DNA of 64,000 nucleotides from Algoriella xinjiangensis. Its GTDB lineage: Bacteria > Bacteroidota > Bacteroidia > Flavobacteriales > Weeksellaceae. Made by a program: the position numbers and the translations under genes. The stretch covers positions 124,001-188,000 of the forward strand of contig NZ_FOUZ01000007.1 of assembly GCF_900115015.1 (NCBI RefSeq), given 5' to 3'. The notes beneath the pieces are model-generated. The model worked only from the letters and a program-made list of their open reading frames with translations, ran no database searches and was not told the DNA's origin. Positions 1 through 64,000 of this stretch are shown in pieces. Numbering within the stretch: the first letter of the stretch is position 1; every line of letters starts with the position of its first letter.

Positions 1-503
1 TTTGATCAATAATGGTGTAAGCATTCTTTATTTTCTTTTCAATGCTTTTACTTTCTTTATCATTTGGATAACGAAGAAATGCAAATTCACAGTCAATACG
101 AGAAAACGTTATCCCTCCATTTTTTTTTTTGCATTTCTATTGGAATACAAATCGTATTGGTAGTGGGACTTAAAAAAACTTCAGTAGGATCAAATGAAAA
201 ATTCTCTAGTTGATAAAAGCCCGATAAAAAATTATGTTCAATCAATTTTATCAATTTATAATCTTCGGAATCAGCTACTACATGATTACAATAATAATCA
301 GGTTGCAAATACCAATATAAACAAAGCGCAGTTCAGCGATCGCATGTTGGCTGCTCCGCTAACCATAGCAAGGGTGCTAGTCCATAATTATAATTTTGAA
401 CAAATTGATGCCATTCTTCCGTAGTTAATTTTTGAAATTTTCCAGTGCCTTCTAAAGCAGCATGAACTCTATTTTTATTCTTTTTTGTAAATATTATTTC
501 CAT
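1..503 (-). pseudogene. Broken DUF4274-like gene, cut by the window edge
   Basis: Reading down from ATG at 503 gives a protein that begins MEIIFTKKNK and continues through EEWHQFVQNYNY and PLLWLAEQPTCDR. Codon 57 (335..333) is TGA, and the same frame then resumes with TALCLYWYLQPDYYC. The CDR-x-TAL block and the two-part layout resemble the DUF4274 family, where a glycine would be usual between CDR and TAL, so a GGA to TGA change is likely. A second lesion lies in an 11-A run (complement of 120-130). Reading it as 10 A opens a frame through FSRIDCEFAFLRYPND to the window edge; as written, the frame stops at 93. Two lesions suggest decay, though the homopolymer could be a sequencing error. The function of the family is unknown. 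The family call is moderate; the broken state is seen directly. Confidence 0.6.
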
Positions 504-715
504 TGGGACTTAATTTAAAAATTAGTACAATGTCTTAGCAAATTAGCAAGAAACTATACAAATTAACTGAAAGTTTTAAAAGCATCAAATCGCCGAAAAT
601 AGCTATTTTTAGATTGTATAAATTTATGTTATTTAGCAGAAGTAAAATATTCTTAAGTCAATTAAAAGTATCGTTTCAAATATTATCTAAAATTTAATTA
701 TTTAAAAAGAAAAAC

Positions 716-1084
716 ATGAACGTTTCAGAAAAAATACATCACGAAATTTACAATTTAGTAACCGATTTTTTAAATACCGTAAATAAAAAAGATAAAGTCA
801 AATTATTAGCGAAATTTGAAGTCACTGATGATATGTTTGAGGAGATTTTAGAGTATTTAGACTACATCGGAGAACTGAATTTATCGTCACTTCCTTACAA
901 AAAAACGATAAATCACAACATCGTCAATAAACCTATTTTCAATATCGATTGTATGAATGATGGCGGATATATTGTGGAATGCAACACAATGAATTTTGGT
1001 AAGGAAACAGAAATTGTGCTGCAATGTGAAGTAGATTTTCAAGATGGAACATACAAATTGACACTTCCTTTATTTAAATCTTAA
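716..1084 (+). CDS. Hypothetical protein, 122 aa
   Basis: I do not recognise this protein. It is small, acidic and has no signal peptide or membrane segment. The N-terminal half (residues 1-60) is predicted helical (SEKIHHEIYNLVTDFLN, then DDMFEEILEYLDYIGE). The C-terminal half looks like beta strands (YIVECNTMNFGKE, EIVLQCEVDF, YKLTLPLF). It ends in a strand and has no obvious catalytic motif. It stands alone between the decayed DUF4274-like gene and a secreted WG-repeat protein. The mix of small orphan genes and decay in this stretch is what polymorphic-toxin immunity arrays look like, but nothing in the sequence proves that role. Confidence 0.6.
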   Translation: MNVSEKIHHEIYNLVTDFLNTVNKKDKVKLLAKFEVTDDMFEEILEYLDYIGELNLSSLPYKKTINHNIVNKPIFNIDCMNDGGYIVECNTMNFGKETEIVLQCEVDFQDGTYKLTLPLFKS

Positions 1085-1327
1085 AATGATGGCTGTTAGT
1101 TTTGAAACAATAAAAAATCATCATGAATAAATCTATTTTTCGGAACGAATGAAAAAAGATTGCGGCAAGAAGCAGATGAAGAAATAATCTTTTTAAAATC
1201 AAAACCGATGCAATTCCGTTTTTAGTTTACAATTATAAAATACTGAATCAAAGAATAATATACAAGTAATTTTTACACTGAAATAAATTTTTTAAAGTAA
1301 ATTGTATTACCTAAAAATAAATCACAC

Positions 1328-3487
1328 ATGCTACGCTACACGCTCCTACTTTTCAGTTTTTCTTTCCATATTGTTTGTTTTGGACAGACAAAAGATGAAA
1401 TGATAAAAAGCATTGCCGATTCGAAAAAGAGTATGGAAACGCTAATTAAAATGACTGGTTTGGAGATTCGATTAGAATCTAACAGCAAAGCTTTTGATCC
1501 TGAAGATAATTTCAATTTTCGCGAAATACCGAGCTCAAAAGATAAAAATAGTCTTGATTCAACATTAAACCGTTATTTTTCTAATCTCTATGTTGGTGGA
1601 GCAATAATGCCGCCGTACAATTTTATTTCGCTCAAAAAAGATGAAAATGAACTGATTAAAATTTTGGGAGTTGACAATTTTTATTTCCACGATCGCAACA
1701 ATAAATACCCAAAAATGACGCCTGTCAAATTCATATTTCTTGATAAAACAGAACAAGACAGCAAAGGTCTTTTTGAAACTGCGGAAACATTGAAAGAAAA
1801 ATACGGCAAAAAAGAACCCGAAGGTTATTACTCGGATATAGATAGCACCAAATTGGATGATGCCGACAAATATTTGCTAACAGAAAGTAGTTCATTTTAC
1901 CAAGAATATAAAGTAAAAATGAAGAAACCTATCGCTGCCGTTGTGATGGATATTGAGTTTCCGATAAAAGGAAGTAGCGTCCAAAATATCTCGAACGACC
2001 ATAAAATCGTACAAACAGCTCACGGAAATATCGAATTAAAAGGTCTAAAAGATAATGTGTTGATTTTAGAAATTCCGAACGATTTAGAGAAAAGCATTCA
2101 GGTATTGGCGCTTTATCAAGATGGTCGCCGATTAGCAGAGAAATCATCAAATTCGAATACTGTTTTTAGTAAAGAAAAAATAGATGCGTTTCAAAAACTA
2201 TTGCCAGCGTACGACAAAGCGCTGAAAGAAATCGAAAAAGGAAACATCAAAGATGGAGAAGCTTTAAAAGTTTTTATTACGAAAGAAGCTAAAATAGATG
2301 TTGATGCGTTGGAAACTCCTGATAAAATGCAAAAAACATATCGTTTTTCGGGACCAATTTCTACCGTTCAATTGAAAATCGAAGACGCTAATTCAAACGT
2401 ATTCAAAACTCAAGTAACGTATAATTTTAAATCGGTTGAAAATCAAGATTATTTGATTGCAACGGATTTCAATACAGAAAAACGTGGTTTGGTAGACACA
2501 AAAGGAAATTGGATTGTTGCACCAAAATACAATGCTCATTTCAGACAGTTGAACAACTATTTTTATACCGATCAAATTGATGATCACGATCAAACGTATT
2601 ATTTCAATCCAACAACTAAAATTTTGCAGGAAGTTGCGTATAAAATTGATGACACAGAAATATATGGCAAGAAATATGTAAAAATTGAAACGAATGTAAA
2701 TGGTCCAATCGGTGTAATTGATGCGAATACGGGCAAAATTTTGATTCCGATGAAGCATGGTTTTATTCATTATCAAGACAATGGAACTTGGCTAGCGAGA
2801 GATGATGAAAGTGACAAAGAAGGTGCTTATGCTGCGGATGGAACTATTCTTATTCCACTAACTTTTGACAATGTGAAGTATAAAACGGGATTTTTCTACA
2901 CCAAATATAATCCAACCGATTTTTATTATACCGAGCAAGTCAATATTTACAACAGCCAAGGGAAAAACATCACCAACAATAAATATAATGAACTTATTGA
3001 TGCGTTTTCGGATGGGTTGCAATTGGTCAAAAAACATACTTTTGATAAGGATAAAAAAGGTACAATTCTCTACTCCGATTATTATTACATTGATAATTTG
3101 GGCAACGAAAAACTGAATTTCGAGCACGGAAAATATCACGAAGCTTTCGCTTTTAGCAATGGATTGGCTCGAATAGAAAAAGCCAATAATGACCAATATG
3201 ATTACGACGGAGATTTTGGGTTTATCGATACAAAAGGTAAAGTTGTTATTCCGTTTGAATACAATAAATGCACTGATTTTTATGGAACTTATGCCTACGC
3301 CGAAAAGAAAAATGGCGAAAATAGCTGGTATGGATTTATCAATCAGAAAAACGAAAAAGTGATTACTTTACCAGACGGTTATCAATCTTCTTGGTTTGAC
3401 AAAGATCGAAAAACTTGGATTATGCGACTTTACAATGATGATCTTTATGATTTTGATGGCAATAAAATTGTAGTTGAGAAAAAGTAG
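1328..3487 (+). CDS. Secreted WG-repeat protein
   Basis: The product is 719 aa with an N-terminal signal peptide (LLLFSFSFHIVCFGQ, cleavage near residue 20), so it is exported to the periplasm or cell surface. The C-terminal half carries degenerate WG repeats: RGLVDTKGNWIVAPKYN (~386-402), IGVIDANTGKILIPM (~461-475), GAYAADGTILIPLTFDNV (~499-516), FGFIDTKGKVVIPFEYNKC (~630-648) and YGFINQKNEKVITLP (~668-682). WG repeats form beta-rich scaffolds found in many Bacteroidota surface and periplasmic proteins; the ligand is unknown. Residues 20-370 have no recognised domain. The gene has its own intergenic space on both sides and appears monocistronic. The family call is firm, the function is not. 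Confidence 0.85.
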   Translation: MLRYTLLLFSFSFHIVCFGQTKDEMIKSIADSKKSMETLIKMTGLEIRLESNSKAFDPEDNFNFREIPSSKDKNSLDSTLNRYFSNLYVGGAIMPPYNFISLKKDENELIKILGVDNFYFHDRNNKYPKMTPVKFIFLDKTEQDSKGLFETAETLKEKYGKKEPEGYYSDIDSTKLDDADKYLLTESSSFYQEYKVKMKKPIAAVVMDIEFPIKGSSVQNISNDHKIVQTAHGNIELKGLKDNVLILEIPNDLEKSIQVLALYQDGRRLAEKSSNSNTVFSKEKIDAFQKLLPAYDKALKEIEKGNIKDGEALKVFITKEAKIDVDALETPDKMQKTYRFSGPISTVQLKIEDANSNVFKTQVTYNFKSVENQDYLIATDFNTEKRGLVDTKGNWIVAPKYNAHFRQLNNYFYTDQIDDHDQTYYFNPTTKILQEVAYKIDDTEIYGKKYVKIETNVNGPIGVIDANTGKILIPMKHGFIHYQDNGTWLARDDESDKEGAYAADGTILIPLTFDNVKYKTGFFYTKYNPTDFYYTEQVNIYNSQGKNITNNKYNELIDAFSDGLQLVKKHTFDKDKKGTILYSDYYYIDNLGNEKLNFEHGKYHEAFAFSNGLARIEKANNDQYDYDGDFGFIDTKGKVVIPFEYNKCTDFYGTYAYAEKKNGENSWYGFINQKNEKVITLPDGYQSSWFDKDRKTWIMRLYNDDLYDFDGNKIVVEKK

Positions 3488-3618
3488 GTTTTTAAATCAT
3501 TTCTGATCTAAAATATTGTCACTTAAATAATATTATCACATGAAACAATGTTAAATATCTACTATTTAACATTTTAGGAATAAATATTGATTAAATAGGC
3601 TAATAACTCTATTTACCT

Positions 3619-5037
3619 ATGAAAAGTTCTTTATTTTTTCGATTGATATTATTTCTCGTCTTGCACTTTACATCCAGTGTTTATGCGCAATGTACAAGCT
3701 GTGATATCGTCAATCCTGTTACTTTTGGCAATTATACATTTCCTGCAAATAGAACAGTTTGTTTTACTCAAAATACAACTTTAGGTGATATTATTTTAGA
3801 AGATAATGCAAAAATTTGTATCGCGCCAAATGTTACACTTACCATCAATACAAATACAACTACAACAGAGGGTTATAACAATCAAATTGATGTAAACGGA
3901 ACTTTAAAATTTAGTAATAATCCTAATTTTAAATCCGATATACAACTAAATATTGCTTCAACTGGGCTGCTAGAAAATTCTGCTGGTTTTACTATCACAA
4001 ACAGTAAAACTTCTATCATTAATAACGGAACTATTAACCTTCAGAATACAATTAATTTTGCTGGAGCTAGTTCTAAAAATTATGTTGAAAACAACGGAAC
4101 AATAAATGTTAGTCGATTCAATTCAACTAACGGAGCTACTACAGTTTACAATACTGGAACAATCAAATTAACAAATATCATCGATAATAATGCAAGTACT
4201 TTATATATAAATTGTGGAATAATTGATTCGCAAGCTAGTATAAACATGGGTGGTTCTAAAATTATCAATACAGGTATTTTTACTTTAGCAGGTGGTACAA
4301 ATGACTTTAGTGGAGCTAGTAATATTATAAATTTTGGTGTATTCAATTTTTATAGTACTATAAATGGTGGTACAAATGCAAGTATTTATAACGAAGGTTT
4401 AGTAAGGTTAAGTGCCGCAAACTTGAATGGTTTAACGCTATTAGGTCCAAAAAATTCTGCTAAAAAAGGTTATTTTTATGTCAGACAAACAATGAATCCA
4501 AATGGTGCGAAAGTTGGTCCGAACTTAGATTTTATAAAATTTTATTCGTTTAATCCTGATGATAAATCTTCATCACAAGGCGAAAATCAAATTTTCAGTA
4601 ATTCACCTATATACATCGATGCAAATAATAACACAACAACCGTAGCTGGTGCTAATGTAACTTATGATTGTGCGCCAACTAATAATTGCTCGGCACCAAT
4701 GATTGTACAAATCAATAAATGTCCTGATAGTTTTGGTAATTTTCCTCCAGATGTTACATTTTGTGTAAAACCTGCATCTACAAAAACAGGAGCAAAACCA
4801 AGCACTGTTGGTATTAGTACTTATGCAACCAATTCAAATAATTTTCCAAGTAATATTCCGAACGGATACATTGCATTAGCTTCAAAAAATAAAGGGCTTG
4901 TAATTACTCGGGTTCAAAATAGCGCGAAAATAGTCGACCCAAAAGAAGGAATGATTATTTACGATATTGATGCAAAATGCACCAAATTATACAATGGCAC
5001 AACATGGCATTGTATAGTACGAAGTTGTAACGAATAA
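3619..5037 (+). CDS. Secreted adhesin/fibre-like protein
   Basis: The 472-aa protein starts with a signal peptide (LFFRLILFLVLHFTSSVYAQ). A Cys-rich start (CTSCD) is followed by many short N/G/T-rich strands with the recurring pattern NNGTI(N) and (Y)NTGTIKL (about residues 85-270), typical of a beta-helix or beta-solenoid. The C-terminal 50 residues have the pattern EGMIIYDIDAKCTKLYNG then TWHC, a module seen at the ends of many flavobacterial surface fibre-like proteins, and the next gene ends with the same module. Only 12 bp separate it from that gene, so the two are likely co-transcribed. I infer a structural or adhesive surface role; there are no enzyme motifs. Confidence 0.7.
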   Translation: MKSSLFFRLILFLVLHFTSSVYAQCTSCDIVNPVTFGNYTFPANRTVCFTQNTTLGDIILEDNAKICIAPNVTLTINTNTTTTEGYNNQIDVNGTLKFSNNPNFKSDIQLNIASTGLLENSAGFTITNSKTSIINNGTINLQNTINFAGASSKNYVENNGTINVSRFNSTNGATTVYNTGTIKLTNIIDNNASTLYINCGIIDSQASINMGGSKIINTGIFTLAGGTNDFSGASNIINFGVFNFYSTINGGTNASIYNEGLVRLSAANLNGLTLLGPKNSAKKGYFYVRQTMNPNGAKVGPNLDFIKFYSFNPDDKSSSQGENQIFSNSPIYIDANNNTTTVAGANVTYDCAPTNNCSAPMIVQINKCPDSFGNFPPDVTFCVKPASTKTGAKPSTVGISTYATNSNNFPSNIPNGYIALASKNKGLVITRVQNSAKIVDPKEGMIIYDIDAKCTKLYNGTTWHCIVRSCNE

Positions 5038-5049
5038 TTAATTTAAACA

Positions 5050-5556
5050 ATGAAAAAAACCACTCTCATCCTACCCCTACTCATTTCCTTTTCTACATTA
5101 TCTGCCCAAGTTTCTATTGGTAAAAATGCTGTAAATGGTAATAATACAATTCTAGATTTTTATGAAGATAGCACCAACATACAAGGTCTAATTTTGTCGA
5201 CTGTAGATATATTGCCAACAACGCCCGCAAACGGAACTTTTTTGTTTGATAAAACAGATGATAAAGTAAAAATGTATGAAAATAGTGCATGGGTAAATTT
5301 ATCGGATCAAGGAACAGAAAATAATATCGTTGCAAATACTTCTTCTGATAATGGAGATGGCGTAATTATTGGCGCCCAACAAAGTGCTGCAAGCGGAATT
5401 TTGATTTTAGAAGCTGATGATAAAGCAATCATTTTACCAAAAATTACCAAACCCGAAGAAAATGTACCTACACCATATCCTGGTATGATTTGTTATGATA
5501 CAGCAAGTAAAACTATGGCCGTTTATGACGGAAAAAATTGGAATTATTGGAAATAA
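5050..5556 (+). CDS. Secreted fibre-like partner of the upstream adhesin
   Basis: The product is 168 aa with a signal peptide (TLILPLLISFSTLSAQ). The mature part begins VSIGKNAVNGNNTILDF, the usual start of flavobacterial proteins made of fibre or tail-like modules. It contains two copies of a short module: GTFLFDKTDDKVKMYENSAW (~60-79) and PGMICYDTASKTMAVYDG (~145-162) followed by a terminal W-rich NWNYWK. The second copy matches the C-terminus of the upstream 472-aa protein. The two genes are 12 bp apart and probably form one operon for a surface structure. The ligand and assembly route are not visible. Confidence 0.7.
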   Translation: MKKTTLILPLLISFSTLSAQVSIGKNAVNGNNTILDFYEDSTNIQGLILSTVDILPTTPANGTFLFDKTDDKVKMYENSAWVNLSDQGTENNIVANTSSDNGDGVIIGAQQSAASGILILEADDKAIILPKITKPEENVPTPYPGMICYDTASKTMAVYDGKNWNYWK

Positions 5557-5674
5557 ATGACTTTTTTGAGCGCTATTTTAACTGAAAATCGTGTGAAATA
5601 TTATTAATCAAGTCACTTTTTCAGTCAATATCTACCTCAATTAAAATAACTTACATATAAATATGTACAATTAG

Positions 5675-5704
5675 TTGGAAATAATATGCATAATTATACC
5701 TTTG
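5675..5704 (+). promoter_or_regulatory. Bacteroidota-type promoter of the potassium uptake operon
   Basis: TTG at 5675-5677 and TACCTTTG at 5697-5704 are separated by exactly 19 bp. This fits the -33/-7 consensus TTG-N19-TAnnTTTG of Bacteroidota primary sigma factors. The site lies about 25 bp upstream of the trkH/ktrB-like start codon at 5729. Confidence 0.65.
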
Positions 5705-5728
5705 CGACTTTAACTATAAGAAAATCGA

Positions 5729-7465
5729 ATGCTTAAATTTCTTGTAAATAGTAAGTACTTTAATATTGCTTTATCTATTTCCTACGTACTGGCAATTGTG
5801 GTTTTAATCGCAATGTTAGGTTTCGGATTTCCAATTGAGTACAAAGTATACGTTAACATTTTTTTCATTACACTTTTGTGTATTGGCGTTTTAAGAACGG
5901 TTTTAAAATATGTTCATCGTAAAGAAAAAATTATGCCGCGCGTAATTGTTTTCGACATTATCAGTATTTTATTTATTTTGTATTGTATCTCCATACAACT
6001 AGGTCATTACAGCTTTTATTTTGTAAGTAAATACCTGCAAATTGCTATTATACTAAAGCTAATTAGAGAATTAGCAACACCAAAATTAAATTTTAAAAGA
6101 TCGGTTATCACACCACCACAACTCTTTATTTTTAGTTTTATTATCTTAGTTTTTGGTGGCGCTTGTCTACTTATGTTGCCAAAAGCAACAAATCATCCCA
6201 TTAATTTTTTAGATGCCTTATTTACCGCAACAAGTGCTGTTTGTGTTACTGGATTAACCGTTGTTGATACCTACGAAGCTTACACGCCAATAGGTCATTT
6301 TATTATCATCGTTTTGATACAAGCTGGTGGATTAGGAATTTTGACATTTGCGGGTTATATCGCCTATTTTTTCAAGGGAAATAGTTCGTACGAAAATCAA
6401 ATTGCATTAGGAAGTATTGCCAATAATGATTCGTTAAGCGAAGTTTTTGTCTTTGTAAAAAAGATTATTTACCTCACTTTTAGTATTGAATTGTTAGGCG
6501 CAATTTTAATCTATTTTTCATTATCATCGTATAAAATAGGTTTTTTAGACAAAGTTTTCTTTAGTTTATTTCACTCGATTTCGGCATTTTGTAACGCAGG
6601 TTTTTCTACTTTACCTTATGGTTTAATGAACAAAGGTTTTATACACAATTATAACTTTCAATCGGTATTAATCGTTCTAATTTTTCTGGGCGGAATTGGT
6701 TTTCCAATCTTAATAAATTTAGTGAGATATGTCGAATATCTAATCCGAAAAGTATTTTTATTGATCATTCATAAAACAAATGACAAAAAAAACTGGGTAT
6801 TTACATTAAGTTCTAAAGTCAATTTAATTACGTCTTTATCCATCTTAATTATCTCGACAATTATCTTATTTTTTGAAGAATATTACCGCACTTTAGCACC
6901 ACATCATGGTTTCGGAAAATTTGTTTCCGCTACTTTTATTGCAATGACGCCGCGTACAGCAGGTTTTAACAATATAGATTTTGCGCAGTTACATTTCTCC
7001 TCAATTTTATTGGTTATTTTATTAATGTGGATTGGTGCTTCGCCAGCTTCTACCGGAGGTGGTATAAAAACGAGTACGTTTGCAATTGGTATTCTAAACT
7101 TTATAAATATTGCGAGAGGTAAACCAAAAATTGAAATTTATAAACGAGAACTTAATCCAATTAATATTCAGAAAGCCTTTGCTACAATGACTTTATCGTT
7201 TTTGGTTATCGGAATTGGAATATTTTTAATCACAAAATTTGATAATAATTTACATTTGATTGATGTTGCTTTCGAAGCGTTTTCGGCCTATTCTACCGTT
7301 GGTTTATCGCTTAATTTAACACCACATTTATCAGATCCAAGTAAAATTGTTGTCATCACAATGATGTTTATCGGACGTGTTTCTATGATCACTATTTTAA
7401 TGTCATTTTTTAAGAAAACTGTCTCATCAAATTATCGTTATCCTTCGGATGACATCCTTATTTAA
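5729..7465 (+). CDS. TrkH/KtrB-family potassium uptake channel subunit
   Basis: This 578-aa integral membrane protein is the ion-conducting subunit of a Trk/Ktr K+ uptake system. The selectivity-filter-like loops of the four repeated M1-P-M2 units are visible: TSAVCVTGLTVVDT (~residues 170-183), FHSISAFCNAGFSTLP, FIAMTPRTAGFNNID and FEAFSAYSTVGLSLNL. Several extra N-terminal helices (1-120) precede the core, as in many Bacteroidota homologues. The gene is followed after 9 bp by the NAD-binding regulatory subunit gene, giving a two-gene operon behind a good consensus promoter. The family call is firm; whether it couples to Na+ (Ktr) or H+ (Trk) cannot be told from sequence alone. Confidence 0.93.
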   Translation: MLKFLVNSKYFNIALSISYVLAIVVLIAMLGFGFPIEYKVYVNIFFITLLCIGVLRTVLKYVHRKEKIMPRVIVFDIISILFILYCISIQLGHYSFYFVSKYLQIAIILKLIRELATPKLNFKRSVITPPQLFIFSFIILVFGGACLLMLPKATNHPINFLDALFTATSAVCVTGLTVVDTYEAYTPIGHFIIIVLIQAGGLGILTFAGYIAYFFKGNSSYENQIALGSIANNDSLSEVFVFVKKIIYLTFSIELLGAILIYFSLSSYKIGFLDKVFFSLFHSISAFCNAGFSTLPYGLMNKGFIHNYNFQSVLIVLIFLGGIGFPILINLVRYVEYLIRKVFLLIIHKTNDKKNWVFTLSSKVNLITSLSILIISTIILFFEEYYRTLAPHHGFGKFVSATFIAMTPRTAGFNNIDFAQLHFSSILLVILLMWIGASPASTGGGIKTSTFAIGILNFINIARGKPKIEIYKRELNPINIQKAFATMTLSFLVIGIGIFLITKFDNNLHLIDVAFEAFSAYSTVGLSLNLTPHLSDPSKIVVITMMFIGRVSMITILMSFFKKTVSSNYRYPSDDILI

Positions 7466-7474
7466 TAAAAAAAT

Positions 7475-8170
7475 ATGAAAGTAATAATTATAGGTTTAGG
7501 AAATTTTGGCGCTGCATTGGGTAAAAAAATGTCAAAATTAGGGCACGAAATTATTGGTGTTGATAACAATATACAACGTGTAGAAGGTTTAAAAGACAAG
7601 CTTTCTTATACGATTTGTTTAGATGCGACGGACGAAATTGCAATTAACAAACTTCCACTAAACAATACGGATATTGTGATTATAAGTATTGGCGAAAATG
7701 AAGGTGCCAACATTATGGCGACTGCAATTTTTAAGAATAAAAATGTAAAACGTTTGATTAGTCGTTCGATTAATTCGCTTCACGAAAATGTATTACAAGC
7801 CATTGGTGTTTCAGAAATTATTCGTCCAGAAGCTGAATCAGCAGAGCGTTGGACAAAAAAACTGAATGTAAAAGGCGTTGTCGATTCGTTTGAGTTGAAC
7901 AAAGAATTTAGTATTATAGAAGTTGTTACGCCTGATGAATTAGTTGGTAAAACATTTGACGAAATTCAGTTCAAAAAACAACACAATATTCTTGTAATGA
8001 CAATTATTCAAAACAAAGAAGAAGCGAGTTTTCTTGGACAATATAAAATTGTACCAGAAGTACAAGGTTTTCCATCATCAAATACAGTAATTAAGAAGAA
8101 TGATGTTTTGGTAATTTATGGTGCAAATGAGGATATTTACCGATTTTTAAAGAAATATAATATTCAATAA
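7475..8170 (+). CDS. TrkA/KtrA-family RCK regulatory subunit
   Basis: The 231-aa cytoplasmic protein gates the adjacent K+ channel by nucleotide binding. The N-terminal Rossmann fold begins with the dinucleotide-binding motif IIGLGNFGAALGKKMSKLG (about residues 4-22) and an acidic strand end (IIGVDNN). CLDATD follows at about 48-53. The C-terminal RCK_C domain (about 140-231) contains ELVGKTFDEIQFKKQHNILV and ends IKKNDVLVIYGANEDIYRF. It has one RCK unit, as in KtrA, not the duplicated form of enterobacterial TrkA. It lies 9 bp after the channel gene on the same strand. Confidence 0.92.
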   Translation: MKVIIIGLGNFGAALGKKMSKLGHEIIGVDNNIQRVEGLKDKLSYTICLDATDEIAINKLPLNNTDIVIISIGENEGANIMATAIFKNKNVKRLISRSINSLHENVLQAIGVSEIIRPEAESAERWTKKLNVKGVVDSFELNKEFSIIEVVTPDELVGKTFDEIQFKKQHNILVMTIIQNKEEASFLGQYKIVPEVQGFPSSNTVIKKNDVLVIYGANEDIYRFLKKYNIQ

Positions 8171-8174
8171 AAAA

Positions 8175-8576
8175 TTAAATAGCATATCGTTTTTTAAGAT
8201 AAAATTTGTGGATGTATTCGTAAAATAAAGCCCCTGAAAAATAACAAACGACATCCACAAAATCTGCCGTATATTGAGTAGAAAATAACGGCATAATACC
8301 TTCTAACAAAGCAGAAAGGACAACTGCTGATAAAAGTGAATATGAAATGGGATAAGTATAATAATTTTGTTTAAAATAAAACACAGAAATTAGATAACTT
8401 CCTAAATGACTCATGGCAGGTACAGCCAAAAAATCGGTCAAATAACCATTTACTATTCCGATTGAAAAATCATAATATCGACTGATTTTAACTGCAATCC
8501 AAACAAGTAAATAAAGCGTAAAAAAAGGATCAAATAACTTCACATTTACACTACCAAAACGATGATTAAAACGCAA
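8175..8576 (-). CDS. Small integral membrane protein, unknown function
   Basis: A 133-aa protein with about four hydrophobic segments (FFTLYLLVWIAVKIS, YLTDFLAVPAMSHLGSYLISV, YPISYSLLSAVVLSALLEGIM, FVDVVCYFSGALFYEYIHKF). The acidic pairs in the membrane (YLTDFLAVP and DFVDVVCYFSGAL) are vaguely VanZ-like; I do not assign a function. The ATG at 8576 lies inside the upstream 39-aa gene. A GTG at 8543, giving VKLFDPFFTLYL, would start 2 bp after that gene's stop and is a credible alternative for translational coupling. The gene converges with the K+ uptake operon, leaving only 4 bp between stops. Confidence 0.65.
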   Translation of the reverse strand: MRFNHRFGSVNVKLFDPFFTLYLLVWIAVKISRYYDFSIGIVNGYLTDFLAVPAMSHLGSYLISVFYFKQNYYTYPISYSLLSAVVLSALLEGIMPLFSTQYTADFVDVVCYFSGALFYEYIHKFYLKKRYAI

Positions 8577-8665
8577 AATATACCAAGTATCATCAAAAAT
8601 AGAAAAAATGCATCGTCTATAAATTTTTGAGTTCCACTTCTTTTATCTTTATTCTCCTCCTTCAT
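8546..8665 (-). CDS. Very small membrane protein, 39 aa
   Basis: A short reading frame from ATG at 8665 to TAA at 8548..8546 encodes a charged N-terminus (MKEENKDKRSGTQKFIDD) followed by one strongly hydrophobic helix (AFFLFLMILGIFCVLIIVLVV) ending at the C-terminus. The start of the 133-aa membrane protein gene overlaps it on the same strand, so the two would be co-translated. The clean charged-then-transmembrane layout makes chance unlikely, but no homology can be claimed. Confidence 0.5.
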   Translation of the reverse strand: MKEENKDKRSGTQKFIDDAFFLFLMILGIFCVLIIVLVV

Positions 8666-8798
8666 TTTATTCTCTTTTTGTACAAGAATCACAAAGATAA
8701 TCGTTTTTAATTGAATGGGATTTTGAGCTAATTATGACTAATTATTTTATAATTGAAAATACAAAAAATTACTCAAGTATTTAGTTCACATTACTTTT

Positions 8799-9917
8799 TT
8801 ACTCATTCAACATAATCCCACGAATTTTATTTTTAAAAGCTAAATTTGCTTTCCTTTTTTTCAAAATTAAATAAATTAAAATTCCTGCTAATATTAAGAA
8901 AACTGCTGAAATCACAAGATTCATTTTCGTGTATTTTGATGCAATAATTTCCCTTTTGTTTTGCATTTCTTTCGTTTGATTGTCGATAGAACTGTTGATG
9001 GATTTCAGCTCACTTTGTTTTCTTTCAAACCGAATATCTTGGAATTTTTTATTGTAAAATTGGTATTCTGTCAAATTATTCAAAGCCAAATAATTATCTG
9101 CCATTCCTTTATAGATTCCTTCATTTAAAAGCAAATCTCCACTATTTTCAGCCATTTTTTCAGCATCTTCCAACATTTTTAGAGATTCTTGATGTTGATT
9201 ATTTAAATGATACATATCTGCCATTCCTTTATAGGCGAAAGCTTCCAAACTTTTTGCATTGGCTTTTTTCGCAAAAGAAGCCGATTCTATAAAATATTTT
9301 TTTGCATTTTGATATTGGTTCATTTCAATAAAACAATACGCAATATTGTAGCTAACCACACTTAGGTTAGAAAGATTTACTTTGGATAATTTTGCTTGTT
9401 TAAAGTTTTTTTTAGCGATAAAAAACTTCTCCAAAGCCAATTCTGGATTCGCTTGGCTTTTATAAATCATCCCACGAATAGCATACATTTTTCCTAGATT
9501 TGAAAATTTAGAACTACTGTTGGGTATTTTCGAAAGATAATTTTCTGTTTCGTCTAAAGTTTCAAAACTTTTACTAAAAAGTTCCATGTGTTGATATTGA
9601 ATCGCAATGTAAATCACGAGATTTATTTTTAATTCTACTGTAGTAGCTTCATTCAGAAGTTCTTTTGCTTTCAATAAAACTTTTAGTGATTTGTCGATAT
9701 TCCGTTTTGCAACATAAGCATTAGAAATCACAAGGTAAATTTCTATTTTTTTATTTGGATCTTTCTCTTTTCCTAAAAGTTCATTTCCAACTCTTAAGGA
9801 TTCATCGGGGTTATCGTAAATTCCAATCCGTGCTTTTTTTAGGATAGAATCTGTAGGAATTTGTCCAAAACAAAACCAAGAAAAAGTGAAAACAATAAAA
9901 ATAATTAACTTTTTCAT
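8799..9917 (-). CDS. TPR membrane protein, paralogue of the AraC-type regulator but lacking its DNA-binding domain
   Basis: The 372-aa protein has a signal peptide (KKLIIFIVFTFSWFCFGQ), a periplasmic array of tetratricopeptide repeats (about 35-290) and one transmembrane helix (LVISAVFLILAGILIYLIL, about 332-350). It then ends after a short basic tail (KKRKANLAFKNKIRGIMLNE). The layout matches residues 1-360 of the upstream 532-aa regulator, which continues into a cytoplasmic AraC-type helix-turn-helix. Here that domain is absent, and no trace of it lies downstream before the next gene. The start overlaps the upstream stop as ATGA (9917-9914), so the pair is one operon. It may be a truncated duplicate or a sensor-only partner. 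Confidence 0.8.
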   Translation of the reverse strand: MKKLIIFIVFTFSWFCFGQIPTDSILKKARIGIYDNPDESLRVGNELLGKEKDPNKKIEIYLVISNAYVAKRNIDKSLKVLLKAKELLNEATTVELKINLVIYIAIQYQHMELFSKSFETLDETENYLSKIPNSSSKFSNLGKMYAIRGMIYKSQANPELALEKFFIAKKNFKQAKLSKVNLSNLSVVSYNIAYCFIEMNQYQNAKKYFIESASFAKKANAKSLEAFAYKGMADMYHLNNQHQESLKMLEDAEKMAENSGDLLLNEGIYKGMADNYLALNNLTEYQFYNKKFQDIRFERKQSELKSINSSIDNQTKEMQNKREIIASKYTKMNLVISAVFLILAGILIYLILKKRKANLAFKNKIRGIMLNE

Positions 9918-11512
9918 TCGTTTTTAGATTTCTTAATTTGTTGGATGTACGTGTTGGGCGACATTCCTGTAACTGATTTAAAAATAGTTGTGAAAGCGCC
10001 ATGCGAAGAAAATCCAGAAAAATCGGCCAGATAACTTACTTTATATTGCAAAAACTCAGGTTTATTTTTTAATAAATAAGCAATATGATTAATTCTGAGT
10101 TCATTAATATAAGCATTGAAATTTTTACCTTTCGTAGTGTTAATCACTTCTGTAAGGTATTTTGTATTAGTATCTAATTGTCCTGCCAAAATAGAAAGTG
10201 ACATATTTTTATTAAGAAAACGATCAGATTGTTCTAATTCTTCTAATTTTTTCAGAATATCGTCTTCTTTTTCTTTAGAAATAACAACTGTTTTTTTATC
10301 AGATTTTTCCGTTTCATCGGTAACTAAAACATTTTGAAAAATAGGAGAAGTTGTTGTTGATTTTTGTTTTACACTTTCAATATCTTTTAATTTTGCAAAG
10401 AAATTGAGTTGTTTTTGTAAATCTTTAGCTGATTTAACTTGGTTAAAATAATACAACGAAAGTCCAACAATTCCGAGAATGCAAAACCCGATTAAAAATA
10501 GATTTTTCGATTTTTCTGCTTGTTGAAAAAAGTTAAGATTATTATTTTCTTGCGTTTCTATAAATTTGATGAGATATCTAATTCCGTCTTTTTTATTACT
10601 TTCTAATTTTGCGTTGGTTTCCAAAAACAATTTATCATATTTTCGGTATTTCTCCGAATCTTGCAACACCGAATAATTTTTTGACATTAATTCATATATC
10701 TTCGATTCTAATGGAAGATAATTAGAATTTTCAATTTTTGAAAGGCCGATATTTAGATAGTCTAAGGATTTTTCATAATCTTTTTGAAGGAAATAAATAC
10801 GCGACATTTTCTCATTTGCAAAAGCCTCTAAATAATAAAAATCTTTCCCCGAATAGTTTTGTAAAATAGTTTCAATCTTTAATTTGGCTTCTGTAATTTT
10901 ATTTTTTTTGATTAATAAAGACGCCAAAAAAAGCTCATTTTCGGTTTTAATGATTTGGCTTTCATTATTTACGTTTTTTAAAAGCTGACTACTTTTCTTA
11001 AAGGCAATTTCTGCTTCATTTATCTTCTTTGTTACCGCGAGATTTAGCGCTTGTAATTGATACAGTTTTGCAATGGTAATTATTTTATTGGGGTTTTTAT
11101 TATTGATTTCTTTTGATAAAATTTTGTCAATACTATTTTCTGATTGTCGGTATAAATCTAAATTTTGGTACTGTTCTGCAATGCTATAATTCATAAAAAG
11201 TTGCGAAAAAGCTGTGTTATTTTCTGTATTAAGAAATGAATCTCCTTCTAACGAGGTTTTTATAGATTGTACAAAATTTCCTTTCATGGCATAAGCTTGC
11301 GCCATAATGTTTTGTAGAATCAATTTTTGCTCGTCATTTTTGGTATTGATGCTTACATTTTGAGAAAACTGAATACAATCATCCGGATTTTGATACAATT
11401 TTTTTACCGCTTTATCAATTAATGTAAAAGAATCGGTAGTCTCATTTTGGCTTTTCATCAAAATAGAAAACAGCAAGAAAAATAGAAAATATAATGTGCC
11501 TTTAGTGAACAT
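9914..11512 (-). CDS. TPR-transmembrane-AraC family transcriptional regulator
   Basis: A 532-aa one-component regulator of a type common in Flavobacteriia. A signal-anchor (LYFLFFLLFSILMKSQ) leads to periplasmic TPR-like helices (30-310). A transmembrane segment (LFLIGFCILGIVGLSLYYF, ~335-353), a linker and a C-terminal AraC-family domain (~415-532) follow. In that domain the two helix-turn-helix units are visible as SLSILAGQLDTNTKYLTEVI and VSYLADFSGFSSHGAFTTIF followed by GMSPNTYIQQIKK. It likely senses a periplasmic or envelope signal and binds DNA directly. It is the first gene of a two-gene operon with its truncated paralogue; targets are unknown. Confidence 0.88.
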   Translation of the reverse strand: MFTKGTLYFLFFLLFSILMKSQNETTDSFTLIDKAVKKLYQNPDDCIQFSQNVSINTKNDEQKLILQNIMAQAYAMKGNFVQSIKTSLEGDSFLNTENNTAFSQLFMNYSIAEQYQNLDLYRQSENSIDKILSKEINNKNPNKIITIAKLYQLQALNLAVTKKINEAEIAFKKSSQLLKNVNNESQIIKTENELFLASLLIKKNKITEAKLKIETILQNYSGKDFYYLEAFANEKMSRIYFLQKDYEKSLDYLNIGLSKIENSNYLPLESKIYELMSKNYSVLQDSEKYRKYDKLFLETNAKLESNKKDGIRYLIKFIETQENNNLNFFQQAEKSKNLFLIGFCILGIVGLSLYYFNQVKSAKDLQKQLNFFAKLKDIESVKQKSTTTSPIFQNVLVTDETEKSDKKTVVISKEKEDDILKKLEELEQSDRFLNKNMSLSILAGQLDTNTKYLTEVINTTKGKNFNAYINELRINHIAYLLKNKPEFLQYKVSYLADFSGFSSHGAFTTIFKSVTGMSPNTYIQQIKKSKNE

Positions 11513-11709
11513 AAAGAATATAGAGTTTAAATATACATTAATTCTGTGGATTCTTATCTTGAAACAAGCATAAATTAGAACTAACTGATTATTAGTATTT
11601 TAATTTTTCGAAAATTACAAGTTTCATGAATCTTGTAAGTATAAAACTTGTCTTCACGGATTAATTCATATAATATTGAGGAACAAAAAATACTTAAAAC
11701 AATATTAAT

Positions 11710-13011
11710 ATGAAATTATTTTACAAAACGGCAAAATCTTTATTTTTTGCAATCCCGTTAGTTGCAGTTCAATTCATGAATGCACAAGTATTTGAAATAG
11801 CAAGTGGCGGGATGTATTTCCCAGGCGGTGTTTCAGAAAACGGAACAGTTTCACTAAACAAAGGTACTACAGTTTATCTTTGGAATTCTACACAAGGACT
11901 CCAAGAAATTGGTGGTCTTACTAACAATACTCTTTTTGGCGGGAGTGCACTTATTTCTGAGGATGGAAAAAAAATAACAGCGGGCGTTACCAATGCTACT
12001 AATAATATGAATGAACTTTCAGTTTACAATGTTGAAACACAATCTTGGACCCATCATGGTGGCATTGGGACAATAGGTTTAGACGGATCATTAAGTAATT
12101 CTTGGGGAATATCCAAAGATGGTTCTACTGTAGTGGGACTTGGCTGGCTAGATACAGGTAAAGCTCACGGTGTAAAATGGGATGCTACCAATGGGATGAT
12201 TGATTTGGGCAGTACGGTTACTGGAAAAAGTTCGCGTGCCAATGCAATTAATGATGATAAAACAATAATTACAGGATGGCAAGATAAAGCCGACGGTTCT
12301 AGAAGAGCGGTAAGATGGGTAAATGGGGTACAAGAATATCTTACTGATAACTCAGGTAACCACATTGGCGAACCAAGCGCAATGTCGTCCGATGGCAAGA
12401 CAATTGTTGGTTATACTCGTTTATTTCCTTATGTATGGAATGAGACGACGGGTTATCAAGAAATTGTACACCCATCCTCAAGTGGTTCTTTTGAAGGGGG
12501 ATCTTCTGCAGTTTCTGGTGATGGCAAAATAGTAATCGGATATTTTAGAGCTTTCCCAGGTTTACCAATGACAGGCGAAGGTTTTATTTGGACACAAGAA
12601 AATGGTAGAAAAAATCTTAACCAGTATGTTACAAGTTTAGGTATTGATACCAAAGGTATAACTTTCGGACTTCCACTTGCGATCTCAAAAGATGGAAAAA
12701 AAATTGTAGGGACTGGTGTAAAAGCAGGGAATCAAACTGTTGCATTTTTAATTGATCTTACTTCATATTTAACAACTGAAGCTATTGAAATCAAACAATT
12801 ATCAATCTATCCAAATCCTGTTAAAAATATCTTGAACATCAACGGTGCAGACAGAATTGGGAGTTTAGAAATCTATAATATGATTGGTCAAAAAATTAAA
12901 ACAATACAACCAACAGACAAAATAGAAGTTTCTACATTAGCAAAAGGAACTTATATTTTGAAAATTGTAAATAACAATAAAACACAAAATATAAAATTCA
13001 TAAAAGAGTAA
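11710..13011 (+). CDS. T9SS-exported protein with HAF-type beta-propeller repeats
   Basis: The 433-aa protein has a signal peptide ending at MNAQ (~residue 25). It has at least six repeats of the type S-x-DG-K-x-I-V-G: SEDGKKITAGV, SKDGSTVVGLGW, NDDKTIITGWQ, SSDGKTIVGYTR, SGDGKIVIGYFR and SKDGKKIVGTGV. These are the blades of the extracellular HAF repeat family. Residues ~360-433 are a type A C-terminal sorting domain (LSIYPNPVKNILNI, then YNMIGQKI and LAKGTYILKI), which directs export by the type IX secretion system and attachment to the cell surface. No catalytic residues are evident. It is monocistronic with a terminator just downstream. Confidence 0.88.
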   Translation: MKLFYKTAKSLFFAIPLVAVQFMNAQVFEIASGGMYFPGGVSENGTVSLNKGTTVYLWNSTQGLQEIGGLTNNTLFGGSALISEDGKKITAGVTNATNNMNELSVYNVETQSWTHHGGIGTIGLDGSLSNSWGISKDGSTVVGLGWLDTGKAHGVKWDATNGMIDLGSTVTGKSSRANAINDDKTIITGWQDKADGSRRAVRWVNGVQEYLTDNSGNHIGEPSAMSSDGKTIVGYTRLFPYVWNETTGYQEIVHPSSSGSFEGGSSAVSGDGKIVIGYFRAFPGLPMTGEGFIWTQENGRKNLNQYVTSLGIDTKGITFGLPLAISKDGKKIVGTGVKAGNQTVAFLIDLTSYLTTEAIEIKQLSIYPNPVKNILNINGADRIGSLEIYNMIGQKIKTIQPTDKIEVSTLAKGTYILKIVNNNKTQNIKFIKE

Positions 13012-13044
13012 GTGAAAATCTGTTAAGTGATTAAACATTTTTAA

Positions 13045-13077
13045 AGCAAGAGTTGGCTATCAATTCTTGCTTTTTTA
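13045..13077 (+). terminator. Rho-independent terminator after the T9SS cargo gene
   Basis: AGCAAGA (13045-13051) pairs with TCTTGCT (13065-13071). An inner TTG/CAA pairing tightens the loop, and a run of six T follows (13071-13076). It lies 34 bp after the stop codon at 13011. Confidence 0.75.
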
Positions 13078-13332
13078 TTGAGCAGAAGTAAGAAATTATT
13101 AAATAATAAGCCTTTTTTTTTTATATATATCAAAAAAATTGCACAAAAAATGTATTGTTGTTATTAATATATTTCTTCAGTAAAAAATGGACATTGTTCT
13201 AAGATTTTAATCGTATTTTAGAAAAATTACGGTCGTTTGTCCAATCAAAACAAATTGAACAGATACAAATAGACCAAATGGTATGCATACAGCTATATCT
13301 ACAGACGAAAAGATTATAAAATAAATTCACAT
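13078..13332. other. AT-rich intergenic region with no gene
   Basis: Together with the terminator, about 320 bp separate the two genes. The stretch contains T-rich and AT-rich runs (a ten-T run near 13112-13122 followed by TATATATAT) and presumably the promoter for the gene at 13333. I see no reading frame of note and no strong hairpin. Confidence 0.4.
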
Positions 13333-13665
13333 ATGATAAAAATTATTACATCAGTACTACTATTAATGTCCGTTTCTATTTATTCTCAAAACAGATATGA
13401 ATTATTAGACGAAGGAAAAGATAAAGAATACCTTTCAGACACTATTTCAAAAATGTATACTAAAGGATTAATTACTGATAAACCCATAGTTGTAATTGAT
13501 GGAAAACCTTTTCGCTATCAAGATTTAGAAACAGAAAAATTAAAATTGTCCAAAATAGAAATAGATAAAATAATTCCAATTGATAAAGAGAAAGGAATTA
13601 ATATTTTTGGGAATTTTGGGGAAGCAGGTGTTGTTATTATTACGACAAGCAGACCAAAAGAGTAA
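13333..13665 (+). CDS. Small secreted protein with a TonB-plug-like motif
   Basis: The 110-aa protein has a signal peptide (IIKIITS-type; LLLMSVSIYSQ, cleavage ~19). The mature part contains PIVVIDGKPFRYQDLE and then IDKIIPIDKEKGINIFGNF followed by GEAGVVIITT. The order V-x-IDG-x-P, I-x-x-I, IFG-x-x-G-x-x-GVV-x-ITT is the signature of TonB-dependent receptor plug domains, here without any barrel. Stand-alone plug-like proteins occur in Bacteroidota, with unproven roles in envelope signalling. It is convergent with the LytS/LytR pair. I do not infer more. Confidence 0.7.
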   Translation: MIKIITSVLLLMSVSIYSQNRYELLDEGKDKEYLSDTISKMYTKGLITDKPIVVIDGKPFRYQDLETEKLKLSKIEIDKIIPIDKEKGINIFGNFGEAGVVIITTSRPKE

Positions 13666-13716
13666 ATACAACTACTAGCTTCAATAGCCGTTGCACAAAA
13701 ATAAAAATTATTCGAC

Positions 13717-14427
13717 TTAATTTAATCCCAATATTTCAAATAATTCATCTTTTTTATTAATTGCAATTGGTATTATTTTTCCATTAGAAAGTTCTACCAT
13801 ATTTCCATTAATAGACTGAATAAATTCTGTATTAATTACAAATGCTCTTTGAACTCTAAAAAATAATTTATTATTCAACATTTCTTCCATTGCTTTTAAT
13901 GTCGATAAAGTTATATAAGAGTTTGATGTTGTATTTATATTAATATAATTTCCTTGAGCTTCAATATAAATAATTTCATTTAATAAAATTTTAATGAATT
14001 TACCTTCACTTTTAATAAATATTCTCTCTGTATTATCTTGAGCTTCTGATATCTTTTTTTGAATATCTAGATTCTCTTTAACTCTATTTACTGCTTTTAA
14101 TAAGCGCTCAAAACGAACAGGTTTTATCAAATAATCAACTGCACCTGTTTCAAAACTATCTACAGCAAAGTCTCTATGAGCAGTTATAAAAATAAAATAA
14201 GGTTTATTAGGTAATGAACGAAACAAATCTAATCCATTTAATTGTGGCATTTCTATATCACTAAAAACAATATCTATATTATTACTTTGTAAAAAAATCA
14301 TCGCATCCAATGGTTTATTAAATGTTTTTTTTATTTCTAAAAATGATATTTGAGAAATAAAGTCTTCTATCAATTCAACACCAAGTGGCTCATCATCAAT
14401 TACTATACAATTATATTTTTCGCTCAT
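13717..14427 (-). CDS. LytTR-family response regulator
   Basis: The 236-aa protein has an N-terminal receiver domain (1-120). Its acidic pocket is IDDEP (10-14), the phospho-acceptor is Asp57 in VFSDIEMP, the Thr/Ser switch is in FITAHRD and the lysine is in DYLIKPV. The C-terminal LytTR DNA-binding domain (~133-232) shows FIKSEGKFIKILLNEIIYIE, a typical YIN-type strand (GNYININT) and RVQRAFVIN. It is translated with the upstream histidine kinase (4-bp overlap, 14424-14427). It probably regulates itself and/or the adjacent outer-membrane barrel gene. Confidence 0.92.
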   Translation of the reverse strand: MSEKYNCIVIDDEPLGVELIEDFISQISFLEIKKTFNKPLDAMIFLQSNNIDIVFSDIEMPQLNGLDLFRSLPNKPYFIFITAHRDFAVDSFETGAVDYLIKPVRFERLLKAVNRVKENLDIQKKISEAQDNTERIFIKSEGKFIKILLNEIIYIEAQGNYININTTSNSYITLSTLKAMEEMLNNKLFFRVQRAFVINTEFIQSINGNMVELSNGKIIPIAINKKDELFEILGLN

Positions 14428-15611
14428 AATTTTAGTTTTATTTCCAATGAAACAATAAATTCATTTTTAAATTGATTAATATTCAGTTTATATTGATTTG
14501 GATAAAGTAACTCTAACCTTCTTTTTATATTACTCATTCCAATTCCTCCTCTTTCTATTAGTTTATCATTATTTATTTCGGAAACATCATTTACTATTTT
14601 AAAATTAACAGAATCATTTAAAACAGAAATAGAAATTGATAAATAGGCACTTTCTTCATTCTTCAATCCATATTTAAATGCATTTTCTATAAATGTAAAG
14701 GTTAATAAAGGTGCAATCATTAAACCAATAGTATCATCGTTTCTTTCAATATTTAATTGAATGTTATAAGAATTTGGATAACGCATTTTCTCTAATTCAA
14801 AATAATTTTCAATAAATTCTAACTCCTTATTCAAAGAAACTTTTTCAGCATCCGATTCGTACAAAGAATATCCCATTATATCAGATAAATTAAGAATTAC
14901 TTCAGGAGCTTTATCATCTTTTTTCAAACTTAATCGATATAAATTATTTAGTGTATTAAATAAAAAATGTGGATTTAGTTGAGCTTTCAAAAAGTCTTTT
15001 TCTATTTTGATATTCTGGATCTCTAAATCTGACTTTCTTTGTTCTATTTTCAAAGTATTTGAAAATAATCGAAGTGTATCAAACAATACCTTAATTAATA
15101 ACGAAACCGAAATTGAAAGAACTATGGTAAATAAATTTCCAAGTACAGCTTTATAACCTATAATTTCATAAAAACTTGTATTTGATATTTTATCTACAAA
15201 ATCTTTATATGCCTCATCCTTAATTTCAATTCCAAAACTATTAAAAATATTAAAAATGATATAATCAGCGATTAACCAAGTATAAATAAGAAGTGGAAAT
15301 AATAATACGATAAAAAAGAATGTATATTTAAAACTATTACTTTGTTTGATAATAAACGGAAACAGTAAATAGAAAAACAAATAAAAAACTACAATATCAT
15401 TTAATACTGTCCTAATTGATAAAATCAAAGTAGTTTCTATTGAAAATTGCGGACCATAAGAAAAATGAATTATATGCAATACTAAATAACAAAACCACAT
15501 CAATAAATGACAAAATAGTTGAACTTTTCTTGTATAAATTTTGTCAAAATCTAAATTCTTTATGAATTGGATAAGTGTGTTTAGTTCTGTATTCTTTAAA
15601 GAATTTTCCAT
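14424..15611 (-). CDS. LytS/YehU-type sensor histidine kinase
   Basis: The 395-aa membrane kinase has about four to five transmembrane helices in residues 28-190. A short coiled linker leads to a His_kinase domain with the phospho-accepting motif LKAQLNPHFLFNTLNNLYRL (~210-229). The ATP-binding region contains PLLTFTFIENAFKYGLKN (N box, ~300-317) and RGGIGMSNIKRRLELLYP (G box). There is no large periplasmic sensor domain, so the signal is probably sensed within or near the membrane. It pairs with the downstream LytTR regulator (ATGA overlap) and follows an outer-membrane barrel gene by 86 bp, a common Bacteroidota arrangement. Confidence 0.92.
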   Translation of the reverse strand: MENSLKNTELNTLIQFIKNLDFDKIYTRKVQLFCHLLMWFCYLVLHIIHFSYGPQFSIETTLILSIRTVLNDIVVFYLFFYLLFPFIIKQSNSFKYTFFFIVLLFPLLIYTWLIADYIIFNIFNSFGIEIKDEAYKDFVDKISNTSFYEIIGYKAVLGNLFTIVLSISVSLLIKVLFDTLRLFSNTLKIEQRKSDLEIQNIKIEKDFLKAQLNPHFLFNTLNNLYRLSLKKDDKAPEVILNLSDIMGYSLYESDAEKVSLNKELEFIENYFELEKMRYPNSYNIQLNIERNDDTIGLMIAPLLTFTFIENAFKYGLKNEESAYLSISISVLNDSVNFKIVNDVSEINNDKLIERGGIGMSNIKRRLELLYPNQYKLNINQFKNEFIVSLEIKLKL

Positions 15612-15697
15612 GGCATTAAAACTTTATTTCGTCAAATTACATTTATTGTAAATATATAAAATCAAAGGAAACTTTATTTCCTTTGATTCTAAGATCA

Positions 15698-18100
15698 TCA
15701 CAATCTACCTTTTTCATCGGTACTGCTTGAATCTATTTTATTTGCTTTGAAATTCTCTCCTATTTTAAAATTATAAATCAATGAAATAGAAAAAACTCTT
15801 GATTGTTCTTTATGTGAAATCCATATTTTTGTGTCATTAAAATAACTTGTAGCTTTGTAATTATTTGTATAAAAAACATCACTTATAGATACTTTTGCAG
15901 TTAATTGATTTTGTGAAAATTTCTTTTGAAAACCTATATCAATACCAGAAATTCCTTCTGTCACAATATTACCACTTACCATTTGAGGTGTATAAAAACC
16001 GTTCAAATTTGCACTATAACCATTTCCAAGTAAAATTTCATGCTCTGTTTGCAATATAAAAGAAGGTTTCTCTATTTTAAAATATGGTGACTCAGAAATC
16101 GTATAAGTTAATAGTATATTATTTACTGTTGACCACCACTTCGTGATTGAAATTGGAGCACTTATAGTTGCCGTAAAAACTTTATTAGTACCTGCATTAT
16201 CTTTGATTACAGTCAATAATTCTTCATTTGAATTATTTTGAATTATTTGCGCAATTGCGTCTTTTGTTTCGCTAAAACTTAAAGCGGCATAATATTTTCC
16301 TTTCCATAAACTACCCAACTCAAAAGAGCTTGTAAATTGAGGCTTTAAGTATGGATTTCCCGTTAAAACCGAATAATTATCAATGTAATATTTATAAGGA
16401 TTTAAATCGAAATAAGAAGGGCGCTTAATTCTTCTGTTGTATGAAAATGATAAATAATTGCTTCCATTTTCATTTAGATTTTTTTTAATAAATACAGAAG
16501 GAAACCAATTCAAATAACTTTGATTAATACTAGCTTGTTGATTACCTAATAAATTTCCTTCAATATCAGATTGTTCTGCTCTTAAACCTAATTGATATTC
16601 TATCTTTTTCCACTCACCATTAAAATTAGCAAAAGCACCATAAATTTCCTCTTTATAATCAAACTGAAAATCAAGATTTGACACAGAATTCCACGTATTA
16701 TCAAAAACTTCATATTTATTTGTATTGTCAATTTCTGTAGATGTTGCCTTTGCACCAAAAGTTAGATTTTGTCCAGATTTAAAAATCCAATTATACTTTG
16801 CATCTGCTGTAAAAATTTTTGCTTCGCTTGGATAATAAAATTTAAATAATGTATCTTTTATTATAATATCTGAAGCAGTATAATCTCGACTATTGCTGGT
16901 ACTAATTCCTTTTCTTTTATTATTTGTAAAATCTGAAATGAAAGTAATTTTAGAACCTAAAGTATCTGTTTTTATCGAATAATTTAATCCAATATTATGA
17001 TATTTAGATTTAGAATCTGTAGGAAAATTCCCTTTTGATTTTAAGTTTTTAGAAATATCTGGATAAATAATATTTGAATTAGAAATAGAATTACTTGAAA
17101 AATTATTAAATTGACCTGTATATGAAATACCAATAAATTGTTTTTCTGTAATATCATATGTTGTTCCTAATTTTACACGATTACTTTTAGATTTCTGTAT
17201 ATCGTGAGTTTTTTGAACATATTCTCCATTATTTGGAAAACCTCTTTTTTGTTCTAATTCTTCATAATTTTTAGAATTATTATATGAATAAGTTGCATTT
17301 AAACCAATTTTCCCACTCTTGTAATTAAAAGCAGCATATGGATTATAAGAAGGATATTTTCCTAATCCTATAGAATAATCATTTCCGATATAACCATTAA
17401 TTCCTTGTTTTGAACTTTTTTTCAAAATAATATTAATAATTCCGCCTGAACCTTCTGCCTCAAACTCTGCAGATGGATGAGCTATAACTTCTATGGATTG
17501 AATTTCATTTGAACGTAAAGTCTGAAGATAATTATTTAAATCATCTCCACTTAAATTAAGCATTTTTCCATCAATCATTACTCGAGTTCCCCATACTCCA
17601 TTGATAGAAATATTCCCATTATTAACAAATACTCCTGGTGCTAGTTTAAATAAATCCATTGATGATTTTCCTGATGAATTTGGATTATCTGCAATATTCA
17701 TCACAATTCTATCAATTTTTCGTTCAATTAATGATTTAGATTTTTTTATAAAAACTTCTTTCAAAGAAACATCTTGATCTACTTCTTTTTGAACAGTTAA
17801 TGTAATTTCTTCTTGTGTTGAATTAAAATCAAATTGCTGGTTCGCTTCCGAAAAATTTCCATAATAAGACGTAATAATATAGCTACCATTCTTAGGAATA
17901 TATACTTCGAATACACCATTTTCATCAGATATTTTTTCAATAACAATTTGTTCTGAATGATTACTTGACTTTATGCTTAATACAGCAAATGAAATAGGAT
18001 TTCCATCTTCATCAATGATTTTTCCTGAAACAGTACTTTGAGCATTTGCTAAATTAAAAGCAAAAAAAAGTATTAGACTTGATAAAATTGATTTGTTCAT
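15698..18100 (-). CDS. TonB-receptor-like outer-membrane beta-barrel protein
   Basis: The 800-aa protein has a signal peptide (ILSSLILFFAFNLANAQ) and a carboxypeptidase-regulatory-like beta-sandwich (STVSGKIIDEDGNPISFAVL, 22-110). A plug domain follows (~130-230) with GVFVNNGNISINGVWGTRVM, IDGKMLNLSG and IQSIEVIAHPSAEFEAEGSG. The rest is a long barrel with alternating aromatic strands ending in NFKIGENFKANK. This is the outer membrane beta-barrel family common in Flavobacteriia. The terminal Phe-ending strand of classical TonB receptors is not obvious. The two-component genes lie directly downstream on the same strand, so co-regulation is likely. The substrate is unknown. Confidence 0.85.
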   Translation of the reverse strand: MNKSILSSLILFFAFNLANAQSTVSGKIIDEDGNPISFAVLSIKSSNHSEQIVIEKISDENGVFEVYIPKNGSYIITSYYGNFSEANQQFDFNSTQEEITLTVQKEVDQDVSLKEVFIKKSKSLIERKIDRIVMNIADNPNSSGKSSMDLFKLAPGVFVNNGNISINGVWGTRVMIDGKMLNLSGDDLNNYLQTLRSNEIQSIEVIAHPSAEFEAEGSGGIINIILKKSSKQGINGYIGNDYSIGLGKYPSYNPYAAFNYKSGKIGLNATYSYNNSKNYEELEQKRGFPNNGEYVQKTHDIQKSKSNRVKLGTTYDITEKQFIGISYTGQFNNFSSNSISNSNIIYPDISKNLKSKGNFPTDSKSKYHNIGLNYSIKTDTLGSKITFISDFTNNKRKGISTSNSRDYTASDIIIKDTLFKFYYPSEAKIFTADAKYNWIFKSGQNLTFGAKATSTEIDNTNKYEVFDNTWNSVSNLDFQFDYKEEIYGAFANFNGEWKKIEYQLGLRAEQSDIEGNLLGNQQASINQSYLNWFPSVFIKKNLNENGSNYLSFSYNRRIKRPSYFDLNPYKYYIDNYSVLTGNPYLKPQFTSSFELGSLWKGKYYAALSFSETKDAIAQIIQNNSNEELLTVIKDNAGTNKVFTATISAPISITKWWSTVNNILLTYTISESPYFKIEKPSFILQTEHEILLGNGYSANLNGFYTPQMVSGNIVTEGISGIDIGFQKKFSQNQLTAKVSISDVFYTNNYKATSYFNDTKIWISHKEQSRVFSISLIYNFKIGENFKANKIDSSSTDEKGRL

Positions 18101-18388
18101 GTATTTTATTTATTTCAAATCTAAAATGATGACCATTCTATATCAAGTTTATATGATAAAAAGGAAACCACGAAGGATGAAAATAGAATATTTAAGGATA
18201 AAAGATTTTCTAGTGGTCTAAGAATTATCTGTATTATTAAAATATTTATAAATAGTATTTATTCCGATGATAAACCAATGAAATTGATGAATTCTCTTAT
18301 TTAGAATTGGCTAAAAAAAATGGTGTGAAATAGTGAAATTAAAGTGTTATTTATATTTATAATTTTTAAGTTTGCTAATATTTTTTTT

Positions 18389-19044
18389 ATGAAAAACTGT
18401 ATTATAATTTTTATATTCTTTTTAAATCTTCAAACTTCATTTGCTCAAAACATTGGAATTGTATCAAATATTAACCTAGATTTAGAATATGTTCATTTGG
18501 AAGGAACTTTAAAGCTAAGACTTAAAAATCAGCATAAAATTGATTATAACATGAATGAATTTATAAATCAATATTTCGAAAAAAAAGGGTTTGAAGTAAA
18601 ATATCCTTACGATTTTGATTTTAACTATTTGCTAAAAATCATAATTACAAAACTCCTAAGCAGAACGAAAAACTTAATGAGTATGTAAATCTGTTTTGTC
18701 TAGAAAATAATTTACAAAAATTAATTATTATACGTAAGCCTACAGAGATTGACATGACTCAGGGTGTAGCAGGTTTCAAGGACGTTGAGAGTGATTTTTT
18801 TATTTACACTTCTAGTTTAGCTAGAAAAAAAGCAGGCATAGTATATAGAACAGAAATCTTTTTATATGATCCATCTAAAGGTAATAATTTTAGTCGTTTT
18901 GGATCTAGTTGGAGAATTCATAATTTCAAAGATTATATTATTGATAAAGAAGGTAATATTGATAAAAATAATAAAGTAGAATCTAATATGATAAAAGTAT
19001 TTGAAGATTTTCTCATAAAATATTTTGAGAAAATTCTAAACTAA
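18389..19044 (+). pseudogene. Frameshifted gene for a secreted protein
   Basis: The first part starts with a signal peptide (MKNCIIIFIFFLNLQTSFAQ) from ATG at 18389 and runs to DFDFNY. At about 18628-18630 the coherent reading moves to another frame and continues FAKNHNYKTPKQNEKLNEYV, then RKPTEIDMTQGVAGFKDVE, to the stop at 19044. One missing T in the TTT at 18628-18630 explains the break; restoring it gives a single protein of about 218 aa. I do not recognise the family. It could be a true pseudogene or a sequencing error in a short T run. It lies between the barrel gene (divergent) and the Fic gene. Confidence 0.65.
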
Positions 19045-19070
19045 TTAACATTCCAATATCAATTTAATCT

Positions 19071-19143
19071 TGAGCCAAATAAATTTACTAATCGGCTCAT
19101 ATTTTTAGTATATTTGAGCCAATTAGATTAAATAATCGGCTCA
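19071..19143 (+). promoter_or_regulatory. Fic promoter with two inverted-repeat operators
   Basis: Two sites carry the ends TGAGCC...GGCTCA with 29-bp total length: 19071-19099 (arms less complete) and 19115-19143 (TGAGCC-A-ATTA-N7-TAAT-C-GGCTCA). A -7 hexamer-like TATATTTG (TAnnTTTG) lies at 19109-19116, between them. The second repeat ends on the A of the Fic start codon (19143). Binding at both sites would cover the -33 region and the transcription/translation start. The Fic protein ends in a winged-helix-like domain and is the obvious candidate ligand. A third, perfect copy occurs at 42912-42940. Confidence 0.65.
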
Positions 19144-20243
19144 TGAAATACAATTGGCAATATAAAAATTGGGCAAAATTTGAATATGATTCATCTGTAA
19201 TCGATCAAATTGTAATAAAATTTGCATTGGAAATAGGCGAATTAAAAGGAATTATTGATACTTTACCCGAAGATATTAAACAAGAAACTATTATTCAATT
19301 TATGATTGATGAAGCCATTAAAACATCTGAGATTGAAGGCGAATTTTATAGTCGTCAAGATGTAATGTCTTCAATCAAAAATAAAATTGGTATTCATTCT
19401 TCTATCAGCCATATAAAAGATAAAAACGCTCGTGGAATTGGCGAATTAATGGTTGATGTTCTAAATAATTTTAAAAATGAACTTACTGAAGATTTAGTAA
19501 AAGAATGGCATAAAATATTATTCGAAAATTCAACCTCTATCAATGCAGGAAATTATAGAATTGGTGAAGAACCTATGGTTATTGTTTCAGGTGCTTATGG
19601 TCGAGAAAAAATACATTATGAAGCTCCTCCTTCAACGGATGTTCCAAACGAAATGCAAAAATTCGTCAATTGGTATAATGAATTCAAAGTAGAATCAATC
19701 GATATTAAAAACTCCTTAATTAAAACATCCATTGCTCATTTATATTTTGAGTCGATCCATCCTTTTGAAGATGGAAATGGACGAATTGGACGTGCTATTG
19801 CTGAAAAATGTTTATCAGAGAGTTTTAATCGTCCGTTAATCATGAGTTTATCAAGCACAATTGAAAAGGATAAAAAGAATTATTATGAAGCATTAAAAGA
19901 TGCTCAGCAAACATTAGAAATTACAGACTGGATTTTGTATTTTTCTAATACTATTTTAGAGGTACAAATTCAAGCAAAGAAAATAACCAACTTTACTTTA
20001 AATAAAACAAAGTTTTTAGATCAAACAAAACCACTTTTAAACGAGCGTCAACTAAAAGTCGTTATAAAAATGTTGAATCAAGGAGCAGAAGGCTTTGAAG
20101 GAGAAATGTCAGCAAAGAAATACATATCCATTACCAAAACTTCTAAAGCTACTGCAACACGTGATTTACAAGATTTAGTAGAAAAAAATATTTTGACTAC
20201 CGAAGGTGCAGGGCGTTCGGTGAGGTATGAGTTGAATATGTAA
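19143..20243 (+). CDS. Class II Fic-domain AMP-transferase with N-terminal DUF4172 and C-terminal winged helix
   Basis: The 366-aa protein has a DUF4172-like N-terminus (YNWQYKNWAKFEYD). The inhibitory motif TSEIEG (61-66) fits (S/T)xxxE(G/N), with Glu65 the predicted auto-inhibitory residue. The catalytic Fic motif HPFEDGNGRIGR (206-217) is complete, including the catalytic His206. Fic enzymes usually transfer AMP to hydroxyl side chains of target proteins. The C-terminal 75 residues (LLNERQLKVVIKMLNQG ... YISITKTSKATATRDLQDLV) are a winged-helix domain, suggesting DNA binding and autoregulation through the repeats at the promoter. The start ATG at 19143 lies inside the operator. The cellular target is unknown. 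Confidence 0.92.
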   Translation: MKYNWQYKNWAKFEYDSSVIDQIVIKFALEIGELKGIIDTLPEDIKQETIIQFMIDEAIKTSEIEGEFYSRQDVMSSIKNKIGIHSSISHIKDKNARGIGELMVDVLNNFKNELTEDLVKEWHKILFENSTSINAGNYRIGEEPMVIVSGAYGREKIHYEAPPSTDVPNEMQKFVNWYNEFKVESIDIKNSLIKTSIAHLYFESIHPFEDGNGRIGRAIAEKCLSESFNRPLIMSLSSTIEKDKKNYYEALKDAQQTLEITDWILYFSNTILEVQIQAKKITNFTLNKTKFLDQTKPLLNERQLKVVIKMLNQGAEGFEGEMSAKKYISITKTSKATATRDLQDLVEKNILTTEGAGRSVRYELNM

Positions 20244-20360
20244 TTTATTCAATTAAATAAAAATGGGTATCAAACGGGTATCAAAACTATGGTGAAAAAT
20301 GGTGATTTTAAAATGCAGTAAAAACTCTAAATGATTAAAAATCAACATTATTAAATAAAA

Positions 20361-20385
20361 AAAGCACCTTTAAAAAGGTGCTTTT
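20361..20385 (+). terminator. Hairpin terminator next to the left attachment site
   Basis: AAAGCACCTTT (20361-20371) pairs with AAAGGTGCTTT (20374-20384) and is followed by T. It directly abuts the tRNA-derived repeat at 20386. The same order (hairpin, then GTGGTCCCACTTGG) recurs at 39907-39955. The preceding stretch 20244-20360 contains only a short direct repeat, GGGTATCAAA twice, and no gene. Confidence 0.7.
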
Positions 20386-20399
20386 GTGGTCCCACTTGG
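20386..20399. repeat. tRNA-derived attachment site, left copy
   Basis: GTGGTCCCACTTGG is identical to 39942-39955. Its complement, CCAAGTGGGACCAC, reads as the 3' T-stem strand, acceptor strand and discriminator base of a tRNA. It lies about 150 bp upstream of a tyrosine recombinase gene and is taken as the left boundary of the first integrative element. Confidence 0.6.
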
Positions 20400-20549
20400 A
20401 GTTCTGTTTGTTTTTATTAACTTTTAATGTATTTTTACACATTATATAACAGATAGTTAGCATTTTACATAAATTAGTTTTAATCAATTTTAACTTATTT
20501 TAATTTCAAAAACACCCCCTATCTGACCCCCTAATTAAAAGTTGTTATA

Positions 20550-21794
20550 ATGAATTATCATTTTGAGCTAAGGAAAGATAAAATCAACAAAAATGGTCTA
20601 ATCCCTATCAGATTAGTTGTTACGCATGGGAAGTCCAGAATACGTAAAAATATCAACGCTAAAACAATTGACGTTGATTGGAACAAAGATAATTTCTCAA
20701 TAAATAATCAAAAGAAAAGCCCCTACTTTGAATATTACAAAGCTTCTAATAGAGAAATTCAATCTGTAATTGAAAAAGTTGAATTTATTTTCAAGTTTTT
20801 TGAATACAATGAAATAGATTTTTCAGAACAAATATTTAATGAAAGGTTCGATGAAGATAATACTAAAATTTCGATTGACTTTTTTGAAGCATTTCAAGAA
20901 TTTATTGATGTTTCAAAATTAACCAAAGCTACTGGAACAATTAAAAAATATACTACAGTACAAAATTTTCTAAAAGATTTTAAAACTTTTACAAAATATC
21001 CATTACGTTTTGATACTATCAATAAGAAATTTGAAGAAGTCTTTATGCTTTATTGTTTTGAAGAACGTAAAACGGTTAATAATTACTACGGAAAATTAAT
21101 TTCAATCATAAAAACCTTTATGCAATGGAGTTTTGATCGACAATATCATAATTCTATTGAATATAAACGAATTAAACGTACTGAAGATGAAATAGAAGTT
21201 ATTTATCTGTCTATGGATGAATTAATGGAATTGTACAATCATAAATTTGAAAATAAATCTATGGAAAGAGCAAGAGATTTTTTCTGTTTTGGTTGTTTTA
21301 CGGGTTTACGTCATTCAGATATTTACAATCTTAATAATGCAAATATTTACGACGATCATATTAATTTATCCTTAATAAAAACCAAAACTAATGATCATAT
21401 TATTCCATTAAATGATTTTGCAAAAGCTATTTTAGAGAAATATAAAAACACAATTTACAATCCAATTCCTAAAATTTACTCACAGAAATTAAATAAAAAA
21501 ATTCAAGATTGTTGCGAAGAATTAAAATGGTTTGATGAAGTTAAGTTAGTGCGTTTTATTGGAACTGAAAGAGTTTATAAAAAATTTCAAAAGTATCAAT
21601 TAATCACTTCCCATGTAGCACGAAAAACCTTTATTACAAATGGTTTAATCTTAGGAATGAATGAACGTGTTTTAAGAAATATCACAAATAGTAAAGATGA
21701 AAAATCTTTCAGACGCTATGTAAAAATTGAGGAAGTACAAAAGCAGAAGGAAATGGATATTTGGAATACAGTTAAATACAAAAAAAGTGAATAA
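20550..21794 (+). CDS. Tyrosine recombinase/integrase of element 1
   Basis: The 414-aa site-specific recombinase has an N-terminal Arm-type DNA-binding region (YHFELRKDKINKNGLIPIRL, 2-21). A SAM-like core-binding domain (~105-210) and a C-terminal catalytic domain follow. Catalytic residues visible are Arg in FTGLRHSDIYNL (~255), Lys in IKTKTNDH, the His-x-x-Arg box in TSHVARKTFITNG and a C-terminal Tyr in FRRYVKIEE. The second His of the canonical LGH box is replaced (NITNSKDEKSF), as in some Bacteroidota integrases. It lies 150 bp from the tRNA-derived repeat at 20386 and presumably drives integration and excision of the 19.6-kb element. Confidence 0.9.
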   Translation: MNYHFELRKDKINKNGLIPIRLVVTHGKSRIRKNINAKTIDVDWNKDNFSINNQKKSPYFEYYKASNREIQSVIEKVEFIFKFFEYNEIDFSEQIFNERFDEDNTKISIDFFEAFQEFIDVSKLTKATGTIKKYTTVQNFLKDFKTFTKYPLRFDTINKKFEEVFMLYCFEERKTVNNYYGKLISIIKTFMQWSFDRQYHNSIEYKRIKRTEDEIEVIYLSMDELMELYNHKFENKSMERARDFFCFGCFTGLRHSDIYNLNNANIYDDHINLSLIKTKTNDHIIPLNDFAKAILEKYKNTIYNPIPKIYSQKLNKKIQDCCEELKWFDEVKLVRFIGTERVYKKFQKYQLITSHVARKTFITNGLILGMNERVLRNITNSKDEKSFRRYVKIEEVQKQKEMDIWNTVKYKKSE

Positions 21795-22929
21795 ACTAAC
21801 GATAAATACACCATTGAATCAAGTTTTAGTTCATTTAAACAAAAATGGAGATATTGAAATTGAAAATCTCTTAGACATTATCAATGAACATCTGAATTAC
21901 AATGATATTATTACACTATTTGATTACATAGATATTCATTTTCCATTACTTAAAAATCAATTAAGTGTAATTGAAAATCTAAACATTCACTTATTTGAAA
22001 AAAAATATTCAGCAAACATTTCTGAATACTCCAAATTACTTGAAACTGGATATTTTATATGCTATTTAATCGCCTTAAAGTATGAAATTCAATCAACTTT
22101 ACTTAATCCATTGTTTAATAATCTGAAATCAAAGTTTATAAAAGATTTAGATCTTAAAATTAATCAAAACACAGCTAAACTAGATTTAGAATTTGAAAAT
22201 AAAGGGCATTTTAGTTTAACAGACTGTCTATTTTCATTTTTTATTTACGAGCATATAAAAGCCTTTAGATTATTAAAAAACAATATTCTAAAATCAATAG
22301 AAGAATCAAATAATGATCATACATATGTCAATTTAACATTCGAAATAAATAACTTCTTCAGAATCTTAAATCTTGATTACATTCCACTAATAAATCAAAA
22401 ATCAATTGATACAAAAATTCATAAAAATGAAGTTTTAGTTTTATTAAATGGAAGCTTAAATAATGAAAGATGTATTCCTTTATCAAAACTTGATAAAAAT
22501 ATTATTAAAGAAAATTTAAATTATTTGAACAAAAACAATAACAGCTATTTAATTTATAAAGTTTTAATAATCTTACTACGTGAAATATCTAAAGTAGATC
22601 ACAGGTATATGATTAGAGTAATACTGGATAATCTAACAAATATAAATCCTACGAAATATTCTAATGTTGAATATAATTACTGTCGAGATACTTTAAATGT
22701 CTGTTTATCTCAAAAAGAGAATTTATTCAAATTATATGCAGCTTTATCATTTTTAAAGGACTCCGAGTACCTTGAAGGGTTATCTAAATTACTTCCTAAA
22801 TTATTAGCTGAATATCTAAATGTTAGCTCGACAAGTGAACAATCAATAAAGAATTACGTTTTTTTGAATAAAAATTCTAATAAAATAATTGAAAACTATA
22901 AAAATCACCTTTTCAAATATATCAATTAA
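21787..22929 (+). CDS. Hypothetical element protein coupled to the integrase
   Basis: I do not recognise this protein. From the GTG at 21787, which overlaps the integrase stop by 8 bp, it is 380 aa; an ATG at 21727 would add 20 residues that shadow the integrase C-terminus. It is helix-rich, Leu/Ile/Asn-rich and soluble, with no signal peptide (VNKLTINTPLNQVLVHLNK at the start; LKIDLDLKINQN-like helices; YRYM-type basic patches late). The position directly after an integrase is typical of accessory proteins of Bacteroidota mobilizable elements. The translational overlap suggests co-expression with the integrase. Confidence 0.65.
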   Translation: MNKLTINTPLNQVLVHLNKNGDIEIENLLDIINEHLNYNDIITLFDYIDIHFPLLKNQLSVIENLNIHLFEKKYSANISEYSKLLETGYFICYLIALKYEIQSTLLNPLFNNLKSKFIKDLDLKINQNTAKLDLEFENKGHFSLTDCLFSFFIYEHIKAFRLLKNNILKSIEESNNDHTYVNLTFEINNFFRILNLDYIPLINQKSIDTKIHKNEVLVLLNGSLNNERCIPLSKLDKNIIKENLNYLNKNNNSYLIYKVLIILLREISKVDHRYMIRVILDNLTNINPTKYSNVEYNYCRDTLNVCLSQKENLFKLYAALSFLKDSEYLEGLSKLLPKLLAEYLNVSSTSEQSIKNYVFLNKNSNKIIENYKNHLFKYIN

Positions 22930-23036
22930 CATACTGATTATCTTTCAATTAACAATCAGGTGTAATATAGGTGTAACTTTTATATCTCAAATCATTCTAA
23001 GTTTGACTCAGTTAAAAACAATTAAACCTTTTTATT

Positions 23037-23315
23037 ATGAGTAATAGATTTGTAGACAAAGGAGTTGAAAATAATTCTGCTCCTGAAAGAAAAAATGAAT
23101 CAGTAAAATTTATTGAGAAAACAAGTTTTCCTATAAAGGAAGATCGATTGAAACAAGCGGAAGTTGCAGAAATGTTTGATACCACTGTTCAGACAATCAT
23201 TAACTGGAGAAAAGCTGGGAAATTACCTTTTTATAAGATCGGTAGGCATATAATTTATTCAAGAAGTCAATTAATCAAAATCGCTTCACAAAATCAAGAT
23301 TTAGTAAAAGCATAA
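23037..23315 (+). CDS. Excisionase-like helix-turn-helix protein
   Basis: The 92-aa protein contains a single MerR/excisionase-type HTH (HTH_17) at about residues 36-85: RLKQAEVAEMFDTTVQTIIN, then WRKAGKLPFYKIGRHIIYSR. The pattern of a helix-turn-helix followed by the G-x-L-P-x-x-K-I-G-R wing is diagnostic. Such proteins act as directionality factors or DNA-bending regulators in Bacteroidota integrative elements. It is encoded between the integrase-linked gene and the helicase gene, as usual for this element type. Confidence 0.88.
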   Translation: MSNRFVDKGVENNSAPERKNESVKFIEKTSFPIKEDRLKQAEVAEMFDTTVQTIINWRKAGKLPFYKIGRHIIYSRSQLIKIASQNQDLVKA

Positions 23316-23426
23316 AAAAAGAGTTTAATCCCACATTAAACTCTCATTTATAAAAATAACTTACGTTATGTTTTGCCTTTATTCTATGGCAAATATAAGA
23401 CATAACAATTAATCACACAACTTATT

Positions 23427-24680
23427 ATGAACTTAGATTCTGCCGAATTTATTCGAGTGGGCACATCATATTATGCTATAATTGAACGCCCTACCATATC
23501 AAAAGACACTGAAAAAATCATGATTTCTTGGAATAAAGAAACCATTGTAAACGACTTAGGTAAAGATTATATATCCGCTATTAAAAAGTATTACGGATTT
23601 TGTTGTATTCCACAACATATTAATTATGAGCGAGAAATTGGAGATTTCTATAATATCTACCATCCGTTAGATTATAATATCGAAACTGAATCAGAAATTG
23701 ATTTACAAGAATTGCAACTAAAAATCCCTTACACTCTAAAATATATCAAACATATATTCGCAGAACAATATTTATTAGGGTTAGATTATTTGAAAATATT
23801 ATTAGAAAATCCAACTCAAATTTTACCTGTACTTGTTTTAGTTTCTTCAGAACGTGAAACAGGAAAAAGTACGTTTCTGAAATGGCTTCGTAAAATTTTC
23901 TCTTTCAATGCAACTTTCATTAATGCAGATTCATTTGTAAATAACTTTAATTCAGATTTGAATGGAAAATTACTTGTTTTGGTTGATGAAATTATTACAG
24001 ACAATCAACAAGTAACTGAACGCATTAAATTTCTTAGTACAGCCGATCGAAATAAGATTGAAAGCAAAGGAAAAGATAAAGAAGAAGTAGAATCTTTCTA
24101 CAAATTTGTAATGACTTCCAACTTCGAAAAGAATTTTATCAAAATTGATAAAAAAGAAACTCGATTTTGGGTTCGAAAAATTCCATCAATTATTAAAAAC
24201 CCTGAATTTGACAAGCATTTATACAAGGAAATCCCTTTCTTTTTAAACTATTTAGTACGAATACCCCATTCTACACCAAAGCAAACTCGAATGTGGTTCA
24301 CTCCAGAGCAAATTAGAACTTCAGCTTTAACAAGACTAATGAATTATGAGAATGAAAATGCAAAACAAAAAGTATTTGAAATCATAAATGAAATTCATGA
24401 AAATTTTAATGAGGATGAAATATTAATTGCTCCAAAGGATATTCAATCTATTTCTAAACGAATTCATGGGAGAAACTCGATTGAAATTAATGAAGCAAGA
24501 AACGTATTAAAAACTCTAAACTTAACACCTTCTAATAATTCAAATAAATATGAAGGATATGAATATTTACCACATGGTGAATTCGTAAAAATTGATCGAA
24601 AAGGAAGATATTATTCTATAATTTTCAGCGAAATACGTCATTTTTTTGATGACAGTGATGACAGCCTTATAACTATTTGA
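23427..24680 (+). CDS. Element replication helicase (primase-helicase-like, DUF5906 type)
   Basis: The 417-aa ATPase has Walker A SSERETGKSTFLKWLRKIF (~residues 136-154) and Walker B GKLLVLVDE (~179-187). A sensor-like segment follows (FYKFVMTSNFEKNFI), with an arginine-containing stretch after it (RFWVRKIPSI). This fits the SF3-like helicase family found in Bacteroidota mobilizable islands next to a toprim primase. The acidic 3' end (FFDDSDDSLITI) is partly encoded by the first two TGATGACAG iterons. It probably unwinds the element origin for replication after excision. Confidence 0.82.
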   Translation: MNLDSAEFIRVGTSYYAIIERPTISKDTEKIMISWNKETIVNDLGKDYISAIKKYYGFCCIPQHINYEREIGDFYNIYHPLDYNIETESEIDLQELQLKIPYTLKYIKHIFAEQYLLGLDYLKILLENPTQILPVLVLVSSERETGKSTFLKWLRKIFSFNATFINADSFVNNFNSDLNGKLLVLVDEIITDNQQVTERIKFLSTADRNKIESKGKDKEEVESFYKFVMTSNFEKNFIKIDKKETRFWVRKIPSIIKNPEFDKHLYKEIPFFLNYLVRIPHSTPKQTRMWFTPEQIRTSALTRLMNYENENAKQKVFEIINEIHENFNEDEILIAPKDIQSISKRIHGRNSIEINEARNVLKTLNLTPSNNSNKYEGYEYLPHGEFVKIDRKGRYYSIIFSEIRHFFDDSDDSLITI

Positions 24681-24849
24681 TATATAATAAAATACTGTCA
24701 TCAAAATCGTCATCAAACCGTCATCAAAATTTAGTTTGATGACAGAATTAGGAAAATAAAATTTGATTTTGATGATTGATGACAAAGTGATGACAGCTTA
24801 TTGAATTGAATTACATTCAATTACAAGCTTCTGTCATCAATCATCAAAA
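24647..24849. repeat. Iteron and inverted-repeat cluster, candidate replication origin
   Basis: At least nine copies of TGATGAC(A/G) in either orientation are packed here: 24647, 24656, 24737, 24777 and 24788 forward; 24695, 24708, 24719 and 24831 reverse. Two perfect inverted repeats are built from them. CTGTCATCAAA (24695-24705) pairs with TTTGATGACAG (24735-24745). TTTTGATGATTGATGACA (24767-24784) pairs with its 18-nt complement at 24832-24849. The cluster sits between the helicase and primase genes, where an origin or replication-protein binding array would be expected. Confidence 0.7.
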
Positions 24850-24877
24850 ATTTCGTAAAATCTCAACCGTACAGAAA

Positions 24878-25726
24878 ATGAATTGTAAAATGATAAACGA
24901 GCAAATTAAAATGATGGATTATTTAGCTCAAAAAGACATTTATCCAATAAGTAGTAAACAGAATGTTTTTTGGTTTTTAAGCCCATTTAGAAATGAAAAA
25001 ACAGCTTCTTTTAAAGTAGATAATTCGACCAATCGATTTTATGATTTTGGAGAAGGATTTGGAGGAACTTTAATTGATTTAATTTCTAAACTTGAAAATA
25101 TTTCAATCATAGAAACTATTCAAAAATTCAACGAAAATTCTTTTTCTTTTCAAAAGCAAAATGATTTTCATATTGAAAAAATTCAAACAAAAAATGAATA
25201 TAAAATTTTAGAGTTGAAAGAAATTTCATCATTTCCTTTAATTCAATATTTAGAAGAAAGAAAACTGCCTTTAGAAATTGTAAAACGATATTGTAAAGAA
25301 ATTCATTACAAATTAAATCAGAAAACATATTACGCAATTGCATTTCCGAACAATGAAAATGGATATGAAATTCGAAACAAATATGTAAAAATGTGTTTGG
25401 TAAAAAAAGATATTTCATTGATAAAAAACAATCAAAATCAATTGAAAATTTTTGAAAGTTGGAGCGATTTTATCAGTTACCTTTTTCTTTTTCCAACTGA
25501 CGAATTTCTTTACGATTTTTTAATATTAAATTCAATTGCTTTACTCAGAAAAAATATAGAATTGAGAAATAAATATGAAAAAATTGAAACCTATTTTGAT
25601 CAAGATGATACTGGGAAATCTGCTACAAATTTCTTAAAAACTGAATTAAAAGATAAAGTAAAAGATGATTCGAATTTCTATAAAAACTATAAAGATTTGA
25701 ATGAATTCTTAATTTTTGAAAAATAG
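24878..25726 (+). CDS. Toprim/CHC2-like primase of element 1
   Basis: The N-terminus has a CHC2-like fold in which the zinc ligands are lost but the pattern is kept: FWFLSPFRNEKTASFKVDN, then FYDFGEGFGGTLIDLISKL. The toprim part follows, with LKIFESWSDFISYL (catalytic Glu), LILNSIALLRK and ETYFDQDDTGKSATNFLK (the DxD-like acidic motif). Such proteins prime DNA synthesis for mobile elements and pair with the helicase encoded just upstream. An ATG at 24806 is possible, but the stretch 24806-24877 is part of the inverted-repeat cluster, so I place the start at 24878 (or 24890). Confidence 0.82.
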   Translation: MNCKMINEQIKMMDYLAQKDIYPISSKQNVFWFLSPFRNEKTASFKVDNSTNRFYDFGEGFGGTLIDLISKLENISIIETIQKFNENSFSFQKQNDFHIEKIQTKNEYKILELKEISSFPLIQYLEERKLPLEIVKRYCKEIHYKLNQKTYYAIAFPNNENGYEIRNKYVKMCLVKKDISLIKNNQNQLKIFESWSDFISYLFLFPTDEFLYDFLILNSIALLRKNIELRNKYEKIETYFDQDDTGKSATNFLKTELKDKVKDDSNFYKNYKDLNEFLIFEK

Positions 25727-25745
25727 CTAAAAATTAGAATTCTTA

Positions 25746-25810
25746 GAAAATTAGGAATAGCAAGCAGTAATCGCGGGTAACCGATTCTATCCTATATATT
25801 CCTAATTTTC
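25746..25810. other. Perfect 13-bp inverted repeat upstream of the mobilization gene
   Basis: GAAAATTAGGAAT (25746-25758) and ATTCCTAATTTTC (25798-25810) flank a 39-nt loop. The loop contains a small nested pairing around ATCGCGGGTAACCGAT (25770-25785). It is noncoding and sits ~105 bp before a BfmA/BtgA-like gene, so a transfer origin is a reasonable candidate; a terminator for the primase gene is the alternative. Confidence 0.5.
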
Positions 25811-25916
25811 AATTTATTACAAAATAAAAGTAGTATTTACACATTCTTTAAAATACTACTTTACAATATAACACATTAAATATCAATAGTATTAACAATG
25901 TTAACAAAGTAGTAAA

Positions 25917-26453
25917 ATGAAAAATAAGTTAGTTACTTTCAAATTGGATGAATCAATTAGAGATCATGCAACAAAAATGAAAAGATTATACAATTATCCT
26001 ACTTATGATGATCTTTTTCAAGACATTTTTAAATTTTTTATTGACAATGAAACATCTCCAAGAGATGCAAATATTTCACTACACAAACAAATTTTTGAGA
26101 TGAAAAGATCATTATCAAAAATTCATTCTGAGTTTATAAATAAACGATTAAACCCAACTCTTTTTGAAATAAAAACTCAATATATAAACACCAACAAAAC
26201 TATTATTGAGATGATTAATCAAACCAATTCTAATACACATAAAGTTATAGAAATTGCAGAAAGTTTAAGTATAGCTCCACAAAAAGAGGCTCCACAAAAT
26301 AATATCAATTTAGAGGATATAAAGTCTAAAATTTTAGAATTAGATAAAGTGAAAAAAAGCAAGTTCAATGGAGAAAAAAATATTGTAGAAATTGATTTAG
26401 TTGAATACAATCGATTAATGGATCAACTAAAATTAAAACTAAATAATTTTTAA
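25917..26453 (+). CDS. BfmA/BtgA-like mobilization protein
   Basis: The 178-aa protein starts with a ribbon-helix-helix-like segment (KLVTFKLDESIRDHATKMKR). A conserved YPTYDDLFQDIFKFFIDN patch follows, then a long coiled middle (HKQIFEMKRSLSKIHSEFIN) and a C-terminal helix rich in Lys. This pattern matches the BfmA/BtgA accessory mobilization proteins of Bacteroidota elements, which bind DNA near oriT to assist a relaxase. No relaxase gene (BtgB/MobB) follows in this element, so transfer would depend on a helper. It starts about 105 bp after an inverted repeat that may be the oriT. Confidence 0.7.
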   Translation: MKNKLVTFKLDESIRDHATKMKRLYNYPTYDDLFQDIFKFFIDNETSPRDANISLHKQIFEMKRSLSKIHSEFINKRLNPTLFEIKTQYINTNKTIIEMINQTNSNTHKVIEIAESLSIAPQKEAPQNNINLEDIKSKILELDKVKKSKFNGEKNIVEIDLVEYNRLMDQLKLKLNNF

Positions 26454-26460
26454 AATCGTG

Positions 26461-26997
26461 TTAAAGAAAATTAGAATACTCAACGGATTTATTTAAAAAG
26501 TACTCTAATTTATTATCATATTCTTCTTTAGAAATATGATCATTTTCTATATGTACATCATAAATATCTTGAAAATAAAAGTAGAGAAACATATTAATTC
26601 TATAATCTTGATTATTGTGATTTAAGAAATTTTCGAAATCATTAAATGTGTATGGAACCAACGAATCGAAATTTAAAGAATTACGAATTAGTAAATATTC
26701 TGTAATCGTCATTAATTTAGGAGATTTAACAATCAAGTAGATTATTGCTGTTTTGATTGAAGTATTATCAATTAATAAAAATTCATTGATTTTATTAAAT
26801 AGATATTGATTATCAACTCCAATATCATTGTTTTTTTGATACAGTTTTACTTCGTTTACAAAATCAGGATTAAGTTTAATATAATTTAGTTTTTCTAAAG
26901 ATTGATCTTTTTCTTCAAACAAAATACGATTGAAAATAAGATGAATAACTTGTAGTGGATTTTTCCCCTGTTCAGATAATTTTTGTAGATATTCCAT
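26461..26997 (-). CDS. Hypothetical protein of element 1
   Basis: The protein is about 178 aa from MEYLQKLSEQGKN; an upstream ATG at 27024 would add nine residues. It is helical and acidic, with segments HLIFNRILFEEKDQ, FLLIDNTSIKTAIIYLIV and TITEYLLIRNSLNFDSL. It has no signal peptide or membrane helix, and I do not recognise the family. It is convergent with the BfmA-like gene (7 bp apart) and divergent from the phosphoesterase gene across a structured noncoding region. Confidence 0.6.
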   Translation of the reverse strand: MEYLQKLSEQGKNPLQVIHLIFNRILFEEKDQSLEKLNYIKLNPDFVNEVKLYQKNNDIGVDNQYLFNKINEFLLIDNTSIKTAIIYLIVKSPKLMTITEYLLIRNSLNFDSLVPYTFNDFENFLNHNNQDYRINMFLYFYFQDIYDVHIENDHISKEEYDNKLEYFLNKSVEYSNFL

Positions 26998-27006
26998 AAA
27001 TAAAAA

Positions 27007-27165
27007 TGGCGTGATACTAAACACAATCCGTTACTGAGGTACTCGGATACCCAAAACTCGAAAAGGCTAGCCCACGCCACTATATGGCATGAGCGTAAGC
27101 CTATCTAAAATTTTGAGTTTTTGAAGATTCCGAGTTTTCAGCAACCAAATTCTGACAGCTTACGC
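27007..27165. other. Noncoding region with several long-range inverted repeats
   Basis: The gap between divergent genes holds TGGCGTG (27007-27013) pairing with CACGCCA (27073-27079). It also holds a small GCCA-N5-TGGC hairpin (27076-27088) and GCGTAAGC (27093-27100) pairing with GCTTACGC (27158-27165). An imperfect repeat links ACTCGGATACCC with AAAACTCG (27041-27060) to GAGTTTTTGAAGATTCCGAG (27115-27134). It is locally GC-richer than its surroundings. A noncoding RNA or a DNA transfer/regulatory site are both possible. Confidence 0.5.
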
Positions 27166-27241
27166 GTACGTAATTACTATTTTAATGATGTAAAGATAGA
27201 AAATGATTACTAAATTTAGCTCATTAATTACACTCATAATA

Positions 27242-27988
27242 ATGAAAATTCAAACCCTTAGCGATCTACATTTAGAATTTGGAAGCACTTCTCTTTCTTT
27301 CGAAAATGCAGATTTAATTATTTTAGCTGGTGATACTCATCTTGGTATCAAAGGAATTGAGTGGTGTAAAAAATATATACCAAATAAAAGAATTATTTAT
27401 TTACTTGGGAATCATGAATATTATAAAGGATCTTATCCTAAAACATTATTAAAAATAAAAGAAGCTGCATTAAATACAACTATTACTGTTTTAGAAAATG
27501 ATTTTATTGATATAGAAGGGATTCGTTTTCATGGGTGCACACTATGGACTGATTTTTCAATATTTGGAGATCCAATGAAATATGGAATGATTTGTCAAAG
27601 TCTAATGAATGATTACAAATACATTAAACGTGATCCTTCCTATTCAAAAATGAGAACTATTGATATTTATCGTATTCATAATAAATCTATTGCATGGCTT
27701 GAACAAAGCCTAAAAGCTTCAATTGGTTTAAAAAATATAGTTATTACACATCATGCACCGAGTATAAAATCAGTTCCAAAAGAGTATGTTTCTGATCCTG
27801 TTACATCCGCTTATGCTTCAAATTTGGAGGATTTTATTTTAGAACATCAACCTATGTATTGGATTCATGGGCATATTCATACTCCTTGTAGATATATGAT
27901 TGGTAAAACTGAAATTATTTGTAATCCTCATGGATATATTGATGAAAAAGATAATGGTTTTATAAAAGAATTGATAATAGAGTTATAA
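27242..27988 (+). CDS. Calcineurin-like metallophosphoesterase
   Basis: From the ATG at 27242 the protein is 248 aa and begins directly at the first metal motif, KIQTLSDLHLEF. The other motifs follow in order: LAGDTHLG (GD), LGNHEYY (GNHE), ITHHAPS (H) and WIHGHIHTP (GHxH). All metal ligands of a two-metal phosphoesterase are present. The substrate is unknown; proteins of this compact type act on nucleotides or phosphoproteins and occur as cargo in Bacteroidota islands. An upstream ATG at 27203 would only add a hydrophobic 13-residue tail. It is followed by the hipBA pair. Confidence 0.88.
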   Translation: MKIQTLSDLHLEFGSTSLSFENADLIILAGDTHLGIKGIEWCKKYIPNKRIIYLLGNHEYYKGSYPKTLLKIKEAALNTTITVLENDFIDIEGIRFHGCTLWTDFSIFGDPMKYGMICQSLMNDYKYIKRDPSYSKMRTIDIYRIHNKSIAWLEQSLKASIGLKNIVITHHAPSIKSVPKEYVSDPVTSAYASNLEDFILEHQPMYWIHGHIHTPCRYMIGKTEIICNPHGYIDEKDNGFIKELIIEL

Positions 27989-28077
27989 ACTGAAGTTTTT
28001 TATTTTATAACTAATGTTTATTAAAATATGCATATTGTTTATATTTTAGTATATTTGATTATTATAATATACATTTT

Positions 28078-28344
28078 ATGTTAGATTTTACTACAATTAA
28101 AGATGTAAAAAACACAATTGGTGAATGGTGTAAAAAAATGCGTAAAGCAGAACGTTTAACCCAACAAGAATTAGCTGATGAATTAGTTCTTTCTAGACTA
28201 ACGATTGCCAAACTTGAAAATGGAGATAATCCTACACTTGAAACCCTTTTAAAAGTGTTACAGTATTTTGACGAAATGAAATCGATCAATCAATTTGTTT
28301 CTGATAAAATTGAGATTTTAGAAAATAATCAATCCATGTATTAA
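28078..28344 (+). CDS. hipB: HipB-like antitoxin (XRE helix-turn-helix)
   Basis: The 88-aa protein has a Cro/C1-type HTH at about residues 20-75: RKAERLTQQELADELVLSRL followed by TIAKLENGDNPTLETLLKVL. It is the antitoxin and DNA-binding repressor of the HipBA module. It is encoded 2 bp upstream of the kinase gene, as usual. The promoter region is AT-rich with a TATATTTG element near 28050. Confidence 0.88.
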   Translation: MLDFTTIKDVKNTIGEWCKKMRKAERLTQQELADELVLSRLTIAKLENGDNPTLETLLKVLQYFDEMKSINQFVSDKIEILENNQSMY

Positions 28345-28346
28345 TA

Positions 28347-29609
28347 ATGGCAAAGAATCAAATCATTTCGGTAAATTTTCAAGGAATTGAAATTGGAAAA
28401 ATTGGATACGACGAAAACCAAAGAAAATCAACATTTCAATATAATCCTCAATTTTTAGAAAGCAATCAATTCAAGAAAATATTTCCATATGTTATTCGAA
28501 GAACTTCTAATGTACAGGTGTATTCAGAATTTGAAGGGGAAACTTTTCGTGGATTACCTCCTATGATTGCTGATTCGTTACCTGATTTTTTTGGAAATAT
28601 AGTTTTTAAAGAGTGGCTAGAAGCTACTCAAAAAGAAATGAATTCTATTTCTCCATTAGAACAATTAACATACGTAGGAAAAAGAGGAATGGGAGCTTTA
28701 GAGTTTTCTCCAGCCAAAGAAATTAAATCAAATCAGAGTATTGATGTAGAAGAAATAACGGAAGTGGTAAAGAAAGTACTTGATTTAAAAACTTCAATAG
28801 AAGAAAAAGGATTAAGCGATATAGCATTACTAAATATTTTCAAAATTGGAACTTCAGCTGGTGGTGCACGACCTAAAATTTTAGTTTCTGAAAACAAAAA
28901 TACAGGACATCTTATTCCTGGTGATTTAGAAACTTCGGATGATTACAATCATTATTTAATCAAACTTTCAGTAGATGAAGATCAAGGTTATTCGAAAGAA
29001 AAAATAGAATTTATTTATTATCAAATTGCGACTTCTATTGGAATTGAAATGATGCCTTCTAAATTGATTGATGATAAACATTTTGCAACATTACGTTTTG
29101 ATCGTCAAAATGGACGAAAACAACATATTTTAACAGCTTCTGGAATGACAGGTTGGGATTTTAAAAAGCCTGAAAACTCCTCTTATGAAAATCTTTTTAA
29201 ACTTGCATTTGATTTAAAACTTTCTCATAAAAATATTCAACAATTGTATAAAAGAATGGTTTTTAATCTTGTTTTCTCTAATATTGATGATCATTTAAAG
29301 AATTTTTCATTCGTTTATGATTTAGAAAAAGACCGTTGGAATTTATCTCCAGCTTATGATTTGACGTATCCTTTGGATGCTTTAAAGAATTATTTGAGAA
29401 TTTCTAGAGCAATGTCGATAAATGGAAAACGAAATGATATTAATCGAGAAGATTTAATGAAAATTGCAGATTTATTTACAATAAAAGATGCAAACAGAAT
29501 TATTGATGAAGTTGTAAACTCTACAAATCAATTTAGAATTCTTTGCCAAGAACAAAATATTCCAGATAAAGTGATTACAAAAATTGAGTCAGAGTTTTTG
29601 GAAGTTTAA
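28347..29609 (+). CDS. hipA: HipA-family serine/threonine kinase toxin
   Basis: The 420-aa full-length HipA has an N-terminal HipA_N subdomain (1-125), the flexible phosphate-binding loop GTSAGGARPK (168-177), catalytic segment FSNIDDHLKNFSF (310-322) and Mg-binding LSPAYDLTYP (333-342). HipA kinases phosphorylate targets such as glutamyl-tRNA synthetase and cause growth arrest or persistence; the target here is unknown. It is paired with a HipB antitoxin. Unlike the second Hip locus at 57.6 kb it is not split. The full set of catalytic residues suggests an active enzyme. Confidence 0.93.
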   Translation: MAKNQIISVNFQGIEIGKIGYDENQRKSTFQYNPQFLESNQFKKIFPYVIRRTSNVQVYSEFEGETFRGLPPMIADSLPDFFGNIVFKEWLEATQKEMNSISPLEQLTYVGKRGMGALEFSPAKEIKSNQSIDVEEITEVVKKVLDLKTSIEEKGLSDIALLNIFKIGTSAGGARPKILVSENKNTGHLIPGDLETSDDYNHYLIKLSVDEDQGYSKEKIEFIYYQIATSIGIEMMPSKLIDDKHFATLRFDRQNGRKQHILTASGMTGWDFKKPENSSYENLFKLAFDLKLSHKNIQQLYKRMVFNLVFSNIDDHLKNFSFVYDLEKDRWNLSPAYDLTYPLDALKNYLRISRAMSINGKRNDINREDLMKIADLFTIKDANRIIDEVVNSTNQFRILCQEQNIPDKVITKIESEFLEV

Positions 29610-29670
29610 TTAAAAATCGTGTAAAACCAAATACAATTCGTTAAAAAGGCACTACCAAATTATATCTATT

Positions 29671-30510
29671 CTAATCATATTGCCATATTTCAAACCAAGG
29701 TGTTATTTTAAAGTTCTTTTTATTAATTACATTACATATTTCATGTTTAATATTGTTCTCATTAGAATGTGTTATGATAGCTATCTCTTTTGAATTTTCT
29801 AAATAATTCAAATTACAATTCGTATCGTAACCAAATTTATTCATTCCTATAAAAAAATCAGGTGAAGAATCATCTATAAAATCATTATCTGAGTCATAAT
29901 TTTCATTTTTATTAATACTTAAATCCAATTCTATTAACATTGGTATTTTATCATTAAACTTCTTATACTTTTTTTTACTTTTAACTATTTTCCCAGTAAT
30001 TATTTCTTCTAGTACTTCAGTATAAATATTATTATTATCTTCTGAAATTATTAATTCATCATGCTGAAATTCTAAAGTATTATAATCTATTTCATTATGA
30101 AAATAAATATTTTTATTTTCTAAATAATTAAAATCATTAATATCACATGTGTCTGTTTCTAATAAAGTGTTCAATTTTCCATTAGATTCATTATTATTTT
30201 GAATTGAATCATTAGCATTTGAAGATTCAATTAATTTTTTAGTTCTAATTACTTTATTACTGAAATAAATAAAGTCTGTTTGAGAAGTTTCACTAATAGG
30301 ATAATAGCTTTCAGTTTTAATAACAGTTATTAATCTATCTTCTTCATCATAATAATATTTTTCGAAAATATTTTTCGAATCATTAAAATATGAGATAAGC
30401 TTATCATCTTCGTATGTTAATTTTATATTTTCCTCAATTAAATGAGGAAACAATTTATATGTTGGTATTACAAAATGTTGATGTCGATTAAAAAATATTT
30501 TTTTTTTCAT
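29671..30510 (-). CDS. Hypothetical protein, 279 aa
   Basis: This is an unrecognised, soluble, very acidic protein rich in Asn, Asp and Ile. It has a YD-repeat-like patch (KYYYDEEDRLITVIKTESYY, 51-70), a low-complexity central part (NANDSIQNNNESNGKLN) and an acidic stretch (DSDNDFIDDSSPDFF) before a C-terminal IWQYD. It has no signal peptide. It lies in opposite orientation between hipA and the ISP-like restriction gene, and is likely independent cargo. Confidence 0.55.
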   Translation of the reverse strand: MKKKIFFNRHQHFVIPTYKLFPHLIEENIKLTYEDDKLISYFNDSKNIFEKYYYDEEDRLITVIKTESYYPISETSQTDFIYFSNKVIRTKKLIESSNANDSIQNNNESNGKLNTLLETDTCDINDFNYLENKNIYFHNEIDYNTLEFQHDELIISEDNNNIYTEVLEEIITGKIVKSKKKYKKFNDKIPMLIELDLSINKNENYDSDNDFIDDSSPDFFIGMNKFGYDTNCNLNYLENSKEIAIITHSNENNIKHEICNVINKKNFKITPWFEIWQYD

Positions 30511-30648
30511 TTTATCAAAAACTAATATTAAAATATGATGTTTACAATTTTTCTAAATATAAAAAATTTCAACATCACTTTAACGCATTTTAATTCTTTT
30601 TAATTTAAACTAAAATATTGTAATTTTAGAAATCTATTAAAACTTAAA

Positions 30649-33600
30649 ATGACAACCCAACAATACTTAGAAAATTTAAACCGACTTTTTCAAACAGGAA
30701 ATGCTCGAGAACATTCATACAGAGGAGATTTACAAACATTACTAGGGACTATTTTACCTGATATTTTAGTTACAAATGAACCTGCAAGAGTTGAATGTGG
30801 TGCTCCTGACTACGTTTTAACAAAAGGAAAAGCAAATATACCTATTGGCTATATCGAAGCTAAGGATATTGGTGTAAAGCTAGATTCAAAAACATTAAAA
30901 GAACAATTCGATAGATACCGTAATGGATTATCTAATCTTATTATTACAGATTATTTACAGTTTGATTTTTACAGAGATGGCGAAAAAACGACAAGCATAA
31001 CAATTGCAGAAATTATTGATGGAAAAATAATTTCAAAACCTGAAAATTTTAATGTGTTTGAAAATCTAATTAAAGATTTTTCTCAAACCATTTCTCAAAC
31101 GATTAAAAATCCTCAACGTTTAGCCGAATTATTAGCTGGTAAAGCACGTTTAATGGCAGATGTGATTGAGAAATCATTAGATGTTGATGACGAGCAAAAT
31201 ATTGCATCTGAACTGAAAAATCAGATGAATACTTTCAAGAGAATGTTGATTCACGACATCAACAATAAGTCTTTTTCTGATATATACGCACAGACAATTG
31301 CTTACGGAATGTTTGCTGCTCGATATAATGATCTAACTTTAGAAACCTTTTCTCGAATAGAAGCGGCTAATCTTATTCCTAAATCAAATCCTTTTTTACG
31401 CAAACTATTTCAAGATATTGCAGGGTTTGATTTAGATGATCGTTTAATTTGGATTGTAGAAGAATTGGTTTCAATTTTCTTAGCAACTGATGTAGCTAAA
31501 ATCATGAAGAATTTTGGAAAATCTACAAAAATGGAAGATCCAATTATTCACTTCTACGAAACATTTTTATCAGAATATGATAGCAAATTGCGTAAAGCTC
31601 GTGGAGTTTGGTACACGCCACAACCAGTTGTTAATTTTATAGTACGCGCAGTAGATGATATTTTGAAAGATGAATTTGGTTTATCAAGAGGTTTAGCAGA
31701 TACTTCAAAAACAACTATAAAAGTAAATACTCAAAACCCTGACAAACGATCGGCAACAGGTTACAAACAAGAAGAACGAGAAGTGCATCGTGTACAAATT
31801 TTAGACCCTGCAACAGGTACAGGTACATTTTTAGCCGAAACGGTAAAACACATCCATTCCAAATTTAAAGGAATGGAAGGTATGTGGCCAAAATATGTAA
31901 AAGAAGATTTAATACCCCGTCTTAATGGATTCGAGTTATTAATGGCTTCTTATGCAATGGCACATCTTAAAATGGATATGCTATTACAAGAAACGGGTTA
32001 CAAAAGTACAGACGATCAACGTTTTCGTATTTTCTTAACCAATTCGTTAGAAGAAGCACATCCTGATTCAGGTACATTGTTTAGTTCTTGGCTTTCGGAC
32101 GAAAGCACACAAGCCAATGTTGTAAAAAGCGATACACCTGTTATGGTAGTGATTGGTAATCCGCCTTATAGTGGAGAATCTGTTAATAAAGGTGAATGGA
32201 TTATGAACCTGATGGAAGATTACAAAAAAGAACCTGGAGGAAAAGAAAAATTAAAAGAACGAAATCCCAAATGGATCAATGATGACTATGTGAAATTTAT
32301 TCGATTTGCGCAATACTTTATCAATAAAAATGGAAATGGTGTAATGGCTTTTATTAATCCTCATGGTTTCTTAGATAATCCTACCTTTAGAGGAATGAGA
32401 TGGAATTTATTAAATGAATTCGATAAAATATATACCATCGATTTACACGGAAATTCTAAAAAGAAAGAAACAACTCCTGATGGTTCTGTAGACCAAAACG
32501 TTTTTGATATTATGCAAGGAGTTTCTATTAATTTATTTGTAAAAACAGGTAATAAAAAAACTTCTGAATTAGGGAATGTTTTTCATTATGATTTATATGG
32601 TAAACGTGATTTAAAATATGATTTTTTAAATGATAATACTATTCATTCAATTGATTTTAATCTTTTAGAAAATATTGCACCTAATTATTTTATGGTGCAA
32701 AAAGATTTTGGCGCTCAAAGTATTTATGATAAAGGTTTTAAGATTAATGAATTATTTCCTTTAAATAACGTAGGTATGATTTCAGCAAGAGACTCATTTT
32801 CAATGCATAATTCAAAAAATAAATTAATTAATACAGTCGAAAAATTCTTAGCTATGGAAGATGAAGATGCAAGAATATTTTTTAATTTAGGTAAAGATGC
32901 AAGAGATTGGAAAGTCAGTTATGCAAAAAACGATTTGTCAAAAACATATCCTGAAAATGGTAGTTTTCAATTAATGTCATATAGACCTTTTGATACTAAA
33001 TGGACATTTTATAATGGTAATTCCAAAGGTTTTCATTGTTATCCTCGTCCTGAAATAAACAAACATTTTTTTAAAAATAATATTGGACTTGTTTTTAGGA
33101 GACAACAACCTGAATCTAAAGATTTATACATCTTCATTACCGATAAACCTTTAGTAGATGGTTATATAAGATCTGACAATAAAGGAGGTGAAAGCACTGC
33201 CCCTCTTTATCTTTATAACGACACTACTCAAACAAATTTAGAAGAAACAACAGAACGTACACCAAATCTAAACATGGAGATTGTAAATGAAATAGTAAAT
33301 AAATTAAGCTTAACATTTACAAATGAAAAAGAAACAGCAGAAGGTACTTTTGCACCAATAGATATTTTAGATTACATCTACGCTGTTTTACACTCGCCAA
33401 AATATAGAGAAACTTACAAAGAGTTCCTTAAAATCGATTTTCCTCGTGTACCTTACCCAACAGACCGAAAACAATTTTGGGAGCTTGTAGCGTTAGGAAA
33501 ACAGATTAGAGAGATACATTTATTAGAATCTCCGAAAGTAGAAGATTTTATTTCTTCATATCCTGTTAATGGAACTAATATCGTAGGGAAACCAAAATAT

Positions 33601-33825
33601 ACAGAAGGTAAAGTTTTTATCAATGATATACAGTATTTCGACAACGTTCCTGAAGTTGCTTGGAATTTCTATATCGGAGGATATCAACCTGCTCAAAAAT
33701 GGCTAAAAGATCGCAAAGACATAGAATTATCTTACGAAGATATTTTCCATTATAATAAAATCATCGTTGCGCTTACAGAAACAGATAGATTGATGAAAGA
33801 AATTGATAATGTTTTAGAAATTTAA
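30649..33825 (+). CDS. Type ISP-like restriction-modification protein (nuclease-methyltransferase)
   Basis: The 1058-aa single-chain enzyme has an N-terminal PD-(D/E)xK nuclease signature (GAPDYVLTKG ... GYIEAKD, Asp54 and Glu70-x-Lys72). An N6-adenine methyltransferase core follows: VWYTPQPVVNFIVRAVDDIL (~319-338), SAM-binding DPATGTGTFLAE (~385-396) and catalytic NPPY in VIGNPPYSG (~503-511). The C-terminal ~400 residues resemble the type ISP target-recognition region (MSYRPFDTKW, VFRRQQP, LYLYND, IDILDYIYAVLHSPKY, FPRVPYP). The DEAD helicase of classical ISP enzymes is missing. It is the first gene of a tight cluster with the ABC-3C genes, 3 bp upstream of the MBL gene. The enzyme class is firm; its integration with ABC-3C is inferred. 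Confidence 0.88.
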   Translation: MTTQQYLENLNRLFQTGNAREHSYRGDLQTLLGTILPDILVTNEPARVECGAPDYVLTKGKANIPIGYIEAKDIGVKLDSKTLKEQFDRYRNGLSNLIITDYLQFDFYRDGEKTTSITIAEIIDGKIISKPENFNVFENLIKDFSQTISQTIKNPQRLAELLAGKARLMADVIEKSLDVDDEQNIASELKNQMNTFKRMLIHDINNKSFSDIYAQTIAYGMFAARYNDLTLETFSRIEAANLIPKSNPFLRKLFQDIAGFDLDDRLIWIVEELVSIFLATDVAKIMKNFGKSTKMEDPIIHFYETFLSEYDSKLRKARGVWYTPQPVVNFIVRAVDDILKDEFGLSRGLADTSKTTIKVNTQNPDKRSATGYKQEEREVHRVQILDPATGTGTFLAETVKHIHSKFKGMEGMWPKYVKEDLIPRLNGFELLMASYAMAHLKMDMLLQETGYKSTDDQRFRIFLTNSLEEAHPDSGTLFSSWLSDESTQANVVKSDTPVMVVIGNPPYSGESVNKGEWIMNLMEDYKKEPGGKEKLKERNPKWINDDYVKFIRFAQYFINKNGNGVMAFINPHGFLDNPTFRGMRWNLLNEFDKIYTIDLHGNSKKKETTPDGSVDQNVFDIMQGVSINLFVKTGNKKTSELGNVFHYDLYGKRDLKYDFLNDNTIHSIDFNLLENIAPNYFMVQKDFGAQSIYDKGFKINELFPLNNVGMISARDSFSMHNSKNKLINTVEKFLAMEDEDARIFFNLGKDARDWKVSYAKNDLSKTYPENGSFQLMSYRPFDTKWTFYNGNSKGFHCYPRPEINKHFFKNNIGLVFRRQQPESKDLYIFITDKPLVDGYIRSDNKGGESTAPLYLYNDTTQTNLEETTERTPNLNMEIVNEIVNKLSLTFTNEKETAEGTFAPIDILDYIYAVLHSPKYRETYKEFLKIDFPRVPYPTDRKQFWELVALGKQIREIHLLESPKVEDFISSYPVNGTNIVGKPKYTEGKVFINDIQYFDNVPEVAWNFYIGGYQPAQKWLKDRKDIELSYEDIFHYNKIIVALTETDRLMKEIDNVLEI

Positions 33826-33828
33826 GTT

Positions 33829-34893
33829 ATGAAAATAAAATTTTTACAAGCAGGTAACGGAGACTCCTTTTTATTGTCATACAATGATGGCACTAAAAAC
33901 CGAAATATATTAATAGACGGTGGTATTACAGATACTTATTATTCACAAAATACAGGTAATGAAGGAGATCTTAAAACTGAGTTAGATACTATAAAAAATA
34001 ATGGTAAATCACTAGATCTTCTTATATTGACTCATATTGATAATGATCATATTTGTGGATTTTTAAAGTGGTTTGAAATAGATTCAGAAGCTCATAGTAA
34101 TATTAAAAATGTTTGGTTTAATTCGGGTAAGTTAATTGCGGAATATTTCAATGAGCAAGAAAATGACGATTTGAAAATAGGATTAAAGATATTTTCAGAT
34201 TCCCAAACAGGAGTTCATGAAGCAATAAAATTTGAGGATTATTTGATTGATAAGGAAATATGGGATAAGAAAATAATAATTCAGGGACAAGAGTATGAGG
34301 AATGTGGTATGAAAATTCAAATTCTTTCGCCCAACGAAACGCAATTGAAAAGACTTTTAAAGGAATATAAAGAAAAAACTGGTGATCCCGCATATACTGT
34401 TGGAAGGGGAAAAGATTGGAATAAAGATATCAAAGATTTTATTGAGGAAGAAAACAGACCCGATTTCAAATTTAATCAGGATAGTAGTGTCAAAAATGGA
34501 AGTTCTATCTCATTTATCCTGACTTTAAATGATAAGTTTTTTTTGTTTTTGGCTGATTCTCATCCCAAGGGTATAGTAACACAACTAAAAACACTCGGCT
34601 ATAGTAAAGAAAATCCTTTAGAAGTTGAAGTAATGAAGGTCTCCCATCATGGTAGTAAATCAAACACTAATAAGGAACTATTAGAAATTGTAAAAACAGA
34701 GAATTATATTATCAGTACAGATAGTTCTGGACATAATCATCCCAATAAAAGGACATTAGCTCGAATACTAAATGTAAACCCAAATGCAATTTTTCACTTT
34801 AACTATGAGCATGTTCGAAATGAAGTGTTTTCTGCACAAGACAGACAAGATTTTCAAATAAAAGCCCGTATAACTAAAGAACTAAATTTTTAA
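33829..34893 (+). CDS. MBL-fold hydrolase (ComEC-like) of the ABC-3C cluster
   Basis: The 354-aa metallo-beta-lactamase-fold protein has GNGDSFLLSY, metal motif THIDNDH (His69, Asp71, Asp73, His74), VSHHGSKSN (late metal/His motif) and SSGHNHPN near the C-terminus, as in the ComEC/Rec2-type hydrolases. Such domains cleave nucleic acids or phosphodiesters. It starts 3 bp after the ISP-like gene and ends 3 bp before the protease gene, so translation is probably coupled. In this context it would be an effector or processing component of an ABC three-component conflict system. Confidence 0.85.
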   Translation: MKIKFLQAGNGDSFLLSYNDGTKNRNILIDGGITDTYYSQNTGNEGDLKTELDTIKNNGKSLDLLILTHIDNDHICGFLKWFEIDSEAHSNIKNVWFNSGKLIAEYFNEQENDDLKIGLKIFSDSQTGVHEAIKFEDYLIDKEIWDKKIIIQGQEYEECGMKIQILSPNETQLKRLLKEYKEKTGDPAYTVGRGKDWNKDIKDFIEEENRPDFKFNQDSSVKNGSSISFILTLNDKFFLFLADSHPKGIVTQLKTLGYSKENPLEVEVMKVSHHGSKSNTNKELLEIVKTENYIISTDSSGHNHPNKRTLARILNVNPNAIFHFNYEHVRNEVFSAQDRQDFQIKARITKELNF

Positions 34894-34896
34894 GAA

Positions 34897-36255
34897 ATGA
34901 CATTAGATGAATTAAAACACTATACTGTTCGGGTAAATAATGGAAGTGGGTGTTTATTTCAACCGATATTAGATGAAAATAATTATACCTACATTTTGAC
35001 AGCCAAGCACCTATTCGAAGATGTAAAGCAAGATATAAATGGTAATAATATTCCACATGTAATTCAAGATGGAACAAATATTTCTATTGTTAGACAAGTG
35101 AATGTTGATGGTCAATGGCAAAAGATTTCAATCCCATTTACTCTAGTGAGAGGAAAAACGTACTTCCCTCATAAAGATGCTGATGCAGCGATATTAAAAA
35201 TAAATTATTTGTCTCCTCAATTTGATAGAATTGTTTCTATTGATGTTCCAAAAATAAATAATGGATTCTATCTAAATGGATTTCCAAATCAATTTGGAGG
35301 ACAAGTTGGTGAAGAGTATACGACATATAGTATTAGAGAGATTGAAGCTTCAGGTAATTATTCTCAAAATGCTCAACTTACAAATCAAGTATTAAATAAG
35401 GAGCAAATTGAAGGAATGTCTGGTGGTGGGATTACATCAGTCCAAGAAGATCATATTTCTATTATAGGAATTCAAAGTAGAGTAAAACATCCGAATTGGG
35501 CTAATGGAAAAATATGCTTTGTTCCTATGAAATATTTTGCTGAGATAATCAATTATGAAGAGTATACCGCGTTATTAACTAAACTGTATCCTCCACACGT
35601 TGGAAAGTTTGATTTCCTTAAAGATGACGCATTTACGTTAAAAGTTGATGCTTGGGATGAAAACATAATTTCCTCAACTAGAATACACTTAAGGAATAAA
35701 GCTTTGAGTGTAATTCAGTCAGATGTAACTCCTATTGGTATAAAAGAATTGTTCAAAAAGAGGTTACTGATAGATGAAACTGAAGATCATTGTTTAGATA
35801 CTAAAAATATATGGATAGCATGGCTGGAATTTCTCACAATAATGAATATAGTAAAGGAAGATAGTCTTAGCATACAACAATTAAGCGAAGTATTTGATAA
35901 CATTAGATTTAAGTATTTAGATACTAATGATTGGACAGATTTAATACCTAACAAACTATCCAAATCGGATTATTTAGGCTTACAAACAGACTCAACTATA
36001 ATTGTCAGTACTAGAATGCCACCAGAAAGACCATTTATAATTCCAAAAGGAAAAATAGTTGATATAGCTAGAGTATATGATAAAAGTGGTTTCAGGACAA
36101 ATAAAGGAATTGACCCCTTTACTTCCTTCAATTTTGTCCATTTAGACTATTTTAAAAAGAAATGCATAATAGATAAAATGGCAACATATCAAAATTTAAG
36201 TGAACAAGAGTTTTTAACGCTACTAAAAAAAGAATACAATGAGTTATTTAACTGA
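34897..36255 (+). CDS. Trypsin-like protease with ABC-3C C-terminal domain
   Basis: The 452-aa protein has an N-terminal chymotrypsin-fold serine protease. The catalytic triad can be placed as His38 (LTAKHLF), Asp94 or Asp96 (HKDADAAIL) and Ser175 (EGMSGGGIT). There is no signal peptide, so it acts in the cytoplasm. The remaining ~270 residues are helical and fit the position of the C-terminal domain that links effectors to the ABC-3C machinery. It overlaps the next gene by 17 bp. I infer an effector protease held inactive until the ABC ATPase senses invasion; the targets are unknown. Confidence 0.8.
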   Translation: MTLDELKHYTVRVNNGSGCLFQPILDENNYTYILTAKHLFEDVKQDINGNNIPHVIQDGTNISIVRQVNVDGQWQKISIPFTLVRGKTYFPHKDADAAILKINYLSPQFDRIVSIDVPKINNGFYLNGFPNQFGGQVGEEYTTYSIREIEASGNYSQNAQLTNQVLNKEQIEGMSGGGITSVQEDHISIIGIQSRVKHPNWANGKICFVPMKYFAEIINYEEYTALLTKLYPPHVGKFDFLKDDAFTLKVDAWDENIISSTRIHLRNKALSVIQSDVTPIGIKELFKKRLLIDETEDHCLDTKNIWIAWLEFLTIMNIVKEDSLSIQQLSEVFDNIRFKYLDTNDWTDLIPNKLSKSDYLGLQTDSTIIVSTRMPPERPFIIPKGKIVDIARVYDKSGFRTNKGIDPFTSFNFVHLDYFKKKCIIDKMATYQNLSEQEFLTLLKKEYNELFN

Positions 36256-36772
36256 AGAATTACAATCTGATATTAAGAATGAGTTCCCTGATATCATATT
36301 CGAATATAGTGAGATAAATTTTGGAGGAATCATTCCAACTTTCTTTATAAATATTAAAGACGAGAAAAATCTAACAAATAAATGGAAAGCTATTACCGAA
36401 TTTATTGCTGTACATTTTCAATCATTGCTCAGAAATGAATTTAGTATATGGAATATTTATCTATTCTTCATTTTGGAACAAGAAATAAAAGATGATCTAA
36501 AATATATTATTGAAAACGACACATTTTCAAGCAGAAAAATTATTATATATCCTAAACAAGAAGTAGAATCAATCATTCAAGAACACATAAAGAATGATGA
36601 TACAGAAATACATTCTATTATTGGTTTTGAAGAAACACCATTTCAACCAAATTCCAATGTTTGGAGTATATTGAATGAAATTAACTATAAAAAGAAAATT
36701 ACTGATGATATTAAGAATGGACTTGATGAAATTATTCGCGAATTAAAAAAAGTAGAGAATGATGAAGTTTAA
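36239..36772 (+). CDS. ABC-3C middle component
   Basis: The 177-aa protein has no catalytic motif. Its features are an N-terminal ELQSDIKNEFPDIIFEYSEI, a central WNIYLFFILEQEIKDDLKYI and a C-terminal helical charged tail (IKNGLDEIIRELKKVENDEV). Its size and its position between the effector gene (17-bp overlap) and the SMC-like ATPase gene (14-bp overlap) are those of the variable middle components of ABC three-component systems. These are thought to bridge effector and ATPase. The assignment rests mainly on context. Confidence 0.65.
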   Translation: MSYLTEELQSDIKNEFPDIIFEYSEINFGGIIPTFFINIKDEKNLTNKWKAITEFIAVHFQSLLRNEFSIWNIYLFFILEQEIKDDLKYIIENDTFSSRKIIIYPKQEVESIIQEHIKNDDTEIHSIIGFEETPFQPNSNVWSILNEINYKKKITDDIKNGLDEIIRELKKVENDEV

Positions 36773-39700
36773 AAAAATAGAGATATCGGGTTTTAGAATA
36801 TATGATGATCCTAAAGATGCAACATTTGACTTAACGACAGCGTCAGATAAACCTGCAGGTTTTATATCATTATATGCACCTAATGGATTTGGTAAAACAT
36901 CGTTTTATGATGCAGTCGAATATGGGATAACAGGTTCTATAAATAGATTTTTCGTAGGCAAAAGAGAACTTGATAAATTGGCTAATTTTCAGAATCAAGA
37001 GAACGAATTATCTTTTATTAGAAATATAAAATCTCCACCAGAAAGAGAGACATATATAAATATTACTACAGATTCAGATAAAGAGTCCATTATCAGTAAG
37101 AAATTTAAAAAACATGGTAATCAAACTCATGATTTAAACTTCAAAATAAAACCTGAAGTCCATGAATTTCAAAAAGTAATATTATCTCAAGAATGGATAA
37201 CCGCATTTTTAACTGAACAGGATGGTGAGTACCGTTATGAGAAGTTCATGGAAATACCTGAATTATCGAGTATCAACGAATATTATAACAAGCTTAAGCA
37301 AACCTATTCTGTTCATGACTCTAAAAAGAATAAACTTAAAGACAATATTGTAGAATTTGAGAAGAGTATTCAAAATATAGATTCTGAAAATTTACTTGAC
37401 ACTGTTAATAATCAAATTCAATTATTAGTAGAAAAATTTAAAGAACAGTCTCTTACATTTTTATCACTTGAAAGCACGAAAGAAGACATAAAGAGACTGA
37501 AAGATATTATCGCAAACAGAACTATTTCCAGTAATAATGAGTCTAAATTGATAAAATTATTGGAATATGTAGATGTATCAAAATCAGGCAATGATTCGAT
37601 TATGGGAATTAAAGCCTACTTCACAATTCAAGATAGTAATCAAAGAAATCACAAGAGATTATTAGAAATACAACAGCTCATAGAGAGATTTGAAAGTTTT
37701 GAAAAAATAGGAATAGAAATAGATAATACAAAGAAATCGCAACAAAATTATATAGATGATAAAAATCGAGTAACCAAGTTGATTTTAGATTTTCTGGAAT
37801 ATGAGCGTATATTAAAAGAAATACAAGGAAAAATTAGAACAATATCGCAAAAGGAGATTAATACTGAGGATATTAATAAACAATTGGGTGAGCTAAATCG
37901 AACAGAAATAGAATTACGAAGTCAACTTGAAACGGTATTGAGACAATTGGAAGAATTGGCAACTAAAAAGGCTAAGATTCCTGAGCTAAAAGTAGAATTT
38001 GAAAATCTAAATAATTTAATTCAAAAAACAGGTAAGGAACTAAAAGACAAAAAGGGACAAGCTGATAAAAAGGAGAAAAAACAACGTGAATTAGAAAGTG
38101 CTATCACGAATTTACAACGAATAATCAAGGAAATAACGGATGGAGTATATCCTCAAATTTCTAATAGCGAAAATCAAGAGATAAGTGAATTAGTGCAAAC
38201 ATTAAAAGAAAGTGAGCAATTACTATCTAATGAAAACACAACATTAAAATCTCTTAATTCAACTCTTAAACAACAAGAAACATTAAATCAAACAATATCA
38301 GATTTTATAAAAGCAGGTCTATCTATAGTTAATGAACGTCAATCATCCTCCTGTCCATTGTGTGAAGAGAAATATGATTCTTATAGTGCTTTAGTTGAAA
38401 AAATCACTAATAATAAGGCATTAGATGAAACATTGAAAACACTTCTTGCTCAAAAAAGTAAGAGTGAACTACGCATTTCTGACTTAACTACAAATATAAA
38501 AGAAAGTAAGGAACAGCTTCTTGATATTTATAAAAAGCAATTAGATGGGCTATCCACTAAAAATCAAGAAGAAAGACAGTTGTTGGAAAGTCTAAGACTG
38601 AATATTAAAGATATTGAGTTTGAACTGAATATTTTAAAAGAGAAGAACGAAATCCAAAAACTTGACATAAAAGGATTGTCGTTTGAAATTTTTGAAAAAC
38701 AAATTGATGAAAACTTAATAGAAGTTATTAAAGTAAGAGATATTGTTAAACCTAAACTCTCTGCAAATAAAGAAGCTATTGATAAGGTCAAGGAGCAGTT
38801 AGATTTCTTGAAAAACCAAATAGATTTACTTAAAAAAGAAAATGAAAGTCTAATTAACAATGAAAAATATGTGTCTGTAACAGGATGGTTTAATGAATAT
38901 TTTCCAGGCAAAGAAATAAATAAAGAATTGTTGCTTCAAAGAGACTCTTCATTAACACAAAGTATTAGTCAATTTGCTATTCGACTGAAAGTGGCGGATG
39001 AAAAATATGACACTCTTAATCAAGAACTAACATCGTTTAAAAAAGAGAATTTGTTGCAAGAGAAGTTAGATTTAGGGAAATTGACTCATGAAAATGTTGC
39101 CAAACTTACTGCCTACCGTTACTTCCTAAAAGACAATTTGGATATTGATTTGTCTCAAATGAATGAAACGATTCTATCAAATATAATTGAAGAAAAGCAG
39201 ACAAAATATAAAGCTGATTTAGAATATACACGATCTATACAATTGGAATTTCAAAAATTGGAAAAATTTAGTGAAAATGTTTGGCCGTTTCTACAATCCG
39301 AAAATGCTAAAATGAAACTTGTTGATGCAATGGAAGAACTTCACTTTTTAGAAAAGACAGTTGAGCCAGTAATAAAAACAGAATGTGATAATGCCAAAAC
39401 TTATCTTGAAAATCGAATCAAAAACTTTTTCTACGAAGAATTGATCAATAAACTATACAGGAAAATAGATCCACACCCTGATTTTAAGTCAGTAAAATTT
39501 AAAGCAAACTTTGATTCTGATCATCCAAGATTGGATGTTTTTGTTGAAAATATTAAAAATGAAAATGTTTTAATTCCAAATCTATATTTTAGTACCGCTC
39601 AAATTAATATATTAAGCTTAAGTATCTTTTTAGCGTCAGCCTTGAATTCTAAAGAGTATGACTGTATATTTATTGATGATCCTATTCAATCTATGGATAG

Positions 39701-39890
39701 TGTAAATGTTTTATCTACTATTGACTTATTTAGAAGTTTAGTAGTAAATGAAGGGAAACAAATAATTTTGTCAACACACGATGAGAATTTTCATAACTTA
39801 TTGATGAAGAAAATACCAATGGATTTGTTTGAATCAAAGTTTATAGAATTAGAAGCTTTTGGAAAAATCAAGAATTACCCCCCTAACTAA
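36759..39890 (+). CDS. SMC/Rad50-like ABC ATPase of the ABC-3C system
   Basis: The 1043-aa protein has Walker A YAPNGFGKTSFYDA (39-52), long coiled coils on both sides of a zinc-hook-like SSCPLCEEKY (~528-537), a signature-like FSTAQINILSLS (~944-955), Walker B CIFIDDPIQSMD (~967-978) and the H-loop ILSTHDENF. The canonical LSGGQ signature is replaced by STAQIN, as in several conflict-system ABC ATPases. It is expected to sense or bind DNA and switch the protease/MBL effectors. It overlaps the middle-component gene by 14 bp and ends 17 bp before a strong terminator. Confidence 0.9.
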   Translation: MMKFKKIEISGFRIYDDPKDATFDLTTASDKPAGFISLYAPNGFGKTSFYDAVEYGITGSINRFFVGKRELDKLANFQNQENELSFIRNIKSPPERETYINITTDSDKESIISKKFKKHGNQTHDLNFKIKPEVHEFQKVILSQEWITAFLTEQDGEYRYEKFMEIPELSSINEYYNKLKQTYSVHDSKKNKLKDNIVEFEKSIQNIDSENLLDTVNNQIQLLVEKFKEQSLTFLSLESTKEDIKRLKDIIANRTISSNNESKLIKLLEYVDVSKSGNDSIMGIKAYFTIQDSNQRNHKRLLEIQQLIERFESFEKIGIEIDNTKKSQQNYIDDKNRVTKLILDFLEYERILKEIQGKIRTISQKEINTEDINKQLGELNRTEIELRSQLETVLRQLEELATKKAKIPELKVEFENLNNLIQKTGKELKDKKGQADKKEKKQRELESAITNLQRIIKEITDGVYPQISNSENQEISELVQTLKESEQLLSNENTTLKSLNSTLKQQETLNQTISDFIKAGLSIVNERQSSSCPLCEEKYDSYSALVEKITNNKALDETLKTLLAQKSKSELRISDLTTNIKESKEQLLDIYKKQLDGLSTKNQEERQLLESLRLNIKDIEFELNILKEKNEIQKLDIKGLSFEIFEKQIDENLIEVIKVRDIVKPKLSANKEAIDKVKEQLDFLKNQIDLLKKENESLINNEKYVSVTGWFNEYFPGKEINKELLLQRDSSLTQSISQFAIRLKVADEKYDTLNQELTSFKKENLLQEKLDLGKLTHENVAKLTAYRYFLKDNLDIDLSQMNETILSNIIEEKQTKYKADLEYTRSIQLEFQKLEKFSENVWPFLQSENAKMKLVDAMEELHFLEKTVEPVIKTECDNAKTYLENRIKNFFYEELINKLYRKIDPHPDFKSVKFKANFDSDHPRLDVFVENIKNENVLIPNLYFSTAQINILSLSIFLASALNSKEYDCIFIDDPIQSMDSVNVLSTIDLFRSLVVNEGKQIILSTHDENFHNLLMKKIPMDLFESKFIELEAFGKIKNYPPN

Positions 39891-39906
39891 CCCCCAATAA
39901 AAAAAT

Positions 39907-39939
39907 AATCCCGATAAACAGTGTGTTTATCGGGATTTT
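39907..39939 (+). terminator. Strong terminator of the ISP/ABC-3C operon
   Basis: ATCCCGATAAACA (39908-39920) and TGTTTATCGGGAT (39924-39936) form a 13-bp stem with a three-base loop, followed by TTTT. It lies 17 bp after the ABC ATPase stop codon and directly before the tRNA-derived repeat. Confidence 0.85.
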
Positions 39940-39941
39940 AA

Positions 39942-39984
39942 GTGGTCCCACTTGGGCTCGAACCAAGGACTTGCTGATTATGAG
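39942..39984 (-). other. tRNA-Met(CAT) 3' fragment; junction of two elements
   Basis: The minus strand reads CTCATAA (anticodon loop, CAT), TCAGC (3' anticodon stem), AAGTC (variable loop) and CTTGG-TTCGAGC-CCAAG (T arm). TGGGACC (acceptor strand) and A follow. The geometry is exactly that of a tRNA 3' half. Similarity stops at the anticodon loop: the expected 5' stem strand GCTGA is absent, so this is an attachment-site remnant and not a working gene. The acceptor part is the same 14 bp as at 20386. An integrase gene begins 150 bp to the right. Confidence 0.75.
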
Positions 39985-40093
39985 TGGGTATTATGAAACT
40001 TTCAAAATGTTTCATTTTAATTCATACTAACTGATAATCAATATTTTATATAACTGAATTAATATATTAGATTTCATAATAATTACCTAAACA

Positions 40094-40109
40094 GTACAAT
40101 TTGTTGTAC
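40094..40109. promoter_or_regulatory. Palindrome upstream of the second integrase
   Basis: GTACAA-TTTG-TTGTAC is a perfect 16-bp palindrome, followed by another TTGTAC half-site at 40115-40120, just upstream of the integrase start at 40137. A related GTACA-GATAT-TGTAC occurs at 42352-42366 upstream of the second RNA-like element. It is a possible shared operator. Confidence 0.45.
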
Positions 40110-40136
40110 TAATGTTGTACCGATAAAATTTAACGT

Positions 40137-41363
40137 ATGAAATCAAGTATTAAAATTGTTTGCAAAAAGAACGCTTTAGCTGATGGTAAGTTTCCTATTT
40201 ATTTAAGAGTAACTATTGATCGCAAATCAAAATTTTATAAAACACCCTATAGTTGTGATTTGAGAGAATGGAATGATGCCAAAGGAGAATTCAACTCAAA
40301 GAATAAAAACTATCTTCAATCGAATAGAATTTTAAATCAAATTAAAGATGATGCTTCTTTAATCTTAAATGAATTATTAGAAAATAAAAAATCATTTACT
40401 TTAATAGAATTTGATAATATTTATTGTCAAAATTCCAACCTAACCAATAATTTTATTGAGTTCCTAGAATCAAGAATTAAACAGCTCTATGATGCTAAAC
40501 AAATTAGTTATAGCGATTCACATAATGACACTTTGAAATCTTTAAAGAAATTCAAAAGTAATATTAATAAATATTCATTTGATGATATCGATTATAGTTT
40601 TTTATTGAATTATGAAACTTTTCTAAGAAAGACTGGTTGTGAAGATGGAGGAATTGGGGTTTATATGAGGAACATACGCTCAACATATAACATTGCTATA
40701 AAATCTAAAGTTGCAAAGCAAGAACTATATCCATTCAGAGATTATAAAATCTCTTCTTTAAAATCTCAAAAAATTAAAAAAGCACTAACTAAGGAACAAT
40801 TACAAAAACTTATTGATTTTGATATACAACAAATTCCATCAGCTACTAATGCGAGGTATTTATATTTATTTAGCTTTTTTGCAAGAGGTATGAATTTTAC
40901 CGATTTAGCTGAATTAAAATGGGAAGATATTGAACATAGTAAATTCTCTTATAAAAGAAATAAAACAGGAATTAACATTCGAGTAAAAATACCTGAAAAC
41001 CAAATTACAAACGAAATATTAAATTTCTACAAAGAATATCGCCCCTACCCTACAAATTATATTTTTCCAATTTTAAAGAAAAATATTCTTGAATATGAAG
41101 AAGAAGAATTATCAGGTAGAAAACATAATGTTAGAAGCTATTACAATAAACAACTAAAATTAATTTTTGAAAAATTAAATATTGATACTAAGATCAATTT
41201 CTATACAGCTAGACATACCTTTGCTACTATTTCTTTGAAAAATGGAGTACATGTTTCTAAAATCAAACAAGCTCTAGGACATCAATCCATAAAAACAACT
41301 GAAGCATATCTAGAAGATTTTAAAGACGCCGAAATTGATGAAGCTTTTGAGAATTTAATTTAA
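40137..41363 (+). CDS. Tyrosine recombinase/integrase of element 2
   Basis: The 408-aa protein has an Arm DNA-binding N-terminus (KIVCKKNALADGKFPIYLRV), a SAM-like domain (~105-205) and a catalytic domain. The catalytic residues are Arg in FFARGMNFTDL, Lys in SYKRNKTG, the HxxR-type box ARHTFATISLKNG, LGHQSIKTTEAYL with His, and the nucleophile Tyr. All catalytic residues are present. The layout (tRNA fragment, 150 bp gap, inward-reading integrase) repeats that of element 1. The two integrases are clearly distinct proteins, so this is a separate element that used the same tRNA site. Confidence 0.92.
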   Translation: MKSSIKIVCKKNALADGKFPIYLRVTIDRKSKFYKTPYSCDLREWNDAKGEFNSKNKNYLQSNRILNQIKDDASLILNELLENKKSFTLIEFDNIYCQNSNLTNNFIEFLESRIKQLYDAKQISYSDSHNDTLKSLKKFKSNINKYSFDDIDYSFLLNYETFLRKTGCEDGGIGVYMRNIRSTYNIAIKSKVAKQELYPFRDYKISSLKSQKIKKALTKEQLQKLIDFDIQQIPSATNARYLYLFSFFARGMNFTDLAELKWEDIEHSKFSYKRNKTGINIRVKIPENQITNEILNFYKEYRPYPTNYIFPILKKNILEYEEEELSGRKHNVRSYYNKQLKLIFEKLNIDTKINFYTARHTFATISLKNGVHVSKIKQALGHQSIKTTEAYLEDFKDAEIDEAFENLI

Positions 41364-41410
41364 TAAAAAATAAAATCTCTCCATTTTTAGTTGAAAATTT
41401 ACAATTATTT

Positions 41411-41629
41411 TGGGTGTTGTAACTGATTTGGTGAGGAATATAAGGAATTAGTAAATAAATTTTGATATAATATACGTTATTAATAATTTTACACCATAAT
41501 TCAATCATCAAGAGTTTCTTAATTATTAGGAATACCAACCGAGCTTTTACTAGACACGGTGGTTTAGAATGAGGGCAAATCTGCCAAAAAAATAAGGTTA
41601 AATCCACTATTCATTCTCTTGCGATGATT
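41411..41629 (+). ncRNA. Structured RNA-like leader, copy 1
   Basis: No gene occupies this stretch, yet it shares long blocks with 42427-42636. Block A starts TGGGTGTTGTAACTGATTTG and is 26 nt identical. Block B (41495-41515) is 21 nt identical. Block C is ACCAACCGAG (41534-41543) with CGGTGGT (41557-41563) and ATGAGGGC (41569-41576). Predicted pairings are GAATTA/TAATTC (41445-41450 with 41497-41502), ACC-x-ACCG/CGGTGGT, and a closing helix AATCATC/GATGATT (41503-41509 with 41623-41629) extended by AAGAG/CTCTT. It ends about 30 nt before the ATG of the 212-aa gene. A cis-acting leader or a separate small RNA are both possible. Confidence 0.6.
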
Positions 41630-41659
41630 TGTAATTGATTAAATTATAAATTTTGCAAT

Positions 41660-42298
41660 ATGATACAAGCACATTTTAGTACAGAAAAAACGAATGTACA
41701 AACACAAGGAAGCACTTACAATGAAGATTTTGGAGAAGCCTATATTTCTGATTTTAAAAAATTAGCCATCATTAATTATTTTTATATTTACATCGATTAT
41801 ACCATCACTTATGTGTATCGAATCACATCTGATAACTACTTACAGTTAATCGATATCGATCAATTTAATAATAATTTTAAACGTAGAATTGTTGCACAGT
41901 ATAAGTATGACAATAATTTGTCGTTTATAGAAAATCTAAAAACAATAATAACCGAATTTATACACTCTAGAGGTATGTTTGACGGTCAAATTACACAATT
42001 TGAATCTGATATTATTTCTGATGAACTTTATCATCAAATACAGCAAAGCATTGAAGATAAAATGATTGACAATACAAAAAGTGAATTACTGGATTATATG
42101 CACGAGGTAGGTCTAGATCCTGTTGTCCACGACTCAGAAAAAGGTCTTTTTATTAGTAAATGTGTAAATTCTGTAAATCACCCTATTTTTATAGTAATTA
42201 CATCAGAAAAGGAAGAATGGACTTGCGGATATTGTCATAAAAAAGGAGGCCTTACAGAATTAAAAGAATGGATTGAATTTAAAAACTCTAAAAATTAA
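41660..42298 (+). CDS. Unknown protein with a CHC2-like zinc-ribbon C-terminus
   Basis: I do not recognise the family. In this 212-aa protein, residues 1-140 are unassigned (FKKLAIINYFYIYIDYTITY, then FIENLKTIITEFIHSRG and ELLDYMHEVGLDPVVHD). The C-terminal 55 residues show C-x6-H-P-x-F-x-V-x(9)-C-x2-C: SKCVNSVNHPIFIVITSEKE, then WTCGYCHKKGGLTELKEWI. This resembles the CHC2 zinc finger of DnaG-type primases but lacks a toprim domain. It follows the first RNA-like element by about 30 nt, so its expression or activity may be tied to that RNA. It is encoded as early cargo of element 2. Confidence 0.65.
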   Translation: MIQAHFSTEKTNVQTQGSTYNEDFGEAYISDFKKLAIINYFYIYIDYTITYVYRITSDNYLQLIDIDQFNNNFKRRIVAQYKYDNNLSFIENLKTIITEFIHSRGMFDGQITQFESDIISDELYHQIQQSIEDKMIDNTKSELLDYMHEVGLDPVVHDSEKGLFISKCVNSVNHPIFIVITSEKEEWTCGYCHKKGGLTELKEWIEFKNSKN

Positions 42299-42426
42299 TT
42301 GAATTAAACTAAAAAATTATTCAACCATTCACAAATTAAGATCATGAAACAGTACAGATATTGTACATAATTGATGTTTAATCAAGATTTTTTAACATGA
42401 AATAGATAAAAGTAGTTGAATTACTC

Positions 42427-42636
42427 TGGGTGTTGTAACTGATTTGGTGAGGCATAAGAGGAATTAAAAAAACTATAAACTATTTTGATAATTTAAATAT
42501 AATCAATAATATTATATCATAATTCAATCATCAAGAGTACATAAGGTACACCAACCGAGTTTAACAAACCACGGTGGTAAAGCGATGAGGGCTGTTCAGT
42601 CAAAAAATTGTCACTCTCTAAATTCTTAATGATTGA
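42427..42636 (+). ncRNA. Structured RNA-like leader, copy 2
   Basis: This is the second copy of the element at 41411. The identical blocks are at 42427-42452, 42518-42538 (21 nt), ACCAACCGAG at 42550-42559, ACGGTGGT at 42571-42578 and ATGAGGGC at 42585-42592. The spacers differ. The closing helix is TCAATCAT/ATGATTGA (42524-42531 with 42629-42636) extended by AAGAGT pairing with TATTCTT-type sequence after one mismatch. Its 5' strand is invariant between copies, while the 3' strand has changed and still pairs, which argues for RNA structure. It ends 30 nt before the ATG at 42666. The 128 bp before it (42299-42426) hold only a GTACA-GATAT-TGTAC repeat. Confidence 0.6.
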
Positions 42637-42665
42637 TACTGTTTAATAAAGTAAAGTATCAAAAA

Positions 42666-42905
42666 ATGGAAAATTTAACTGAAAAATTTGAAAAAAACTT
42701 GATTTCACTTTCAGATCAAGAAGTAATTAACTCCTTCAATAAAGAGGTGGGTAATACTGGATGGGTAGCTGCACGAGCTCACTTTCTAAAAGCATTAATT
42801 AATCAATTCGAATCAAGAGAAATTGACTATTCAATCATTAAAAATGAAAATACAATTTCTTTCGCGAAAAAGGTTTTTCTAAAAGAAAAAAAACTACACT
42901 ATTAA
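42666..42905 (+). CDS. Small protein downstream of the second RNA-like element
   Basis: From the ATG at 42666 the protein is 79 aa and starts MENLTEKFEKNLISLSDQEV. An upstream ATG at 42633 would begin inside the RNA element's closing helix and is less likely. The sequence is helical and soluble with a distinctive core (INSFNKEVGNTGWVAARAHF, then LKALINQFESREIDYSII). Proteins of this look are, to my memory, common small orphans in Flavobacteriia, with no known function. It directly follows the RNA-like element, parallel to the 212-aa gene after copy 1, and is followed by a perfect 17-bp palindrome. Confidence 0.6.
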   Translation: MENLTEKFEKNLISLSDQEVINSFNKEVGNTGWVAARAHFLKALINQFESREIDYSIIKNENTISFAKKVFLKEKKLHY

Positions 42906-42946
42906 AAAACATGAGCCGATTAGCATAAATAATCGGCTCATGTTTT
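42906..42946. promoter_or_regulatory. Perfect palindrome matching the Fic operator
   Basis: The 17-bp arms AAAACATGAGCCGATTA (42906-42922) and TAATCGGCTCATGTTTT (42930-42946) are separated by GCATAAA. The core 42912-42940 has the same 29-bp layout as the Fic operator at 19115-19143 (TGAGCC-x-ATTA-N7-TAAT-C-GGCTCA). The flanking A and T runs could make it a bidirectional terminator for the genes at 42666 and 44333 before the insertion sequence arrived; an operator left from a lost Fic gene is the alternative. Confidence 0.6.
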
Positions 42947-42955
42947 ATAATTTAT

Positions 42956-44319
42956 GACACTATCCTATAAAGTGTGTAAGTTAAAAAGTTGGGCTTAGAT
43001 TTTATAATCTGAGCCTTTTTTCAAAAATAAGCATAAATTGGTTAAGAACAATACCCCAATTATGAATAGGCATTGTCCATTTTTTAGTTGATTCCTTGAG
43101 TGCTAAATAAACAGACTTCAATACCGCATCGTCAGTAGGAAAAGACATTTTGTTTTTGGTATATTTTCTGATTTTTCCGTTCAGATTTTCGATTAAATTA
43201 GTCGTATAAATGATTTTACGGATTTCCATTGGGAAGTCAAAAAATACGGTTAGTTCGTCCCAGTTGTTTCTCCAGGATTGGATTGCGTAAAGATATTTCC
43301 CTTCCCATTTTGTGGCAAAATCTTCTAAAGCGGCTTTGGCAGCGTCTTTGTTGGGTGCAGTATAAATATGTTTCATATCGGCAGAAAACTCTTTTCTGTC
43401 TTTCCAAACCACGTATTTACAAGCGTTTCTAATCTGATGAACCACACAGATTTGGGTTTGAGATTCAGGAAAAACCGATCGGATGGTGTCTGTAAATCCG
43501 TTCAAATTATCAGTAGCAGTAATCAAAATATCTTCTACGCCACGAGCTTTTAAATCCGTGAGAACGCTCATCCAAAAGCTGGAGCTTTCGTTCTTTCCAA
43601 GCCACATTCCGAGGACTTCTTTTTTACCTTCACGGTTGAGTCCAACAGCTAAATAAATGGTTTTGTTGATGACTTTTGAGTTCTCGCGAACCTTAAAAAC
43701 AATCCCATCCATCCAAACAATTAGATAAACATCGTCTAAGGGTCGATTCTGCCAAGCTACAACTTCACTGGCTACTGCGTTTGTTATTCTGGAAATTGTC
43801 GAAGTGGAAACATCAAAATCATACATTTCTTTAATCTGCTCTTCAATGTCCGAAACGCTCATTCCTTTGGCATAAAACGAGATAATGATGTTTTCTAAAC
43901 CATCGATGATGTTGTGCCTTTTGGGAACTAATGCAGGCTCAAAACTACCTTCACGATCTCTTGGAACTTTAATCTCGGATTCACCGAATGAGGATTTTAT
44001 CTTTTTGGTTCCATGTCCGTTTCGATAATTACCATCGATGCTTTTATCATGTTTTTCGTTGTCCAGATGGCTATCCAGTTCTGCATCAAGCATGTGTTCT
44101 ACGGCCTTCTTGTGGAGTGCTTTGAAGAAAGATGTTAAATCTTCACCATTCTTAAAGGACTTGAAAAAATCCTTGTTGTTTAATAAATCTTCTTTGTTAG
44201 TCATAACTGTATAATGTTTAAAAATAATAAAAAGTTATTTCCAATAAATCTTTTGAGCATTAAAGGCTCAAAATTTATCAGAATAACTTTTTAACTTACA
44301 CAGTTAGTGGGATACTACC
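42956..44319 (-). mobile_element. IS256-family insertion sequence, 1364 bp
   Basis: The element carries one transposase gene and imperfect terminal inverted repeats. The left end begins GACACTATCCTATAAAGTGT. The complement of the right end begins GGTAGTATCCCACTAACTGT. Both continue into an identical GTGTAAGTTAAAAAGTT-type stretch. It is flanked by an 8-bp target duplication, TAATTTAT, at 42948-42955 and 44320-44327. Removing it and one duplicate joins the palindrome at 42906 to the 3' end of the 132-aa gene. The intact duplication suggests a fairly recent insertion. Confidence 0.88.
43002..44204 (-). CDS. IS256-family transposase (mutator type)
   Basis: The 400-aa DDE transposase has an N-terminal region with [38 protein letters not shown] and [13 protein letters not shown], typical of Transposase_mut. 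The catalytic Asp is in [10 protein letters not shown] (~166), the second in [18 protein letters not shown] (~233) and the Glu in [19 protein letters not shown] (~341). C-x2-H is in [15 protein letters not shown]. Full length and intact, so probably active. It sits between the element's terminal repeats on the minus strand. Confidence 0.93.
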
Positions 44320-44332
44320 TAATTTATAATAA

Positions 44333-44731
44333 TTAGTAAACCTTTACCTCTCCTCCATTTTTTTCTTCATAACAACTTGCCCAAGAAAAATAATCATATT
44401 CAATTTCTGACCAACTGTTAGCTTGAAATTCAAAACCATAGTTTAAGTTAACTTGATTCAACTCAAGCGAAACATGTAAACGATCTTTGTCTACAAAATC
44501 AATTGATTTATCAAACAGTGTGTTATCGTTTAGTTTTTTAAGTATAAGTTCTAATATGTTAGCTGGATTATACTTTTTCAACATATTATCTAACATTATT
44601 TCGCCAACAATTACAACGTCTAACGCTTCATTGTAACGATACAAAACCCAGTAATTTTTTAATAATTGAACTTGATCGATTTCAAAATCAGAACAGGTAC
44701 AAAACGTGACATCAGAATAAACTTGACACAT
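44333..44731 (-). CDS. Hypothetical protein, 132 aa
   Basis: This protein is not recognised. It has a Cys-containing N-terminus (MCQVYSDVTFCTCSDFEIDQ), a central hydrophobic strand (DVVIVGEIMLDNMLKKY) and an acidic, aromatic C-terminus (FEFQANSWSEIEYDYFSWAS). It has no signal peptide. It lies directly beside the IS256 element (6 bp from the duplicated target to its stop), so the insertion removed only its downstream flank. It is separated from the type I RM operon by 90 bp and reads in the same direction. Confidence 0.6.
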   Translation of the reverse strand: MCQVYSDVTFCTCSDFEIDQVQLLKNYWVLYRYNEALDVVIVGEIMLDNMLKKYNPANILELILKKLNDNTLFDKSIDFVDKDRLHVSLELNQVNLNYGFEFQANSWSEIEYDYFSWASCYEEKNGGEVKVY

Positions 44732-44822
44732 AAATTTAAGTTTTGATAAATATACCTTCTTCTTAATAGATGCAAATCAATCTAAAAAAACAATTCTAAA
44801 TTCTAAATTTCAAAAATAGACC

Positions 44823-45515
44823 TTACAAAGGCAATTCGTTCAATAATTTCTTCTGGGTTCTCCAATTTGGGAAATATTGATCCAATAATAATATAAATCG
44901 TTTATTATGATGTCGTTCTAACAAATGGGTTAATTCATGTACCACAATATATTCAATACACTCTAAAGGTTTTTTAGCCAATTCTATATTAAACCAAACA
45001 CGCTGATTACTTGTAGCACAACTTCCCCATTTGGTTTTCATGTAACGAATTTTAAATGTCGGTACTTCTATACTCATTTGTCTGGCATAGACTTCAACCA
45101 TTAGCAGCAACCGCTTTCTCAATTCTTTTCTATAAAATGCATACAACTGCTTTTCTAAAGATGCCTTATCATTAATATTTTTAGAATACAATACAAGATA
45201 TTTACCTTCAATCTCTACCTTGCTTTTATTGGATTCTACTAATTTCAGCAAATATCTAGATCCTAAAAAAAAATGGCTTTCTTGATTTTTGAAAACTCTA
45301 GGCTCTTCCCTTTTTTGCTCCAAAAACTTGCGTTGCTCCTTCTTAATCCAAGCCAATTTCGTAGCGGCATAAATTTTCACCTTCTCCAAATCATAAAATT
45401 GAGGAGAAGAAATGGTAACATTTCCCTTTGGAGGATGAACACTCAAATGAAGATTTTTTATATCCTTGAACGTTACATCAATCTCCACTGTGCCTATCTT
45501 TATACGTTCCGTCAT
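44823..45515 (-). CDS. YgjP-like zinc metallopeptidase of the type I RM locus
   Basis: The 230-aa protein of the YgjP/DUF45 (M48-related) family has the zinc-binding VVHELTHLLERHHNKRF (HExxH plus downstream His) near residues 188-204. The conserved MKTKWGSCATSNQRVWFNI lies ahead of it. The N-terminus (VEIDVTFKDIKNLHLSVHPP) is the usual start. Genes of this type are frequently the last gene of hsd operons. The peptide target is unknown; a role in processing the restriction enzyme has been suggested for such genes by context only. It begins 3 bp after the hsdR stop and is surely co-transcribed. Confidence 0.88.
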   Translation of the reverse strand: MTERIKIGTVEIDVTFKDIKNLHLSVHPPKGNVTISSPQFYDLEKVKIYAATKLAWIKKEQRKFLEQKREEPRVFKNQESHFFLGSRYLLKLVESNKSKVEIEGKYLVLYSKNINDKASLEKQLYAFYRKELRKRLLLMVEVYARQMSIEVPTFKIRYMKTKWGSCATSNQRVWFNIELAKKPLECIEYIVVHELTHLLERHHNKRFILLLDQYFPNWRTQKKLLNELPL

Positions 45516-45518
45516 TGG

Positions 45519-48500
45519 TTAATACTCGTCTTTATGTGCTTCTATAATTTTATAAACTTCATCTACTTTTGTAAGATCATTTACTACTTTATAAATTGCT
45601 CCTTTTAAAACTTTTTGCTTTTGTACATTCTCCCTAAAACCTTCTTGTTTTGCATACTGAATGGTTTCTTCACATAGCAAAGCTAAACTTTCATCTCCCA
45701 AAGTATGATACAGAGCTACTTTTCCTTTCGTATTCAATGAAACTGGGATATCATCCTTTTTACCTTGATTGACTTGTCTGATTAAATTAGCCATTTCAAT
45801 CAAATACTCTTGATAAGAAATTGTTTCTGCTTTTCTTCTTTCAATTAGTTCTTGTAAAAGTATAGACATTTGATCGAAATACTTTGGGTCTAATAAATGT
45901 TCTTCAACGATTTTACTACGAACATTGTTTTCAATAGTTTCCGCAACAGCTTCTTTATTCCCTTTAATTCCTTTCGGTAACGAATCTATAGCTTCATTCA
46001 TATTCGTCTCCATCAAATCTAATAAAGAGATATCATCAAATGGAGACACCTTTTCAGATTCCTCCGCTTTAATATACGTATCAATCAAAAAACGCATATC
46101 GGCTTCATAAGCTTTCAAATCAATCGTTTCACCCGATGCTATTCTTATCACTTCACGTAAGGCTAAATAATCCTCCATCTTTTTATGGAAACCTTGAATT
46201 TCAGCTTCTGTGAATTTTGTATTTACAAAATCGGCTTTTAGATTTGTATATGCGCGTATATACTCAACAATTGCTTTGTATAAGGCCATACGCTTGTATT
46301 CATTCGATTTTAATTCATCTGCATTTTCGGTATTTCCACAGAAATAATGAATATAATCGATGTCTGCTTTTGGATGTGCAACAGGTTCACAAATGGCTTC
46401 TACCGTTTCTTTTGCCGTCATCAAACGGTCAATCGCAATTTTTAAACGATCTTTCATACTAATTTCGACCTCGTCTTGCGTAAAACCTTCGCTATCCAAT
46501 TCTGATGTATAAACATTGATGGCATCCGTCACATTACCAAACAATTCCATATAATCTACAATATACCCATAATCTTTATCATCCGTATCCAAACGATTCA
46601 CCCTACAAATAGCTTGAAACAAGGTATGATCTTGCATCTTTTTATCGATGTAAATGTAGGAACATGGTGGCGCATCAAAACCTGTTAATAATTTAGAAAC
46701 CACAATTAGTAATTTCATTTTTGCAGGTTCTTTTCTAAATCGTTCTTTACTTTCAGATTCGTAGGTTTCTGTTTTAGATTTATTCCCAGAACTTTGCACT
46801 TCTTTTAGAAGTTCAGTATAGGTATTAAAAATATATTCTTTATCAGTTTCGGTATCTGCTCCTGTATCTTCTTTCGATACATCACCCGTATGTGGATTGT
46901 ACGATGTAATGACTGCACATTTGTTTTTTAATTCTGTCTGCAAAAACAAATTATAATATTTACAAGCTTCATAAATACTCGAAGCGACTAATATCGCATT
47001 TCCCATTTGAGAACGAAGACGTGGCTTCGTCTGAAAATCAAAAATAATATCAGCAACTATTTTCTCCATACGGCTTTTAGAGCTCAACACATTTTGCATC
47101 GTTCCCCATTTCTTTTTCAGCTCGTTTTTCTGGAAATCATTTAGACCTGCTGTTTTCGATTCAAACCATTGATCTATTTTCGTTTGAGAAGTCAAATTTT
47201 GTTCGATACATCTCCCTTCATACATCAAATCCTTTACAACACCGTCTTCTACTGCTTCGTTAAATTTATAGGTATGAATGTATCTTCCAAAAACATCCAT
47301 CGTTGTTTTCTTATCTTCTTTCAACAATGGCGTACCTGTAAAACCAATAAAAACCGCATTTTGTAGAACAGCTTTCATTACTTGGTTTAACTTGCCACTT
47401 TGAGTACGGTGACACTCATCTATAAACACAAAGATTTCACCTTGGGTCTTTACAGGATTGTCTTGTAGATCTCTAATGAAAGCATCAAAATCGGTATCTG
47501 TTTTATTCCCAAATTTATGAATCAACGAACACACCAATCGTGGTCTTGGTGCCGTTAAAAAATGTATCAACTCCTTACCCGACTTGGTTTTCGCAATATC
47601 TGTTTCTCCAACATCATTGAACACACGTTCTATTTGATCGTCTAGCTCGGTTCTATCGGTTAAAATAACAATGCGTGAGTTTGGAATATTTTCCAAAATC
47701 CACTTTCCTAACATCACCATCATCAAAGATTTACCAGAACCTTGTGTATGCCAAATAATTCCTCCTTCTCTTCGTTGTATAAAAGGTTGTGCCGATTTTA
47801 ATGCAAAATATTGGTGAGGGCGTGGTAATTTTTTTACCCCTGCATCAAACACAACTCCATTGTAGATTATATCCAAAAAACGATCTTTAACACATAGTTT
47901 TTTCAGATATTTATCCAATTTATAATCTTTATTTTCTTGTTCATCTTCTTTCCAAGATAGAAAATATTTAGCAGGAGTTTCTATGGTACCATACTTCAAA
48001 CCTTGGGTGTTGTTACCCGCAAAAAGAAATTGAACGGTACTGTAAAACCAATCGTTAAATAATTCTTTTTGGTTAGAAATCGTTTGGTTTACACTTTCTG
48101 CAATATCCGTTGTACCACGTTTCAATTCCAAAACACCCAATGCAATACCATTTACATACAAAACAATATCGGGACGACGGGTATTTTGCCCTTTTGCTAA
48201 ACTTACTTCTTCGGCTATACCAAACTCATTTTTCGCTGAATTATTCCAATCTATCGGGAAAATGGTTTCAAAATTCTCTCCCAATTCTGGGCGTGCTTTT
48301 ACACCATAACGAAGTAATGAATACATCGCCTTGTTACGATCGTACAAAGATCCTGCATTGGTATTGGCCGCATCGTACACTTCCTTCACGGCTTTATTGG
48401 CCAAAGTTTCGGAATAGCCACGTTGCAAAAGATTCTTTTTCAAAATCTCCTGTTCTACATTGCTATTGTGTTCACGTTTTTCCCAATTACCATAATAAGT

Positions 48501-48569
48501 ATATCCCAATTGTTCTTGAAATAATTGGATGATACGGTTTTGGGTAATGCGTTCTATTGGGTTAATCAT
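45519..48569 (-). CDS. hsdR: Type I restriction enzyme, R subunit (HsdR)
   Basis: The 1016-aa translocase-nuclease has an N-terminal PD-(D/E)xK nuclease (RRPDIVLYVNGIALGVLELK, ~129-148). The SF2 motor motifs are WHTQGSGKSLMMVMLG (motif I, ~267-282), FIDECHRTQSG (motif II), FIGFTGTPLLKED (motif III) and LFQAICRVNRLD (motif VI), followed by a helical C-terminal region. All catalytic motifs are intact. The start ATG shares one base with the stop of the upstream ATPase gene (TAATG), so the two are translationally coupled. It works with HsdM and HsdS encoded upstream to cut unmodified DNA after translocation. Confidence 0.95.
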   Translation of the reverse strand: MINPIERITQNRIIQLFQEQLGYTYYGNWEKREHNSNVEQEILKKNLLQRGYSETLANKAVKEVYDAANTNAGSLYDRNKAMYSLLRYGVKARPELGENFETIFPIDWNNSAKNEFGIAEEVSLAKGQNTRRPDIVLYVNGIALGVLELKRGTTDIAESVNQTISNQKELFNDWFYSTVQFLFAGNNTQGLKYGTIETPAKYFLSWKEDEQENKDYKLDKYLKKLCVKDRFLDIIYNGVVFDAGVKKLPRPHQYFALKSAQPFIQRREGGIIWHTQGSGKSLMMVMLGKWILENIPNSRIVILTDRTELDDQIERVFNDVGETDIAKTKSGKELIHFLTAPRPRLVCSLIHKFGNKTDTDFDAFIRDLQDNPVKTQGEIFVFIDECHRTQSGKLNQVMKAVLQNAVFIGFTGTPLLKEDKKTTMDVFGRYIHTYKFNEAVEDGVVKDLMYEGRCIEQNLTSQTKIDQWFESKTAGLNDFQKNELKKKWGTMQNVLSSKSRMEKIVADIIFDFQTKPRLRSQMGNAILVASSIYEACKYYNLFLQTELKNKCAVITSYNPHTGDVSKEDTGADTETDKEYIFNTYTELLKEVQSSGNKSKTETYESESKERFRKEPAKMKLLIVVSKLLTGFDAPPCSYIYIDKKMQDHTLFQAICRVNRLDTDDKDYGYIVDYMELFGNVTDAINVYTSELDSEGFTQDEVEISMKDRLKIAIDRLMTAKETVEAICEPVAHPKADIDYIHYFCGNTENADELKSNEYKRMALYKAIVEYIRAYTNLKADFVNTKFTEAEIQGFHKKMEDYLALREVIRIASGETIDLKAYEADMRFLIDTYIKAEESEKVSPFDDISLLDLMETNMNEAIDSLPKGIKGNKEAVAETIENNVRSKIVEEHLLDPKYFDQMSILLQELIERRKAETISYQEYLIEMANLIRQVNQGKKDDIPVSLNTKGKVALYHTLGDESLALLCEETIQYAKQEGFRENVQKQKVLKGAIYKVVNDLTKVDEVYKIIEAHKDEY

Positions 48570-51500
48570 TATATAATTTCAATTTTATACTTAGTAAATG
48601 TTAATTTATATTGACTGTTCTGAAATCCATTCAATTGATCTTTAAATTTCTCAATAGGATTACCTAAAAATATGATTTCCTCACTATTTACTCTTACAAT
48701 TTGATAATTTTCATTTTTTAATGCACAATCTATTTCAGCTTGGGAAATATAAAAATCACGCCTGTTGCTACTTGTCGTTTTAACTTCTACAAAACAAGCA
48801 TCTACCCCTTCGAATCCAACTAAATCAAAATAAGAGTATTTGTACTTATTTGTAATATACAAATAGGGTATCAATGTTTTTAATGTATCATTGCTAGATA
48901 AATTTATCAGTAATTCATCCTTCAACTCTTCATAATATTTTATGTCATCCACAACACCTTTGATTAATTCAAAAATACTGTTTAGAACTACCTTTCTATC
49001 TCCTGTGTCAAGTTGATAATACTTATTTACGAAATAATTCAATACTTCGTGTTCTCCATTAGATCCAATTGTTTCAAGTTCCTCACTTGATGAGCTGTCA
49101 AATGCTATATTTTTAATTACCTTCTTTTTTATGCTCCTGTTGGATGATTTAATGATATTATCTGATTGAGAACTAAAAACTATATTCTTAGATTCTAAAT
49201 TCTTCGATAACTTATGATACAAAAAATCTAATTCTTCATTCTTGATAGGCTGTTGGCTTATCTCTACTTTCAAGTCTTCTATTTCATTGGAAGAATAGAT
49301 AATATCCAAACCAAAATCATAATCTTTAAAATCTTCAGAATACTTTAACTCTACAAAAAAAGAACGAAAGGAATCAAATTTTTCTACATTTTTTAACGCT
49401 TGTATCGAGTTACTTGTTTCAAAATTCCAATGATCTTCAGATATATCCACTTCTGGAAACTTCGCTACAATCTTAGCTATAAACAACTCCCTTTTAGATT
49501 GGTATGATATATCATATTTTTTCTTTAAAATATTTATCTCAATATTATTATACTCATTAAACAAATCTTCTATACTTCTATTATAAAGTAGTATCTCTAT
49601 TTTTTCAGAAAATCTATAGGTGTTAAATAATAAATAAGAAAGTACTTTAGATTTATTCTTATTACTATCATCTGTTATGAATACCTGATTATTTTTAATA
49701 AAAAAAGTAGTGATATAATTATATTCAAATACCTTACTCTTCCTGACAACTTTAATACTATCAACTTTAAAAACTTTACTGGTGGCTATCGTCTCGAGTA
49801 TATTATAATCATAATCTAGATAATTTCTATCTGATTGGTTATCATTCGTAATTTCACACAAAAGATATGGAATTCTGATAATAAGCTCTTTAAAAAAATC
49901 GGTAGTAATATCAGGAATGCTATTATCATTATATTCAAAATATTCTTCCAATTCAATAACTTTTTCAACCAGCCTCTCGTCATATAAACCTTTATCCGCT
50001 TCGTAGTAAAGGAAATTTTCAAATTTCTGATTTATTGCATTTTCAATATCCATTTTTGTTTTAAATATTGAAAAGTTTACCGTTGTTGTAAATTTCAGCC
50101 CTTCATCAGTAAAAATCAACCAAACATTATTCTTACAAAACAATTGAAATGTAGATGCATAAAACACTCTCAATGAATCGTAATGAGCCGAAATACGCAG
50201 TACTTTCTCCAAATATTCCTTTAATACAAAAAAATATTCTTGACTAAAAGAATCATACTTTTTTACTTGTAGTAATTCTAATACAGGTCTAAGCTCTTTA
50301 TGTCTTATATTTTTTATACTACTAAAAATATCCGAATGATTATCATTAATTAATGCAGGATGTACTGGTGTCTTATCCTTTAAATGTATAAAACAGTTCA
50401 GTACAATATTTTTATCAATTCGATCATTCTCTATATTCTTTGAGACTACCCCTGGTATATAATCTATTCCATTATCTAACTGCACATAGATCCTTTGGTC
50501 GTATACTTTTATAAAAGGAATCGGACTAACACCTAAAAAACTAAAAAAATCGTCAGGAAGATTTAATGTTTTTCTAAATTCTTCATCTATATCTTCTATA
50601 CAGCAAAGTTGAGCAGGTTTGTATTTCTCACCCTTCACCTTCAAAAACAAAGTGCTAATACTAAATCTTGCTTGATTTTTTAATGAATTTTTTTCTCGAC
50701 TCTCTACATCCAATACATTTGCATATCGTTCACAAAATGTACTATCTCTTTCTTGCTTCCTAATATAAAAACTATACACATTTTGAAGCAGTTCTATTTG
50801 TTGCTGCTCGCTAATGGCATCAATTTGAACAACTCCTGATAAATTTGTCTGTCTAAAGAACCTTAAATATTCATTGATATCAGATGCATCTTTTATATTC
50901 AAAGCCCTTTTCAAAATTTTACCTTCGTAGCTATCATCAATTTCTACTGTAGTAAACTTTAAATCCAGCAAAGTGCTGATGTTTTTTTTGTCTTTTTCAA
51001 AAAACACTTCTACATGCTCCTTGCTTATAATCTCTGGCAGATAAATAACCGCATTTTTATTAAACGATTCTTTAAGCTGAGAAAACAAATGTTCGACTTT
51101 ACTATGTTTCTTTTGATAATAATCACTTGCAATACATCTCGAAAAATCTATTAATACTTTATAGAATTCTTCATAAATCTGTTGAGCCTTATCCTTATTC
51201 TCAAAAAACACTTTGGTATTTGCTCCTATCCAATTTACTAATGGCCTATAATTCCAACTGTCTATATTAAATATTAAAGAAATAATCTTAGCCGTTTCTG
51301 AATTGATTTTAAAATTAGATTTCAAAAAATTAAAATGCCATTTTTCTTTATTATCTTTTGAACAATTATTAATATATGTTGTATTTAACTGTAAATCTTC
51401 TGGTTTCCATAATGTAAACAACAATTCAATACAAGCCTGTAATAAAGCTTTATTGTATTCGCCAACAGCTCCATCCCAATTAATATTTTTACGATTCAGT

Positions 51501-52543
51501 GTCGTTCGGAAGTCAGCGTGAAAATCAACAAAAGGAAAAGGTGAAGCTACGTCTGTAGGAAGATAATTGTATAGTTTACCTTTATCATCAGCTCTAAGGT
51601 ATAATCCTATATTTATAGTTTCTACATCAATACCAGCATTCTGAGCCAATTGTATTAATTTCTCATCGTTGATTGTACAATGAATCAAATTAGGATTATT
51701 TAATTTAACCTCCTTTGTCATTAAATGTTCTTCATCAAGTGCAATGCTTACTTGGAAAGGTTTGTTTTGATGTTTCAACTGAATAAACTCGAAATGAATG
51801 CCATTTTGTACTAAATTTTGTTTGATTAACTCTCCTATTATTTGACTATCTTCTAATTCAATAGCAATAACAGTACAATACCCCTGAGCAAACAAATCCT
51901 GAACTACTGCCTCTTGTGTATCAATTTCTATAGGAAAATAATAACCAGGAATACCCGTATCTGGATATTCCTTTTGCGCATTACGAATTTTCTCTTGTTG
52001 AATCTTAAGATCAGCGTCATTGAAAATAGAAGTCAAAACCTCTGCTTGTCTTATCATTTCGTACAGTCGAAATGCACCCATTTGCGATGTTTTACTTGCA
52101 GCATCTATAAATTGGCCTTTCGTAAATATATCCACACTCCTTGTTGGATAAACCTCATCAGGATTTTGCTTTTTTGCAATTGAAAAAACAGATTTAAAGC
52201 CTATACCTTTATTTCCAATAGCACTAGAAACTGTTTTTGAGGAAGTGTAAACAGAACAAATTGACTGAAAATCACCTCTTATTGTATTATCTCCATTTTC
52301 ATAATCAAAATCTAATACATAAGTAAATGGCGTGCCGTCATTTGCCACATAAAGCAATCCATTTTTTATGCAAATCCTAATGTTTTTATCAGCTCTATCA
52401 AAAGCATTTTGCAAAAGTTCAAACACCACCCTACCTTCATAATCTGAGATAATATGAAGTAAGCCTTTGGCATCACGTTTTATATTTTCTACACTTTGAT
52501 TCGTATAATTTGCGTAATGTTTTCTTAAAACTTCTTTTAACAT
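48569..52543 (-). CDS. Sacsin-like GHKL ATPase with C-terminal DUF3883 nuclease-like domain
   Basis: The 1324-aa protein begins with a sacsin/Hsp90-type ATPase domain: VVFELLQNAFDRADKNIRI (N box, ~38-56), LYVANDGTPFT (~64-74) and SAIGNKGIGFKSVFSIAKK (G2 box, ~107-125). A long central region with no assigned domain follows. The C-terminal ~180 residues are DUF3883-like: GEHEVLNYFVNKYY, YSYFDLVGFEG and CFVEVKTTSSNRRDFYIS. The D...ExK pattern suggests a PD-(D/E)xK fold. Proteins of this layout occur inside type I RM operons and other defence loci. It sits between hsdS (45 bp away) and hsdR (1-base overlap). I infer an accessory defence role. Confidence 0.82.
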   Translation of the reverse strand: MLKEVLRKHYANYTNQSVENIKRDAKGLLHIISDYEGRVVFELLQNAFDRADKNIRICIKNGLLYVANDGTPFTYVLDFDYENGDNTIRGDFQSICSVYTSSKTVSSAIGNKGIGFKSVFSIAKKQNPDEVYPTRSVDIFTKGQFIDAASKTSQMGAFRLYEMIRQAEVLTSIFNDADLKIQQEKIRNAQKEYPDTGIPGYYFPIEIDTQEAVVQDLFAQGYCTVIAIELEDSQIIGELIKQNLVQNGIHFEFIQLKHQNKPFQVSIALDEEHLMTKEVKLNNPNLIHCTINDEKLIQLAQNAGIDVETINIGLYLRADDKGKLYNYLPTDVASPFPFVDFHADFRTTLNRKNINWDGAVGEYNKALLQACIELLFTLWKPEDLQLNTTYINNCSKDNKEKWHFNFLKSNFKINSETAKIISLIFNIDSWNYRPLVNWIGANTKVFFENKDKAQQIYEEFYKVLIDFSRCIASDYYQKKHSKVEHLFSQLKESFNKNAVIYLPEIISKEHVEVFFEKDKKNISTLLDLKFTTVEIDDSYEGKILKRALNIKDASDINEYLRFFRQTNLSGVVQIDAISEQQQIELLQNVYSFYIRKQERDSTFCERYANVLDVESREKNSLKNQARFSISTLFLKVKGEKYKPAQLCCIEDIDEEFRKTLNLPDDFFSFLGVSPIPFIKVYDQRIYVQLDNGIDYIPGVVSKNIENDRIDKNIVLNCFIHLKDKTPVHPALINDNHSDIFSSIKNIRHKELRPVLELLQVKKYDSFSQEYFFVLKEYLEKVLRISAHYDSLRVFYASTFQLFCKNNVWLIFTDEGLKFTTTVNFSIFKTKMDIENAINQKFENFLYYEADKGLYDERLVEKVIELEEYFEYNDNSIPDITTDFFKELIIRIPYLLCEITNDNQSDRNYLDYDYNILETIATSKVFKVDSIKVVRKSKVFEYNYITTFFIKNNQVFITDDSNKNKSKVLSYLLFNTYRFSEKIEILLYNRSIEDLFNEYNNIEINILKKKYDISYQSKRELFIAKIVAKFPEVDISEDHWNFETSNSIQALKNVEKFDSFRSFFVELKYSEDFKDYDFGLDIIYSSNEIEDLKVEISQQPIKNEELDFLYHKLSKNLESKNIVFSSQSDNIIKSSNRSIKKKVIKNIAFDSSSSEELETIGSNGEHEVLNYFVNKYYQLDTGDRKVVLNSIFELIKGVVDDIKYYEELKDELLINLSSNDTLKTLIPYLYITNKYKYSYFDLVGFEGVDACFVEVKTTSSNRRDFYISQAEIDCALKNENYQIVRVNSEEIIFLGNPIEKFKDQLNGFQNSQYKLTFTKYKIEII

Positions 52544-52588
52544 TGATTCAATCTATTTTTATTTTTTTATTCAGTTCTAAAAAATCTA

Positions 52589-53857
52589 TTACACCAACCT
52601 CACACGCCCCGTCAGCAATTCCTGCATCATGCCTTGCTTGATTTGGCGGGCTTTACCCAATTGCGTTGCTAAGGCCTCCAGCTCCGCACCCATATCAGAT
52701 AAGATCGTAGCAATACGCTCTTGCTCGGAAAGGGATTTTGGTATAGAAATTTCTAATTCTAAGAAATTAGCTTTTGACAAATTATACCTAGTTGCGCCTT
52801 GAGCTAAATAAAATATTATTTTTCTACCATAAGGAGAACGAAATAGATAACTCAAAAACAATGGATTTACATTATTATCAAACAATCTAAATCCAAAACA
52901 AAAACTATTCAGATATAGATTATTAATATCCTCTAAAATCACACTACTTATACCTAATTCTTCAGGAGTTTCTGACGAACCATTAAACAAAAGGTCATTT
53001 TTCAAAACTTTATTCTGAATTTCACCTTGCTTTAAATTTACTTTCTCAAAAAAGGAATTATCAATAACTACATTCTTCATTACATTCATAAAGGGTATGT
53101 AATGAGCATTTCCTTTTCCAAAATCAACTTTTGTTTTGCCTGATAATCCTCCATAGGTTTTTCCAACCTCCCCCAATTTCTTCACTTCCCATGCTTCGAC
53201 TCCGCTCAGTACAAGCTCTTCCGTAGGCGGTGTCAACAATTCTTGCATAGCACCTTGTTTAAAGAGGCGTTTTTTGGCGATGAGTTGTTCTAAATGCTCG
53301 ATCCACGCATCGGCATCTGACAAAGCCGTAGCTATCGCTTCTTGCTCGGCTAGTGGAGGAAGTGGGATTGATAGATTACCAATTAAATCTGTATTTAAAT
53401 TTGGTTGTCCGTTTCCCGTCGCAACATTATTTCGTAAGTATTCTGTTAAAGAATTTATATAGTAAACTAGAAATTTATTATCAGCTTTTAAATCAAGTAA
53501 TGCTGCAATACCATCATTTGCACAGCATTCAATGCCTAATAATTTTGCAACACCTAAAGTTGCCCCACTATTTGATATTATTAATGTATCCTTTTCTAAT
53601 CTTCGACTATAATTACTTCCTAATTCAGTCAACATACTTTCAGTATTATCTACATAAATCTTAGAATTAGAAATATTCGTTAAACTTGCGACAGTTAGCC
53701 AAGGAATATAATTTCCATTGAAGAATAGTGGTGAGCCAGCTGGTCTTGGAGACCCTCCTCTTACAGGTTTTGAAATATCATTAATTTTTTTCACCTCCCA
53801 ATCCTCTGGAATTACGCCAATTTCAGTTTTTTTATAGCCTTGTTTTACCATGTCCAT
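52589..53857 (-). CDS. hsdS: Type I restriction enzyme, S subunit (HsdS)
   Basis: The 422-aa specificity subunit has two target-recognition domains and two conserved helical spacers. TRD1 starts after IPEDWEVKKINDISKPVRGG; spacer 1 is LAEQEAIATALSDADAWIEH then LEQLIAKKRLFKQGAMQELL. TRD2 starts at WEVKKLGEVGKTYGG; spacer 2 is LSEQERIATILSDMGAELEA then KQGMMQELLTGRVRLV. It overlaps hsdM by 13 bp. The two TRD segments are much more AT-rich than the spacers, a mosaic expected from TRD exchange. The link between the halves (TEELVLSGVEAWE) is encoded by a REP-like repeat (53194-53217). Confidence 0.93.
   Translation of the reverse strand: MDMVKQGYKKTEIGVIPEDWEVKKINDISKPVRGGSPRPAGSPLFFNGNYIPWLTVASLTNISNSKIYVDNTESMLTELGSNYSRRLEKDTLIISNSGATLGVAKLLGIECCANDGIAALLDLKADNKFLVYYINSLTEYLRNNVATGNGQPNLNTDLIGNLSIPLPPLAEQEAIATALSDADAWIEHLEQLIAKKRLFKQGAMQELLTPPTEELVLSGVEAWEVKKLGEVGKTYGGLSGKTKVDFGKGNAHYIPFMNVMKNVVIDNSFFEKVNLKQGEIQNKVLKNDLLFNGSSETPEELGISSVILEDINNLYLNSFCFGFRLFDNNVNPLFLSYLFRSPYGRKIIFYLAQGATRYNLSKANFLELEISIPKSLSEQERIATILSDMGAELEALATQLGKARQIKQGMMQELLTGRVRLV
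53194..53217. repeat. REP-like repeat inside hsdS
   Basis: The motif GCTTCGACTCCGCTCAGT with ACAAGC after it lies in the hsdS linker between spacer 1 and TRD2. Similar TTCGACTCCGCTCAGT sequences are, from memory, common dispersed intergenic repeats in Flavobacteriia. Here it is read in frame as LVLSGVEAW and keeps the gene open. The inner ACTCCGCTCAGT can fold weakly. Confidence 0.55.
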
Positions 53858-56271
53858 CCCATTTTTTGTAGGTGAGCCAATACTTTTGCTGAGGCTTCGA
53901 GCACCTCAGCCTCCAATTTTGGTAAAGTCGTAGCATAGCGTTCTGCCAATTCCTTAATGCGTTGCGTTAAGTTTTGGCTGATGCGTTCTTGCTCTTGCGT
54001 CAAAGCATTTTGCAAATAGGCTTGCCATTTGTGTTCTAATACCAAAGTTTTAATTTCAGCTTCGCTTAGCGTTGGGTATTTGGCTAATACAGCTGTTTCC
54101 AAATCCGCGTTCAGCTTTTTAATTTCGGCATTGGCTTTCTTGATGCTATCGGCTTGGGCAACGTAATCTTTTAATATCGCTTTTGTTGCTTTATCATCAG
54201 TTGTTTTCAGCAATTTACTTACTTCCGTAGCATTTACTTTTTCCAAATCGGCAAATAAACCTTCTTCGCTGCTTTGCTCTTCTTCTATTTCAGTCATGTG
54301 CGCTTGTGCGGTTTCTACTTTCGTTTCTTCGGCACGTATCGCTTCTTGCATGTCTTGAAAATATACGTCTACCAATAAAGCAGGTGAAATCATTCGTCCT
54401 TCAATCCCTGCTAAACCAGGTACTTCTTTGTCGCCTTTGGTTTTTCCATTCTTGTCAGTTTTCCCTTTAATCACCAAGCGTTGGTATTCGTTTCCGGCTT
54501 TCCAGCCATCCATACGAATGCTGTACACATCGTCTTGCATGGTTTCGTTCCAATAGGTCATCAAATGTTGGTATAAATCGTAGGCCTCCAACAACGCATT
54601 ATTTTCAAACGCTTGCAAGATCGACTGACTCGCTTCACTAATCACCGTTTTGGTATCAGCACCTTGTGCTAAAGCTTGCCATTTTTCCATTTCTACCGCC
54701 AACCACGTTTGGAAGGTTAGGTTCACGCTTTCATTAAACGCTACAAATTCCGCGTGCGAGTAAATCGCCGATTTCAATTCGGTAGTCGGTACGTTGAGTT
54801 CATAAAAACCATCACGCACAGCTGTAAACAAGTCTTTTTTTAATGTAGCAAATACCTTCCAGTAATTTTCCAAGGCATCAATATCCGCACTCGGAATGCC
54901 CCCTTTAAGGTGCGCTTCTATATTCTGAATATCTTCCGCTTCTTGGGTATCAATATAGCGTGGGATATTTAAGTTGTAATCATTCTTCGGGTCGGCAATT
55001 TCCGTCATCGACACCATACGGCTGTACTTCGGCACTTCCAATTCGGCAGCAAACACATCTGTTATCTTACGAATGTCTTGCTCACGCAAACGATTTTTGT
55101 TGCCATCTTTTACAAAGCCCTTGCTCGCATCGATCATAAAAATCCCTTTGCGATGAGCAGCATGTTCCTTATCCAACACAATAATACAAGCTGGTATACC
55201 TGTACCGTAAAACAAGTTGGCAGGCAAACCAATAATTCCTTTGATGTAGCCCTTCTTCAAGATGTTTTTACGGATTTCGCCTTCCGCATTTCCACGGAAC
55301 AACACCCCGTGTGGCAATACCACAGCAGCTTTCCCAGTCGATTTCAACGATTGTAAAATGTGCAACAAAAAGGCATAATCCCCATTCTTTTCTGGTGGCA
55401 CACCTAATTCAAAACGATTGAATTCGTCCGCCTCTACATTTACCCCATTGCTCCAGCTTTTCAACGAAAACGGAGGATTAGCTACTACATAGTCAAAACG
55501 TTTTAGAGTACCATCAGCTTCCTTGTACGCTGGACGCGTCAAGGTATTATCTGCCACAATCTCTGCCGTAGGGCTATTGTGCAAAATCATATTCATACGC
55601 GCCAAGTTGGCCGTTGTCGTTTCTTTTTCTTGTCCGTACAGCGTAATATCTTTACCTGATTCGTTAGCAACTTTCAACAATAGCGATCCCGAACCACAAG
55701 TAGGGTCATAAGCCGTCGTTTGGTTCGTTGCATTATTCGGATTAATCCCAATCACTTTTGCCAACACACGCGAAACTTCGGCAGGAGTATAAAATTGACC
55801 TTTAGACTTCCCCGATTCCGTGGCAAAATGGCGCATCAGGTATTCGTAGGCATCGCCCAAAATATCATCGCCTTCGGCAGAATTAGCCGAGAAATCCAGG
55901 GCGTCATCGTTGAAGATGCGTACCAAGTTGGATACCGTATCCACCAAATCTTTGCCCTTTCCTAATTTGGTTTCATCGTTAAAGTCCGGAAATTCGTTGA
56001 GTTTATTGGCTTCCTTTATCGGATTGAGGATTTCCTTGTTGATTTTATCACCAATCTCCGGTTTCCCGATCAATGCCACCATATCGTCAAAGGTAGCGCC
56101 TTGGGGTACGGTAATCGCGCCAAAGGGATCGTTTTTGTATTTGTCGGAAATGTACTTCACAAAAAGCATCGTGAGTACGTAATCTTTGTATTGAGAGGCG
56201 TCCATACCGCCACGCAGTTCGTCACAAGATGCCCACAAGGAGCTATATAATTCAGATTTTTTGATTGCCAT
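53845..56271 (-). CDS. hsdM: Type I restriction-modification methyltransferase, M subunit (HsdM)
   Basis: The 808-aa N6-adenine methyltransferase starts with an HsdM_N helical domain (LYSSLWASCDELRGGMDASQ, YKDYVLTMLFVKYISDKY). The methyltransferase core has GQFYTPAEVSRVLAKVI, SAM motif DPTCGSGSLLLKV (~190-202) and catalytic NPPF in YVVANPPFSLKSW (~262-274). It is longer than the usual ~500 aa because of a C-terminal coiled-coil extension (~620-808; MTEIEEEQSSEEGLFADLEK, ADSIKKANAEIKKLNADLE). First gene of the operon. The coding sequence is visibly more GC-rich than the neighbouring island genes, suggesting a different origin. Confidence 0.95.
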   Translation of the reverse strand: MAIKKSELYSSLWASCDELRGGMDASQYKDYVLTMLFVKYISDKYKNDPFGAITVPQGATFDDMVALIGKPEIGDKINKEILNPIKEANKLNEFPDFNDETKLGKGKDLVDTVSNLVRIFNDDALDFSANSAEGDDILGDAYEYLMRHFATESGKSKGQFYTPAEVSRVLAKVIGINPNNATNQTTAYDPTCGSGSLLLKVANESGKDITLYGQEKETTTANLARMNMILHNSPTAEIVADNTLTRPAYKEADGTLKRFDYVVANPPFSLKSWSNGVNVEADEFNRFELGVPPEKNGDYAFLLHILQSLKSTGKAAVVLPHGVLFRGNAEGEIRKNILKKGYIKGIIGLPANLFYGTGIPACIIVLDKEHAAHRKGIFMIDASKGFVKDGNKNRLREQDIRKITDVFAAELEVPKYSRMVSMTEIADPKNDYNLNIPRYIDTQEAEDIQNIEAHLKGGIPSADIDALENYWKVFATLKKDLFTAVRDGFYELNVPTTELKSAIYSHAEFVAFNESVNLTFQTWLAVEMEKWQALAQGADTKTVISEASQSILQAFENNALLEAYDLYQHLMTYWNETMQDDVYSIRMDGWKAGNEYQRLVIKGKTDKNGKTKGDKEVPGLAGIEGRMISPALLVDVYFQDMQEAIRAEETKVETAQAHMTEIEEEQSSEEGLFADLEKVNATEVSKLLKTTDDKATKAILKDYVAQADSIKKANAEIKKLNADLETAVLAKYPTLSEAEIKTLVLEHKWQAYLQNALTQEQERISQNLTQRIKELAERYATTLPKLEAEVLEASAKVLAHLQKMGWTW

Positions 56272-56375
56272 AATCTTTATAAAAAATTGTTGTAAAATAC
56301 TAATAAAATAATATTAAATATCTAATAATTCTCACGAAAAATAAAAAACTTATAAGATATATTGATTTTAAAAAA

Positions 56376-56585
56376 TTACTCCTTCGGAATCACCACTTGC
56401 ACATCACCAATATATTCTTCTTTATATCCTTTTACTGTCATCATATGGATAAAAGGTAATAGATCAATTTCAATTGAAGAGCCATTGAATGTTTCTTCCG
56501 AAAGATCCAAAGATCCATTATAATTCAATGTTTCCTTGATTTTTTCTAACTGTTCGTCTGAGATTTTAATAATAATTTCTGGCAT
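56376..56585 (-). CDS. Small hypothetical protein, 69 aa
   Basis: This is an acidic 69-aa protein with no signal peptide or membrane helix. It starts PEIIIKISDEQLEKIKETLN, has a central SLDLSEETFNGSSIEIDLL and ends GDVQVVIPKE. I do not recognise the family. It lies alone between hsdM and the divergent gene at 56726, and the clean codon pattern supports a real gene. Confidence 0.5.
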   Translation of the reverse strand: MPEIIIKISDEQLEKIKETLNYNGSLDLSEETFNGSSIEIDLLPFIHMMTVKGYKEEYIGDVQVVIPKE

Positions 56586-56725
56586 AGATTATTGTATTTT
56601 AATTATATATTAAATATAAATCACTACAAAGCCAAAACATGTCGCTGTAAATAATATAACAACTATCACAATCTGATAGTCATGTAGTCATATGTTTGCT
56701 TCATAATAAAATAAAGCAAATTGTT

Positions 56726-57115
56726 ATGAAATTAAAAATCCATTACGAAGTTGAAACACTATTCGATCAAGAAACAAAAAAAGTAACAATCAATTCGTTT
56801 TATAACGATGATCCGATTGTTGCTCGCGAAGAAGCTTTTTCGTTTTTAAGAAATTATATCAATGTTCTGAAAGAAAAAAATCAAGTAAAAGTTGAAACTA
56901 AATATTCGGGACCACGAAATCATGCCCAATTTAGATTTGATAGTCGCACCAAAAATTTCGATCATAATTTGAGTACATATTTTGTAAGTCATTTAGTGTT
57001 TAAAGACTCAAAGTTAAATAAAGGGTTAAAGATATATGTTGTCGTAGATGAAACATTTTATACAAGTGAAGATTTTATTGATGAACACGAACGTAATTTA
57101 GTTTTCCAATTATGA
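56726..57115 (+). CDS. Hypothetical protein, 129 aa
   Basis: It starts at ATG 56726 (KLKIHYEVETLFDQETKKVT); an ATG at 56696 would add ten residues with no clear support. It appears to be an alpha/beta soluble protein with FYNDDPIVAREEAFSFLRNY, FDSRTKNFDHNLSTYF, LKIYVVVDETFYTSEDFID and a C-terminal Q-L. I do not recognise the family. It is convergent with the ytxJ-like gene (18 bp between stops). Confidence 0.55.
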   Translation: MKLKIHYEVETLFDQETKKVTINSFYNDDPIVAREEAFSFLRNYINVLKEKNQVKVETKYSGPRNHAQFRFDSRTKNFDHNLSTYFVSHLVFKDSKLNKGLKIYVVVDETFYTSEDFIDEHERNLVFQL

Positions 57116-57133
57116 AATCAAACCGAAGATTCT

Positions 57134-57460
57134 TTAATCGAATAAATCTAATTGTTTCTGAATTTCTTCATTTTTTATTTTACGATGTGAGGCATTGTAC
57201 ACACATTTTCCATCTTTTATAATTAGGATTTGCGGTGATTCGTGCTGAACATTGTATCGTCGTTCAATCTCATTAGAGAGTGGTCTATACGTTAATAAAT
57301 CTAAATAATTCAGTTCAAAATCGCTTTCTTTTACAATATCCCAAATAATATCACATAATCCACAAGTTGTACTGTGTTTATAAATAATTTTTGGTTGATT
57401 AAAAGATGCTTGATCAATTTGATCTAAATGATCTAAAGTTGTAATATCTATTTTTTTCAT
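57134..57460 (-). CDS. ytxJ: YtxJ-family bacillithiol-linked redox protein
   Basis: The 108-aa thioredoxin-fold protein has IIYKHSTTCGLCDIIWDIV (17-42 region) with a C-x2-C pair. The downstream HESPQILIIKDGKCVYNASH contains the cis-Pro of the fold (SPQ). This pattern is the YtxJ/DUF2847 family, genes of which co-occur with bacillithiol synthesis in Firmicutes and many Flavobacteriia. It has no signal peptide, so it is cytoplasmic. Its exact redox partner is not known. It is monocistronic, downstream of the HipBST operon on the same strand. Confidence 0.85.
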   Translation of the reverse strand: MKKIDITTLDHLDQIDQASFNQPKIIYKHSTTCGLCDIIWDIVKESDFELNYLDLLTYRPLSNEIERRYNVQHESPQILIIKDGKCVYNASHRKIKNEEIQKQLDLFD

Positions 57461-57578
57461 TTTTGATTCTATTATTTCGCTTCTAAAATTACGTTGAAAA
57501 GAAGGAATAACCTATTCTATTTTCCTTGTATGATAAATTATAAAAAAAGTGCTAAGGAAATCTCCTTGTTCATCTTTT

Positions 57579-58565
57579 TTACTCTGTAACTATTCTCAGT
57601 TTCTTCAATCGACGCTGATAACTTTGCAAATAATTACGTTTTAACTTATCAGATAAAAACGATCTTCCAATTAAATCTACCACTTGGTCTTCTTTCGAAG
57701 TTAGATTTTGAAGGACTTTTATGATAGATTTCTCTGTCATTACTGCCTTCTCTCCCAATACCATCAATTGATCGATAATTTTGCCACTTGAAATTGATTT
57801 GGGTAATATTCCCTCTTTTAATGCAAAGTCCGCATCCTCGATATGAATTTTAGTATTTAGTAAATCATAAGCTGGACTTAATTTAAAATCGCCTTGTTGA
57901 GTTTCTATTAAAGAAAAATTCTTCAGATGTGCATCTCCATTCGAAAACAGGTAATTGAATACGATTAATGTATATAGCTTAGGCGCTTCTACTTTCCATG
58001 CAGGAACATATTTTTTCAATGCTTCAAATAACTCCAGATAATTCCCTTCATACTTATATTGTTCTCCATCTGTTGCAGGTGATTTACCTAATAATGAAGC
58101 AAAATCTTCTACAGCTAATTTATTTCCATTCTCATCATAATCAAAACGTTTCGTAAGATACGCTGGACTTCCATCTTCAAAAAAGACTAAGGCATTTTCT
58201 GCTGTTTCAATTTTAAAAATTTGTTTAGCGATTTGCATCGTTAAATGTTCGTTTGCGGGTGCGAACTCACTATTTTTCGGTAAATCTGATATAGGTTTTA
58301 GAATATATTGACCGCTTTCATTTTCATTTGTTAATCGTAATGTATTTCCATCAAGAATGAAAGAATATTTCTCTTGAAATCCTGAAATAGAAATATGTGT
58401 TTGATTTTGGTTAAATCTACTTTTATCCTTTCGATCAGAAGGCGAGGTATAATTTAAAAATGGATCGACTTTTTTTCCATTAAACATCTTCTTTAATACA
58501 CTTGGACTATATGTATTAAAATTTTCTTTTAAAGAACCTGGACAATTTTTTATTTCTAACTTCAT
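57579..58565 (-). CDS. hipT: HipT-like kinase toxin of a split HipA (HipBST-type) system
   Basis: The 328-aa protein is a HipA-family kinase without the N-terminal HipA_N subdomain, which the preceding gene encodes. Its features are THISISGFQEKYSF (56-69) with an SIS motif (Ser59, Ser61) as in the autophosphorylation site of HipT, the catalytic LFSNGDAHLKNFSLI (206-220; Asp211), and metal-binding LSPAYDLLNTK (229-239; Asp233). Full-length HipA instead has a SAGG-type loop, as in the locus at 28 kb. It starts 1 bp after the hipS stop. In the studied E. coli system HipT phosphorylates tryptophanyl-tRNA synthetase; the target here is unproven. Confidence 0.85.
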   Translation of the reverse strand: MKLEIKNCPGSLKENFNTYSPSVLKKMFNGKKVDPFLNYTSPSDRKDKSRFNQNQTHISISGFQEKYSFILDGNTLRLTNENESGQYILKPISDLPKNSEFAPANEHLTMQIAKQIFKIETAENALVFFEDGSPAYLTKRFDYDENGNKLAVEDFASLLGKSPATDGEQYKYEGNYLELFEALKKYVPAWKVEAPKLYTLIVFNYLFSNGDAHLKNFSLIETQQGDFKLSPAYDLLNTKIHIEDADFALKEGILPKSISSGKIIDQLMVLGEKAVMTEKSIIKVLQNLTSKEDQVVDLIGRSFLSDKLKRNYLQSYQRRLKKLRIVTE

Positions 58566-58566
58566 G

Positions 58567-58887
58567 CTAAACTCTTTCTATTGTTACTGCACCTACTGTA
58601 TCTACTTTCGATGCTTGTAATAATATTCCAAAAGCATCATCTTCATCAATCTTATATGTTTTACAAATCATTCGTTTATTTACACCTTCTGGTAATAAAT
58701 GATAGAAAAAAGGAAACAAAGCTTGTGATTTGAATTCAATTTGACTTTTTGGCAGCGTTAAACTTATCGAAGGTTTAGAATCATCAGATATCCAATCTTC
58801 ATTATAGATAAAATGAAAACTACCATTATCCAATTGCGTTAAAACTCCTGCCCTTTCACCTTTATATAAAATTTGAGCAACTCTCAT
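58567..58887 (-). CDS. hipS: HipS-like antitoxin (HipA_N domain alone)
   Basis: The 106-aa protein equals the N-terminal subdomain of HipA: AQILYKGERAGVLTQLDNGS, then FHFIYNEDWI and PSISLTLPKSQIEFKSQALF followed by FFYHLLPEGVNKRM. In tripartite HipBST systems this stand-alone domain binds and neutralises HipT. It overlaps hipB by 4 bp and hipT begins after 1 bp, so all three are one translational unit. The gene order (hipB, hipS, hipT) matches HipBST. Confidence 0.85.
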   Translation of the reverse strand: MRVAQILYKGERAGVLTQLDNGSFHFIYNEDWISDDSKPSISLTLPKSQIEFKSQALFPFFYHLLPEGVNKRMICKTYKIDEDDAFGILLQASKVDTVGAVTIERV

Positions 58888-59093
58888 GATTCAATCGATT
58901 TAACCTCTAATTTAATTTCTAATCCTAAGGCATCACACAACTTTTGTAGTGTTTCTAACGTTGGATTACCTTTACCACTTTCAAATTGTTTTAACGTGCG
59001 TAAGCCAACACCAGAAATCTCTGCTAATGTTTCTTGTGATATCGTTAAAACTTTACGTCTTTCTTTGATTTGATTAATTATTGATAGTGTCAT
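58884..59093 (-). CDS. hipB: HipB-like helix-turn-helix repressor of the HipBST-type system
   Basis: The start at 59093 (MTLSIINQIKERRKVLTISQ) gives 69 aa; a frame start at 59162 would run through the operator region and is unlikely. The XRE-type HTH is RRKVLTISQETLAEISGVGL then RTLKQFESGKGNPTLETLQK, followed by a short C-terminal helix (LCDALGLEIKLEVKSIES). It should repress the operon by binding the three GTGC-N8-GCAC sites that surround and precede its start codon. Confidence 0.88.
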   Translation of the reverse strand: MTLSIINQIKERRKVLTISQETLAEISGVGLRTLKQFESGKGNPTLETLQKLCDALGLEIKLEVKSIES

Positions 59094-59224
59094 ATAATGC
59101 ACTTTTAATGTAAATTTAGAAATAAATAAGGTATAAAACAAGAAAAGTGCAACAAATTGCACTTTTATAAGTATATTACTATTATTTTAGCTTAAAGGTT
59201 TAAAATAGTGCGATATATTGCACT
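59086..59224 (-). promoter_or_regulatory. Three phased HipB operators
   Basis: Three sites share the layout GTG(C/T)-N8-GCAC: AGTGT-CATATAAT-GCACT (59086-59103, overlapping the start codon), the perfect AAAAGTGCAA-CAAA-TTGCACTTTT (59143-59166) and AGTGC-GATATATT-GCACT (59207-59224). Their centres are 60 and 61 bp apart, so all lie on a similar face of the helix. This fits cooperative repression with DNA looping or wrapping by HipB. Confidence 0.75.
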
Positions 59225-59323
59225 TAATAAATCTTAATTTGAAAACAGAACTAAATAATGGGGAGGTTAGATGGATTTGAAATCGCGTTATCTTTTAAAA
59301 GATTCAGACACGATTACTGTTTT

Positions 59324-59632
59324 TTAGATCAAAAATTGTTCTACTATTTTTTGTAAATCATCTTCAAACTTAACTCCATAATGCTTCCAAAGAAGTTTTC
59401 CTTGATGAAAAAGCATTAAAGTTGGTACGCCATTTACTTGATACATCGCATCAAACTGAATCGTACTTATTTTGTCTTTATCTACATCAATTTTTATTAT
59501 CTCGACATGATCAGGAAGTTTTTCTTTTAAGTTTTCTAAAAATTGAAGTTGCAATTGACATGGTGCACACCAATCTGCATAAAAATCAATTAGATAAAAA
59601 TTATTTCCTTGTATTCTGTCTAATAAATCCAT
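59324..59632 (-). CDS. Thioredoxin-family protein
   Basis: The 102-aa thioredoxin has the active site FYADWCAPCQLQLQFL (18-33; C-x2-C). The cis-Pro is in NGVPTLMLFHQGKLLWKHYG (68-87). It has no signal peptide, so it is cytoplasmic. It is encoded 22 bp after the rhodanese gene and ends the sulfur operon (TauE, two MBL-rhodaneses, rhodanese, thioredoxin on the same strand). There it could reduce persulfides or the rhodanese products. Confidence 0.88.
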   Translation of the reverse strand: MDLLDRIQGNNFYLIDFYADWCAPCQLQLQFLENLKEKLPDHVEIIKIDVDKDKISTIQFDAMYQVNGVPTLMLFHQGKLLWKHYGVKFEDDLQKIVEQFLI

Positions 59633-59654
59633 TCAATATAATTTAATTATGTAC

Positions 59655-59945
59655 TTAAATCATGTTCCAAGGTCCGCCATTGATGGCATCAAAACCTTTA
59701 TTCTTTAGTATAACTGCAGCTTGCCCACTTCTTGCTCCGCTTCTGCATACCGTTACTATCTTCTTGCTCGACAATTCGCCTATTCTGCTTTCTAATTCTT
59801 GTAAAGGAATATTAACCGAATCTGCATGATGTCCTGCCAAAAACTCCGCGTTTGTACGCACATCCAATAGCAATGCGCCTTCTTGTAGATAATTTTCTAC
59901 GTTTGAGTTTGATGTCAACATTTTAATAATTTTTTTGAAAAACAT
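59655..59945 (-). CDS. Single-domain rhodanese
   Basis: The 96-aa protein has the conserved GALLLDVRTNAEFLAGHHAD (~23-42) and an active-site loop VTVCRSGARSGQAAVIL in which Cys is the sulfur carrier. It ends INGGPWNMI, a typical rhodanese end. It is encoded 1 bp after the 464-aa MBL-rhodanese gene and is probably part of the same operon, moving sulfane sulfur between enzymes of the module. Confidence 0.88.
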   Translation of the reverse strand: MFFKKIIKMLTSNSNVENYLQEGALLLDVRTNAEFLAGHHADSVNIPLQELESRIGELSSKKIVTVCRSGARSGQAAVILKNKGFDAINGGPWNMI

Positions 59946-59946
59946 A

Positions 59947-61341
59947 TTATTTGACTAATGGTTTTTTATTCAATTTCCAATCTGCCATTCCTGCACTATA
60001 ATTTTCTACTTCAAAACCTTTTGATTCTAAAAAACTCTGTGCAATTGTTGCTCTATCACCTGCTTGACAGTGTAAAACTACTTTTTTATTCGGATCCAAT
60101 TCATGGTATCGTTTTGGTAAATAACCTACGAAAATATGTTTTGCTCCTTCTATAAAACCTTCTTTAAATTCGGCTTCACCTCTTACATCTAAAATTTGAA
60201 CCTCATCATTCCCGATATAATTTTCCATCGCATCAGCATCAATAATAGTTGAAGAAGTCATTTCTTCTGTATTGCTCAATAATTCTGCTGGTGTAATATA
60301 ACCGTACACATTATCTAAACCAATTCGCATTAGTTTTCGCGTCATGTCCTCTACCTCATTTTCTTCTACAACTAACACGATTGGTTCTTGATAATTTACC
60401 ATCCAACCCATCCAAGTGTTGAATGTTTTATTATTTTGAATATTGATTGTTCCTGGAACATGTATTTGCGAAAAATCTGTTTTGATTCTTGCATCAATTA
60501 CTTTCATTCCAAAATCTTTTGCTTTCTCAAATTCAATATATGTCAACTTCGCCCATTTCGGAACTTCTATTAATAAAGGACGTTTTGTCTTGTTCAATTT
60601 TTTCATCATAGCAAAATAAGCTGGTGCCTCTGGTTGATCTGCTAATAGATAATCGATGAAACCTTTTTCATTTTGATCAAATTGTAATGCCCAGTTTCTT
60701 ATTTTTTCGTATCCAACTGTTGAACTTGCTACAGCTCCCAATGCTTTTCCACAAGCTGATCCTGCACCATGAGCTGGCCAAACTTGAAGATAATCGGGTA
60801 AAGCTTGAAATTTTTTCAATGATTCGAACATCTGTTTTGCGCCAACCTCTTTCGTTCCAACCAAACCTGCCGCTTCTTCTAACAAATCTGGACGACCAAT
60901 ATCTCCGACAAACACAAAGTCTCCTGTAAAAATCATGACAGGTTCTTTTGTTGCAGGTGTATCAGTCAACAAGAAACTTATACTTTCTGGCGTATGTCCT
61001 GGCGTATGCATCACTTCGAAGATTAAATTTCCGACTTCTATTTTATCTCCATTTTTTAATCCAACATGGTCAAAATCGTATTGCCAATCTTTACCTCCTT
61101 CATCCGACAAATATATTTTAGCACCTGTCACATAAGCCAATTCTTGACTTCCTGAAAGATAATCTGCATGAATATGCGTTTCCGCAATGTGCGTAATTTT
61201 AAGATTATTTTCTTCGGCTATTTTTATATAAGTATCGATATCTCTTTTTGGATCAATTACAATCGCTTCTCCAGCAACTTGACATCCTACAATGTAGCTT
61301 GAATGTGCTAAAGACTTCTCAAAAATGTGTTGAAAAAACAT
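59947..61341 (-). CDS. MBL-fold persulfide dioxygenase-like protein with two rhodanese domains
   Basis: The 464-aa protein has an N-terminal ETHE1-like MBL domain: ETHIHADYLSG (HxHxDxxS, ~55-65), MHTPGHTPESISFLL (~111-125), TGDFVFVGDIGRPDL (~138-152) and VWPAHGAGSACG. The first rhodanese-like domain (~265-365) has no active Cys (VLVVEENEVED). The second (~370-464) has HCQAGDRATIAQS with Cys. Proteins of this layout oxidise glutathione or low-molecular-weight persulfide to sulfite. It is probably cytoplasmic. It forms a tandem with the 472-aa paralogue upstream and a rhodanese downstream. Confidence 0.88.
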   Translation of the reverse strand: MFFQHIFEKSLAHSSYIVGCQVAGEAIVIDPKRDIDTYIKIAEENNLKITHIAETHIHADYLSGSQELAYVTGAKIYLSDEGGKDWQYDFDHVGLKNGDKIEVGNLIFEVMHTPGHTPESISFLLTDTPATKEPVMIFTGDFVFVGDIGRPDLLEEAAGLVGTKEVGAKQMFESLKKFQALPDYLQVWPAHGAGSACGKALGAVASSTVGYEKIRNWALQFDQNEKGFIDYLLADQPEAPAYFAMMKKLNKTKRPLLIEVPKWAKLTYIEFEKAKDFGMKVIDARIKTDFSQIHVPGTINIQNNKTFNTWMGWMVNYQEPIVLVVEENEVEDMTRKLMRIGLDNVYGYITPAELLSNTEEMTSSTIIDADAMENYIGNDEVQILDVRGEAEFKEGFIEGAKHIFVGYLPKRYHELDPNKKVVLHCQAGDRATIAQSFLESKGFEVENYSAGMADWKLNKKPLVK

Positions 61342-61380
61342 AATTCTATTTTTATAGATTTTACAATTATTTATTTTGGT

Positions 61381-62799
61381 TTATAGCATTGTGGTTGGAC
61401 AAACGTAATCGCTTACTTTGAATTTTCCGGATTCTTTTATTGCGGTAAATCCACCTTGAACATCAATCAGATTGTCATAGCCTCTGGCTCTTAATATGGA
61501 ATTGAATATCATAGAACGGTAACCACCGGCACAATGCACATAATAGGTTTTGTCTTTATTTACTTCTGCAATGTGTTCGTTGATATAATCTAACGCAATG
61601 TTTTCTGAACCAATCAAGTGTTCTGAAAAATGCTCGCTCTTTTTGCGGACATCTAATATGTTCAAATCAGGATTTTCTTCCATTCGTTTTGCCAGTTCAT
61701 CTACCGAAATTGATTCGATAGCATCAGTTTCTTTACCTGCATTTTTCCACGCTTCAAATCCGCCTTTTAAATAACCAATGGTATTGTCATAACCCACACG
61801 AGCCAAACGGGTAACGATTTCTTCTTCACGACCTTCGTCGGCAATCAATAAAATGGTTTGTTTAATATCCGGAATTAATGTTCCTGCCCAAGGTGCAAAA
61901 TTGCCGTCAATGCCAATGTTGATGGAATTTGGAATAAAGCCTTTGGCAAAGGTTTGTGCATCACGAGTATCCAGTAATAATGCATCGGTTTCGTTAGCAG
62001 CCGTTTCGAATGCTTCAGGACTTAAAGCCTGTGTTCCTTTGTGCAACACCTCATCAATACTTTCATAACCTTTGATGTTCATCAACACATTTTCAGGAAA
62101 ATATCCCGGAGGCGGCATCAAACCGTCTAATACTTCATCTATGAATTTTTCCTTACTCATTGGTTGCAAAGCATAATTGGTTTTCTTTTGGTTGCCTAAA
62201 GTATCGGTCGTTTCCTTGCTCATATTTTTACCACAAGCCGAACCCGCTCCGTGTGCCGGATAAACGATAATATCGTCTGCCAACGGAATGATTTTATTAT
62301 GCAATGAATCATATAAATGAGCCGCTAATTTTTCCTGTGTTAGGTCGGCAATTACTTTTTGTGCCAAATCAGGACGCCCTACATCTCCAATAAATAGCGT
62401 GTCGCCTGTGAACAAACTGGTTTCCTTACCGTTTTCATCTATCAGAAGAAAACAAGTACTTTCCATGGTATGTCCCGGTGTGTGGATGACTTTGATTTGA
62501 ATGTTTCCTACGTTTAAAATCTCCCCGTCTTCGGCAACGTGTGCTTCAAATGCAGGCTTTGCAGTAGGCCCAAAAACAATCGTTGCACCGGTTTTCTTAG
62601 CCAAATCTAAATGTCCGCTTACAAAATCAGCGTGAAAATGCGTTTCTAATACATATTTGATTTTGGCATTGTCTTTTTCTGCTTTTTCGATATAAGGCTG
62701 TACTTCACGTAATGGATCGATAACTACTGCTTCCCCGTTACTTTCGATATAATAAGCTCCTTGAGCTAAACATCCTGTATAAATTTGTTCTACTTTCAT
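61381..62799 (-). CDS. MBL-fold persulfide dioxygenase-like protein with two rhodanese domains (paralogue)
   Basis: The 472-aa paralogue of the next gene downstream has the MBL motifs ETHFHADFVSGH (~52-63), IHTPGHTMESTCFLL, TGDTLFIGDVGRPDL and VYPAHGAGSACGK. The first rhodanese-like domain lacks the active Cys (ILLIADEGREEE); the second has YYVHCAGGYRSMIFNS. Its codon usage is visibly more GC-rich than that of the paralogue, so one copy may be acquired. A Crp/Fnr-like palindrome (62867-62880) lies upstream of the start, so oxygen or redox control is likely. Role inferred: oxidation of persulfides from sulfide detoxification. Confidence 0.88.
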   Translation of the reverse strand: MKVEQIYTGCLAQGAYYIESNGEAVVIDPLREVQPYIEKAEKDNAKIKYVLETHFHADFVSGHLDLAKKTGATIVFGPTAKPAFEAHVAEDGEILNVGNIQIKVIHTPGHTMESTCFLLIDENGKETSLFTGDTLFIGDVGRPDLAQKVIADLTQEKLAAHLYDSLHNKIIPLADDIIVYPAHGAGSACGKNMSKETTDTLGNQKKTNYALQPMSKEKFIDEVLDGLMPPPGYFPENVLMNIKGYESIDEVLHKGTQALSPEAFETAANETDALLLDTRDAQTFAKGFIPNSINIGIDGNFAPWAGTLIPDIKQTILLIADEGREEEIVTRLARVGYDNTIGYLKGGFEAWKNAGKETDAIESISVDELAKRMEENPDLNILDVRKKSEHFSEHLIGSENIALDYINEHIAEVNKDKTYYVHCAGGYRSMIFNSILRARGYDNLIDVQGGFTAIKESGKFKVSDYVCPTTML

Positions 62800-62866
62800 T
62801 TTTTATGATTTTTTAATTGTTTTAAATTTTATGATACAAAACTACAACCTGCTTATAACCTGCACA

Positions 62867-62880
62867 GTAACATAAGTTAC
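62867..62880. promoter_or_regulatory. Crp/Fnr-like palindrome upstream of the MBL-rhodanese gene
   Basis: GTAACATAAGTTAC is a near-perfect palindrome 68 bp upstream of the start codon at 62799 and just after the TauE stop. It matches two further GTAAC-N4-GTTAC-type sites at 63749 and 63816. Confidence 0.6.
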
Positions 62881-62891
62881 AAGACTGTTTT

Positions 62892-63695
62892 TTATAAGAA
62901 TAATTCTTTGATAAGGATATAGATTCCCATCACCAATACAAACCAACCGAATGCAGATTTGAGTTTATTGCCTTCTATTTTTTTGGAAAGGAAGATTCCG
63001 ATAAAAATACCAACAACCGATAATCCGGTAAAAGTGGATAACAAAGTCCAGTCTATGGTTTCACTGCCTTGTAAATCTCCGGTAAACCCTAAAAGTGATT
63101 TCGCAGCAATGATAAACAATGATGTTCCTACAGCTAATTTCATAGGCATTTTTGCTAATAAAACCAATGCCGGAATAATTAAAAATCCACCACCTGCACC
63201 TACTAATCCGGTAAGCGTACCAACTAATGCTCCTTCCAGAAGAATCATCGGATAGTTGTATTTTATTTCACCAGTGTCTGCATCATTGCAATGCGGACAA
63301 GGACGAATCATCGATATGGAAGCAAAAATCATTACGATAGCAAACAATACCATCAAGGCGATGGGTTTTGTAAATTGAAAATTTCCGATACTGAAAAGCA
63401 CATCAGGAATTAAAGGCATCAGATATGCCCGCGTTAAATACACCGCAACAATAGATGGAACACCAAAAATGAGCACGGTTTTAAAATCTACCTTTTTGTG
63501 AATAGCATTCTGAACACCGCCGACTAAAGATGTAGTACCTACCACAAATAAAGAATACGCTGTGGCTAATATTGGATTAACCCCCATCACATACACCAAA
63601 ATAGGGACGGTAATTATGGAACCTCCGCTACCTATAAGTCCTAATGAAACACCTACTAAAACGGCTAATAAATAGCCTATAAGCTCTGTTGCCAT
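62892..63695 (-). CDS. TauE/SafE-family sulfite/sulfur-compound exporter
   Basis: The 267-aa membrane protein has about eight helices and the paired glycine-rich signatures of the family: SLGLIGSGGSIITVPILVY (~17-35) and GTLTGLVGAGGGFLIIPALV (~157-176). It probably exports sulfite or thiosulfate made by the persulfide dioxygenase. It is the first gene of the sulfur module on the minus strand. A central Cys pair, RPCPHCNDADTG, is in the cytoplasmic loop, as in many Bacteroidota members. The start codon is 54 bp from the palindrome at 63749. Confidence 0.9.
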   Translation of the reverse strand: MATELIGYLLAVLVGVSLGLIGSGGSIITVPILVYVMGVNPILATAYSLFVVGTTSLVGGVQNAIHKKVDFKTVLIFGVPSIVAVYLTRAYLMPLIPDVLFSIGNFQFTKPIALMVLFAIVMIFASISMIRPCPHCNDADTGEIKYNYPMILLEGALVGTLTGLVGAGGGFLIIPALVLLAKMPMKLAVGTSLFIIAAKSLLGFTGDLQGSETIDWTLLSTFTGLSVVGIFIGIFLSKKIEGNKLKSAFGWFVLVMGIYILIKELFL

Positions 63696-63748
63696 AATTC
63701 AAAGATTAAATGATACGGCAAAATTAGAATACCACGATAACGCAGGCA

Positions 63749-63830
63749 GTAACAATTGTTACAGAGCTAAAAAATTAGAACTAAAATCATCAGATGTCTA
63801 TTTATTCTATACTATGTAACAAGTGTTACA
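63749..63830. promoter_or_regulatory. Two Crp/Fnr-like palindromes in the divergent exporter/oxidase promoter
   Basis: GTAACAATTGTTAC (63749-63762) and TGTAACAAGTGTTACA (63815-63830) are perfect or near-perfect palindromes between the divergent TauE and cydA-like genes. The first lies 54 bp from the exporter start, the second 98 bp from the oxidase start. The motif resembles Bacteroidota Crp/Fnr sites (TGTAACA...TGTTACA). Confidence 0.65.
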
Positions 63831-63927
63831 ATCGTTTTTGTAATTTAGAAATACATTTACAGGTGCATATAAAAGGTGGATATATGCGGTAACAAAACCT
63901 GATATTCAAACGCTTAAAATATTCCTT

Positions 63928-64000
63928 ATGGAAGACATGATTCTTTACAATCGGCTACAGTTTGCCTTTACGATTACCTTTCATTATTTGTTCCCTCAGC
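63928..64000 (+). CDS. cydA: Cytochrome bd ubiquinol oxidase subunit I, start only
   Basis: The frame from ATG 63928 reads MEDMILYNRLQFAFTITFHY and then LFPQ to the window edge. The RLQFAFTITFHYLFPQ core is the conserved N-terminal haem-region start of CydA-type subunits. Only 24 residues are visible. It is divergent from the sulfur module and shares the palindromes at 63749-63830. That fits regulation by oxygen or redox state, since bd oxidases resist sulfide inhibition. Confidence 0.8.
   Translation, partial: MEDMILYNRLQFAFTITFHYLFPQ

Follow-up and report, generated by a model that had tools for sequence, protein, structure and literature searches.

SAM-I/IV riboswitches behind umuD remnants precede two small uncharacterised genes in Algoriella xinjiangensis

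The window, a 64,000-nucleotide stretch of the Algoriella xinjiangensis genome (contig NZ_FOUZ01000007.1, positions 124,001 to 188,000), carries two leaders of ∼215 nt in front of two small genes. What are these duplicated leaders, and how might they act on the genes behind them? Five blocks recur in both copies in the same order: TGGGTGTTGTAACTGATTTGGTGAGG (26 nt), CATAATTCAATCATCAAGAGT (21 nt), ACCAACCGAG (10 nt), CACGGTGGT (9 nt), and ATGAGGGC (8 nt). The leaders and their shared blocks were found where a sequence-only reading had placed them, and its proposal of a structured cis-regulatory leader duplicated before two small genes was borne out. A 25-nt core, searched genome-wide with up to three mismatches, occurs at two sites, both of which are the window copies. 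Because of this uniqueness, and because both copies reach Rfam gathering scores, the repeat is not a product of chance. From the riboswitch onward, both leaders fold more stably, by minimum free energy, than dinucleotide-shuffled sequences (z −3.1 and −2.2).

Composition of the repeat and its surroundings

The repeat consists of two things joined, a 5′ tail of umuD coding sequence and a 3′ riboswitch. The 26-nt block together with CATAAGAGGAATTAA translates as LGVVTDLVRHKRN followed by a stop codon, which is the 3′ coding end of umuD from the UmuDC error-prone polymerase operon. Intact umuD genes with this 3′ end lie directly behind umuC in five places in four Empedobacter genomes, and no riboswitch follows umuD in four of the five. 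The window, in contrast, keeps the tail alone, with just the last 13–14 codons left at each copy: at 41406–41451 (plus strand) for copy 1, which reads LGVVTDLVRNIRN (ending VRNIRN) before the stop and was assigned by identity with the intact umuD ends of L006–L009 and L011, and at 42422–42467 (plus strand) for copy 2, which reads LGVVTDLVRHKRN before the stop and was assigned by umuD identity and by homology to genome G109. The A. xinjiangensis genome has two other umuD paralogues (56% identity), and the remainder of the umuD lineage of the tails is missing from it.

The 5′ third of the leaders, taken for RNA structure in the sequence-only reading, is thus a coding remnant, and the GAATTA/TAATTC pairing proposed there falls with it, lying in the umuD-tail half and being missing from homologous riboswitches elsewhere. 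The 5′ half as a part of the RNA was likewise rejected, because, away from the window, a block that stands without a riboswitch belongs to umuD, and riboswitches occur without the block. Exact pattern scans of viral and genome contigs gave no match to the 26-nt block, and BLASTN searches with the leaders in phages and plasmids returned short AT-rich chance matches alone.

The gene order in G109 is umuC, umuD (an intact homologue, Pfam Peptidase_S24), riboswitch, 79-aa gene, a 135-aa gene on the opposite strand, and type I restriction genes. Window positions 42420–42959 are 95% identical to this region and positions 44321–44755 are 90% identical; the intervening segment (42960–44320) breaks up the collinearity and holds a mutator-type (IS256-like) transposase gene (43002–44204, minus strand; Pfam Transposase_mut). 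Copy 1 is 76% identical to G109, and its homology starts at the same G109 base as that of copy 2. A tyrosine recombinase gene (40137–41363, plus strand; Pfam Arm-DNA-bind_5, Phage_int_SAM_5, and Phage_integrase) stops 43 nt short of the first umuD tail. Given the shared breakpoint, the 25-nt direct repeat, and the recombinase gene just upstream, insertions at the umuD 3′ end most likely left the tails behind as copies of an integration-site core. The site is treated as putative, since no left-hand partner of the tail was found inside the window.

Directly before the recombinase gene lies a Lamassu-type defence operon (34897–39890) encoding LmuA (trypsin-like and CTD4 domains), LmuC (MComp1), and an SMC-like LmuB, and the leaders lie between this Lamassu-type system and type I restriction genes. 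This neighbourhood makes a link of the riboswitch genes to defence possible, but most relatives of the riboswitch loci are not near defence genes. PADLOC gave no match for either of the two small genes, and a literature search for SAM riboswitches in connection with Bacteroidota translation control or phage defence found nothing specific.

The aptamer and its SAM pocket

Both copies cover the whole RF01725 model and exceed its gathering score of 41.1 bits, copy 1 (41500–41601, plus strand) with 55.0 bits and copy 2 (42523–42617, plus strand) with 59.7 bits. The RNA, for which the sequence-only reading knew no counterpart in Rfam, is an ordinary member of a recognised class, the SAM-I/IV riboswitch, described as the SAM-I-IV-variant by Weinberg in 2010 (PMC2864571) and represented by crystal structure 4L81 (PMC5393176). 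The window copies resemble this class in the order P1-P2-P3-P5, the undivided P2, the pocket bases, the 5′ leader position, and the Rfam score, and they differ in preceding uncharacterised small proteins. SAM-I/IV aptamers are recognised by a P2 that lacks the internal loop and kink-turn of SAM-I and SAM-IV (PMC2864571), and in the cmscan alignment P2 of both copies is a single hairpin without either. With SAM-I riboswitches the copies share the bases of the ligand pocket and the P1/P3 core, but they have no kink-turn or split P2 and no P4. The ACC..ACCG/CGGTGGT pairing noticed earlier is real and corresponds to aptamer helix P3.

In SAM-I, positions 6–8, 11–12, 44–47, 57–59, and 87 lie within 5 Å of SAM (PMC6890682). 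When aligned to SAM-I, both copies keep A6, U7, C8, G11, A12, C44, A45, A46, C47, U57, G58, and A87. The sole change to the pocket is a swap of the 43/59 pair, which is C-G in both copies whereas SAM-I and 4L81 have G-C. The copies also differ from 4L81 in having no P4 hairpin: J3/1 measures 5–7 nt in all aptamers examined, and P4 is not defining for the Rfam family because it lies outside the RF01725 consensus structure. A pseudoknot between L3 and the 3′ tail has moderate support across the family (observed mean 9.51 versus 8.30, sd 0.47, for cross-paired sequences). It is possible as ACAA/UUGU in copy 2 and poorly defined in copy 1, where the topmost pair of P1 is also a C-A mismatch.

Among 119 relatives, 33 carry RF01725, as do 32 of a sample of 395 genomes from the class. 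A set of 51 distinct aptamers, taken from Flavobacteriales and from other members of Bacteroidia, was compared. The P1 pairs equivalent to the ligand-contacting pairs 6-88 and 7-87 are invariant, although the invariance of P1 and J1/2 arises partly by construction, because even the looser location patterns require AT and GA; the conservation of CAACC and GGTG is likewise partly by construction, as the collection pattern fixes both motifs. Covariation among homologues is seen at the outer P1 pairs, where pair 1 is mostly U-A, G-C, or A-U and pair 2 is C-G or U-A. Positions 9–10 of J1/2 vary widely (AA, AG, UC, CA, and UU).

The same core stands before metK in nine Bacteroidia genomes (G675, G820, G950, G688, G740, G977, G830, G938, and G791). 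In G791 (L115) the riboswitch lies between genes in the order metH-RNA-metK, and in G675 (L080) tandem aptamers at 1374 and 1528, 154 nt apart, precede metK. These contexts are the best pointer to the ligand of the core and support SAM as its probable identity. A related RNA type precedes genes for NhaC-family transporters.

Apart from the two window copies, the A. xinjiangensis genome (G000) has a third SAM-I/IV riboswitch on contig C26 (L074, 6569–7287; 48.3 bits), located before a gene for a 201-aa protein that recurs behind SAM-I/IV RNAs across Empedobacter. It also has a SAM-I-like RNA (L004; 38.3 bits to RF01725, below the cut-off) beside a homoserine dehydrogenase-like gene. Clustered aptamers were seen in G906, with three SAM-I/IV aptamers within 1.2 kb (L111), and in G741, with two aptamers 1.4 kb apart before a transposase-like gene and a MoxR gene (L096/L121).

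The anti-P1 switch and its alternatives

The complementarity of AATCAT and ATGATT, extended by AAGAG, is real, but it does not form the closing helix of the aptamer as had been proposed. It is an alternative helix, in which the 5′ strand of P1 pairs with a downstream anti-P1 segment and thereby competes with aptamer P1 (CAUC/GAUG). In copy 1, the 5′ strand common to both helices is CAATCATCAAGAG (41502–41514, plus strand) and anti-P1 is CTCTTGCGATGATT (41616–41629, plus strand; duplex −10.3 kcal/mol, z −2.8). Anti-P1 is overlapped by a predicted hairpin directly before the start codon (41619–41657, plus strand; −12.8 kcal/mol, z −4.3). In copy 2, the corresponding 5′ strand (42525–42537, plus strand) can pair with anti-P1 TTCTTAATGATTG (42623–42635, plus strand; duplex −10.7 kcal/mol, z −3.5), and a hairpin formed by TTGATACT and AGTATCAA lies just before the AUG (42633–42662, plus strand; −7.0 kcal/mol, z −2.5).

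This layout recurs in the family. Anti-P1, placed about 30–45 nt before the start codon, is found in 21 of the 22 leaders with assigned start codons (median z −4.0 versus dinucleotide shuffles), and an AUG-proximal hairpin overlapping it in about 20 of the 22 (median z −2.4); several of these leaders are closely related, and the 22 are therefore not all independent cases. The AUG lies inside the hairpin stem in many leaders, whereas the hairpin stops 2–3 nt before it in the two window copies. A compensatory change in the anti-P1 pairing (GUAUUcCGAA/UUCGgAAUAC) was seen in L066. This riboswitch (9567–9660, minus strand, G040) has a clean start-codon hairpin and precedes a gene of the N-formylglutamate amidohydrolase family (Pfam FGase), which is not an obvious SAM gene.

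The leader layout is most likely that of a translational SAM-OFF switch, the OFF direction being suggested by targets that include metK and a transporter. SAM would bind the pocket that P1, P3, and J1/2 make up and stabilise P1, anti-P1 would be freed, and the hairpin just ahead of or over the start codon could then form and reduce translation of the 212-aa or the 79-aa protein. When SAM is scarce, the 5′ strand of P1 would instead pair with anti-P1, which would open the base of the hairpin and allow translation. Transcription of the leaders may come from further upstream. From the aptamer match, the pocket bases, the P1 covariation, the metK targets, and the anti-P1/hairpin layout, all of them computed, we infer SAM binding, the OFF direction, and translational control for the window leaders. 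Each copy is thus very probably a SAM-I/IV leader behind a umuD remnant that acts as a SAM-OFF translational switch over its gene. The conserved anti-P1 and start-codon hairpin may serve as a model for the translational action of SAM-I/IV riboswitches in Bacteroidota.

The setting among integrases, an insertion sequence, and umuD remnants could also point to decayed riboswitches that were passively duplicated with mobile DNA and lost their switching. The P1 mismatch and ill-defined pseudoknot of copy 1 would fit such decay, as would the small overlap of anti-P1 and hairpin in copy 2: it measures 3 nt and both helices coexist in the minimum free energy fold, so this switch may be weak. We consider decay unlikely, however, because both copies score above gathering and retain the pocket, P1, P3, P5, and anti-P1. 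Moreover, copy 2 and its gene are 95% conserved in another species (G109), and the junction of riboswitch and gene in copy 1 is 81% identical to that of a different genus (L058).

A kept aptamer fold with a shifted ligand, for instance a relative of SAM such as SAH, would explain why the leaders precede unknown genes rather than methionine genes; none of the Empedobacter copies stands before a known SAM or methionine gene, and the variable J1/2 positions 9–10 could reflect such a shift. Variants of J1/2 such as CAGAA, however, also occur before metK (L080), and both window copies retain the pocket bases 6–8, 11, 44–47, 57–58, and 87, which makes another ligand very unlikely. An RNA acting in trans, guide-like or recombinase-associated and bound by the adjacent proteins, could be imagined from the recombinase gene before copy 1 and the nucleic-acid-type zinc finger of the 212-aa protein, but it is scarcely credible for a known cis-regulatory class that lies 100–130 nt ahead of the start codons of many unrelated genes, metK among them, and mostly has no recombinase nearby, and no evidence was found for either the trans-acting RNA or the RNA part of a defence or mobility module that the sequence-only reading had considered.

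Small protein families behind the riboswitches

The SAM-I/IV switch of copy 1 precedes a gene for a 212-aa protein (41660–42298, plus strand) with a C-terminal primase-type (CHC2-like) zinc-finger motif, in which C-x5-H and C-x2-C are conserved in a four-member alignment. Copy 2 precedes a gene for a 79-aa protein (42666–42905, plus strand), a member of a riboswitch-associated family of small domains. Neither protein belongs to a Pfam family. When 320 genomes of the family were searched with the 212-aa protein alone, four had a relative (the window genome, G011, G056, and G173), each with an RF01725 match upstream of the gene. The two downstream genes had been regarded as unrelated to each other. 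In the other three genomes, which belong to three other genera, the two families adjoin in riboswitch-led units (riboswitch-224 aa-84 aa in L058, riboswitch-205 aa-80 aa in L059, and riboswitch-93 aa-198 aa-IS3-83 aa in L057), and the two genes are therefore not unrelated; in the window, each has a riboswitch of its own.

A profile of the 79-aa family (three iterations) found 29 distinct members in the collected loci, 23 of them with a same-strand upstream riboswitch core by pattern, in a locus set that is riboswitch-enriched because many loci were fetched by riboswitch. For a further locus (L045), the riboswitch was found on reading the full region (L057). In L046, the domain lies inside a 479-aa protein, and an RF01725 match precedes the preceding gene (L069). 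The 201-aa proteins behind the third Empedobacter riboswitch type have an N-terminal domain related to the 79-aa domain (hhalign probability 88, E 3e-6). In L079 (1183–5590), an apparent operon comprises a riboswitch, metK, a 97-aa gene, two 79-aa-domain genes, genes for 126, 77, 141, and 215 aa, and a second riboswitch.

The model of the 79-aa protein (pLDDT 90) shows three helices and a β-hairpin. Fold comparison gave nothing convincing, the best match being the helices of a SecA segment (VIA-align Z 4.7). The 212-aa model has a mean pLDDT of 68 and is poor at the N terminus; its top Foldseek match, the primase zinc domain 1d0q, is not significant (probability 0.91, E 0.28). PDB sequence searches were empty or at chance level. 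Neither protein matched phage records, and the 212-aa protein had no match in plasmids or viral contigs.

What is new here is a Bacteroidota SAM-I/IV switch that stands repeatedly before small unstudied protein families, sometimes together with metK. Riboswitches show which unknown proteins belong to the biology of a metabolite, and the SAM riboswitch marks these families without a Pfam entry as a probable part of the Bacteroidota SAM response, which offers a handle on their function. Judged by gene context, the 212-aa and 79-aa proteins appear to belong to an uncharacterised set of SAM-controlled genes in Bacteroidota. More tentatively, and with considerable doubt, the repeated cassettes of riboswitch and small protein, some with metK or with MoxR and a MetK-like paralogue, could form an as yet undescribed, SAM-controlled accessory module that is on when SAM falls. 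If so, it would be turned on, for instance, in methylation stress or during attack by SAM-destroying phages.

A plasmid search with the Empedobacter 81-aa relative of the 79-aa protein found one protein, encoded on the Prevotella plasmid pE2-28 (L123, 2384–3695). Its gene lies between a WYL-domain gene and genes for an AAA ATPase and a DNA methyltransferase, and the locus has no riboswitch above the cut-off. WYL-type regulators are also found next to the riboswitch units of L057 and, it seems, of L059. In G950 (L113, 4575–8969), a riboswitch leads genes for a MoxR-like ATPase, a 162-aa protein, a DUF2201-type putative metallopeptidase, and, at the end of the cluster, a divergent S-adenosylmethionine synthetase (MetK-like) paralogue; a second riboswitch just upstream precedes a shortened metK frame.
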